Assembly: GCA_012295275.1 (NCBI GenBank)
Contig: CM022673.1
Coordinates: 26,546,761 to 26,610,760, forward strand
DNA from: Chrysomallon squamiferum
Lineage: Eukaryota; Mollusca; Gastropoda; Neomphalida; Peltospiridae
Direction of reading: 5' to 3'
DNA length: 64,000 nt
The position numbers were made by a program, and so were the translations under genes. A model generated the notes under the pieces. That model saw only the letters and a program-made list of their open reading frames with translations, did not search any database and was not told the DNA's origin. Position 1 is the stretch's first letter; every line of letters starts with the position of its first letter. Positions 1 to 64,000 of this stretch are shown here, one piece after another.

Positions 1-1
1 G

Positions 2-3000
2 AAAGGACTGGACGAAACGGTGCCTTCCATTGTGAAGCCAAAAGACGTGAACATGTTCAAGAACAACCAGGTGAAGTTTGCAGGGGGGTCCACCATCCCC
101 CCAGATCAGATGAAGTGCAATATACTGAAGGCCAAAGTAGAAAATGATCTAAAGAAAGGTGATGTGCTGTTCCAGTACACAAATTTTTAATTTTTTTATT
201 TTCATTTTTTAATCTGAACAAAGAATGTAATACCAATATATTTGTATTAAAATTTCTTTCTTTTTTAAATTTTTAATTTTTTAATATTTTAATAAAAATT
301 GTTTTATTTTAGAAAATTAAAACTCAAACTGTTCATATATATAATGTATTTATTTATTTATTTTTATAAATCCTAGTATCTTTAGAAATAAATTATAGTT
401 GTTAAATTTATTTTGAGAAAATTCAAACAAAGAATATTTGTGTAAATCATTATTATTTCTTCTTTAAAAGAATTAAAACTGAGAGGGTGCTTATTTATAA
501 TTAGATTTTTAAAATAAATAACTAAAGATGAAAACAAAATTTTTAAAGAATGTTTTTTATTTATTTTGATTATGTTTAATTACAGAGCCAGAAATTGTGT
601 TGATGCCAGAGAAAAATAATCCAAATGAATCGGATGATCTTTCTCAAAAAAGGTATTTAAAAAATAAAATGAAAAATAATAATAGTTATTATTTTTACAG
701 TTAAAATGTTTATTTGCTGATTTAATTTGTAAAGGTATTTGGTGTTATTTTTGTCTGTTTTAGTTTTGTTAGTCTAAACTGTAATTCAAGATTTTTACAA
801 CTTCAGTTCTCTCTACGAAAATAATATATAATGTAAAAATAATACCAGTATATCATTTAGGGGTTTAAATAATAATAATAATATTTTTTTCTGAAAAAAA
901 AAGATTAAATACATTTTTTGCATGAATATAATCTTTTGCACACCCACACACACACACATATATATACAACTAAATAAAAATAATCACATATAAAAATAAT
1001 TTTTTTTTATCTCTAGCTGAATATACCTCTTAATATATGCCTGACTAACAGTTAGGAAAGCTTGACAAAAGCTTTGTCTTTATGACTTATTAAAAATGGC
1101 TGGAGATATTTTGTGCTGTTAAAATAAGCTTCTTCAATGTACATATTAGAAGGCTGCCATTTTGTGTGTTTTTTTAATTTTTGATTCAAGTTTTATTTTA
1201 ATAATATCATCTATGTTTTTTTGGTTTTTTTTTTTCAAAGGCATTTTCTTAATCCATTGCTTTTTTTATTTTGTTATTCTGTTCATGGAAGATCTGTTGA
1301 TTTTCTTCTACAACTTTAGAGTAACTTAGAACATGGAAATCAGATCATTTAACTGAAACAAATCCATTTTCAGAAGCTGTTAACAGTGATTGTTTGTTAT
1401 TCAAGAGATCTTCTTTGTGACAATTATTAATCAAAATTCTAAAAAAAATTTTTATTTTTTAAAATAAATTCAAAGTTTTCAGTTAGGTTAACATATACAG
1501 CAAATTTTTTACACAAATATTTTTGAAACATAAATTAAACCATTTCAGTAATATTGATATTTTAAAAAATGTTCCCCAAACATATGTAAACCACACCTGG
1601 AATAAAAATGTTGCTATAAATAAAATGATAGGCGCAGTCTTTAAAAACTCACATTTTTTCCAAGCATTAAGAGTGTGTGTAAGAAAAGATGACATTTTGC
1701 ATGTTGTTGCTTCCAGTGAATCTAGCCCTGATCTGTCAGATACCAATGTTGAAAGTGAGGCTGAAGCCACAAGGTAGACCGATAAAGGCAGACATTTTTT
1801 ACTAACCCACTCGTGTAGTTGTGTTTGTAACTAATATCATTCTGTAGGTTCTGAGGTGTATTTAACTTCATACAAACTCATACAGACGTTCTTTATTTAA
1901 CTTGCTGTCTATTAGTTTATCTATTTATAGTGGTAATGTTAGTGGTTGTTACATTTGTGAAGGAAAAAAAAAGGAAATAATTATGTTTATCAGTTTGTGT
2001 AATAAAAAATATAACAAATATATACATAAATTTTACGTGTATTTTATAAACTAGTAATAATAATAATAATATATATAGTTATTATTGTAAAAAGGGCACA
2101 CAAATATATGTTTTGTTTAATTTACATCAGTTATTTCTGTTGTGTTAATGGCTAACATCTGTAACAGAACACAAATATATTTAACTTCAGTTTTCTGTGG
2201 TAACAAAAACTTACATAACATTGTGATGTTTTCTTTTAAACTTAAATATAGCCCTTTTTATTTAACCAGAATTATTTCATTTTGTATTAATAACTAATAT
2301 ATTGGAAAAACACACTCTAATGAGTTCTAATTAACTTTATAAAAACTCATATATTTAGCTTAAATATATTTTGTATAATAAGTATTGTTTACTTTAAGGT
2401 ACATACATAAATACACTTAACTCTTAACATGAATTTGTGTAATATCTAAATTAAAATTTTAGGTTTAATTAACTTTAAAAAAATATATAATAATTTTTAT
2501 TTAGTTAGTGATTAACCAGTTTACAAATGACAAATATTTACCTTATAAATGACTTTAAAGATTAACATTATTTCACCTGCCTGGTATTTAAATAATTAAT
2601 TTTCAATGGAGAGAGTTTGAGGTCTTCATTAATTATAAATTTCTTTAAAAACTTTCTCTTTTTTTCTTTAAGAAGTTAAATCCTATATAATTTGTAAATG
2701 ACATTTATTTCAACTGAAAGTTGAAAAATGTCGAACTCTGTTTATCTTTCTATCAATTTAAAAACAACCTATACTGACATACAAACGTGACTGGCATATT
2801 CTTTTGACATCAGATGTTGTATAATCCTCTTTTCGGTCATTTATTTATGCTGTTTTTGCCTGTTCTTCAGTCTTGATTCTATGAGCAATATCATCAGCAT
2901 GTTTATATAAACTGTCTACTTACATTTAAACTTAGCTTTCTACTGCTTGTTCATATTCTGACATAACCAATGTTCTAATTAACTCTGCAAAATATTACTT

Positions 3001-6000
3001 TAAAAAACTTCTGAACTAACAAGCATGTTGTTAATTTTGCTGTTTGTTTCTACTAAATACAAAAATTGCATGTGTTGTATACATCATGTACGTATGATTG
3101 TGTAAGAGTCAATATTGACAGATATGAGACAAACTTGTACATATGCCTGTTTTTAATTTAGTTTGTTCAGTAAACTGAAGCAATTCTGTGCCATTTTCTG
3201 ATTGTTTTTGTATCTAAAACTTGTAAAATAATGTTCATTTAGTAATAAGGCTTTGAGCTTTATGAATCTTTGATTTAAATTTTTCAATCAAATTATCACA
3301 AGGGCTTGAAACAATTTGAAATAATCCTGTTTTGTGAATACAATATGTCTGCTTAATAATCTTTTAAGAAGTTCTCTTAATATTATCTTATTTTTCAGAA
3401 AGGTAGATACTTATACTGTGATGTACTTGTTCAGCATGTAAATTGTATACATGTACATTTACTGTAAATAAAACTAATTTATTATATTTCATTTTATTTT
3501 GACCTAATAACATTTTATTTGTAGTTAAATAGGTTAGATGTACTTGTATTAGTGTGCTTTTTAATTAATAGAATAATATTTTGATTATTTAAGATTATTT
3601 TTATATTATTTATATTTATTATTGTTGTTATTAGTTAATTTAAAGAATTTTGTTAAATATTTATTATATTTTTTATTACACACATTGAGTTTAATTTTCA
3701 TCACATTTTATTTCTTGATTTCTAAAAAGGATACAAACACAGAACACTGACTATTCACAATAATCCATTCACTGATACAACTTTAAATCACAGCACATTT
3801 TAATATTTAAATCATTTTATTAAACCACTTTATAAAACAGAGGACTCTACAAATGAATATTTTATCTTAAACCATAAATAAAAGTAAGGAATTATAATCT
3901 ACATATTATATTTCCATGTGCTATTAAAACTTTTTATTTTTCAGTATTAGTAAATAATGTTTGTGAATGTTAATGAGTAGGCGTGTTTGTTGTGTATTTG
4001 CAGCTCAACCCCTGTATTAGAAGATGAAGGTGTAAAGCAGATCACGTCACATAAATTAGCACCAGCACCTCCAACAATAACAGTGATTCAGAATGGGTAA
4101 AACAGTGAAATCTTTATTATCCTTACATTATGTATCATGTTTTATGATAAACACATCTCTCTCTCTATTCTCTTATTCTAGTAAAGTGGATTTATCTTGA
4201 TTGGGTAAATACATAGATAATGTTATGCACTTAAAAATAATTTTTTTTTTTTTGTTTTTTTGTGACATATTAAATTTATGATTATTTAATTAATTTTCAC
4301 TCTTAATATCTATCATTTATGCTTTTGTAATTTAAATCTGAACTATCTAACAACAATTATTAAAAACTCCAAAATCAGTGTTATATGATATATCAGAGTA
4401 CATGTTCTTTTCTGCATTATGTTTTGCTGTTTTCTTGTTAAACAGCTGCAGATTTAAATAAGTTAACCTTTGCATAAAAATGAAATATGTAGATTACCTT
4501 TGCATAAAAATGAAATATGTTAGAAATGCTTGTAAAAAAACCACAACAATTCAAAGCTCTGTGCAGTTCATAAAAAAAAAGAGGTGAAAATCAGTTTTGC
4601 TGTTTCTGCTACTGTGAAGTTAAAACATTCCCAGACGAGATTTGAAATGTTGTTTTCCAGAACCGTTGAGAGGAAACCACACAGTAGTAGCTACAGCAGT
4701 CAGCACAGCTACAGCTCCCAGCACAGCCACAACAGCGAGTCCTCTCACAACCGCACCCTCAGCCAGGGCAGCGACAACGGCGACAAGCGAAAACTCAGCC
4801 AGAGCAGCGACGTTTTCATCAACATCAACTCCGCCAAAGCTGCAGGTGTTCCACAGGTAAATGTCACTGATTACAACAGTTTTCAGTTTAATACTGTTTC
4901 CACACTAAACTCAGATGATAATATTATTGTTTCTCTTCTTTCTTTTTCTTTTTTTTTTTTGTTTTCTTTTTAGGACAAAATATTCTTTCTTCTTTTTTTA
5001 ATTTTTAATCTTTTTTCTTAAATTTTTAATATTCTAATTTTTTTTTCTTTCAGTTCTTATTGTTTTTTTAATAATTATTTGGATTTTCAAATGTTTCTAT
5101 AGAAAATTCAGATATTATATTATTTTTTATAATATGGTATTGTTAGACTAAAAGTTTTCATTTTTATTTTATTCTGCTTTGGGGCTGATCTCTTACGTTG
5201 TGCTGATTAAAACTGTAACCTGTTTGTGAAAAGCATTTTCAGTATTTAAAGATGACAGTTCAAGATTTTCTGGGTTTTTCTATTTGTCGCTTATTTTCCT
5301 GTCGCTTGTCTTCTGCTTTCATTTCTCATTTCTTTGTTCTTTTCCTTTCATTAATCCAGCTAGCTGAAAAGACTCAAAGTGAGAGGAGAGGTTCAGCTGT
5401 TAAAAATAAAACCCCTGTCCTAAAAAATGAAAAGAAAAATGTCAGTAAACATGAACCTGATTTGGTTAAGGTTCAGGAAGAAGGGGAGAACAGTTTAGAA
5501 GTAACTACAAAATTTCCTCAAAGTTTTTTAGTGAAGGGCTCTAAGAATGAAAAATTCCCACTTCCCCCACCTCCAGAACCTTCTGAAGAAGCAGCTGACC
5601 CTAGCTTGACCTTTCCAGATCCTCCCGATGACTTCGCAAACAGCACCAATCCATTTCTGAATTCTGACAAACAATCCACTAATCCCTTCGATTGTCCTGC
5701 AGAAAGCGACAGCTCCTCTTTGCTGAAGGGAAAAATGTCGAAACCTCAGCACAGCACGAATCCTTTTGAAACTGGATCAGAAACATCACGTGCAGCAGCA
5801 AATCGAACTGAAAGTAAATCGAAGCCTGCTGCACCCATCAGATCGACTTCGCTCTCTACCACAGACAGCGCTGGCCAGCAGCCTTCACTCTCAGGACAGA
5901 GTGAATCTGTTTCTCAGCTCAAACCAAGACCTGGTAACAAACCTGCTGGCAGGAGGGCAGGGTCCTCCTCCTCCTCCTCTTCATCCCCCCCACCTCGCCC

Positions 6001-6972
6001 ACCTAACAGCCCTGCCCTTGTTGGTCGACCTTTGTCCAGTGAAAGGCCAAAGTCTCCACAGTCTTCTTTTGGTGCTGGTCGAAAAATTCATTCGAAGAAA
6101 TCATCCCCTCCTCCACCTCCTCCTCCTCCTGCTCCTTCCACTGACAAACGTAACACCCCTACCAGCCCTCTGGCATCCCGGGAGAAGGTCGACGCCCACA
6201 ATGACAGTGTGCCTGGTGAAGGAACAGTGATAATTGTAAGTTTTCTCACAGTGCTCAGGTCCTGCACATGACTCAGTAAAAAAAAAAAACCCTTACAGCA
6301 TGAATATATATGCATGTTCATCCCTCTCGTATACAGCATCCCTTACATCCGTAATGTATTTATAACTAATGTAATTTCCTTTTGACTAATAAAAATATTA
6401 ATCTAATTGTTATCCTTTTTTCTTTTCTTTTTTTTTTTTTAATTTTCTGTGTTTGGACCTGAACAGTTGTTGCATGAGAAAATTTGCATTATGAACTAAC
6501 ATTTTATTATAACTAATTACATTTATTCCTAATGTATTTTTTTTATGTTTTATATGGTGTATATAGTTAAAATATTATTATTATTATTAATACTGCTATT
6601 ACTATTACTGTTATTGTTATTATTATTATTATTATTGCTATTACTATTTTTAGTTTTATTTTATTAATATTATCATTTATCATTATCATCATCATCATCA
6701 TCATCATCATTATTATTATTATTATTATAATTATTATTATTAAAAATACATTGACTCAAAACACAGTTAATGAACTTTGCAGTATTTCATCAATACTGGG
6801 CCCACTTAACTTCTGACCTACATGTGTTGTTATGATAAGTTAACAGATAAAATGAATACAGTTTTGTTTGTTTATCTGTAGAATATATGTTTAATAATGA
6901 GTTGGTAAATAGTAGCATATTTCAGAGGAAAGACTGCAACAATAGCATATATGGTTTAGTGTCTGTAAAATC

Positions 6973-7069
<97 letters not shown>

Positions 7070-8486
7070 AATGAATACTGGTAAAGTGGTCTACATTTAT
7101 TTTCTCAAATCATCTCTAAATTTAATTCCTGCTTAATTTAATAAATTATTTTATTAATGTTACTAATGAATTTACATCCAATCAAATTTTATATATTTTT
7201 TATTTACTTATTTTATTTATGTATGCAAAGAATGCCAGTAATAATTATAGTTAAGTAATTTTAATAAGAAATAAAATCTAGGTTATACATCATAAATTAT
7301 ATGATATAATTACTAAATATAAAAAAAATAATTAATAATAATAATTAAAACCATAAATTTAAAATATAATAATTACAAAAACCAAAACAATATAAATAAT
7401 AAAAAAAAAAAATAATAATAATTACAGTAACATCAACAGTAATAATAACACAAGGAATTTGATATTCGATTGATTTAAGTCAAATTTTATACATAAACTG
7501 ATAAATTATTATACAGTTTTATTTCTATTGTCTTTTTAGTAAAGATATTACCAATGTGATTCCAGTGTACATTAATCATTGCCCTTAAACACTAAATCTT
7601 GCTATCAGACATATTAAAGAGATTAACAGAGAATGGGGCTTATCATACAAATAAAATAGCTTTATTATATCAAAATACTGATTCTTTTAACTAATATCTC
7701 ATTTTATAAATATTGATAGATATTTTTTTGAATTATATAAAGTTAGAGAATCTTCTTTTTTTTTTTTTTTTTTTTTGTATATCTGACAAATGTGTGTTTA
7801 TAATGAAACATGTGAAACTGTATTGACATAAATTTCACATGATTACAGTTTTCTGTGTTTATTTAAATTTGATTGTTTTGGTTTTTTTAATACATTGCAT
7901 TTAAGCATGCAGTTATTTAGTGTTTTCCATTTCAGAATATAGTTTATTTTAGATGTTAAATATTTCAAACAAAATTCTTAACTCTTCTTATTTAAATATG
8001 TATCTGTATATCTATATATCTATATATCTGTTTCTGTATCTATTTATATATATGTGTATGTGTGTATATGTATATTATTATGAAAATTATTATTATTATT
8101 ATTTTTATATTTTATTTATTTAAAAGTTGCTAATGTGTTTGAATGCTATTATGCCATTTAGTTACTAAAGATGTTTGTTTTTAAGGATATTTTCATTATG
8201 TATGTATTTATAAATTTGTTTTATGTTTTGTTTTATTAGTTTTTAATTAAATAAATTAATGTTATTTCTGCAAATCTTTTAGGAAACTTCGTTCACTGGT
8301 ACTAAACACATCACCCGGAAAGTGTCCTCTGCCTCCTCTGCAAAGTCTTCAGTTAGTCATGTGATCACTCTCAGCCAATCAGACACTACGTCACCTGCTG
8401 CCAACGGCGATGACCTTTCTCCGTGGCAGGTGTCACTTCCTGAGAAGAAAGTGAGCAGGAAAGTTACTCTCACAACAGAATTGTGA
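2..8486 (+). CDS. NPF-motif, proline/serine-rich adaptor-like protein (5' truncated, seven exons)
   Basis: Seven exons splice in phase: 2-158, 586-652, 1717-1773, 4004-4096, 4661-4856, 5360-6235 and 8283-8486, ending in TGA. Together they give about 549 residues; the 5' part lies outside the window. Every junction is AG/GT and every phase fits, which makes the model firm although I do not recognise the family. The first exon (starting KGLDETVPSIVKPKDVNMF) may be the end of a folded domain. The rest is low-complexity: a Ser/His/Gln-rich stretch in exon 5, then in exon 6 three STNPF motifs (NPF codons at 5648-5656, 5681-5689, 5759-5767), a Ser run, and eight consecutive prolines. NPF tripeptides bind EH domains (EHD1, Eps15, intersectin). 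Two are followed by D or E, the context EHD-type EH domains prefer. The protein ends TTEL, which fits a class I PDZ ligand. I infer a scaffold in endocytosis or recycling. MICAL-L-like, Rab11-FIP-like and EHBP1-like identities were considered but no diagnostic domain is visible. Confidence 0.8.
4466..4520. repeat. 30-bp tandem duplication in intron
   Basis: The unit beginning acctttgcataaaaatg at 4466 recurs at 4496 with a 30-base period, covering just under two copies. It lies about 140 bases upstream of the acceptor of the fifth exon of the NPF-motif gene. The copies are almost identical, so the duplication looks recent. Confidence 0.85.
6570..6743. repeat. Compound (ATT)n/(ATC)n microsatellite in intron
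   Basis: A run of ATT, GTT, GCT and ATC triplets in the 2-kb intron 6236-8282 of the NPF-motif gene. ATT copies flank an internal (ATC)n block at about 6684-6712. Confidence 0.9.
6978..7068. repeat. (CT)n microsatellite, about 90 bp
   Basis: Uninterrupted CT dinucleotides in the last intron of the NPF-motif gene. Any apparent Ser-Leu ORF here is an artefact of the repeat. Confidence 0.97.
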
Positions 8487-11400
8487 AAAGAGCATCACTA
8501 GTGGATTAATTTAATTTTGTCACATGAAGAGAAAAAAAACCCTGCTTCAAGTGAAATGTATGTTTTAGCTTGCTACTTACAAGATGGACATTTTAAAACC
8601 GAATGTTGCTTGGGAATTTTTTCAAAGTGTTTCTTTTTTGTGTTGTCTGTGATGTTGGAAATATTGGGAACATTTTAATTTTTAAGTTATAAATATGTTT
8701 GTTGTTTTTTTTAAAGTTTTTATTTCACATTATAAATGGTTTTATTATTTTTTTTTTTTTTGAAGCTTTTATTCTGAATTATAATTCAATTTATTTTAGC
8801 ATTTATATATATATATTTTTTTCAGTTTTAATTCTTTACTGAATCATTTTTAATATTTAAAATAAGTTTTAACAATATCTAAATTTAAAATTTTAGATTT
8901 AATTGTTTATTTCTGGCATATATTTTCTTTACTATAATTTTTAATTTGCTATTAGTCTGTTATTTATGCATTGTAGCTAAAGAAATAGATTGCTAAATGA
9001 ACTTATTTTTATAAATATATTCTAATAATAATAATTTTTATATTTTGTGTGTAACAATCTCAAACATTTTGGATTTGAAAGTAAATGTACCAGAAAATGA
9101 AAAAAAAAAAAAAAAAAAGTTACTATTTAATTATTAATTGTTCTGTATATGAATTTTTAATGCAGTTTTTGAGACATGCAAACTAATTTGTGTGCATTTT
9201 TCTGGCGTATGTGCAATGTGTTGAAGTAACCAAGGGGAGGTTGCTTGAAGGATTTTTGTTTTTTTAATCCTAATCCTGCAGGAAAACAGTATTGTAATAA
9301 TAAAAATGATAATAATATCTGCAGAGAAATAAGAACAGGAAGAGAGTTATTTTCAGTTTATTTTTCATTTTTGTAAATTCTGCACAAATGTTCAGTAAAC
9401 TGCTTTTTAAAAGAATCGGTAATTAACAAATTCTTACATTTGGAAGAGTTTTTAATAATCTTTTTTTTTTTTTTTTTACAAATTTCTATAATATTAAAAT
9501 ATATATATCTTTATATACTAATATTCGGAAATTTTATCACAGTATGGTGTTTTCAGTACACCTGAAATTTAATTATTATTATTATTGTTGTTATTTATTA
9601 TTTAGTAACAAGTATTTATGTTTAATGTTGAAAATTTACTGGTCCCAATTAAATCTTGTTTCATTTTTTTCATCAGTAATTACCTAGATTTGTGTTCCTA
9701 ACAATGAAGAGAGATACCAGAATTAACATGGCTGATTAACTTTCTACTTTATAAATTTTTCTGTTTTTGTAATTGACTCCAAAATGGCTGTCTCCTTTAT
9801 CTTTCTTTTGGTCTTTGAACCCTGAAATTTTATGAAAAGATTTACATAAACTCTATTGTCACTGCTTGTTATCTTTAATGTTTTTTTTTTCTTTCTTTTT
9901 TTATACAAATATATATTTAAATTTTTAAAAATGTTTATTAATTATTACTATATTTGTGTTCATACTTTCTGAGCAAAATTCTCTTCGTTATTTCTTATGT
10001 AATCAGTTCCAAAATCAGATATCTCCTTTGTCTATCTATAATTTTAGAACAATACAGGGAGAAGCTTTTTAAAGCTGTTATTTTTTAATATTCTTTTTTA
10101 GATTAACAGAAATTTTTGAAAATGTATTTTTGTTCACTTCACTTATCTGTCTTCTGATTTTTGTTAACAAGGAAAGGCTGAATTAATAATATGAAAACTG
10201 CTTTCATGTCTGTATTCTTTAACCAACCTTCTGTGACCTTCCTCTGCTGTATGTGTTTTTGTAACAACTGAAATTAAAGTGATCCTGATGTAATAATAGA
10301 TTAGCCGGTGTGTTGACACTCAGTTTGTTTGATTTGTAGAGTGAAAGAAAATACATTTTTCCTTTCTAAAGTTTTATATTTTTCTAGTCTACTTTAAAAA
10401 AAAAAAAGTCTTTTGTGCAAAAAAGGTCAAAATATAACTTGACATAACGGTTATAAGATGAGAAACAATTTTGTTGTTAAGAAAATAATTTGTAAAAACA
10501 GCCATAAATAAAAGTGATAACGTTACAAATAAAAAAGTTTGTAAATTGGATGCAACCCTACAGTGTCAGATTTAAAATTTAAATAATTTTATTATTAAAT
10601 AAGAAAATTGACAAAAGTGACGGTAATTCATTGCTAACCAATTGAAATATTAGATAATTTTATCAGAGTTGAAATAAGTTTTAAAATGATAATAACTTGA
10701 ACTAACCAGTTTAAAATTTTAAATTCATATTATGAATAAGATAACAAACTACAGTTCTTTACTAACCAGCTAAAATATTAAACAATTTTGTTAATTAAAA
10801 AAACTATTTGCAAAATGGACATAACACTAAACTAATTTGAAATAAAAAATATTTTTCTTATGGTTCAATAATTTGTGGTCAGTTAAAAAGTTGCTCAGTT
10901 TAAATCTTGAACCAGTTAACTTTTGGCCAGTCTAAAATGTGGATGATTTTTGTTGAGGTGAAATTAAACTGAGGACCAGTTTGAATGTAAAAATGTTGCT
11001 GATGTTGTTATCAATATAAAAAAAATTACTAATTTTATTTTTTGGACTTAACAGATTTGACCAACTTAAAATATCTTCATTGAGGACAGTTTTTTTTCAG
11101 TAACCAAAATTAAATATTTATTATTAATATTATTTTCTACATTATAATAATAATGATAATAATTATTATTATTATTTAACTGCCTACTTCAAAACAGATC
11201 CATTTATATTTAATTAATTATTTGTATTTTTTTTTTTTTTTTTTTTTATAAAAAAGAATTATGAATAATAACAGACAGTTGATTTGTATGGACATTACTG
11301 AACTTGAACAACTGAGGATTTTTTGTAAATATGTATATTGATGTATCACTGAATTCTGCTTATGCTTTACTGAAAATATTAACAACCAAAATGCATCTTG

Positions 11401-12403
11401 AATTTGTGATTTTTAAAACAAAAAATTGTTATTTTGTAATTTGTTCTTTTTCATTTCAATCCTTTCCTTTATTGTGTTTGTCATTAAAAAAAATGATGAT
11501 AAATGAAGGAAAGAAAAAGAAATGAAAAATTGTCTTTTATTTTTTTTCTTACATGTTTTGGAAAATATGAATTATCTACACTTTTGTCGCCATCAAAAAG
11601 ATATTTTTATGACCATGTCAATATTGTTAAGCTATAAACATATTTAAAAAGAAATGTACTGCTTTGATGGAGTTTAATGTGTTTCCTGAACTTCTGTTAT
11701 GCAGCTTGTATTTAAGTTATATGCAGCTTTCTGTATTTCTCTGCAAGACAGATAATTTGATGATTTTAACTGTACATAATTTACACTGATGAATGTATTT
11801 TAGGTTTTTTTTTTTATCTTGTATATATTTTGAAGTCTGATGCTAAAATCCTGGTTTCTGTCTACACAATTTAGCTAATAAATTTATAGGAGCCATTTCT
11901 TACCTTTCCAATTTTTGGTATTTTATATATTATTTGTAAAAAACAGAAAAAATGGTATGGGGTAAAATAGGAGTTTAAAAAAGAAAAAAAAAAGGATATA
12001 ATTATTATTATTTTTGTTATATATAGATATCAATTGATATATATGCTATTTATAACTTCTAAAATTGGTCATGAACATTAAGGTAATAAAAATTTACATA
12101 TTTTACCAAAAATCAAAAAAAATTCAGCACGATACAAATAAAAGAAAAGAAAGCAAGAAAAAAATATATATATAAGCAAAGTTTTGAAAGTAGAAATAAA
12201 AATTACCTATCTGTTTGTGTAAAAATTATTAATATTCTGAAAAACAGAACATTTTAGCAAGTACTGAAATAATTGATGAACTGGTGAAAATCAACAGAAC
12301 ATATCATATTTTTCATGATACCAAGTAAATAAAAATACTAATTAAAAACAGAAGGTTTTGTCTAAAATTAATTTGGAAATGAGCAGTTTTATTTAAAAGG
12401 TAG

Positions 12404-12445
<42 letters not shown>

Positions 12446-13903
12446 TGTTACTATTATAGTTATTGTTGTTTTAAATTTGATAGTTCGTCAGTGAATTTTA
12501 ACACTGCTAATTTTCAGTGTTTTATACTCTTTCTCAAACTGCTAAGTTTTGAAAGCTTGTCTTTGATGCATTCATTTCATTTTTTCAGGTACCACTTCAG
12601 TTAAATATGCATGCATTATATATCTTCAAATACCTTTCCACATAAACTTATAACAATTCCACTTTGTAAAATTTTGTTTGTTCTAAATACAGAGCAAATT
12701 TGTATTCTGTTAGCATGAATGTGTCATGTATCCCTCCCTCCTATATGCATATATAGCTTCTGCATGAAATTGTCAGGCTTTGTAATAAATATTATTAATG
12801 TAATTATATATTCTGTTTAATTGTTCCTGCAAATTTTAGATGTCTGTTTCGTTTTAAATTTATTGATTTTTATCATTTTGATTTTAACATTTTAGTATTG
12901 TAAGATGTTTCATAAACAGAAGTTAAAGCATCTTAATGATTTTAGTAAATTTATTCTTGATAAATAAACGTTAGATTTTATATGAATATAGGATACAGAT
13001 AGAGTATGTAATTAGAAATTTTTAAAAAATGTTTTATTTTATATGTAATTTTCTTATCCTTGTAAAATAAAGAAGTCTTTCAAATATTTTTTCCAACAGC
13101 TAAAAAAAACATTACCTTACTGCTATGTAGAATTTTAAAAAGTTTACATTTAAAAACCAATTACTAATAAATGTTTTGTTTATGAAAATCTTATTTATTT
13201 TAATTTAAATGGCTTTTAATTTTTATTTTCCCACTTGTTTGAAAAATAGTTATTTTTTAATCATTCATTAATCTGTTTATTGTGTATTTTTAATGTGTTA
13301 ATTGATTGACATACTTTCTGCCTTATTCACTACACCTCTATGCATTTAATGAGCCTTTTGTGAATAGAAAATTTTTAAAAATATTGTTTTGGTTAAGTAA
13401 GACTGTTGAAATATTTTGCATATCAGTTTAATACATATCTCAATAACAGACATGTCAGTTGTCTTTCTTACCACTAATTCTGTCCATTTCATGTTTTTTC
13501 AATTTTATTTTTATAAAATGTTATTTTGAAATATTTGATAATTCCTGTTTTAAAACTACATAGCCTGAACTAACCACAGTTATTTTTTGGATTTAATTTA
13601 GGCAGTAAGATTTAGTGCATTCCATAATTTATTATGCTATTTAAATTAAAAAAAGCTTTGAAAATTGTTTGTTTTTGTTAAAACCAATGAAACCAACCAC
13701 AGGTTGTTTTTTTTTGATATTTTTTATTTAAGTTAGAAAATCTAGTGCATTCCATATTTATTTTGTCTTTTAAATGTTTGGAAAGTTGAATTTTGGTGGA
13801 AATTTTTTTTTAAATTTTAATTGATAATATCTGAATTGTTAATGTGATGTAGCTGCCATTTTAATTGTTGTTATGAAATACTTGGTAACATTGTATAGAA
13901 ATG
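8487..13903. other. 3'UTR of the NPF-motif gene, then AT-rich intergenic DNA
   Basis: After the TGA at 8484-8486 the sequence becomes very AT-rich, with many poly-A/T runs (for example 9100-9118 and 11229-11247) and a (TTA)n block near 12408-12444. Several AATAAA hexamers occur (for example near 10505), so the poly(A) site cannot be fixed by eye. I see no coding exon; the longest ORFs are short and of biased composition. Confidence 0.6.
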
Positions 13904-14322
13904 CAGACTGAGCCTCCTTTATCCGATATTCCAAAATTCCCAAATTGTTTTATTTTTCATCTTTCAAGGTGGTAGCTTAAAGTATTCAGATGGTTTTTGT
14001 GTGCACAAGATTTGTATCATGGACAAAATTATTAAAAATTGTATCTTCACAGAATGTGTAAGCTGTATATGAAATATAAATGGATTTCTTAATTTTGTCC
14101 CATTCCCAAATTTATCTCCTTTATTTTCCAAATATTTGAGGATTCTGTCATTGTTTCCAAAGGTCAAAATGCTAGAGGATTTCAGGCATTGATTATATCC
14201 TATAGTCCAAAGGTCAAAGGTCAAAATTCTTGAGAAATAATCAGATATCGATTATATCCTTATATTTCAAGGATTGAAATGTTTGTGGATCCAGGCATTT
14301 TGGACAAGGGTGGGTCAGCCTG
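13904..14322. mobile_element. Non-autonomous Tigger-like (TcMar/pogo) DNA transposon
   Basis: The ends are imperfect terminal inverted repeats. The left end reads CAGACTGAGCCTCCTTTATC; the reverse complement of the right end reads CAGGCTGACCCACCCTTGTC. Total length is 419 bases. The interior is rich in TCCGATATTCCAAAATTCC-like stretches and, on the minus strand, has tracts such as TTTTTAATAATTTTGTCCAT. From memory both resemble the interior of vertebrate Tigger3/4-type elements. No transposase remains: the minus ORF inside has no recognisable domain. A clear TA target duplication is not visible, so the copy is old or its ends have decayed. Superfamily assignment is inference from remembered consensus features. 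Confidence 0.6.
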
Positions 14323-15467
14323 CATTGTAAGAAGATATTCCAAACAACAAGGTTGTGTTTTGTGTTACAATATAAATTCCAAATACATTTCTGTGTTTAA
14401 TATTCCAGATACGGTTGTGATTATAATGAATGCAAATCTGATTTAATTAGCGTTAATTTTAATTATTAAATGTATTTAAGAAAGATTAATAATATGTGAA
14501 CTATTTTTGACCATTTTTGACAATTTATAAATTTAATATCTTTTATTATTATTATTGCTATTTATCTTTTTTATATATATATATATATATCTAAATTTAT
14601 ATATAAATTTTTCATTGATTTTTTGAAACTTTTGGATCAGTGCCTCACATTTTAAATTATTTATGATGGTAGGATTATGTGCAAACAACATTTTACAGGT
14701 TTTTTTTACAGTTAATATAATAAAAATACAGTAAAGCCAACACTAATTGTTTAACAGACAAAACAAATTTAAATCATTTTAAATCTGAATTAAATCATAC
14801 ATTTATTTTTAAAAACAGACAGACAGAAACAGATATACAAATGCATTCATACATACAGACACATATATACAATATACAGCACATATCCATAAATATAAAA
14901 AGAATAAATTACAGAATGAAAGTAGAATTTTTTTTTTTTTTTTTTTTTTTTAAATAAAACGGAAATTTTGTTAATTGTGCTCACATGGTATCATTTTACA
15001 CACATTTTGGGACATTTTGGCTTCCTTATTCTGTCACCATTTTTTGCTTTTGAATATTATGTCCTTGAGGTGTAAGTGTATGACCAGACCTGTAAACATT
15101 GTACATACTGATAGTGCAGAGCTCAGCTCAACTGCATCCTTCTGTGCATTTTCAACTTAACTAAATGCAAGTCACTTAATGGTATAATAAAGAACAATCA
15201 TATTAAACTGATTTTTTGTGTTTTATTTTTGCTTGAATATATAGTTTGCATGATTATTATTATTATTATTATTATTGTTATTCGGGTTCCATATGCTTGT
15301 TAAAAATAATGTTTTCCTGTTTGAGAGAAGGTGCATTTCGAAGTATCTTGCTGTCAGTTTACCATAATACTGCTAACGAATGGTTGTGTCGAGTTTTTCA
15401 TTTTGAAAATTTGATAGACACCTAACTAATAAAGTAGATGGATATTTTAACTGTTCTTGTGTTGAAA

Positions 15468-15498
<31 letters not shown>

Positions 15499-15795
15499 AT
15501 TACAATCAAATCCGGAAGAAAGAAAAAGAAAAAAAAAAGAAAAAAAAAGAAGATAAAAAAGAAAACACTAAAATCGAGAAAAAGTCACGCTGTGATCCCC
15601 AGCTGTTGACGAAGGTTGACATTTTCACGCAGAAATGTTAATCAAGACGTTTTAAACCAAATCCACGGGGTTTTCCACTCTTGACATTTGTGTAATAATC
15701 TTTGATTTGCAGCGCAGTTTGTACGTTCATCTTTACAATAAAATACAAGTTATATATTGTATGTGTACGTATACATTATTTGTCTAGATATTCCC

Positions 15796-15833
<38 letters not shown>

Positions 15834-16418
15834 TTTCGTTTCACGTTCAAGCTGAGTCTTTGTAGCTGAAATTTTCTCCAAATTGAATCACGTGTTTCCA
15901 GCACTTAATGTTGTGAATAGTTAAAGTAACAAAAAAAAAATTAAAAATTAACAACATTTTAAAACTTTATTTTTTTTTTTTTTTATTTATAGAAATTAAA
16001 TAACGTTGGTGTTGAGCGGTATTGTATGACACTATGTTAGAAAACGTAAAACAGGCTAACGTATCTTCTTTCAGTAAGTAGTTCTCGTCTGCTGTTAAAA
16101 CATAGCTGGAAAAAAAAAGCGGGAAAAACGAGAAATTCATTCAAATAAATTACAAGAAGTACGGTTGAAATTATTTTCTTATAATTAATGAATTAACTGC
16201 TATTCTTTGACATTATTGTTTAATACGAAAAAGTACATAGATTTAAAAAAAAAAAAAAAAAAAAAAAGTTTTTTTTTTTTTTTTTCTGTTTTGTTAGTGT
16301 TTTCTTTTATTTATTTTTTTCTTAAATATTTTTCTTCTTCTTCTTCTTCTTCTTATTATTATTATTTAAACGGCACAAACATCATTCAGATTTACCATGT
16401 CTGAAATTATAATTAATA
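14323..16418. other. Intergenic AT-rich DNA
   Basis: No supported gene. It holds (AT)n near 14573-14590, (AAAT)n at about 15469-15500, long T runs near 15800-15830 and 16266-16285, and a (TTC)n block at 16331-16353. The far end approaches the 3' end of the minus-strand His-rich peptide gene. Confidence 0.7.
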
Positions 16419-16424
16419 TTTATT
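16419..16424 (-). terminator. Candidate poly(A) signal of the His-rich peptide gene
   Basis: TTTATT on the plus strand reads AATAAA on the minus strand, about 50 bases past the stop codon of the His/Cys-rich peptide gene. It is the nearest canonical hexamer downstream. Confidence 0.5.
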
Positions 16425-16475
16425 TTTAATAATAATAATAATAATAATAATTTGTTACCGTTATAATATTCCCGT

Positions 16476-16706
16476 TTATCTGTCGCAGTGTTCTTCGTGA
16501 TGGTGATGGTGTTCATCGTGATGGTGATGATGATGTTCTTCATGATGATGATGGTGATGATGATGATGATGATGTTCCTCATGACAGTGTTCATGGTGAC
16601 AACATTTACAACATGCTTCACCCATGCCTATTAGAATCGCTGAAACTAAACAATGAATATTTTTTATTACGTAGATAAAATTTTCAAATGCTGTATTGAA
16701 TGTAAA

Positions 16707-16780
<74 letters not shown>

Positions 16781-17277
16781 AGGATATATCTATAAATACA
16801 GGGAAGTCAAAATAAAAAATAGTTTCATCATACAGTAATTTTTATAAAATACGCTAGTGAAATTTATATAAAAATGAATTAAATGAAATTTAATTTTTTT
16901 TTTGGATAATAAACGATAAAATAAAAATACAAATCTAAGCCTGCGTAAATGTTACCTTTTTGAAATTAAGTATTATAATTTTTTTTTTTTTTTTTTTTTT
17001 TATCTTGTTAAATATATAGATTTAAGAATTAAAAAAAATAAAATAAAATAAAATAAAATAAAATAAATAAAAGGTGTCGATTCAAGTTTACTCGTTCTCT
17101 ATTTTTATACTGTAACCGATTACGTATCCTAGCAACAGTGTCGTTCACCGTCTTGTTGTTAAATAATTTCACGTCACTAAATAGTTAGGACATATCTTAT
17201 CTTAATTTTGTTGGTATGGGCAATCAGAGAAACAAGGAAGGACAGAGATAAATAGATAGACAGACAGACAAGTAATC

Positions 17278-17321
<44 letters not shown>

Positions 17322-17414
17322 TTATAAAAAGATAAATATCGATATTCATTTAAAAAATAATGTTTAAAGTATTTACTTACATATCAGCGAAATAAAAATC
17401 TTCGTCATATTCAT
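16476..17414 (-). CDS. Secreted His/Cys-rich small peptide (two exons)
   Basis: Coding exons are 17414-17381 and 16639-16476, with the intron at 17380-16640. The donor is a perfect GTAAGT, the acceptor is TTTAGTTTCAG, and the split codon T|CG gives Ser. The product is 65 residues. Residues 1-20 (MNMTKIFISL, then ISILIGMGEA) form a typical signal peptide, with cleavage likely just before Cys21. The mature part starts CCKCCHHEHCHEE, followed by runs of 11, 6 and 5 histidines separated by EE or DE pairs, and ends EEHCDR. That is 27 His and 6 Cys in about 45 residues. The His runs use mixed CAT and CAC codons and acidic pairs punctuate them, so this is not a pure microsatellite. I infer a secreted Zn, Cu or Ni ligand or an extracellular matrix or antimicrobial peptide; I know no exact family. 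The overlapping 79-residue ORF rich in Ile and Thr is a frame shadow. A TATA box lies about 80 bases upstream of the ATG. Confidence 0.82.
16709..16777. repeat. (CT)n microsatellite in the His-rich peptide intron
   Basis: About 34 CT units on the plus strand, read as (GA)n in the minus-strand pre-mRNA, about 70 bases upstream of the acceptor. Confidence 0.95.
17285..17318. repeat. (GA)n microsatellite in the His-rich peptide intron
   Basis: About 17 GA units on the plus strand, read as (CT)n in the pre-mRNA, about 60 bases downstream of the donor. It is complementary to the tract at 16709-16777 of the same intron. Confidence 0.95.
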
Positions 17415-17490
17415 TGCTATTTTTTTGTTTTTGTAAATAAAAAAGCTAATGTTGTTTATGAAATTAACTTGATGTAAACAAACTGTCTGT

Positions 17491-17501
17491 GTTTTTATAT
17501 A
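17491..17501 (-). promoter_or_regulatory. TATA box of the His-rich peptide gene
   Basis: The minus strand reads TATATAAAAAC, a strong TATA match, 77 bases upstream of the initiator ATG at 17414. A start site about 30 bases on would leave a 5'UTR of about 50 bases. Such a TATA promoter suits a highly expressed secreted-peptide gene. Confidence 0.6.
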
Positions 17502-18103
17502 CACACAAATGTGTACTTGATCATCGGGACATTCGGCAAATTATCGATTGTTTCTTTATTTTTATTTTTTTTTCTTCCGGCTTTGTGGATCATGGTTAAC
17601 TTTTTTTTTTTGTTATTGTTTATTTTTTAATCTTTGATTTAGTTGATGCTTTTTTACTTCTGAAGACAATGGGCGGATTAAAAAAAAGTTTTTGTTTTAA
17701 ACGTTAAAATGTTTCTGTTTCCGTTTGAAAGTGTGACGCTGTTTCCTCTTTAGTTCATGTTATACTTATACCACTAACTATTTTATTTTATTTTATTTTA
17801 TTTTATTTATTTATTTTTTCTTTTCTTTTCATTTTCTTTTATTTTATTTTTTTAATTCGCACAACAGTAAATCCGACTAAACTGGTACTAAGCAATGACT
17901 ACAATCTTTATTTATTTATTTATTTTATTTTATTTAATTTAATTTAATTTAATTTAATTGTAATTTGAATATCAGTATACTACAAGAAAAATGTACTTAT
18001 CTTGATTAAATTTCCTTTTTAAATTTCGGAGACATTTTAGATACCCAATATCATTATCAAAAAAAAAAAAAAAAAAAAAAGAGAAAACGGTAACCCAACA
18101 GCG

Positions 18104-18105
<2 letters not shown>

Positions 18106-18198
<93 letters not shown>
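18106..18198. repeat. (CT)n microsatellite, about 93 bp
   Basis: Uninterrupted CT repeat. The Arg-Glu ORF on the minus strand is an artefact of it. Confidence 0.97.
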
Positions 18199-18201
<3 letters not shown>

Positions 18202-18619
18202 CACTTCTCTTGCTTTCATGTCTCTCTGTGTTTTCTTTCTTTCTTTCTTTCTGTCTTCATTTTGTGTTCATGCTATGTGTTTTCTTTATTTCTTCATTTT
18301 CATCTTGGGCGCTTTACAATGAAGGGACGAATACATTTATTTTATTAACAGTAGAAATTTTTTTTTTTATATGTTTAATATTCTTGTTACAGCTCTGTAA
18401 TCTGATTGATCCATTACTTTAATTGCCAGCACTTCTTACATCAAGCCTGTAACAAAAAATTAAAGTTCGTGAAGGTATTTATATATTCTAATAATAAGAT
18501 TTAAGATTACGTTTTTTTTTTTTTTTTTTTTTTAATCTGATGTTATTTGTACTTTAAAAAGATCTAAATCCTAGATACGACAAATAATATTAATAAATAA
18601 TTGAGAAATGATATAGTAT

Positions 18620-18762
18620 AATTATAATAATAAAAAGAATAAGAACAACAAAAGCAATAGTAGTTGTAGTTGTAATGGTAGTAATAGTAGTAGTTATACT
18701 AGTTTTGGTAATAGTGTTAGTGGTAATAGTAGAGTAGTAGTTGTAGTAGAGGCGGTAGTAGT
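18620..18762. repeat. Degenerate (TAG/TAA/TTG)n tract
   Basis: Imperfect GTA-type triplets (gtagtagttgtagt, ggtagtaatag) with point changes, the same style as the larger tract at 22591-23360. Confidence 0.85.
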
Positions 18763-19462
18763 GTCAGAATTCTCTCCCAAAACGGAGTATATTTGTTTTA
18801 ATAACTTTTACTAATTTTTAATAATGTTGTAATACTTAACATCATCTGATTAATAATCATTTGTGGTTTAAATCTGAAATACGTATTAAAAATATAATAT
18901 TAATATATAAAACAACAAATTAATCAGAAATAATCCAAATGAAATTTAAAATAATAACAATAATCTTTTTTTTTTTTCATTTTTTCATTTTTTTTTCTTT
19001 CTTTCTTTTTAAATTTTTTTTTATTACTTTTTCTTTTTTTTCAACTTTCTTTTTTCTTTTTTCATTTTTTATTATTATTTTTTTTTTTAATGTTATTTTT
19101 ATTAGTTAACAAGATACCGTTGTATCACATCAACATGCTCCCAGTTTTATCAAGATGCTGGAATTACTTTCACAATCTCATGACTTAAATTCGGTTGGTT
19201 TAGCCTTTAGGGATTTCATTCTTGAAAAAAAATAAAAAAAGTTTATTGACAAACACCGAACTGAAGACTATGGTTAGATAGGAACAGTTATTTCTGAAGA
19301 AATCCTGAAATCAATTTCATCAGAACGAAATCGAGGCTAACGTGACGAGTTTTTAACATGTCACTTTTTCTGGTTGCTATTTAAAACAGTCTTTGCATTC
19401 CGATATTGGAAGAAAAATACGAAATCTTTTATTTAACAAAGCACTGAATACTTTTTTATTTG

Positions 19463-19716
19463 TAATAATAATAATAATAATAAAATAACAAAAAACAACA
19501 ACAAAAAACAACAATGAAATCAACAATAAAAATAAAACAGCAACAAGATAAACAATAAAAACAACAATAACAACAATAATTATAATAAAATAAAACTAAT
19601 AAATAAAATAACAACAACAACAATAATAATAATAATAACAATTATAATAAAAACAACAACAACAACAACAACAAAAATAATAATAATAATAACAACAACA
19701 ACAATAATAATAATAA
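19463..19716. repeat. (AAT)n/(AAC)n compound tract
   Basis: About 250 bases of alternating AAT and AAC triplets. The poly-Leu/Tyr ORF on the minus strand is an artefact. Confidence 0.9.
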
Positions 19717-20163
19717 AGTCTACTGGCACATCAGGCAATTTTTTTTTCACGTTTTAATTCACTTTCTCTTAACTATTCAACTACTGAATGAACACAACTG
19801 TTATCCAAGCACACTGAAATTATTTATTTTCAAACATTTCAATCAAGTGACAGATTTTATTTAAAAATTTCACCTGGTAGGACCAAATAGACATTTAGTT
19901 TTAATCCAATCGAGAAAATGTCTGAACAAACAACATTTCTTATTTCTCGATCTTCAAAAAGAAACTTTTCAAGCTGCTAGACTATTATCCATACACGTAT
20001 ACACACACACATACACACGCACGCACGCAAATAATAAATATATATATTCTGATTCAGACGTATATGACTGGTATTCCTGATTTTCAACAGTTAACGTAAA
20101 CTTTGGATAGTTTGATAAACAGTAAATGTTTCTCAGTTGCTGATGAAGGTCACTTTAGTGAAA

Positions 20164-21273
20164 TCACAGATATTCCAGCGGGTTGGAACGGATGCCTGTA
20201 CTGCTCCTTCCAGGGACGCGACACGATTTGCAAGCGAACATCTTCAAGAACCTGCGCCTGAAGTTCCTGGCACTCAGGAAGTACAGGTAGAAGTTGACCG
20301 CGTGGCTCATATCGCACAGCAGGTACGCGCACTGTTTGAAGAGCCGCTTCCAGCCGTCAGCCGGGGTCAAAGGTCGCACGACCCAGTAGGCGTCGAGAAT
20401 GGAGAAGACGCAGATGGGCAGGATGAGCACGACGAACATGATGGACGCCGTCAGGAGCATCGCTGTCACCTGCAGGTGGAACAGCTGGCTGCGCGTGCAG
20501 CCGCTGTTGTTCGTGAGGATGACGTGCGTCATCAGCGAGTGGTGCACGTCTCTGATGATGAGGACGTTGAAGACGAAGAGGAGCGTGCACGGCACGAACG
20601 CGTACACCGTGGAGTCGATCCAGTACCACACCATCTGCGTGAAGTTCTTGTACACCTTCAGCATCCCGCACATCATGCGGTCGTAGCGCTCGTAGTAGAT
20701 GTAGGACGTCATCCAGACGACGGGCAGGTAGATGGAGAAGAGAACGAAGGCCACGAAGGAGACGCTGAGGGTCGCTTTGCGCATGCGGCAGCGTTTTGAG
20801 GAGGAGCGAGACAGGGGGTAGTGGACAGCGAGGAATCGCTCCACGGCCAGGAACACGAGGATCCAGTTCGACATCGCAACGAGAAAGTTTCCCAGGAAGA
20901 TCAGCGTCTTGCAGCCTTCGGGGCCCAGGGCGACGCCTTTCAGCGACAGCTGATGATACAGCAGCTTGACCGTGATGGCGAGGTTGTCCGCAATGGCTAG
21001 CAACAGGACGTAAAACGACGGCGGACCCACGGCGGCCATTTTGATTGTCGTTATGATGGTGGCAAGGTTGCCCGGAAATCCCAGAGCAAACACGAACCAC
21101 AGGTAGTTTATATTTATGTAGTGTTCCACCGTCATCAGTCGGCGAAATTCCTCGTCGGCGAAGTACGTGTTGTTTACGAAGAACTCAAAATAGGTGTTGT
21201 TTGTCAGTTTCTCGTCCGTGGTGCTGTAACAGTCGAAGCAGAACGTTTTGTTTTGCAGTTTGTTGTGAAACAT
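20164..21273 (-). CDS. Intronless orphan class-A (rhodopsin-like) peptide-type GPCR
   Basis: A single open frame of 369 residues from the ATG at 21271-21273; the frame continues upstream through TTG but has no earlier ATG. The N-terminus carries three N-X-T glycosylation sites (NKT and NNT twice). Seven hydrophobic segments lie near residues 57-78, 85-107, 112-136, 158-180, 216-240, 266-289 and 316-335. Class-A landmarks: GN in TM1, LAIAD in TM2, Cys111 before TM3 and Cys202 in extracellular loop 2 (likely disulfide), ILP in TM6, a basic helix 8 (RNFRRRF) and a CKSC palmitoylation candidate. Two motifs deviate: ERF replaces DRY, and NFYLY replaces NPxxY. These features fit the expanded orphan neuropeptide-type receptors of molluscs and annelids; the ligand cannot be told. 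The gene is GC-rich against AT-rich flanks, and lack of introns fits a retroposed origin. Overlapping ORFs in other frames are shadows. Confidence 0.9.
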   Translation of the reverse strand: MFHNKLQNKTFCFDCYSTTDEKLTNNTYFEFFVNNTYFADEEFRRLMTVEHYININYLWFVFALGFPGNLATIITTIKMAAVGPPSFYVLLLAIADNLAITVKLLYHQLSLKGVALGPEGCKTLIFLGNFLVAMSNWILVFLAVERFLAVHYPLSRSSSKRCRMRKATLSVSFVAFVLFSIYLPVVWMTSYIYYERYDRMMCGMLKVYKNFTQMVWYWIDSTVYAFVPCTLLFVFNVLIIRDVHHSLMTHVILTNNSGCTRSQLFHLQVTAMLLTASIMFVVLILPICVFSILDAYWVVRPLTPADGWKRLFKQCAYLLCDMSHAVNFYLYFLSARNFRRRFLKMFACKSCRVPGRSSTGIRSNPLEYL

Positions 21274-22590
21274 TTTGAAGAAAGTTAAAAGCAACCGTCA
21301 CTCCTCACGAGGTTTTTACTTAAGATTTTTTTATCCTGAATGCGAGTGTTACAAGGCGTGTCATTAGTTGTGCACGTAATGAAAAGGTCGTGTTCGCGTT
21401 TTCTTCGGGAGATTCCGACTACAAACTGGAACCGAATGTTGCAGGCAGACGTTCCGCTGATTGGTGAGACTGCATCACCTCTGTTTCATTACGCTGCTGT
21501 TTTAACCACGACTTTGACGTAGACACGAAATGGTTCTGAATTCAGTTCGTCCTTTTATCTGTAAAAAAGGAGATAAGAAAAAGAAATGAAATCCAAACCT
21601 CTGAGAAATAGTAATTTTTATATCTATTTAAATGATAATAGTAGTAGTAGTAGCAGCAGTAATCATAATCATATCAATAATAATAATTAATACAAATATA
21701 TTCTCTTCGAATACTATGTTTAATTTATTTATGAAATCTATCGACCAATCTTTGTTAATAACAAATTTATATAGATATATATGTAACAACGTCAATAGTA
21801 GAGTAGTAATAACAATATCACCACCACCAACAACAACAATAATAATAATAACAATGAAATAAATTCCGTATTTTACACCAATACATTACTCAATTTGTTC
21901 AGGTTTATTTTATATTCTTAAAAAAAATAAAAACCAAAAAACCCCTCAAAAAACAAAAACAGAGAGAGTGAATATTTTATTGTTGTGTACTTTTATTTAA
22001 AAATTGGGATAAAAAACAAAAAAAAAAAATAAAAAATAAAAAATAAAATTGGTTGATGATATAAAAAATAACGATGATAGTGATGAAAAATAAATAAATA
22101 GATAAATAAAAACAAAAAAGTAATTTTTTTTTATTTGTTTGTTTTTTTTTTTTTTAAATTTCTATAGCCTATTAATGAACAGCGAAAAGAAAAGGGAGAT
22201 TACTCTTTAACAGAAACACGACAGTTTATATTAAGTGGAAAGATAACGTAAGTTTTAAATAAATTGGTTATTATTATTATTATTATTATTAACGCAGATG
22301 AAATGATGACACATCCTAAATTAACTTTATGAATGTTTTTGTTCGTTTTCAATTTTAATGACTGACACTTTTTGTTCGTTTTGATTCCTTCCGCGAAACT
22401 ATGACACTAGAGTCATATTTTAGCAATTATTTACAGCGGTGGATATTTTAATCTGTATTAGATATTTATAACGTCAACACGAGAATGTGTATCGCCTTTC
22501 TGTGTGCAATGAAATTAGTTTTATTATGAGACTGTAATAAAAGGTTTAGAGTCGTTTTACAAAGTCTCCAGTTTTATGACAAGTTTGGAA
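21274..22590. other. Upstream region of the GPCR and intergenic DNA
   Basis: The first 250 bases or so (to about 21550) are less AT-rich and probably hold the receptor's 5'UTR and promoter, though I see no clear TATA box. Beyond that are triplet tracts near 21640-21690 and 21830-21855, A/T-rich stretches and (ATT)n at 22269-22291. No gene seen. Confidence 0.55.
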
Positions 22591-22644
22591 TAACAACAAC
22601 TACTACTACTACGATAATAATAGTAACAACAACAACAACACAAC

Positions 22645-22693
<49 letters not shown>

Positions 22694-22807
22694 GTAGTAG
22701 CAATAGCAGAAGTAGTAGTAGTAGTAGTGGTAGTAGTAATAGTGGCGATGGTGGTAATGGAATTAGTGGTGGGATTAAATCTTAGTTGCAGTAGTAGTAG
22801 TAGTAAC

Positions 22808-22844
<37 letters not shown>

Positions 22845-23360
22845 GTAGCAGTAGTAACAGTAATAGTAATAGTTGTAGTAGTAACAGAAGTGATAGCAGC
22901 AGTAGTAGCAGTAACAACAATAATAGTAATAGTAATAATAATAATAGCTGTAGTTGTTGTAGTAGTAGTAGTAGAGGTAGCAGAAGTAGAAGGTGTAGTG
23001 GTATGGTTGTGATGTTGTGATGGTTGTAGTAAAAGCAGTAGTAGTCACGGATGACTTAGTAACAACAGAAGATGCGACAGTGATAGTTGTAGTCATGGTA
23101 ACGGTATAAAAAAATAAAAAATAAAAACAGTAATAACAGTCGTAATAGTAACAGAAGCAATAGCTGTAGCCGTAGCCATAGTTGTAGCGGTAGTAAAAGT
23201 AGTGTTAGTAGTAGTAGTAGTAGTAGTAATAGTGACAATAGAAAGAGTAGTAGTAGTAGTAGTAGTTGCAGTAGTAATAGTAACAGTGATAGCAGCAGCA
23301 GCAGTAGTAGTAGTAGTGTTGATGATGGCATTGATGGAGTTGTAGTAGTAGTAACATTAG
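22591..23360. repeat. 770-bp degenerate trinucleotide (RTA/RCA) tract
   Basis: Almost continuous triplets of AAT, AAC, TAG, CAG and GTG types. All triplets stay largely in register for the whole length, so all frames show long fake ORFs of poly-Leu, poly-Tyr, poly-Ser or poly-Asn. No codon bias or splice structure suggests real coding. Confidence 0.9.
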
Positions 23361-23651
23361 TAAAAACCTAACAGATATAATCTTTCTATTTCGAAGGGAA
23401 GAAATGTTAGAACGAGAAATCATTATAAAAAAAAAAAAAAAAATAAAAATAACAACAAATTATTATAAATACGTTGCATGCAAATGGATTAGTTTAATGA
23501 CGAGATTTTGTCTTTTAATTACATAAAAAATCGAAATTTCGAAAGGAAACTCGGTGCGGATGTTTTGATCAAATCTTCATTATCAGATTCAGGCCAAGAA
23601 TCACGCAAACACGATAAGGAGTCACCCACTAATCGAATAACACAGAATGTA

Positions 23652-23959
23652 CAGGTTTATCAGGGACCGGAAGTGTTTCGGTATATTTCGGAATATTTCG
23701 GAATATTTCGTAATTTGGAATATAAGGAGATAGCACAAGAATAGAATCTATGTCTAAATAAGAATTCCATTTATTTTTCTTGTACACAGATAGTCTGCAG
23801 AGTTTTTTTTAAATAATATTTTTAATATATTTGTACATAAAACGCGGTTTGTATATGCAAAAATAAAAGTCGGAAACTGAAAGATATTATTATTTCCGCT
23901 GCTCGGAAAAAGATTTGGTTTTTTTTTCGGAGCTTTTCGGATAAATGTTCCTCAACCTG
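23652..23959. mobile_element. Second Tigger-like (TcMar/pogo) non-autonomous element
   Basis: The left end reads CAGGTTTATCAGGGACCGGA, preceded by TA. The reverse complement of the right end reads CAGGTTGAGGAACATTTATC. The interior has TTTCGGAATATTTCGGAATA-like runs near the left and TCGGAGCTTTTCGGAT at the right, the pattern I recall from vertebrate Tigger3/4-type elements (GGACCAGAAGTGTTTCGGAT and CGGATTAGGGATGCTCAACC). It is 308 bases long with no transposase. It differs from the copy at 13904-14322, so two subfamilies are present. Confidence 0.6.
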
Positions 23960-24387
23960 TTTAGCTTAGGACAAACATATTTAATTATTTGTTTGTCTCA
24001 TTTAATATTTTGTACCGCAAATCATGTATAGTTTTTTTTTTTTTTTTTTACCAGGATCTTTAGAGTATTAATAAAAGAGATTTTCATGGGTGTTTTTTTT
24101 TGTACGATTTATCCTTTTATGTTCAGGATAAAGGAATCAATCAATATTTGTTTAATGAAACTTCACCGCATTTTCATACCAGCGGTGTTATATGATTAAG
24201 CATACGTTTCACGATATCATAAGAAAGCTCGTGCAACTGCATGGGCTGCTGTTTTCGATTGGCAACAAGAGATTTTATTACGTAAAGCAGCATATACCAC
24301 AGACAGTGATCAGTCACGAGACAGTGGCAGAACGGGAAATATACCTAATTAGCAAAACTCCGGCGTCTATCACCTATCACACCCACT

Positions 24388-24420
<33 letters not shown>

Positions 24421-25045
24421 GTCTTGCTGGCGAATATGTGTTTGCAGACGGCAACCTGAGAGATAATTTCCTGAACACTGATAGCATATTCCAGACAACA
24501 ACTGGAATTATTTTTCCATTTCCATTCTTTGTCAGTAGGAGCTGTAAAAGCCGTTGGACAAAAAGGAAAGCCTGTAATTAGTTATGAAGCGTACAGTCGC
24601 TAAAAAAAAACGCGCTTTGGGGTTAAATAATTACCATCAGGAGCATAAAGCTGTCTCGCTGAAGTGCTCATTATGGCTTCTCATTGCTTGTTTGTGTTTC
24701 CTTTCGCGATTACAAGGACTGCGACGGGTTCGTCATGTAAACAATTTCACGCTCGAGACCTTTTCACGCCATAATGGCTGCCTCGTCACAGTCCATTCAC
24801 ACTAAACTGTCTCTTCAGACTGATATGTGCGCATGCGGCTCTCTGTTCATTCAGCAGTTCATTATGGAGATGTTCTGAACACGCTTGTTCATCCACTAGT
24901 CTTTTAAACTACAGTCTCTGTAGAATTTGGACACTTCGTTTCAATTTTCTTTTCACTTGTTTGGTCCCTCTTCTCAGTGTAATATATTCTTTGTAAAACA
25001 TTAAAGTGACGTCATGCAAGTGTCTTTACACCATAGGTTTCACAT
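23960..25045. other. Intergenic DNA, moderate GC, no gene recognised
   Basis: ORFs of about 75 codons exist (24192-24419, 24584-24805) but lack recognisable domains, and the first ends in a poly-T run. A palindromic CRE-type TGACGTCA lies at 25007-25014, just before the minisatellite. Confidence 0.5.
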
Positions 25046-25410
25046 TGTTTTGACGTTACAGTGACTTCACACTGTAGTCTTTTGAAGTTACAGTCACTTC
25101 AAGTTATAGTATTTTAACGTTACAGTCACTTCACGCTATATCCTTTTGTCATTACAGTCACTTCACGCAGTAGTCTTTTAACATTACAGTCACTTCACGC
25201 AGTAGTCTTTTAACATTACAGTCACTTCACGCAGTAGTCTTTTAACATTACAGTCTTCACGCAGTAGTCTTTTAACATTACAGTCACTTCACGCATTAGT
25301 TTTTTTTAACATTACAATAACGTCACTTTATAGTCTTTTAATAATACAGTCACTTCACGCATTTTTTTAACATTAGAATCACTTCACGTTAAAGTCCGTT
25401 CACGGTTTAG
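25046..25410. repeat. 32-bp minisatellite, about 11 copies
   Basis: The unit (TTACAGTCACTTCACGC, then AGTAGTCTTTTAACA) repeats with a 32-base period. TTACAG starts are at 25056, 25088, 25120, 25152, 25184, 25216 and 25248. After a 2-base-shorter copy, degraded copies follow at about 25278, 25312, 25344 and 25372. The central four or five copies are nearly identical and the edges are diverged, the usual sign of unequal exchange in the middle of an array. Confidence 0.93.
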
Positions 25411-25818
25411 TTCCTTCAAAACATGCATCTCACGCCAAAGTCTTTTTCAAGACGTGAAACCATTAAACGATCGAAATGTTAAAAGTAAAACTGATTTAGA
25501 TCTTTAAATAGGCGCTGATTAACATCGTACTGGGTTATAGAAAACAGATAATGATAATAATCAAGTAGAAGAGATTACCACTTCACGTTACGTATTTTAT
25601 AACTTTCGTGTCTTGATTCGAAAGAAGAGGCAACCGTTTGTTACTAAATGAAAATGCAAGTTCATTAAATCCAGGCATTTGTTCCTAAGCAAAGAAAAAG
25701 ATTACTTGCTGTTTTTTCTCCACAACTGCGCCGAATTAAAGCTCTGTTTGTATAAATATGTGTGTATGTATGGATAGGCAGGTAGGTATTATTATTACAA
25801 CGTTTTGCTCATAAGTTC

Positions 25819-29370
<3,552 letters not shown>

Positions 29371-29412
<42 letters not shown>
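29371..29412. repeat. (GT)n microsatellite
   Basis: 21 GT units. Confidence 0.95.
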
Positions 29413-29413
<1 letters not shown>

Positions 29414-29761
29414 TGAACATTCATACATAGAAAGATAAATTAACTCAATCAGTGTTAATTAAGAATTTTCGTCTGAAAATTTACACATAGTAAATTACGA
29501 TTTATGGATTGATGAATTATTTAAAGAAACCTAAAACTTCCTTGTCAGTTAGAGACAGAATATGTCGGACAATTATGAAATAAAAGAAATCATTTAATTA
29601 TTATACTCGTAAAATACCAGACCAAGTAATGGCAATGGTGTAAAATTAAATTAAATAAAAATTAAGCTTACCGCTGAAGTCTTGAATGCTACAAAATAAC
29701 CGGAGGACACGTGGAAACTACACGAAGGGAAGTGATCTAGAGAAATCCACTGAGACAATGA

Positions 29762-29915
29762 AGAGCTGAACTAGAGAAATACAGGAAAGAAACCAACAGT
29801 CATAGAACAGCGAAAGACAGGAAGATGTGGAAACACCATACACAGGCTGTCGTTCTACAACGGGATAGTACGATCACACAGTGTTGATGATGATGATGTT
29901 GATGATGATGATGAC
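29762..29915 (+). mobile_element. Possible 3' end of a non-LTR retrotransposon
   Basis: A 41-codon open stretch (29762-29884, TGA at 29885-29887) reads RAELEKYRKETNSHR, then TAKDRKMWKHHTQAVV, then LQRDSTITQC, a basic tail like the C-termini of many LINE ORF2 proteins. It is followed at once by a (GATGAT)n-type tail to about 29915, and several LINE clades end in short tandem repeats. No reverse transcriptase core is present, so at most this is a 5'-truncated copy. Confidence 0.4.
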
Positions 29916-32900
29916 TGTAACGCTTATAAAAATGAGATAATATGAGTGTATTGCTGGAATCAGTGGCTTTTTGTTTGGTTGTTTTGTATAACTGTGTTTG
30001 TTGCGTTGTTATCTATACATGTGTAAATGTCCTTATGTGCATGCATATGCAGATATGTGCATCATTTCAGTTACAATTTGTTTTGATGTTTTCTTCACGG
30101 ATAAATAAATTATTATTCTGGAAGACGGTATAGTGGCTCCGTTGTTTTTATTTACTTTGTACATACATCAGTTAATTAGTAATACTCATTACAGTGATTT
30201 AAATTTAAAAAAAAAAAAATAAAAATAAAAAAATTAATTATTTATTCTTTTTTAAATAATGAAAAATAAAGCACCGCAACAAAAAAACAAGATTTACTTG
30301 TCACCTGATACCAAACAGAAGCCAATAATAATTAGACGAATTTGAACTTTACGCATACATCGTCTGGACGATTTGTCGCAGAAACTGTCAAATAAAGTCA
30401 GAAAGAACCGTACAAGTGAAGCCATTATTTCTTTAGGGCTTCCACTTTTAATGGAATAAAACGTAAACGAAAAGCACGTAAGCTAGATTTGTGTTTTTTT
30501 GTTGGAGCGGACTGGATGACTGGTTTTTGACGTTTCTGATTGGTGCTTTTAGTGCGCGGGTTAACCAGCGTCTTCCGTCGTCTGCTGATGATAATTATGC
30601 ACGTGGCACCAAGGAGCTGGATTGAGTAGCAGGCTTTATCGCTATTTCTGGCCGAAATATTTTTTTTTTTTTTTTTTTTTCTGAATTTAGATCTCATCTG
30701 AAAGTCACAATGATATAATTTTCTGAATGCTGGAATCGTTCATGAATAAGATTTTATTAGACAGGATTAATAATAATAATAAAATATATATATATATATA
30801 AATAAATAAGTGACCCAAAAGGAAAAATAGATGGGGAAAAGTATTAATAATTGATTATAAAAATCATGATAAAGATCCTGCAGTGTTTTTGTGAAATTTA
30901 TATTACTACATAACACTTATCTATTAATATCTAATTAAAAAAAAAAAAAAAAAAATAAAAATAAAAAATAAGGTGACCTAAAAATCGTTTTAAACGATAA
31001 TGAACCATAACAAAGTGACCGGTGACCTCCATTTGAATTTTTTAAATTTTACATTGTTTGTTGTTCAGTTCTTGTTAAAAATATTATTTAAACATGCATG
31101 ATTAGCGCTCGTAGGTTTATTATTAGTTTTTGTTTACTAAATTAAAATATTTTATAATACACACATTAACTGAAGTTAATTAACTGGACAGTAGTTTGGC
31201 TTTGTGTAACATTAACTCAAGATAAGATTTAATATATCAAAAACGTGTAATATACAAATTGGCATTAACAACAGCATATATTACGTCACACATTAGTTAC
31301 ATAAAAAATACGCAGATGATATTGAGATTTTAGAAACTGAGACTCTGTTTCTAATGTTAACCATCAGGATTCATCACAGGATAGGAAAACAAAAAACTAA
31401 AATATCACATTTTGATTACAGACTCACTATGGTGTCATATCTTTTTCGCTGAGTATATTTTACGTAACCGCTTCATATTTTGTTCGGCAATAACATTAAA
31501 GTCGAGATTTACACGACAATTTTAAGATTACTTACCTTAATCCAAGAAGAGTTATAACCGATAATCTAAACTTGATGGTTTCTAGCCATTTGTAGACGTA
31601 TTTAGAATTTGACAATTTCCTACCTCCATGGAGATTCTTTATTTCTTAATTATGTTGTCCTCGGCGTTCATCCGCGGGGTGAGCGGTAGCAGTATTGTCT
31701 AGCGATGTTAATTAACAGTGAAAGTCCCTCTAGAGAGGAGTCGGGGAAAGCATGCATGGCATTTAAGTCTAGTTAACACTAAGCAAGAGAAGAAGCGACG
31801 TTTTCAAACGTTACAGAATTGCCAAGCAGAACTTTGACCAGAACGCTAATTGAAAACAAACGCGAGCATTTCGTAAACACGTGATGGTGAGAATAGTCTC
31901 GTTATACGAGAACGTTTCAAAGCCGGTGGCGTGAAATTAACGAAATATTAATTAGCGGAATGGCAATTTTAAAATTTGAATTATGTTAACTTAAAAAGAA
32001 AACAACGAAAAAAAAAAAAAAAAAAACCCAACAAAACAACAATAACAGCAACAAAAAACATTCAGAAACTGTTCATTACTTTTTGAATATCTCATCGAAA
32101 CGACAGTATTAATCAAAACAAGCTGCGTGTGTGATATATATGTAATAATGTCGTCTGCTGTGGTGACTTACAGTGTATTAGTGACATGAGTTTACCATTC
32201 GTATTACTTCTGATACAAGCTTTCATTACCGTCCCTGTCAGTTCTGTTTTGCATTCGTGCTTCATTTTTTATATTATTTTTACGTTGTGGCATATTAAGG
32301 AGTATTTTGTAAGATATGGATATTTAATACAGAAGTAATTACTTGAGATTTCTTGTAAAACATATGGATGTTGTCTGTGATAGTTTGTCAATGTTAATCA
32401 AACGTGAAACAAAATACAGCTTGGATATAATTTTTATTTTTATTTATTTATTTATTTATTTTATTTATTTTATTATTATTTTATTTTATTATTATTATTA
32501 TTATTATTTTCTACTTCATTTTTTTTTTTTCTTATCCTAAATTAATGTTACGTAAAGCAAAAAGAAAGAAAAAAAAAAAAGAAAAATTAAAAAAAGCATG
32601 TTAATTAATATTTCAGTTTGTCTTCATTCTGAAACTTTTTATACTTACTACATTTGCGAAACTGTCTCTAATGGTGCAACAGGCCAATATTAATTATTAT
32701 TGTCCCAAAGGTACATTTATTTATCTCTGTATACATTCCAGCTCATAGAATAACTAATGGAATATTTTGTTTCGAAAGAGATAAAATTATTGCGAGGCAG
32801 ACTTCTGAACGGCGGTTTTCAGAATTGCAGAAATGCGGGCGCCATCATATTATAACATTCATGATGAAATTAGTTTCTTTATAAAGAATACACTGATAAA

Positions 32901-33093
32901 TGTATTAAATCTAACATTACATAAACTGTGTGTATGTGTATATGTGTGTGTGTGTGTGTGTGTTTGTGTGTTAGTGTATTTGTATATGTGTAGATGAATG
33001 TGTATTAATGCGTGCGTCAGTATGTGTGTAATAAATAATCATTTTTATTAAACTAATAAAATAAATAATAATAAAAATAACTTCTTCTTCTTA

Positions 33094-33127
<34 letters not shown>

Positions 33128-34100
33128 GGGTTGAATTAACTGAAGGAAAATTATTTTACGAAAACATTATTTCGTCGTCATGTCAACGAAATCAGTTCAC
33201 TTTTGTTTTATTATTTTTATTTATTTATTTTTATTTATTTATTTATTTTTTTTTTTTTTTTTTTTTTTTTTACTGCAGGGATTATCTGTATTTTTCATAA
33301 TATAAATAGTCTTTATATGTATATATATATATATATATATGATAAATATTTTATTACAATAAATGAACAAATAACTCAATAAAGAGATCAAACATGTGTT
33401 TTAAGTGTACAAATTAATGGTGCTAAACCAAAACAAAAAAAAAAAAAAAAAAAAAATTGTTAGTCTCCCGAGAAAAAAACGCCACAGAGATAAACACAAG
33501 TACAATCAAACAAAGTGAAAATCAAGAGAAAAAAAAAAAAAAAATATTAACAAACAACGGTGTCACTGAGGACGTCATCAGCTTGTCGATAACGCCAACA
33601 ATGAAGACGTACTCCCAGAACGACGGCATCGTTATTTAGAGTCGCTTGAAAAACAGTAATTTCCACTGCGCAAAAGCAAAATGGTTTCTTGTAATTGCAT
33701 CGTGTGTCAGTGTCAGGCTGGCGAGAATAATTCCAAAACAAAGTGTGAAAGCCGAGTAAATATGTTTAACAAAACTTGTAAGCGTGTTTCCACACATTTC
33801 GCTGGTACTGGACTCAGCGGTGTTGAAGTATTTAGTGTAACACGGTATCTGGCCGGGGCCAAGGGATATTGAATAAATAACGCTAAATAACTGATTTTTG
33901 ACGGCACGATATTTCAAATAAGTAATGAATTAATCATAAGAGGAAATCTTTTTGCTAATCTTGTTATCACGCAGAATAGTCGCTTGTTTGGTTACTGGTT
34001 GGCCTAAAACGATCGCACGCAAGATCAATCCCTCACAATGTCATCATTTGAATTTTTTTTTTTTTTTTTTTTATTTTTTTTTTTTTTTTTTTTGATTTTC
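29916..34100. other. Intergenic DNA, no gene recognised
   Basis: AT-rich with simple repeats: (AT)n near 30784-30800, (TTTA)n near 32440-32470, (GT)n near 32944-32965 and several poly-A/T runs. Less AT-rich islands at 30420-30640, 31650-31960 and 33550-33870 hold ORFs of 60-90 codons without recognisable domains. The island at 33660-33870 is open on both strands, more typical of a decayed repeat than a gene. Confidence 0.55.
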
Positions 34101-34433
34101 AAACCAGATCTCCGTGGTTTGAGTTTTGCTGCCCGTGGGAAGGTATACACCCCCAAACACGGGCAACGTTTTTCGAGAAGCGGGCCACATGAGACATGGC
34201 TCATTCTCAGGCGGGCCGCAGGTACTAATTTAGACGATTTTTTGTTTTTAACGTAGAGTTTATTTTAAGAAATTTTTCATTTTCATTTACTTCAGGAACT
34301 GTTATAATAATAATAATAAAAAATTACATATTTTTTTGTGTATTAGTAGATACAAAATAGACTCATTTTATAAAATTTGAATTAACGTTATTTTCCTTGT
34401 GAAATTAGGCGGGCCGCTGTTTGCCTATGACTG
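34101..34433. mobile_element. Possible degraded hAT-type element
   Basis: A GC-rich motif GCGGGCCGC occurs twice (about 34212 and 34409). The right end reads GGCGGGCCGCTGTTTGCCTA followed by TGACTG, reminiscent of the ends of hAT elements. The left end is not defined and no target duplication is seen. Confidence 0.35.
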
Positions 34434-35460
34434 ATTTAAACATTACAAGATATTTTCTACAGTTTATTTTTTTATGAGATCTGTAGTTCGATTTTTAATA
34501 AATAGCAAACAATATAGGAGATATTGTTTTCTCATTTCTGAAGAGAAAAGTGAGCAATAAAAAAAAAAAAAAAAAAAAAAATTAAATAAAAGACAGAAAA
34601 TTTACTTTTGGTTTTATAACTTAATATCTGATTAATTATGAATAAAAATTAAAATTTCATACCATAGACAAGATTTGGTAAAAAAAAAAAAAAAAAAAAG
34701 GTTTAACCAACAAACTCTTTATTTAAACCGTCTTTAAAATCATCAAGACAAACTGTAAAACTGTAAAAGTTTATTGCAGAGTTTTAATATTCTGATACGT
34801 GTCAAACATAAACATAAAACGTTCACCAAACATAACAGTATTTAACTAAAATACTCTTCATTTAATCAGTTTTCTAGATCTTAAAGAAGAAATATAGTAA
34901 TAAATGAAGAACGAGATTAATCCTTTATTTAGCGTTTGACATTTTGATGACATTAAAACATTAAATCGAAACATTTTACACTAACATTTAATAAAGTATA
35001 CCACTGATTAAAGATGTTAAGACGTTTTCAAAAGATTCAACAACGAAAACATCTGGATTTTTTTTGTCTTCTACATCTTTGAGGATATAGGTTTTTAATC
35101 AGGGTCGATTTTAATGGCGCTGTTATCACTCTACTTAGAACGCTGAAAGCCAAGATACTGTTACCATACAACAACATAAATTGCAGTGTTCGAGGAAAAT
35201 GATGCAGATGTGAAAGAAACAGAAAGCAAGACTATTGTTTATCGCGCTGAGAATGGATGGGATGCAGAGTGCTCAGAGGGAAATGAGTTCATTACGGCGT
35301 TTAGACGAACTTCCACCATTAAAGCACTTTCTAAACAGCGAGAATCACGTATACAAACATGCAAATTGACTTTTACTGGCTTACATCAGCTGCAGAAAGA
35401 ATCCGTAATGTGCGATAATGTGTAAAACTGCAAAACAAACAAACAAATAAATTATAAATA
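34434..35460. other. Intergenic DNA, no gene recognised
   Basis: AT-rich with A runs at about 34559-34580 and 34680-34699. An ORF at 35186-35425 has fairly ordinary composition but no recognisable domain. Confidence 0.55.
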
Positions 35461-35484
35461 ATAATAATAATATAATATAATGTA

Positions 35485-35526
<42 letters not shown>

Positions 35527-35661
35527 TAAAACAAAAATAAATACATGATAATAATATAATGTAATGGAATATAATAAAAATAATAATAATAATAATAACA
35601 AAACAAACAAAAAATAAATACATAATAATAATATGATGTAATATAATAATAATAATAATAA

Positions 35662-35692
<31 letters not shown>

Positions 35693-35744
35693 AAGAAGAA
35701 GAAAATGATGATGATAATATGAAGAAGAATGTTTTCCATTTCTA

Positions 35745-35785
<41 letters not shown>
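35461..35785. repeat. (AAT)n / (AAG)n / (ATT)n compound tract
   Basis: About 325 bases of AAT triplets broken by TATAATG units, then (AAG)n at about 35662-35703, then (ATT)n. The minus-strand poly-Phe/Tyr/Leu ORFs are artefacts. Confidence 0.92.
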
Positions 35786-37459
35786 TCCTTGTTCTAATCA
35801 AGTCCAGCATGACTTACCTGTTTCATTACTCAGGGTTTGGAAACAATGGTACTCGTAGAATTTGTCACACGTTCACTGTTTTTGATAGTTAATGAAACAA
35901 ACGCAGTAGAACATTAAGTAAAAATGTGCATCTAGGCCAGGCCCTTAATGTTGCTTTAAGGCAAACGACAAACGAGCTGGATAAATTCGGTCACTGTTAC
36001 GAGTTTTTACAAATATAGAAACGAGTGCTTGTTGTATTTCCATATCCCTTGTCAGGAATCTTTGTTTATATCTCAGCCTTAGGACACAATTAGCACTTTT
36101 TGTCCTTCCGCTAGATGTATCCTTGCGTCTTAATGAATACAAATATTGTAATAGTTCTCCGTTCGGAATAATTTTGAATTAATTGTTTAAAAGGACGATG
36201 CATTTATCATCCTTTTGTCATAGTTTTCTTTTAATATTTGTGTTATTTTACTAATTTAGACTATTTTTTTTTTTACTTACCTTGACTTACCCTTTTGTCA
36301 AAATTTTAGTTCAATGAAATATTTTTTTTATTAATTAAGTTTATATTGTATTTATCAAAACAGTTGCTAGTAAAGCAATAAAAAACAATAATAAAAAAAA
36401 AAATAAAAATAAATACTACTTCTGCTACTACTGCTATTACTAACAATAATAATACTATTAAATCAAATTAAAAAAGTAAAAAATAAATTAAAAAAAAATA
36501 AAAAGAAACAGAAATAATAAAACAAAAGCTATATATTTTTATTCATTATTAAGTAGTTAGATCTCTGCCGATCGAAAATGATTATTTATATATCATCAAC
36601 ATTAAAAAATCTTGATGACAATTTGGATGCTTAGAGAAACAAAAAAAAACATTTCCACTTCATAAATCGATGGGAGAAAAAAAAAAAAAAAAAAAAAGAA
36701 GAAAAACAAACAAACAAATAGTTCTTTGGAAACTGTTTTTCAGAACGTAACCACGAATAGATTCAAGGTTAAGCGCGATGAAGTAACGTCACATCACGTA
36801 ACTGAAATGGACAAAACAATAAGTATGTGACGCCTGCTATCAGCGTTGCCAGGACAACTCAAATGTATCCTTCCACCAGCGGAGTATTATCACGTCAAGC
36901 GGTTTTAACTTGGCTTTAACTTTACAAGACGACAATGTCTCGCTGAGATTAGTGAGGTTTGTCATCAAACTTTTCTGACATGGCTATTCTAAATAAGATA
37001 AAATAATTGTTTTTTTCTTTTTCTTCCTGTGGTCGTTGACATATAACCGTATTTATAGAGAGCGGAGCAAGACACTAGTGTCAGTCTATAAAATGGGGTT
37101 TTTTTTGTTGGTTTTTTTGTTGTTGTCGTTCTTGTTGTTCTTATTTTGATATTAAAGAGAGGTGACTGCCTAATTATGTTCTGCTTTTAAATTAATAAGA
37201 CTCAAATTATCTTTTCTTTCCTAAAATAAAAACGAAGCACGAAATGATCTCAAAATTAGTTTCTATTCTTAAGTTAGTAAGAAGTCAATCCCGAAATTAT
37301 GTTCTTTTTAAAATTAAAAACAATGAGAAAAAAAAAAAAAAAAAAACTACATCAGTACATTTTTTTTTTATTGCTGTTGTTGCTATTTTTAAATCAAAAG
37401 GCAACTGTCAAACATCGTCTTTTTATATTTAAAACAGATAAGAGCGAAATTATCTTCAG

Positions 37460-37497
<38 letters not shown>

Positions 37498-37863
37498 TGA
37501 ATTTTTTTTTATTAAACTATTAAAAACGAAACACGCTTGCAAAAATTATCAGAACTGTTCTTCATTTATCATTTTTCTTTGTTACAAAATAAGTCAACCA
37601 TTCTGAAATGTGCTTACACCCTGAAAATGGCACAAGAACTGCTACATACGTACCCAGTGCAGTAATATCTGACCAAGGTTGTATTAGTTCTATTAGATGT
37701 AGGTGACAAATCAGTGTCAAACGTAAATAATGCGGCGAGTGAATGAACGCCACGCGGCTTGAAAGAGTAGTTCCGGTCTGGTAAGGACAACACCCGCGCG
37801 CGCGAACTATGAAAATAGCGTCTGGAAAAAAAACATCCGGTTTTCTGGTCTTTCCGGATTTCA
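35786..37863. other. Intergenic DNA, no gene recognised
   Basis: Mixed composition. The interval 36720-36960 is less AT-rich and contains several ACGTCA/CACGTA-type motifs and an RFX X-box-like palindrome, but no exon could be built. (ATT)n at about 37464-37496. Confidence 0.5.
36845..36858. promoter_or_regulatory. RFX X-box-like palindrome
   Basis: GTTGCCAGGACAAC closely matches the RFX consensus GTTGCCATGGCAAC: both 6-bp half-sites bar one base, and correct spacing. X-boxes mark ciliary gene promoters, but no gene is visible beside this one, so it may be chance. Confidence 0.3.
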
Positions 37864-37993
37864 GGACGCCGGATAATTGGTCCGGTACCTGTAGCTGTTT
37901 TACAACTCGCACTTCTGTTCAAGGTAGAATCCGGATCAGAGAAACGTACCCGCTCTCTGCCAGGCACGAAGCCAATAGCTTAACCGACCCATC
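37864..37993 (-). mobile_element. Possible tRNA-derived SINE fragment
   Basis: On the minus strand GGTCGGTTAAGCTATTGGCT resembles the A-box region of a tRNA-derived SINE. About 50 bases on comes AGTGCGAGTTGTAAAACAGC, like the AGAGCGAGTTTTAACGAC core I recall from a SINE widespread in molluscs. The B box is poor. Assignment is tentative. Confidence 0.4.
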
Positions 37994-38737
37994 ATCGATT
38001 CTTTATTAAGTCTTTATTAAAGTATTTTCACATGTCTTCATTTTCTGTTTATCTTCATTTTACACGACAGGCTTCACAAATCAAACCGTTATAATTTATA
38101 ATATCGACTCGTATTATATCTTTCTTTCTTTTTATTTTTATTCTTTTTTTTTTTTATATATATATATAAATAATAGTTTTGTAATCTTATTACTTGACTG
38201 GGACAAATAGGATTTCTTAATGGGATCTTTAGCGCGATGTCGACATCAGTAGGATATCCCTACGTTTCTAGATTTGCAATTACGTGTAGCGTATCTCCGA
38301 CAAAAATCTACTAATATCTGCTGTTCAGTCATTCTGGTAATTTTTCAAAAAAAACGTGTTTTATGTCGGTTAATAGTTTAAGGCATTTAGATGTGTGATT
38401 TCTTTTTCAGCTACGATCAGTTTGAATGACGTTCGACTTGTTTTTTGAACATACACACATACGTACACATACTTATACACGTACAGAAGCACACATGCAC
38501 GCAAAGACACACGAAGACACACATGAAGACTAAGTTACCTGAATCAACATTTTATTCTAAATATACTTTACAATTTTTTTTTTTTTTTATTCTTATTTAT
38601 ATAAATTTTACTTTTTCATTTTGCAAAATTCTGGAAAAAAGCTTAGAAAAAAGCCAGGCAACAGAATAAAATAAATTTTTAGCATCATTTTTCCCCCCTT
38701 TTTTATAAACTCTAATATCTGTATCTATCTATCTACC

Positions 38738-38741
<4 letters not shown>
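37994..38741. other. Intergenic DNA, no gene recognised
   Basis: AT-rich, with (AT)n near 38156-38168 and short tetranucleotide tracts before the (CA)n repeat. Confidence 0.6.

Positions 38742-38742
<1 letters not shown>

Positions 38743-38794
<52 letters not shown>
38743..38794. repeat. (CA)n microsatellite
   Basis: 26 CA units directly abutting the left arm of an inverted repeat. Confidence 0.95.
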
Positions 38795-38797
<3 letters not shown>

Positions 38798-38934
38798 TAT
38801 GAAACGGAAAAAATCTTAGGTCATTTGCACTACTCATTTGTTTTTTTAAATAATTTTAATCTTTATATTTTAAAAAACAAATAAATAGTGCAAATGACCT
38901 AAGTTTTTTTTCCGTTTCATATTTAAGATCTCTA
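38795..38934. repeat. Fold-back inverted repeat, about 55-bp arms
   Basis: The left arm (38795-38850) starts AAATATGAAACGGAAAAA and contains CTTAGGTCATTTGCACTA. The reverse complement of the right arm (38869-38934) starts with the same bases and carries the same internal motif, with few mismatches. The spacer is about 20-25 AT-rich bases. It could be a fold-back MITE or a snap-back duplication beside the CA repeat. Confidence 0.88.
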
Positions 38935-40389
38935 TAGCAATAACCAACACTGCGGATGAAATAAATAATAACCTGTCCACAAATGACTGTGAAAAGTGAC
39001 GTAAACGTTTTACATCCAAGTTCTGTAATTTCACGCGCACGGGTCTAGTGTTTATGAAACTGGTTTCTGCTAATATTTATAGAACGATTATTACTTCTGT
39101 CAAAACAATAGCTGAACGAATTTCGGAGTTAAAACAGGCGTGAAATTACATCCTGATGAATTCGGAATTAATTTTCTGTAAGCGGTCAGTCCAGCCTTTC
39201 TGTCTTTCTCAGAGACAGGCTGGCAGTTGAGAGATGGAATTAACTTTCAGGAAGAAGGGAGAGGAGCCGACTTTATAAATTATAACAATTAACAACAACA
39301 ACAACAACAACAACAGAAGAAAAAAAGAAGAAAAAAAAAAAAAAGAAGAAGAAAAGAAAAAAAAGAAAACTCTACAGGTTGATAGGTAAAAGAGAAGGTA
39401 TTAACACAAATATAGGATTTCCGATTTTAAACACAAACCTAGTGGAGTCAACAAACGTTATTTGACGATTCTGACTATAGCCAGTTGAAAATGAGGCAAA
39501 AAAATAAATAAATAAAATATATATATATTTAATATTTTAAGCGTAAAAACAGTCAATTTTAACAGAGGACTGACTGGCTGTAATTTGAGATAACGTTAAA
39601 TTAGTTAACGTGTTATGCTTTTTCTAAAATTCAGATATTTTCCGTCCTATAACTTAACCTCTACTAAGATCATGCAGTCCGTTCTAACGAAATGTATACA
39701 ATATCTACTGGTGATACTTAGAGTAAACCGTTAATTGTATTGTCTTTATGAAGCCGTATTGTACATTAAAAATTCGTCGAATCGTAAAATATTTCTTTCT
39801 TTCTTTCTTCCTTTGTTTGTTTTTATTTGTTTTATTTTTCCATCTTTCTTTAAATTTTTATATTATTTTTATTTATTTATTTATTTAAAATTAATATTCT
39901 ATTATTATCTCCATTATCATAATCATCAACAACATCATCAAAAACTTTTTTTAAAATTGTTGATAAATACTTTATTTTGAACAACCTCTAACGTTTAATA
40001 ACATTCCACCGGCTTTTATTTATCAAATCCTTTCCGGTTAGTAAAAAATTAGGAATTAAATACGACGTTAGAAATTCGACTGGATTAAAGGCAACGCTAA
40101 AGAAAGTAAATGTTTTCAGATTTACACAGTGATAACTGGTTTATTTACTGCCAGCAAGTTATGAAATATTTACAGCAGATTGTGGAGATTGGTGACAGAG
40201 CGAAGCTACTGATTCTAAAATGAAAAAAACAAAAAAAACAAACAATGTCGTTAGGGCGTTCCCAGAGGGAATATCGGTGATAAGTTAGTTATCAGTGAGG
40301 GAATTTGAATAATTCACACGTTTTAGATCAAGAAACGTGATATCATCTGATATCCACCTTGTTATTACTGCTGTGGTTTTAGCTTAGTT

Positions 40390-40422
<33 letters not shown>

Positions 40423-40439
40423 TTTATTTTGTTGTTGAT

Positions 40440-40481
<42 letters not shown>

Positions 40482-40530
40482 CAGTTGCCACATTAATAAC
40501 TGGTTACCTACAAAATCTATTAAATTTACT

Positions 40531-40567
<37 letters not shown>

Positions 40568-41018
40568 GGGCGGGGTGGAATGGTTGCCTATACTCACATT
40601 ACTCACATTAAAGGAATGGCAGTTAATATCCCAGTTCATTAATCATCTAACTACTTTGTATCTAACTACATCTCTGGAGCTGTAAACAGAACCGAAACGT
40701 CTTCGTAACACTTACACTACCTTCGTAATATCAAAATGGTCTTTAAATAATTCTCCTCATCCGGCATGCTGATCCCAACCAATTTTCTAAAAACATCGAA
40801 ATTAGGAAATGGTTTCTTGTCACGATCGAGAAATAGCGAAACTACAATTTGTAAGTGATTAATAAACGTGTGGACTTACTCGTCTATAAACCGTTCCCAA
40901 TTATTACAGGCCGAAAGCTTTTTGTATAAATACATTGTTTGTGAAACAGTTTGAAAGATCATGTTCACAGCGAGGATTTTGGTCTCGTAATCCTAAATCG
41001 ATATTTCATAAGTTTATA
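38935..41018. other. Intergenic DNA, no gene recognised
   Basis: Holds (CAA)n at 39296-39315, a purine run at 39316-39370, (TTTA)n near 40406-40428, a T run at 40442-40476 and a (CT)n tract at 40534-40565. Remaining sequence shows no exon pattern. Confidence 0.6.
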
Positions 41019-41256
41019 CAGGGTGTCCCGTAAAATTCCATACGTAGGAAAAAATAAACGTTTTTATACGAAAAAAACAACAACCATTTTTATTTATATA
41101 ATATGCTCTACATGACTGCCATTATGTTGAAAACACATTTCAGTCCTCCAGTGCTGAAGAACACGTTCAAGCACAGCTGGAGTTGTTCTTGTAATGGAGT
41201 TGGTGATACGTTGCTCGAGATGAAACCATAAGAATGGAAACTTATGGGACACCCTG
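41019..41256 (-). mobile_element. Mariner-like element remnant with transposase C-terminus
   Basis: A 238-base element flanked by TA on both sides (41017-41018 and 41257-41258). Left end CAGGGTGTCCCGTAAAATTC; reverse complement of the right end CAGGGTGTCCCATAAGTTTC. On the minus strand an open frame runs into the left TIR and encodes NSITRTTPAVLERVLQHWRT, then EMCFQHNGSHVEHII and a stop at 41094-41096. The RVL...C...NG.HVEHII pattern is the usual C-terminus of mariner/IS630-type transposases. The catalytic domain is deleted, so it could only move in trans. Confidence 0.8.
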
Positions 41257-41412
41257 TAGAATATGTTTTGCTTTTTGCTAAATAGGAACATAAACTGAAC
41301 AGAACAGACAATGAAATGGGTGGATAGTTTTTATTATCTTTTGAATTTAATAATAATAATAATAGGTAAAAGTACTAGTAGTTCTTGCAGTCGTAGAAGT
41401 AGTAGAATCAGT

Positions 41413-41443
<31 letters not shown>

Positions 41444-44400
41444 TAATAATAATAATGTTCTTGACAAAATAAATAAAATAAAATAAAATAAAATAAATAA
41501 AATAAAATTTTGACAAAAAAATAAATAAAATAAAATAAAATATAATAAATTAAATAATAATAAAATTAACATTTGCCAGCTAATAATGGATTTAAATAAT
41601 GTTATCATTAAAGTTTCACATCATTCAAAATAACCCGAGTTTCATGATAATTTGTCACGTTATATCTACACTTTCAGTACAATAACAACACGTGCACAAC
41701 GTGTTCCCAAACTAAAATTCTGTTGCACGTGCAAATAGTTACACTTAACAGACAACGAGGTCGCTAGCAGGGGTCTAAAAGATCTTTAAATATCTCTAAC
41801 AACGGTATGATTTTATTCTCTGTAGTCTTGTCAAATAACAATGATGATGATTATGATGATTAAGATGATAATGATTATGATTTTGATTATGATGCCGACG
41901 ATGATGATGATGATGATGATAATAATAATAATAAAAAAAATATTAATATGATTAATTGATTATTTTCGTTTTTAACGATATTAATACAAAAACAGTTGAA
42001 TAATAATAATAAAAAAACTAAATTTTTCTTCATTAAGTTGTACAACGTATTCGAATCGCTGAATCTGAATAAATCTTACTGACCTTGACCTTGTACTCAG
42101 ATCTCAAAAGTCGCTAACCTGTACTTTTCATCATCTGTATTTAGAATTTCCAAAAAAAAAAAAAACCACATTGCCGAACAAATGTTATTGTCATTTTCAA
42201 AACACTTTACCACTGATGTGATTTACAGAAACTTCTCACAAAAATAGAAATTCTCTTTTTCATGGAACAGTGTGTAAAAAGAAAAAAATAGACTGGAATT
42301 AGCATCTCATTAGTCTCATCCTGTGTAATAGAGAAAGGAAATGATTTCACTAGCAGAAGTATTAACAAATGTGTACTTTAAAGACACTGCTTCTGCTGTC
42401 TTTTTTTTTAATTGTTTTTTTAAACCCAGTTAACTATAACACTGACAATAATAAACCAGATTAAAGGATTTTGAATAAGCTACGTACAATTAAATATTAG
42501 AAACACCCTATACACACACCCGCACACACACACACACACGCACACACACCCACGTTAGAAAATAAGATTTTATAAATAAATATTATGTTCCACTTCCACA
42601 GATACCAGTCTATTTATCCGGTTTCCTGGAAGAAAGCTTTATAAAATTAAAATATAAAACGAACAATGAAAAATAAAGAACAAAGCAATATTTAAAGAAT
42701 ATAAATTAATACATTTCTAAAGCCAATTTTCTAGAAGACGGATAAATACTTTGATATCAGTAGGTAATTATGTCAAAGTTTAATAGAGGGATGAAATGAG
42801 ATTTAGTATTATAGTTTAACAACAAAGATTTCTTTTAAACTGATTTAAATGAATTTATTATAAAAGCCACGGTTATATATGATTTTATATGAACAGGAAA
42901 AAGAAATGTTAATAGAAATTAAATAAAATGGTAGCAAAAATCGACGAGCTTTAAATAGTTAAAAGGACAATAATATAACTAGACATATAACTGAAGGAGA
43001 ACAATACTTTACCTTTTTATTTTTTATACGAACTATAAACCTGAACCTAACACTATTAAAATAAACTTTTATTAGCGAAAAAATGATCGACAGGAAGGTT
43101 TTGATGGTTTCGCGTATTTCAGAGAAAGCGCAGACGACACAGAAAAGGAGATATCGTATTTTCTATACGCATTATTTGTTTTGTCAACACGTCTCAGGAT
43201 ATACGAGAAAAAAATGTCACGTACACGTATCCGATTTTAAGCAATGAAATTAGCAATAAAAACAGTCTGAAGTAATCACGTGTTTGGACGAGTTTTGACG
43301 AGTAGAAGGATCGGTCTCGGTCACGTGACAGCTAGCCTATTTCCATTTAAGGCACTGTTTATTTTATTTTTTAAATATATATATTAGTAGCAAGAAGATG
43401 ACTGGAGGAACCCTGTGATAGCTGTGTTGTTTTATGTTTGTTGTTTACACTGGGAATTAAAACAGTGAAAGTCGGTCAGTTAACTTTGTGGTCCTGACTG
43501 ACAGATTTTGTGAAGTTCTGTCGACATACGAAGCTTTGTGAAACATACTTCTTAAAATTATTTTATTCTGTTTTACATTTCTTGTCCAAAAAATATTCAA
43601 ATATTTTCCCCTGCTTTGAAAAATTACTAGCTTAATTAAATATTTATGTTTAATATGCAGTCCCATCCATAAAAAATACAACAAAATCCTTAACATCAAA
43701 GCAACGACGACAGCATGCATATACACACAACAATACTAAAACAACAACCACAACAACAACAACTAAAAAACTTCTCTCTGTCTGTTCATGAATTTTTTTT
43801 TTGCTGTTTTTATTAAGTCTTATGGCGCGGTTGCAGTGATTTCCGTTATTACAGTCAGTATTTGAGCTTGTTCTTTAAACTCTTTGATCAAATCGTATTT
43901 TAACGATTCTTTAATCGACGTCTTGGCTTTTATTATTTTTTATTTTTTTTATAGATATTTCCCCCCCCCCCCGTTTAAAGCTGGCAGTCATCACTGACTA
44001 TCACTTTGATACAGTTTCACTCGTAAACAAGTAGAAATATTACCGTTTGCAAAATGTCGAGATCAACGTGCGATTTGATTGATTTTGTGCCATCTATTCC
44101 ACTTAGTAATTCGTTTGAACTCTTCCAAAGTGGTCCTCTTTTTCTCTCGAGCGCTTCTAATGACAGCAAAGCGAAGGATCTTCAACTAAACAATAACCGC
44201 GACTTTCTCATTTTGGCTATGGAAAAATCATCGTGCAAGAGTGAATAAGTCGTTCGTAAAGTCAGCACATCTGTCATTTTCTTTTTTCTTAATCAGTATG
44301 TCTGTCGAGATTTTTAAAAAATATTTTTTTTTTTTTTTTTTTTTACGTTTTTTCCTGCACGGTCGAAGCCTCGGATAATTATGAAATATTAATGGATTTC

Positions 44401-44929
44401 TGATGCCTTTATTTAATGTAACTTTATCCCGTTCGAGCGACATTATTCGGTGAACAAAAGTAAAATTTTACAGAAATTAACGACTGTTTCCTGTGATAGT
44501 GTAGAAGAATACAAAAGAGACAGTTTGATAAATATAACAATTAATCATGTTGTTAGAAGAGTCCGCGTTTATTTGAGAACAAGAAGAAGAGGAAAGGTTA
44601 AAACAAAATACAACAAATACACAACAATATCAACAACAAATAAATAAATAATAAATAAACAACGAGATCCATGATTTTTCTGTGTTGTCAGCAATTACTG
44701 CTGCTTTACAGTCATTGCTTATACCACCACTACGTCAAACACGTCTACTACTATCACTACGACCACGACCATCACTGAAATTAGTGTTACAACCACCATC
44801 ATCGCCACAGTTATAACAATACTAACTACTGCTCCTACAACCCCTACTACTTCAACTACTACTACTCCTCTCCTATTGTTACATTATGTTAAATTAATTT
44901 TCCTTTCATTTTTTTTTTTTTTTTTTCAG
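41257..44929. other. Intergenic DNA or 5' region of the glycosyltransferase-like gene
   Basis: Contains (AAT)n near 41418-41455, (AAAAT)n near 41470-41540, a (GAT)n tract (listed separately), (CA)n near 42520-42550, a C run at 43962-43972, and ACT/ACC triplets at 44726-44872. The coding part of the downstream gene starts after a splice acceptor at 44929, so its 5'UTR exon should lie here, but I cannot place it. Confidence 0.5.
41841..41934. repeat. (GAT)n/(AAT)n tract
   Basis: Degenerate GAT and TTATGAT units ending in perfect (GAT)n and (AAT)n. Confidence 0.9.
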
Positions 44930-44958
44930 ACTTCTCGTTTCTCGCAGTATTTGGTGTG

Positions 44959-46097
44959 ATGCTCCTGTCACGATTTCGGTCTACTAGAAGATGTATTTTC
45001 GGATTTCTGTTCATTGGACTTGCACTTCTTGGTTGCTGTTTCCTAACCATTCATAGCGGCCAAGTCTTCTTCTCCAGACGTCACGTCACTAACAGTCAGG
45101 TATATGCACACACACCACATTATTATAAATAAAAACATATGAAAGGGAACGAACTGCCGCCATTCCATTAACATCAGAAGAACATTCTATTTTCACCTAC
45201 TCTTAGGTCATGGAAATGCGGGATGAAAGGGAAATTGTCCACAAACCCATAAACTCTAACAAATTACTATCCGCAAAAATGAAGACAAAAATTAGTGAGA
45301 CGCAAAACTACATCTGAACATTTCTATATATTAATTAGATCCTTTGCTTTCAGGATAAACTGATTCATGCAGTATTAACATTTCCGTTACTGACGGACCC
45401 TAACTTTAACGCTGAAAGTTACCGACATTTGAATTACAAAGAAAGAGAGCAGAGAATGGAGGAATATTTGACGAGTCTTCGGAAAACTCTCGCGCATCCT
45501 CGAATCGGCCATGTCCACTGTTTGTATGACCAAAACCAATGGTGGAACACGTTGAAAAGATCATCTCCGGTAACAACAAACTGAAATTCCACTTTGTCAA
45601 ACAGACAAACGTCGCTGCATCTTTGTTTCAGTTTGTCTTTAAAGGAGTTGTCCGATCGCTTAGTGATGGTGCTACAAGCCGACACGTATCCTGCTCAAGG
45701 CTTTCATCAGATCGAGACTAACGCAATGAAGAAGAAGAGATTATTTTACGCTTTGACGAGACACGGTAAAATGGAGGACGCATGCGACATGAACGGCGAC
45801 TTCTGCGACGTGTCACAGTACGTCGGATCGCACGACGCTTACATCTTCGTCCCCAGCGGAGCCTTGTCCGCCAGACATGTCGGTATACTGAATCAGAGCG
45901 TCACATCGTGGGGTGTGGATCTGGTGATCGCCTGGTTGTTTCAAGACATGGGCTACACTGTTCTCAACCCGTGCAAAGTGATTTTCGTTTATCACATACA
46001 CTGCTCGTCTGTTCGTTCTAACGACAGGAAGAGAGTGAACACGCGCAATACGACAGGCTGGTTTCCTACCAACCGCTCGACTGACCTAAACAAATAA
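44959..46097 (+). CDS. Type II membrane glycosyltransferase-like protein, with two compensating frameshifts
   Basis: Coding exon 1 is 44959-45099, after an acceptor at 44927-44929; exon 2 is 45354-46097, TAA at the end. A short basic N-tail (RFRSTRRC), one hydrophobic segment (about residues 12-29) and a lumenal domain give Golgi type II topology. The lumenal part carries LSDRLVMVLQADTYP, SHDAYIF and NPCKVIFVYHIHCS, which I recognise from a family of uncharacterised glycosyltransferase-like proteins in marine invertebrates; the donor sugar is unknown. Frame is lost twice. Near 45531-45535 (caaaacc) one base appears missing, and near 45641-45646 (aaaggag) one extra. Between them the +1-shifted frame (starting PMVEHVEKIISGNNK) carries the protein, while the original frame meets TGA at 45582-45584. 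The flanks share one frame and are otherwise intact. This is either a recent pseudogene or two homopolymer errors in the assembly. Upstream frame is open from the acceptor, so the ATG at 44959 is the likely but not certain start. Confidence 0.75.
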
Positions 46098-47159
46098 GTT
46101 TATTATTAAATGTTTGTTATTTGTTGTTGTTGTTTTGTTTTCTTTTTCATTTCTTTATTCTTTATTATTATTATTATTATTATTATGTTTTCTATAAAAC
46201 AAAACTAAAGAAAAGAGATTATTTTAATTACTTCTGTCAACTGATCGCGTGAATGTTGGTTGGCGTTATAGTTAGCCAGTACAATAGGGGAGACAACTCT
46301 TAAACCTCTGAAAAACAAGAATTTATACAAAGGATTGTTTCCCATTTACGAGAAAAGTAATCCAGTAACAGATTAAATTGACGTTTATGATTTCTATTAA
46401 ATTATTTATTACTTCTTTAAAATTGAGGTTATTTGTTTTGTTTTTTAATTGTTTTAAATGAATGTGAAATGATCCAAATATTAACACAAATTATTCCTAT
46501 TCTTTTTGGCTTTAGTGCTTCATTTTACACAGGCCAAACTGACAAACATTAAATGTGAAGGATACAGACAAAAGCAAAAAATTAAAATCAATTTTTTTTA
46601 AAATGAAACAAACCTTTGGTAAAATAGCCACATCCTTAAATTTGTTTATTATTTTTATTAATACAATTACTAAATTGTTTTGAAATATAAAAAGCAGCAC
46701 GTTAAAGCCAACTTGTCATTTCATTAATATTTTTTTACAATTCAGTTACATAATTTTTTTAATTTTAAATTTAAGTTGATTAGACACATTTCAACTTCCA
46801 CTGTTTAGTCAATAAATTACTATAATTAATTTTCAAAATTATATTATTTTTATTATTATTAATATTTTAGTTTTTTAATTTTGTTTTGTAGTTTTGTGCA
46901 ACATTTACTTATTCTGGTAACCATGCTTTGTGCAGTGCCACATTGTTCCTCTTTGTTTGAAAATAAACAAATGAGATTTGGCCAGATCATGAAGTTTCAT
47001 AACTGACAGTTGGGATCAAATATTTTCTTCCACAGGGCAAGGTCCAGTTTAAAGGCCTGACCAAATATATCATTCATTCACCTGCATTTGCACAATCAAT
47101 AAAACTGAACGGAGATAATTAAATAACAAAAAATCTGATAGATTTCCAAAATGGCATTT
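46098..47159. other. Convergent 3' region between the glycosyltransferase-like gene and INSIG
   Basis: AT-rich, with (ATT)n at 46164-46186. It should hold the 3'UTR of the plus-strand gene and the distal 3'UTR of INSIG. I see no additional gene. Confidence 0.5.
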
Positions 47160-47986
47160 TATTTCATATCTACATAATCTATCACTTTACAGGTATTAAA
47201 TTATCTTTTTCGTTATATATATAAATATGTATTTCTCTCCACATTCTTGCCATCATTCTTTTTACAAACATTCACTGTATTAAAAACCTTACATTCAAAC
47301 AAACAAACAAACAAACCACGCAAAAAACGAAACAGCAAAGTATCATATATCAGTAATACAAACAAAATGAGCATTTATACACAAGTCAGCACCATAAAAA
47401 GTCCGTTTTTCTTTTTGTCCTTGCATCACCCTCCGTAAATGTTTTAAAATGCATAAAACAACCATGAAAAATGCAAGGTTCCTACTTAATTTTTTTAAAA
47501 CCTAAAATAATCTTTAAAAACATTTATTAAATCGCACACAGGTTGTTATTGCATTTCATTGTTTTTTTAATGTGACTTAACACCTTTTTTTCACTGCACA
47601 TATTAAAGACATGTTAAAATTCAGACAAACAAGAAAAACAGATAAATAAGATAAAATGAAATAAAACTTACATAAGATTAATTAAATAGACAGAGCTTTG
47701 AATTTGATTCAACACATATGAATGAAGGAACCCTGATTTTTCATGTTGAAAGTTTTAAATAAATCACTGAATCCTGAAATCATTTAAACATTCACCACAC
47801 ACAATCAATATGATCATAACACTGAGCAGTGAAATTAAATATCTTTGGCAATTTGTTTACAATCTTCATTATACATACATTTTTTTGTAATTTGTTTAGA
47901 AACTTTTGTTTTATATATTTTGGTCAAAACAGTTAACCACCACCAAGACAAGACAGAGTATTTTGAAATTCTGATCAACTAAACCA

Positions 47987-48022
<36 letters not shown>

Positions 48023-48446
48023 CCAATTTAGGAAGCAAAACTACTGCTAATCCATATGTTTACATTATGCTAAAACAATCTGAAAACTATCATGTTTTCT
48101 CTGAAACAAACATTTCCCTGATTCAGTAACAATTTCTTTTATTGCACGGTGACTGAAAAAAAAAAAAAAAAAAAAAAAAAAGAAAAGAAGTAGCCCTTGA
48201 TGTTTTAAGATGAAAAGCATTTTTGTTTTTTTTATGTACAGTAAATATTTCACCACTACTGAGCAAGACCTGAAGACCCAAACCCAATTGTGCTTAACGT
48301 AATGAAAAGTGTAAGATGTGTGTAATGGAAACAGTTTGGCATGACTTTCGATGTGCTTGCATGAGTTCAAACACACAACAAGTTCAAAGCTGAGTGATCT
48401 TTGAGAGGTTTTATCATGAGATCCATTCCTTCTCCAACACTACACT
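47160..48446 (-). other. Putative INSIG 3'UTR
   Basis: After the INSIG stop the minus strand is AT-rich and non-coding; AATAAA on the minus strand near 47160-47165 is one candidate poly(A) signal about 1.3 kb on. Two A runs (about 47990-48020 and 48157-48181) would be U runs in the transcript. Confidence 0.4.
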
Positions 48447-48632
48447 TCAATCATCTTTCATTTTCGATTTGTCCACATCGTACTGAAATAAAAGACATGG
48501 AAATACAGTGTCACGAAAATGTATTTGGTTTAGTACAGTTGTATATAAATACAGTTATTAAAAATACTGCTATAGTGTTTATTAAATACTCCTCCTATTT
48601 TGTTTTTATGCTAACTATAATTTATTTATTTA

Positions 48633-48668
<36 letters not shown>

Positions 48669-51015
48669 TATACACACACTCACACACACACAAATACATC
48701 AACATTCCATACACATATTAAAAAAATTGCCAGTGTTTCTTAAATATTCCTCATATTTCATTTTTGTGGTAAATATACATATTTTTGTTGTTTCTGCCTT
48801 CAGAAAATCATAAACATTATTTATATAAAACTCACTTTTCTTAATTTTAAGTAATATGCAAACAGATATTTAAAAGAATTTGATTTACTTTCATTAATTT
48901 CAACATTCAAATGTAAATAAAAGCATAATTAGTTTATAAAAGAATTAGTAAAAACATTTTTGATTGCTAGACATAAAAAGTTCAAGTCTGTTTCACACAG
49001 ACAAGGAAATCACCCCCTCCAGTGTTTTAATAAATAATTTTAAAAAATTAAACAAGAAAAAGGTGATTCTAAAAATAGTACCGTAGCCAGTTGCCGTCCA
49101 ATATTTCCCATAGTCACACCTCCAGAGAAAAAGATACAAGGAAGCCAGGATCGCACAAAGAGGAAGTCTGGTTCAGTATATCTTTAATTAAAAAAAAAGT
49201 ATTAAATAACTATTTAAATATAAAATATTTAACTTAAAATTTTAAAAATTTTATAAATAAAAATTCAATAATTAGAATAATAATTAAAAAAAAGGGTTTA
49301 CCGATACATTTTTTTCTCACATCCACAGTAAAAGTAAAAAACTTCAACATTTTCTATGCATCATTCTTAAACTCGTAATAACAAAAATATACATTTTATA
49401 TACTATTCAACGACTTGCCAATATCGCAACAGTATTTATTTACTTACTAAATTTTTTTTTTTTTTAAATGATCTAACAAAACTGATGTTACCTATAAACT
49501 CCGTTGTAAACGAGAAGCTGGGTGACGAATGTTGCAAGCACGGCTATTCCCACTCCGAGGCCAAAGCCACTGCGAGACCGGTCAAACAGCCACCACAGGC
49601 CGATGGACATGGCCGCCAGGGACAGAGAGAGCTGCATGTTATTGGCAAAGTCTATTTTGGCACTGGCATGGTTGATTCCTACGAAAACGGCCACACATCG
49701 CATCACGCCCGACCACTCCCTCTTGTAGTAGTGAGACTCTCCCAGGGTGCGGTCCAGATAGGGGTACAACAAACCGATGATTGCTGTGACGAAGAAGAAA
49801 TAAAACCATAAACGCACGATGTAAACAAGAAATTATAATGTATCTCTGTAATGTTATGCCAGAGAAAAAAATACACTTAACAGTCCACTGTCAGTGAACT
49901 ATGGGAACTGAAAAATAAGTGATGTTTCTGACTTTCTGGAATTTTCTGTTGTTTCTGGAATTTTTAAATTTATTTTTAATCCAAAAATTAGATGAATTGT
50001 GTATATTTTCTTATTTTTATATAGCCGTTCTCCCACTTATACAACACAAACATGATGTTAATATTTCATCAGAACATGAACTCTACATGTAAATCACAGT
50101 GTGCTGTTTTTGTCGTGTACAGTATTCAGATGACAAATTAATTAGACAAACATTAAGCTTATCACTGTATGTAATTAAGACTTTTTCTTTATTATTTATG
50201 TAATGTGCAGTTTACTTAATTACATTTTCGTGTTATTAAAAGTGCTTTTAATACACATTTGTTACTACAAACATAAAAAGGAAAAAAAAAAAAATGAAAT
50301 AACAAGTTTATCTGTCATCTGTTGCAGAAAATGTTAATCTAGATGCTGTTACTTTTATTGCTAAACCATCTGACAACATACCACACACATGCTTATCTTA
50401 AAGTTTTCATTTTGAATAAATGAATAATGACCCTGGTTCTTGCAGAATCAGTTTTTTTTTTTTAATTTATGTTTCATAATAAAAATAAAAGTATCACTGA
50501 ACATTCATCATTATTCAAATGTAGGAAATTGCAACATCACTCAATTATTTCAATAACAAAAATGTGCTTTAGTCTTTTTTTTTATCTTTTTTTTTTTTTA
50601 TGTTTGATAATAATAATAATAATAAGAGGTATCACAGAAGATTTATTATTATTCTCATATAGGAAACTGATACATCACCACACAATTCTTTGATTAAAAA
50701 AAAATATAAAAATTTAAAGAAATAAATATGCTTGGGTCTTTTAGACCTAGAGTGAACCCTGGAGGATCAAAAATAATTTTAAAAATACTTAAATATCAAA
50801 AATAAATCAGGAAATGTAAATTTGTAAAACAAACCTGATGCTGTGCCACAGCTGGGGGCCACCCACCATGCTGATGAAAAAAGACTGGCAAGAACTTCAG
50901 GTGGGAACACCGTAACTTGTCTCTGTACTTGCAAAAGATTTAAAACTAGAGCAAAGAAAACACCCACAGTGAACAACACAACCCCTCGCATCACCAGAAA
51001 AGACGACGATGCCAT
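48447..51015 (-). CDS. INSIG: Insulin-induced gene protein (INSIG), ER sterol regulator
   Basis: Four coding exons join in phase: 51015-50835, 49783-49492, 49181-49082 and 48482-48447, giving 202 residues (human INSIG2 has 225). INSIG is a six-helix ER membrane protein that binds oxysterol, retains SCAP-SREBP in the ER, and recruits HMG-CoA reductase and SREBP regulators for degradation. Family signatures are plain: [18 protein letters not shown] in helix 1, [86 protein letters not shown], and [20 protein letters not shown] then QLAT. The last exon encodes only [11 protein letters not shown], matching the short C-terminal exon of vertebrate INSIG. The start is the ATG at 51013-51015 ([13 protein letters not shown]); the frame runs upstream to a TTG only. 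Exon 1 is preceded by an acceptor (TTTCTAG) paired with a 5'UTR exon ending at 52042 (ACAG/GTACGT). The neighbour CCDC93 is divergent. Confidence 0.96.
49784..50834. other. INSIG intron 1 (coding)
   Basis: AT-rich intron with poly-T and (AAT)n near 50609-50625; no other feature seen. Confidence 0.8.
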
Positions 51016-52041
51016 CTTCAATTACTTCACCTAGAAAAAAAAATTAAAAATGATTTTTATATATACATACATATATATATACACACATACACATACATAT
51101 TAAATAAATCACACCTAAAGAAACCTAAAAAAGAAAAAAAAATCTTGAATGTTAATTTAAATAAATATGCGAGGGGTTGTATATATATATAGTGTGTGTG
51201 TGTGTCTGTGTCTTTTGTTTGTTTTAGACGGGGTTTTTTCTTGTAGTATTTTTTTTTTTTTTTTTTTAACTTTTTGGGGAAATGAATGTACTTTGTTCAT
51301 ATTCTATTATTCACATTTTTTTCAGAACCAGTACCTGCAAATATTATTTCTACAAACAATTCGTAATCAAAGAATTTTATTTGTTTTTATTTTTTTTTTT
51401 TCTTAAATCTGAGAATGTCAAAAGAAAGAATTGGGGACATTTCTCACATTTGGATACTCTCAAAGTGCAAGATATTTCTTTAGCCTTTTGTTTAACTAAT
51501 TTGTTATTACATCGTAACAAAGATTTTAACTGTTCAACTTCAAGTATTGATTTTTCATGTTATGACTGTCTAAAATAAATAAATGCATTAAAATAAAAAC
51601 CGTTTTCAGTGAAAAACACTACAAGAAACATACAGTTTTGTTTTTCCGTCTTTTGTAGCCAATCTGTAGTGTTTAGATTTTAAAACTTTTTTCTTTTCCC
51701 ATTATTATAGTAATCCTCAATATGTCAAATATCTATTTCTGACCAAAATATTAAAAACAACAAAAATCAAACAAAAACCCCACAGAATTCAATTAAACTA
51801 ACCGAAAATAAAATTTAAACAGATATGTTTTTAAAACTGTAAATCAAAACTCCTCTGTGTACTAACACTAAGTGAAAAACAATCAGTTGAATATTTTTGA
51901 CAAAATAACAGTATCAGGTTGATGATCAATTTGATCAGCTGAGCCTGGTGTCACCGAAAGAAAGATTAGAATAGTTAGTTACTATATTACATTACAACCT
52001 ATACTCACTAGATTAAAAATAAAACTGATAAAAATTACGTA
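51016..52041. other. INSIG 5'UTR intron
   Basis: Lies between the non-coding first exon (donor at 52041-52040) and the coding start exon. AT-rich, with (TA)n near 51062-51080 and (GT)n near 51192-51204. Confidence 0.65.
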
Positions 52042-52401
52042 CCTGTCTTCACCAGTTTCAGTCTGATAATGGAAGACGGGTTATTTATAACAGTAAATCT
52101 GCTGGCATACAAACAACCAAGGATAATCGCACCATCTTACTCGGCTGATAGATTTCAACCAATCAGTTTTTAACATTCAATCACGTGTATTCTCCCGCGT
52201 CAGTCCCATGAATGGGTCAGTCACAGACATTTAGGTCGGATCCTCGAAAATGCACATCCAGGTTAACACACCAACCAATCAGAAATTGCATATATCTCGC
52301 ACCATGTTAAAATTATGTCGGTTACGAAGGTCAAAATTTTATATATACTTCCGGGTTATGGCGTTACAACTTCCGTAAAATCATGTGATAGTTACTACAA
52401 A
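52042..52401. promoter_or_regulatory. Shared INSIG-CCDC93 upstream region (candidate bidirectional promoter)
   Basis: Only about 360 bases separate the INSIG 5'UTR donor (52042) from the CCDC93 ATG (52402). Visible motifs: CCAAT at 52159-52163 and 52275-52279 (NF-Y type), the E-box CACGTG at 52182-52187 in TCACGTG context, and ETS-like ACTTCCGG at 52347-52354 plus ACTTCCG at 52369-52375. NF-Y next to an SREBP-compatible E-box is the layout expected of a sterol-responsive promoter, and ETS sites are common in bidirectional housekeeping promoters. Function is inference. Confidence 0.6.
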
Positions 52402-52643
52402 ATGGCCTCTTCCAGTATTTTTGCAGGCCGTCCAAGAGCACCATCAGCAAAATTTCCAACACAAATAGACGCTGATGGTAGAGAAGTTGAGGTAAAACAT
52501 TACAATAACAAGAAAAAACATTATCAGATAATAATCATTAAATCGTCTTCTGTTTTATCCTATTTTGTCTAAGAAATGACACTAGTCTCTGAAATGCCCC
52601 TCCCATTCTCGATTACATATTCATTAAATTTACTACAGCATTA

Positions 52644-52693
<50 letters not shown>

Positions 52694-55600
52694 CATTTAT
52701 TCATTTATAATTTTTGTCACATAAAATGATAGATGACAGATGGCAGATCTCAGTCCAGAATCCTAAATAATAACATTAATTATTATAAATGAAACATAGC
52801 ACTTCTCTCAATAATTAAATATTACAAATACGAAACAACAAGTGATAACTCACCCGAAAAGGACACTAATCAAACTTATAAGCACAGGGCTTAATTAGTT
52901 TTCATTCAGTATAGCCAAATAATATTTAAAGCATTTATAAAAATACAAAATGATGTAAAACAGTTGGCTTGCGATCATCCCAGCCAGTGCATTATGAGAA
53001 GTACTTAAAATGACATATACTATATCATTTTAGCAGCAGTGTATTAAGTTTAATTATAATACAAAAAGAATTACTAATAAACTGATCAATTATTCAGAAT
53101 AATTTTTTATTTATTTTTGATCAGAGTTCTCATACATCATTTTCATTCCGTGAGGAATCATCATCAAAGTTATTAGGCTGAGGGCTATATATATTTTGAA
53201 TGATTTTTGTATCTGCAGTAATCAGAGATTTATTTTATGATCTAGTATTAAGGATTACAAGGAAAGGTTTAACAAGAAATATGTGAAAAACAAAAACCAC
53301 ACTTGTAGTGCAATTTTTTTTATTGTGGAAGATATATTTGTATGCCATCTGTCTCACCTATAATGAACTAAATTACAAAATTAAAATATATTTTGGCATC
53401 TGACGTTTTAAATCACTGTTATTCCAGTAATCAGTATTACTCAGATAATCAATTTTATCATAGCTATCAAATAAAGCAAATTGTTTTTATGAAATTTTAA
53501 ACTGTATTTTATTTTTCTCTAGGTGGAGACACGTGAAGATGAGGAGCAAAATGTTAAACTACAACAAACTATCGAACTTCTGCTTGCAGCTGGCTACTTC
53601 AGAGCCAGGATAAAGGGTCTTTCACCGTTTGACAAGGTACGTAAACATTTCATGTGAATTTCACAAATAAATATGGTTTAATTGTACCTCTTTACCTTTT
53701 GCCATGAACTTTGACAGTTGTTAGGAATCAGATATTAGTTTTTTTTGTGCTGTTTGTTTTATTTTAATATGAGAGAGAAGAAAGAACCTTGCTTCTGGAA
53801 TTCCATACATTGCTGTTATTTATTATTACAAACCTTCCTGTAGATTGGAAAAATATATTCCAAGGCTTTTGTTAAATCAGTTGTTGGCTCATGTTTGGAA
53901 TGGGAAAAGAGGCTGGTTGCCTGGTTACATCCTCCTCCTCCAGGAATGAAATAATTACTTTATATCAAAACACTGATGTCATTGTCTTCTTAGGAGTTTA
54001 CATAATAAAAAACTGAAAGTGAATAAAGATACATTTTTTCTTATAACATAGAGAAGGTGATTTTAGTAGTTTATAACATGTGAATATTTTATTCATTTAT
54101 TTATTTTTAAGTTGATTTAAAGTGTAAATATATTTCTGTTTTTTATATGTTTATATCTGAATTATATATTTTATTCATTTGTTTACTTATCTTAATGCTG
54201 ATTTAATGTATAACTGTGTTTAGGGATATTGGATGTTTTTATATGTTTTATATTTGAATTATTTATTTTATGTATGTATTTAACTCTTTTATTGTGAATC
54301 TTTCAGGTTGTTGGGGGTATGACTTGGTGTATTACAACTTGCAACTTTGATTTGGATGTGGATCTTCTGTTTCAAGAAAACTCAACAATAGGGCAGAAAA
54401 TGTAAGGAGATTTTTATTTATATTTATTAACAGAAATCCAGTTTATAAATTAGTCCAGTGTTACGTTCAGAAATATTTTAACATTTATTTATAGACACTA
54501 GTCCATTACCCATTGTGTTTATTGGATAATAAATTGATTAAAATCAACAATTACTTGTAATAAAGGTTTAGCAACAATAAAAGGCTAATTTAAAAGAAAA
54601 ACAATAACTATCTTACATAGTTGTTTATACATGTTTGGAAATTAATTTTAGATTTTTTTTCAAGAAAACTAGAAATTATTATAATGTTGTTTTTAAAAAT
54701 TAATTTGTGATTCTACAATGTTTTATTTCCTTTAAGAGATAAATGTTTAGTTGTATTTAGTTGTTTTAAGATGACATCTAAATTTTGTAGATCACTGACT
54801 GAAAAAATTGTTGCTGTGCTTCCAAAAATGAAATGTCCACACAGAATAGAACCACATCAGATCCAGGGCTTGGATTTTATTCACATCTATCCAGTGATAC
54901 AGGTAGGACATTTCTTCTAATAGCAACAAAAATAAACTGATGTGATCCATCAGTTATTAACACAAATATATAAATTTTGAAATCAGATGGCTATGTGATT
55001 TTGTTTTTTCTCATATTTTCTGATAAAAAAAATAAAAAAATAAAAATAAAAATAAAAATAAAAATAAAAATAAAAATAAATTAAATTAAATTAAATTAAA
55101 ATAATTCATAAATAAATAAATAAAATAAAATAAAAATAATTTTTAATATTTCTGTATTTTTTCTTTTTGACCTGGAGTTCTCACTGTTGTGAATTATGTT
55201 GTTGGTAAATTAAAATAAAGAATTTCATCATTATTATTTTACTGTTTGTATAAATATTTATTACAGTGGTTGGTGAAAAAAGCTATAGAAACTAGAGAGG
55301 AAATGGGGGATTATATACGATCATTTGCCGTTTCTCAGTTCAACAAGAACCATGCCATGCCACAGGTTTGTAGTAACTTTAATAAAATAAATTGTTTTCC
55401 ATTATATGTAAATATCACATATCTAAAATAAAACTAAATATCATTGTCACTAATACAATTTCTGACAGTTTTGCCAGTCTTCAAATCAGAGGAATTTCTT
55501 CACTAGTAAACATCTTCATTTGGAGACAGCATAAAAATATTTGCCATCTTCATCGTTAGAACATAAAGAAGCATTTAAAACCATTTTTCATATTTCCAAC

Positions 55601-56194
55601 TTAGTGTATTTTTTATTTAAGCAACCTGTAATCGTTAAAAAGAAATTATGACAATGGAATTATACTGTTACAAAGCATTCAAACACTGCCATTTTATACC
55701 TTTTACCATTGAAATTGTGACACCATTATGTTTATGACAGAATGGTTACTGTATTTTTTCTGCAAGTAGTAGGAGAAACCAGAGCAAATTGATCAATCCT
55801 GTATGAGATGACATCATGGTTGCTAAAATAAGTTTTTTTTATTGGTATTATTTTGTTTTTATACTTAATGATTAATTATAATTGGACAGCAAAACCAAAT
55901 TAAAATATTACTTGGAAGTGTGCAGAAGACATTTAGTCTGTTTCTAAATAGTATCAGAAAAGGTGTACTTTGAAAAAACAGTTTTATTTTGGGAATGATA
56001 AATGAAAGATGAAAGGTTGTTTGTTAAAAATCAGACGTGAAATATTTTGTCACTGTACTACTTGACCTGTGTACTTTGTTCTGTCTGGACTGTTTTGACT
56101 CGGTGATTTTATTTTAAGATAAAACACATGCATCTGGGTTATTGTGGCTTTTGATAAATGCCAATATTGTATTCACATGTGCAGATATATATAT

Positions 56195-56226
<32 letters not shown>

Positions 56227-59200
56227 GAAACTCATGCACACACCCGCAACACACACACGCATGCACACGCACACACACACACACACACAGCATCTAAACT
56301 CTAATTTATTTTTATTTATTTTACTAGTTCATTGACAGAAGACTATATTTGTGATCTGCTGACAATAATTATTAAAAACATTAAATAAATCTCAGTATTA
56401 TTACTGTTATCATTAATAATATGAAAATATTAAAAAAAAATGTCATTGTTTTATGGCAATCCTACTTAAGTACATATAGAACATATTAACCCTAGGCTGT
56501 GTTATTATCATCAGGAATATATCAAATATATTTAAAACATTTTTATTATTATTATTTTCATTTAAACATCATCTGTTTTAAACTTTATTATTTTATACAT
56601 ATATATATTTTTTTTTTTTTTTATTTTTTTGATATGTATCAAAAAAAAAAAAAAAAAATATATATATATAAGTTAATGGCCACCAGTATTTCTTCCAGCA
56701 GTTTATTACCTGTATTTTAATTTTGTAATTGAATGAACTCTGATAATAGTATTGGCTGTCTGGTAGATGTATGTTATCTAGTAAATCTACACATGACTTT
56801 GGTCCAGTTAATCTTATTAGTATTATTCACATGCTCATGATTACTAAGTTAACACCATTTTAATTTATTTTTCATTATGGCTATTAACATTAAAACATGT
56901 ATTATAACAATATCTTTGTTTTCTCTTTGGTAAAAAAAAATATGTATGTGTGTGAGTGTATGCATTTGTAGACACACACACACACACACACACACGAATG
57001 CACGCACGCACGCCCACACAGACACACACACATTAGTTCTATCTGACTGGCTGTCAAAGAACAGCTCATGATAGGTCTGGTATCTGATGAATCTTAAATC
57101 ACCTAAATACTATTTTTGTATTTTTACAGTCATAAATGGATTTTTCAACCAGTTGATTTAAAATGTAAATCTTTGTATTTCTAAAATACTGCAATTACTT
57201 GTCAACTCAGCATTCAGAATTTCCAGTGATATAATGTAACGGAAACACCAGTTTTTGATTAAACTGTGAATTTGTTCTTTTTAATTCTTGATGTATGACT
57301 TGAAAGTTAGAGTCTGGATAGATGATACACTAAAAGGAAGGCTTTGTAAAATAAAATATCTTTTTATATTTAATTTAAACAAAAATTCCAATAAATAAAA
57401 TAAAAAATAAGTCAATAAAAATAGAATACAATAGAATAGAATAGAATAGAATAGAATAGAAATATAATACAATACAATACACAATACAATACAATACAAT
57501 GTAATGTAATATAACATACTACAGTACAATACAATCTAATGCAATAAAATACAATATGTGTAATTTAATGTAAATATAATATAATAAAAATTATATAAAT
57601 ATACATTTATGTAACAAAATTAATTAAAATTTTTATTTGACTGGTTCAGACGTGTTTTCAGACATGTTGATTGTCATTATCGATAGCTGTGCTTTGCGCT
57701 GAAGTGTGTATATGGGAGGAATTTTATTAAGGACACTCATTGACGTTCACTGACATGATAAGACGAATCTGGTGACCAGACATCGCATACCACTGATATC
57801 ATCCGACTGGTTGCGATAAATTTTAATTTTATCATTTAAATGTCCTAATGGACAAAGTTAAACTAAAAAAAAAAAGAAGAGCTAGGTCAAGTTGTTGATC
57901 AAACAGGGTTTAAGTGGATTAGCATTGTCATGTTGTTGTTGTTGTTTTGGAGGAGATGAGATGAGATGCATACTTTAATGTAAATTATGTTTGTGACGTA
58001 AGTTTTGAGGACTGGCTGTTTATTTAGAAAATACGTTGACCGAAATCAGTGAATGACATTTCATGTGTTTGTTATCTGTTACAGCATAGTCTGTCTGGGA
58101 GATTCAGGTTATCATTAGTTATTGAGTATGTGTCAGATTACATGTTCAGGTGTAAACAAAATATTTTATTTTTGTTACCACAAAAATAATACAAAAAACA
58201 AAACAAAAACAACAACAATAACTACGCAGTTATCAAAGTACAGTCTGCCTTCCCTTCAGAGTTCCTTAACTTTGTTCCAGGAGCTGGAATCTGTAACACA
58301 GAACAGTGTTTTCTTAATAATGTTAAAACATCATCTCTCTTTATCATTTCCTATACAGTACATTCCAGTTCTTTGCCATTTTAAGTAATTTATATAGGTG
58401 GAAAGGTAACCCAAGATCAAAATGTTAAAGAGCTGCATTTGGCAGTGTAATAATATGAAGTTGAAGATGTATGTAATTTTAGATTTTTTTTCTTTTATAT
58501 GAAATATTAAAATACAGAATTTGTTACTGATTAAATACTTTTTTTACATCTTGTTGGTTAATTGTTTTTCTTACACATCAATATAATGTTATTGATTTTT
58601 TTTTCTTTTATGTCTAACTAAATTAATACACCTAGCAGAAATTGTGTTTTATTTTTTTTATTTTTTTATTTTTTATATCTCACTAAATTAATCCAGCAGA
58701 AATGGTCTTTTTTTTTCTTTTCTTTTTTAAAAAAAAATCTCTTTAGTATCTTTTGTGATGTGTATAGGTTACCATTCAGTCAGGTGTTTTACTTACAGTA
58801 ACCACTTTCATGTTCTTCTGAATTAAGACACAATGGTGTTTTCACATATTTAAACTTAATATAAATTACTAGACATTGTCTACTTTATCACAGTTCTTCA
58901 GATGGTAGTACTGCTCAACAGTGAAGATGTTAAATTACTTACTTTTGTTTACAAGTAAATAAGTTGTTAATTTATTATCACTCAAGTATAATCAAACAGC
59001 ATAACAGTTTATTAGGATCAATGTTCCCTCAAATTTTCCCAAACCACAAATTAGAAATTTTGACGCTTCGAGCAAAAATAAAAGTAGAAAAAACAATTAT
59101 GTTCTGTAAATTAGAATGAGAGGCAACATTTTGATGTGGGTGATAACATTCATAACTGCAGGGCACCAAAACTCTGACTGCACAGCCTAGAAGGAACATT

Positions 59201-60420
59201 AATAATCAGTAATTAGAAATCTATTAATATTGGGCTTATTTTAACATAAATCTATATAAATATTGGGTTAATTTTTTTATATATATATATATATATAATA
59301 CATATATCTCTATGTCTACATACATTTTCTGAAGAGATGTTTAGTAACAATGTAAACATAAGTTAAGCAGGTATAATAAATATATACATAATTTCACAAG
59401 AAATGGTGACACTTGCCATTACAGTTTTTCAAATGAATTCTGTTATTGTGTTTATTTAATTTCATTTGAAAAGCTGTTTCTTTAACAGTTTAAGAAAATT
59501 TATCTTTACTGACATATTTTTCTGGATTGATATATTTTTTGCTTCTTTTTTAGAAAAAAATTATTTATTCACATCTGTATTTTTCAAGTGTTCGTATAAA
59601 ATATTTGATATTCATTTGTAAAAAAAATAAAAATTCATATTTAATTTTATGCATTATAATTTTTATTTAAAAATATTTGCAGTATGTTCATGCAATTTAT
59701 TATAATTTATGCACTGAAAAAATCTCTATACGTGTATGTATATGTGTTTGTTTTTGTGTGTGTGTGTGTGTGTTCCATTTGTTGTCATAAAATGTGATAA
59801 AAGTTATTTATATTTATGAAGAGTGACACAAGATGTTAATTTGTTAGTAGAAAAAATATTAATAATTTATTTTTTCTTTACTTTTTAAATTGTTTTTTTC
59901 TTATTTTTTTTTAAGGATCTTGCATTTGAAGAGCAGAAACCAAAGGCATTGACAGCCATTTCAACCACCAAGGTATCCTTACAGCTATTTCTGTCAAAAT
60001 TTTCTTCAAAACATATAATAAAGCTTACAAGACAAGAAATGGTTTCAAAAATAATAACAAACAGACTGAAGCTTAGTTTTTATATTTGAAGAAATGGCTT
60101 CTGAACTATTTGTTCTTTGAATAACATTATTAATAATGTTATTCAATCAGTCATACAGCTTTCCTTTTTGCCAGCCTACAACTCGCGATTAAGCAAGCTT
60201 ATTAAATGATTCTTCAAAAATCATGAAACAGAAAGTGAAAAATATGTGACAGGCTGAACTATGTGTATGAATGATGAAGTCCTTTTAAGTTGTGAATACA
60301 TTGTAAAAATATGTGTAGATAAAGAACTAGTTGTAAAGAAAGTTATTTGTAATAAACTCATCGTTATACTTTACTTATTTATTTATTTATTTATTTATTT
60401 ATTAATTTATTTATTTATTT

Positions 60421-60457
<37 letters not shown>

Positions 60458-60791
60458 TTTATTTATTTATTAATTAATTTATTTATTCATTTTTATTTAT
60501 TTATTTATTAATTTATTTATTTATTCATTTTTTTTTTTTATTTATTTATTTATTTATTTATTTATTATTTTTTAGGATGCTTACAAACCACAAAGAAGAT
60601 ATCGCAGACAGGATGTTGAGAAGCTGAAAGATGAAGAAACGAGAGTGCAGTCGACACTGTTAGAATATGGCAGGTCTGTTCTTATTTTTTATATTTTTTT
60701 ATGTTGCAGGTGTTGTAATGGAGCTCTTTGCCATGAAAGTGTCAAGTAGACAGAATGAAATATTCATTCATAATGTGTTTATTTTTTTTTT

Positions 60792-60823
<32 letters not shown>

Positions 60824-63803
60824 GTTAAACTGAGATTCTAATAATATTTTAGAAGATTCAAGAAAGATAAAATTATATTTTCAAAATGTGATTCACTGAA
60901 AATAAATGACATAATTGGTAATTTAATTTTCTTTTTCTAGGAGATATGGTGCTAGCAAAAAGGATAAAAAGGTTGGTATTGTCTACTGACTTGTTTCACA
61001 AATACATTGTTGTTGTTCTATTGATGGGTTCAACATAAATATATATAAAAATAAAATTCAGTATATTTGTCAAAATAAAGATAATATGAATGGAATGATT
61101 ACTGATTTTAATCTTACAAATTTTATTGTTTATTTTTAATGTGATGTTTTGTTTATTTTAAATTTACTGGTTTAAAAACATAAAAAAAAATTCTGTTTTC
61201 CTAAAGGCAACACATGAATCAAAAATGAATTTAAAGATACTTTTTTATTATTATTATTTTCCTTGTTTTTTAATGCAAAAACACAGACGAGAATATTCAT
61301 ATTTGTTTATAAATTATTAGGAAGATGATCAGTCAACAAAAAAGAAGGCAATAGCAGCAGGTTTGGCTGCCAGTGAACCCAGAGAAGATGACCAGGAAGA
61401 AGAGGTACTGAACAAATCTTTTCATACTGCAGATAGTATTTTAAATTAAAAATCTATGCTGTCTTAAATTTGTTTTGTAGGAAAGACTTGAGAATATATC
61501 TGTTCCAATATTTTAAAGTCTGGTGATACCGTCATGTTGTCTGATATTAATATAGATATTCTAGAATTATGTTGAAGTTTTAAGATCATGTGCTGAGTTA
61601 ATCTGGAATATCCATGTAATTTTTTTGTTTATTTTTTTATTTTGACAGTATTTAATTTTCTACCTTCAGTTACATTATAAAGATTTTTTTAATGTTTTTT
61701 TTTTTCTCTTTTTTGTTCTGTTTTTAAGCGAAGGATCAAACTTTTAATGAGTTCAATGTCTGCAACTGACAGTCATGAGGTAATTATTGTTTATGATATT
61801 TCATTATTAGTTAATTTTGTCTTTAATTAAACTGGAAATAAATCTCCCCAATACTCCAAAAATATGGAAAAGAAAATCAAAAACAAAACAGCTGACTAAA
61901 AATTTATGATGTTAACATACTTTTTCTTATTAACACGAATCTTTCAGAAAGAAAGAAAAAAAGCAGTGGTTTTTATTTGATTTTGAAATTGTGAAAATAT
62001 AAAAAAAAAAAAAAAATATCTAAGGATTTCATTCATTTATTTTATTTTTTTGCAAATGTGCTTTTGCATGTCTGTTGTCTGCTGAAGTGAATTTAATATA
62101 AAAAAAAAAAATAATAATAATAATAATAAAAACATTCATATATATATTTTTTTTTTTTGCAACCAAATAAATGTTTATTCTAATATATACATATATTGTA
62201 TTTTTTTTTTTTTTCATAAGAAGAGATTAGACAATAATTTTAGCATTTGTTGTGTTAGTGATCGCATGCTTGTCTCCCATTGTTTAGGGCAAGCTAACTG
62301 CTAATAGTGTTGGTACCCTTGTTGGAATGAAGTCTGATGAAATCATGCAAATAGCCTCTGAGTATGCTCAGAAAGTAAGTCCAGTTCTAACTAGTTATAC
62401 CTTTTATTTCTTTAAAACAAAATTTTTAACAGTTTTATTCTTTAAATTTCAAAACTTTGAAAATCATAAAATGATGATAAAAAACATCCTTCTGTTTTGC
62501 TGAAGCTTTTTATTTTGGTTCATTATGCATGGGAAATATGAAATGCTAAATATTTTTTGTTGCATCAGATCAACAGTTTAGAAAATGTTTCATTTAGTTT
62601 TAATTTTTGGTTAAAATGGATGATAGGATCAAACTTTAGATCTTGTTTCTGACTTTTTATCATAGCACCTTCCATAAAATGAAATTTTATGTCCATCAAA
62701 GAGTCCTCCTGCAACCAGTTTTGAACATTTTGCCCAACGATTTTCAGTCTGACGTTAATTTTTATATTGACTTCCATAAAATGATTATGTCCATGACTTT
62801 TTTATTTGATTTGTGAAACTAGTGACCTTGAAATATAATTAATGTGTAGGTATGATATTTCACAATGTTTAAAATTCATTGTTCAGAAGAATCTGACAGG
62901 GTGAAATTAAAATTTTGAAAAAAAATATAAAACTGAAAAAAGATATGACATAGAATATCCTTCATCTGACTAAATGATTTTGAATGTGATAGTTCATAAC
63001 TGCTGATATTGGTTAATAAACTTTATGATTTGTCAGTTTAAAATTAAAAATGTTTAATTTTTTAAATTAATATACAGACAGATGCACACTTTAATGATGT
63101 AATAGAAATACATAACAGATTGTGCAATGTGTTATATGCTATGAATGGTCTATAACTATGTTAATGATTGCATTGCAGAATCAGTCTTTATTTTTAGCTA
63201 TTTTTATTTACTGCAAGTATTTTTTTTTATACTTAAATAAAAGCTTTTGTATTGGCTGCAGAAAAATGTGTTTTTCATTTACTTTTGATGTGATTTGTCT
63301 TATTATGTAATTACTTTTATGTTTACAACTGCATATGCCTTACTTTAATTCATATTATACAATGTAGAAAATTTTATTTAATTTTATAGAATAATAAAAA
63401 AAAAAAAAAAATGTTGAGAATTTATTTAGAGTTTACAATAAAAATGAAGAAAAAAGGCAGAGAATGTTTTCATCAAAATTTAAAAACAAAAAATATTTTA
63501 ACAAGAGTGTAAATAAAAAACATGGAGATAAATTTTTATGACACAAAAATGCAAAATATTTTTACACAGCAGTGTGAAAAAAACACGTAGAGAAGTTTTT
63601 ACGGCACAAAAAAAAAACATAATTTTTTTAAATGTTTTTGTGACTGTGAATGCTAAATGATGATGTAAAATGTTAAACATTGACAGCAAACTGAAATAGA
63701 GAGTATTGAGAAGAGCGAGCGAGTGGGCGGGGCCCAGCAACACAAACGAGTTACGTCTGCACTGAAAAAACAAATTGAAAACCACAAGAAGAAACTGGAA
63801 GTG
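52402..63803 (+). CDS. CCDC93: CCDC93, CCC-complex subunit (first twelve exons; 3' truncated)
   Basis: Exons 52402-52491, 53523-53636, 54307-54401, 54791-54902, 55267-55365, 59916-59972, 60576-60673, 60941-60971, 61321-61404, 61729-61779, 62288-62374 and 63687-63803 join in phase into 345 codons; human CCDC93 has about 630 residues, so roughly the N-terminal half is here. CCDC93 works with CCDC22 and COMMD proteins in the CCC complex, which partners WASH and retriever in endosomal recycling of cargo such as the LDL receptor. Near-identity to the human protein is clear in [71 protein letters not shown] and LLEYGRRYG. The N-terminal part is the calponin-homology-like domain; exons 11-12 begin the coiled coil. 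The ATG at 52402 (ACAAAATGG) was chosen over an in-frame ATG at 52315. Intron 5 is about 4.5 kb. Confidence 0.96.
52492..53522. other. CCDC93 intron 1
   Basis: Contains a perfect (ATT)n tract at 52648-52693 and otherwise AT-rich DNA without recognisable features. Confidence 0.85.
55024..55139. repeat. (AAAAT)n and related repeats in CCDC93 intron 4
   Basis: AAAAAT units grade into TTAAA and AAATA units over about 115 bases, about 130 bases upstream of the exon 5 acceptor. Confidence 0.9.
56202..56289. repeat. Interrupted (CA)n microsatellite
   Basis: CA repeats broken by GAAACTCATG and CCGCAA; the Thr-His ORF over it is an artefact. Confidence 0.9.
57421..57553. repeat. Pentanucleotide repeat (AATAG)n then (AATAC)n
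   Basis: Two related pentamer blocks in intron 5 of CCDC93, decaying into TAATG units at the right end. Confidence 0.9.
59021..59200. mobile_element. Possible short hAT-like MITE in CCDC93 intron 5
   Basis: Left end ATGTTCCCTCAAATTTTCCC; reverse complement of the right end AATGTTCCTTCTAGGCTGTG. About 10 bases of inverted similarity (TGTTCCYTCWA) bound a 180-base segment. The GTTCCYTCTA.GCTG end recalls short hAT MITEs. No target duplication is clear. Confidence 0.35.
60374..60567. repeat. (TTTA)n tract abutting the CCDC93 exon 7 acceptor
   Basis: About 190 bases of TTTA units with a few interruptions end within 10 bases of the TTTTTTAG acceptor at 60575, so the repeat replaces the usual polypyrimidine tract and branch region. 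Confidence 0.92.
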
Positions 63804-64000
63804 GTAAACTTGAAATTTTTCACTCAGTCAGTCTGTTTGGACGTTATTTGTCTTTATTGATTTTCATTTAACTTGATTATACAGTGTGCATAAAACCTGA
63901 AGTGATTTTTTTTTGATTTTTCTGTTTTAAATTAATTCAAGATTTTAACATCATATTAATCTAGAATTTTCTCGTGTAAATAATGAAATAGTTTTTTTTT

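Follow-up and report, generated by a model that had tools for sequence, protein, structure and literature searches.

A candidate orphan gene for a secreted, histidine- and cysteine-rich metal-binding peptide in a gastropod genome

The 64 kb stretch of DNA analysed here (the window) probably carries, on its minus strand, a small gastropod gene coding for an orphan protein; the product would be a secreted metal-binding peptide and most likely a buffer or store for metal in the extracellular space or the secretory lumen. Our best reading of the product is an orphan secreted metal chelator, predicted to combine a CC-x-CC cluster with polyhistidine. What is new is the orphan gene; the kind to which it belongs, small His/Cys-rich metal-binding peptides, is known. 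The sequence, the open frame, the codon pattern and the lack of annotated relatives are observations. The gene anatomy and composition given in the initial annotation are confirmed, and its interpretation is partly supported.

Exon 1 (17381..17414, minus strand) is 34 nt long. Read from 17414 to 17381 it begins ATGAATATGACG... and codes for MNMTKIFISLI plus the first base of codon 12, the start of a segment judged signal-peptide-like by its hydrophobicity; a second in-frame ATG lies two codons downstream of the first. The putative intron (16640..17380, minus strand; 741 bases, GTAAGT...TTTCAG, phase 1) contains (GA)n and other simple repeats, and its acceptor is TTGTTTAGTTTCAG. Exon 2 (16476..16639, minus strand) supplies the end of the signal-peptide-like segment, CCKCC, HHEHCH, three acidic-His units, EEHCDR and a TAA stop; the Cys cluster and three acid-punctuated His runs described at the outset can be read directly in its translation. 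The exons join in phase at 17381/16639 through GTAAGT, as had been proposed, and the spliced product is open for 65 residues (MNMTKIFISLISILIGMGEA followed by CCKCCHHEHCHEEHHHHHHHHHHHEEHHHHHHDEHHHHHEEHCDR); with the intron retained, the frame reaches a stop after 13 residues. GC content is 41% in exon 2 and 17% and 26% in its 300-base flanks.

Residues 1-20 hold a basic residue, then a hydrophobic core and G-x-A ahead of the presumed cut, an arrangement typical of signal peptides, and on hydrophobicity the N-terminus is signal-peptide-like. With cleavage after A20, a site picked by eye, the presumed mature part has 45 residues (27 H, 6 C, 8 E, 2 D, 1 K and 1 R), and the earlier count of 27 His and 6 Cys in about 45 residues is reproduced. 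The longest ATG open reading frame across exon 2 is a 70-aa Ile/Thr-rich frame, whereas the His frame from the exon 2 ATG (ATAGGCATGG, at 16625) gives 49 aa, in keeping with the remark that a shadow frame hides the gene. Gene finders could easily miss a gene with a first coding exon of 34 bases and a longer false frame over the second.

How much weight can the surrounding signals bear? A TATA-box-like element, TATATAAA, does lie upstream (17494..17501, minus strand), with TATATAAAAA starting at 17501, 87 bases 5' of the ATG, and a possible polyadenylation signal, AATAAA (16419..16424, minus strand), starts at 16424, 52 bases beyond the stop. With 26 of the former and 321 of the latter on the minus strand of 64 kb at 29% GC, both motifs are weak support, and the TATA box that had been put forward counts for little. 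The donor had been called perfect: the GTAAGT hexamer is there, but exon 1 ends in T where G is usual, and the score is an ordinary 1.41 bits on an approximate matrix. In the window, 289 of 6757 GT sites, counting this one, equal or exceed that score, so by itself the donor is unremarkable.

We also listed, on both strands, every stop-free exon of 10-91 bases that starts at an ATG, joins exon 2 in phase and scores at least 1.4 bits at its donor, a cut-off chosen post hoc (an earlier one of 2 bits left out the donor of exon 1). Three of the 65 rows obtained across the window equal or exceed this exon on donor and hydrophobicity, namely its own two ATGs and one unrelated minus-strand site; under a looser hydrophobicity cut (2.5), 10 of the 65 pass, this exon supplying two. 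In the 10 kb upstream, with a donor of at least 0 and the acceptor at 16640, there are six rows, two of which are this exon, and each of the other four falls below it on both donor and hydrophobicity. These figures bear on a reading in which a larger gene has exon 2 as its last, His-rich exon, or exon 2 is translated unspliced from 16625 as a 49-residue cytosolic peptide, in either case with a product that has no signal peptide. The in-frame ATG within exon 2 would allow it, but exon 1 is the best on donor plus hydrophobicity among the 10-91-base ATG exons of this upstream set, and we consider such a gene structure improbable.

A CAT repeat yields His in one frame without selection, so the His runs alone prove nothing. 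The main challenge to a coding gene is a non-coding CAT/ATG microsatellite with interruptions, lying beside a chance splice-like ATG exon and producing no peptide. The setting invites it: simple repeats abound in the window (150 TRF rows, counting those that overlap), it holds three further CAT arrays, 289 of its 6757 GT sites match or exceed the donor, and homologue searches of proteins came back empty. From the first to the last His, however, the 37 codons comprise 18 CAT, 9 CAC, 8 GAA/GAG, 1 GAT and 1 TGT, so that the one-step departures from CAT are nine silent changes and one non-silent change (Asp), unlike those of decayed arrays. The three control CAT-rich arrays of the same window (6654-6740, 29860-29943 and 41820-41948) were selected for at least 6 CAT in 16 codons. 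Counted between the outermost His codons of each core, their one-step changes are 1 silent (CAC) and 14 non-silent, the latter leading to Asn, Tyr, Arg, Leu and Gln. The array at 41820-41948 (minus strand), with Asn, Tyr, Arg, Leu and Gln codons, is a useful example of decay. Codons at least two steps from CAT were excluded from the comparison, nine in the candidate gene (8 Glu, 1 Cys) and five in the controls; that the two-step codons here are Glu and a single Cys is itself a point against a decaying repeat. Silent and non-silent changes differ between the His frame and the controls at Fisher p 4.6e-5, a value that overstates the case because the events are not independent: copying of a CACCAT unit leaves fewer independent silent events, and several of the nine CAC codons may be a few events multiplied by repeat expansion. 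The same silent changes replace Met with Val in an antisense 44-residue frame and Ile with Thr in the 70-residue shadow frame, so it is the His frame that looks protected and under selection. The Cys cluster, the signal-peptide-like start and the stop also all share one frame. We judge a chance repeat to be unlikely, though it deserves to be taken seriously, and the protein reading is, in our judgement, favoured over it.

The candidate peptide has no annotated relative that we could find. Residues 1-40 gave zero candidates sharing three words among 5.8 billion proteins, and the 63 candidates for the whole peptide all fell short of E 10, in a search that includes annotated mollusc proteins, depends on shared five-residue words and is blunted by low complexity. 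A Pfam scan to E 1 returned a sole match, PF22251 (a vacuolar protease transmembrane domain), at E 0.38 and 10.6 bits against a cut-off of 32.3; NCBIfam gave six matches (E 0.1 to 2.1), several of them to metal transporters and all far below cut-offs. The PDB gave six distinct sequences with a best E of 0.065, and both alignments shown rest on the His stretch. Pattern searches yielded 8 matches in viral contigs and 392 in bacterial and archaeal contigs, with 0 confirmed in either; since neither collection is eukaryotic, a lack of matches there is little guide to snails, and low complexity blunts the prokaryote search as well. The opinion that no named family has this layout agrees with the empty protein, Pfam, NCBIfam, viral and prokaryote searches, a set that holds no eukaryotic genome DNA. 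Small unannotated genes would be absent from protein sets, and 'orphan' accordingly means that no annotated relative was found. Searches of the window for paralogues (tblastn and C/H-rich scans) returned, among the matches listed, the gene itself, repeat arrays and CC-x-CC matches elsewhere that we judge to be chance. One of the latter (60675-60737, plus strand) is a 21-residue stretch weakly resembling the peptide around its CC-x-CC. No gastropod peptide of this kind appears among the literature titles and abstract openings listed.

By composition rather than alignment, the nearest parallel is Hpn, the nickel-sequestration protein of Helicobacter, a bacterial, intracellular protein without a signal peptide or CC-x-CC. 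Both proteins are tiny, Hpn with about half its residues as His in runs and with Cys pairs, the snail peptide with 27 His and CCKCC; the snail product differs in its signal-peptide-like start and its CC-x-CC. The Hpn study describes 60 residues with 28 His and two Cys pairs, in vitro binding of Ni, Zn, Co, Cu and Bi and, for the protein expressed in E. coli, a reported lack of Ni or Zn binding (PMC4671568), so composition does not settle binding in cells. The same authors suspected that Hpn is frequently missed in annotation, being small and biased in composition, with longer other-frame open reading frames annotated over it in several genomes (PMC4671568); the shadow frame could mask the snail gene in the same way.

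An animal parallel is Ts-PCHTP of Trichinella, a poly-cysteine, histidine-tailed metalloprotein. Its 18-residue signal peptide is described as lying on exon 1, and the protein as having a CKCCC motif, a tail of His and bound Fe, Ni and Zn; it is a protein of about 48 kDa with two large Cys domains and 6.1% His that is not excreted from the worm (PMC2954182). Its poly-cysteine domains span 163 and 172 residues in that account, whereas the snail mature part has 45 residues and 6 Cys, and domains of this type are absent from it.

CC-x-CC is a metallothionein-type thiolate motif, found in the vertebrate alpha domain as in the snail peptide. Metallothioneins are cytosolic, with many more Cys and little His; the snail product begins with a segment that is signal-peptide-like on hydrophobicity, and no Pfam family model passed its cut-off that would place it among them. 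The metal-response element, a common but not universal feature of metallothionein promoters, has no exact match (TGCRCNC) between 14006 and 20492, so this region lends no support to metallothionein-like induction.

Other His-rich proteins are more distant. The viper poly-His-poly-Gly peptides have a poly-Gly partner and lack a Cys cluster, histidine-rich glycoprotein is a large multidomain plasma protein, and microplusin and hebraein of ticks have a helical fold, a modest His content and no CC-x-CC. The viper peptides are presented as natural polyhistidine and proposed matrix metalloproteinase inhibitors (PMC12108757), and histidine-rich glycoprotein as an extracellular His-rich zinc binder (PMC5372734). 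The likeness of the tick peptides lies in being His-containing defence peptides, of which microplusin is described as chelating copper (PMC5198042).

If such a gene is real, we infer that it is transcribed, spliced and conserved, with transcription beginning shortly 3' of the TATA-like element and removal of the 741-base intron leaving a 65-residue precursor. The precursor would enter the secretory pathway and be cleaved near A20, and the 45-residue mature peptide would probably be disordered. If the peptide is made, 27 imidazoles and 6 thiols in 45 residues should coordinate transition metals, and binding of these metals is a sound inference from that composition. The peptide may bind several metal ions of soft or borderline character (Cu, Zn, Ni and possibly Fe): the cysteines of CCKCC, HCH and HC would form a thiolate-imidazole cluster, and the His runs would act as a sponge that responds to pH. 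The calculated charge (textbook pKa values, thiols free) is about +18 at pH 5, +5.6 at pH 6 and -8 at pH 7.5, and given this shift the peptide is expected to loosen metal and turn cationic in acid. Its most likely role would be metal buffering or storage, extracellular or in the secretory lumen, which we favour over antimicrobial metal withholding and over mineral chemistry.

The first of these other roles would make the same peptide a metal-withholding or acid-activated antimicrobial comparable to microplusin and hebraein, differing from our preferred explanation in role only. It is small, probably secreted and His-rich, and its calculated charge is strongly positive below pH 6. A review reports that copper chelation by microplusin is thought to starve microbes of copper, and that acid pH raises the activity of hebraein, whose His cluster is important against some targets and not against S. 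aureus (PMC5198042). The snail peptide is, however, acidic at neutral pH by calculation, and CC-x-CC would suggest a metal thiolate more than three spaced disulfides. A defence role is in our view quite unlikely.

The genomic neighbourhood bears on the host. The window is microsatellite-rich, with a GC content of 28.8%; the genome average reported for Gigantopelta is 37.22% (PMC7895826). A rhodopsin-type GPCR lies in a single open frame at 20164-21297 (minus strand), 2.7 kb from the peptide gene, and is about 70% identical to a Gigantopelta aegis protein and to protein P0001, and 57% identical to a Haliotis cracherodii protein over 84% of its length. In a tree of 15 chosen rows (the window sequence and 14 of 40 matches), it groups beside Gigantopelta and P0001 with 99/99 support, and the Haliotis protein comes next. 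This places the host among gastropods allied to Neomphalida, and both the 70% identity and the GC value of Gigantopelta suggest a different species. Elsewhere in the window are an INSIG gene exon (49488-49832, minus strand; Pfam E 1.7e-28), a 350-residue stop-to-stop open reading frame (5219-6271, plus strand) that is Pro/Ser-rich, has three NPF motifs and no Pfam match, and may perhaps, as a guess, be an endocytic adaptor exon, and a tandem repeat with a 32-base unit and 10.8 copies (25048-25388). A weak match to PF13973 (E 0.0017) falls under its cut-off, and neither RNA families at the gathering threshold nor tRNAs were found in the window.

Might it instead be a matrix or mineralisation peptide of the mantle, radula or operculum, bringing metal into a hard part? 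This too differs from the preferred explanation in role only. The GPCR tree allies the host with vent snails, among which the scaly-foot snail is described as mineralising iron sulfide (PMC7142155), and imidazole-metal coordination is discussed, with mussel byssus as a model, in PMC6477608. Nothing within the window links the gene to a mineralising tissue, though, and the word 'histidine' is absent from the main text of the scaly-foot genome paper (PMC7142155). We give this role a small chance.

Metal buffering or storage remains the favoured role. More speculatively, the gene could be that of a lineage-restricted secreted metallopeptide that arose from a CAT microsatellite in a deep-branching gastropod and unites a metallothionein-like CC-x-CC with an Hpn-like His sponge, acting in extracellular metal detoxification or in delivery of metal to hard parts or symbionts; we hold this fuller scenario as a tentative possibility. 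If real, the gene would be an orphan giving rise to a secreted animal peptide whose mature part is 60% histidine. Such peptides are simple test pieces for the birth of metal-binding genes from trinucleotide repeats and, if the host is a vent snail, this one would have a bearing on life in metal-rich water.
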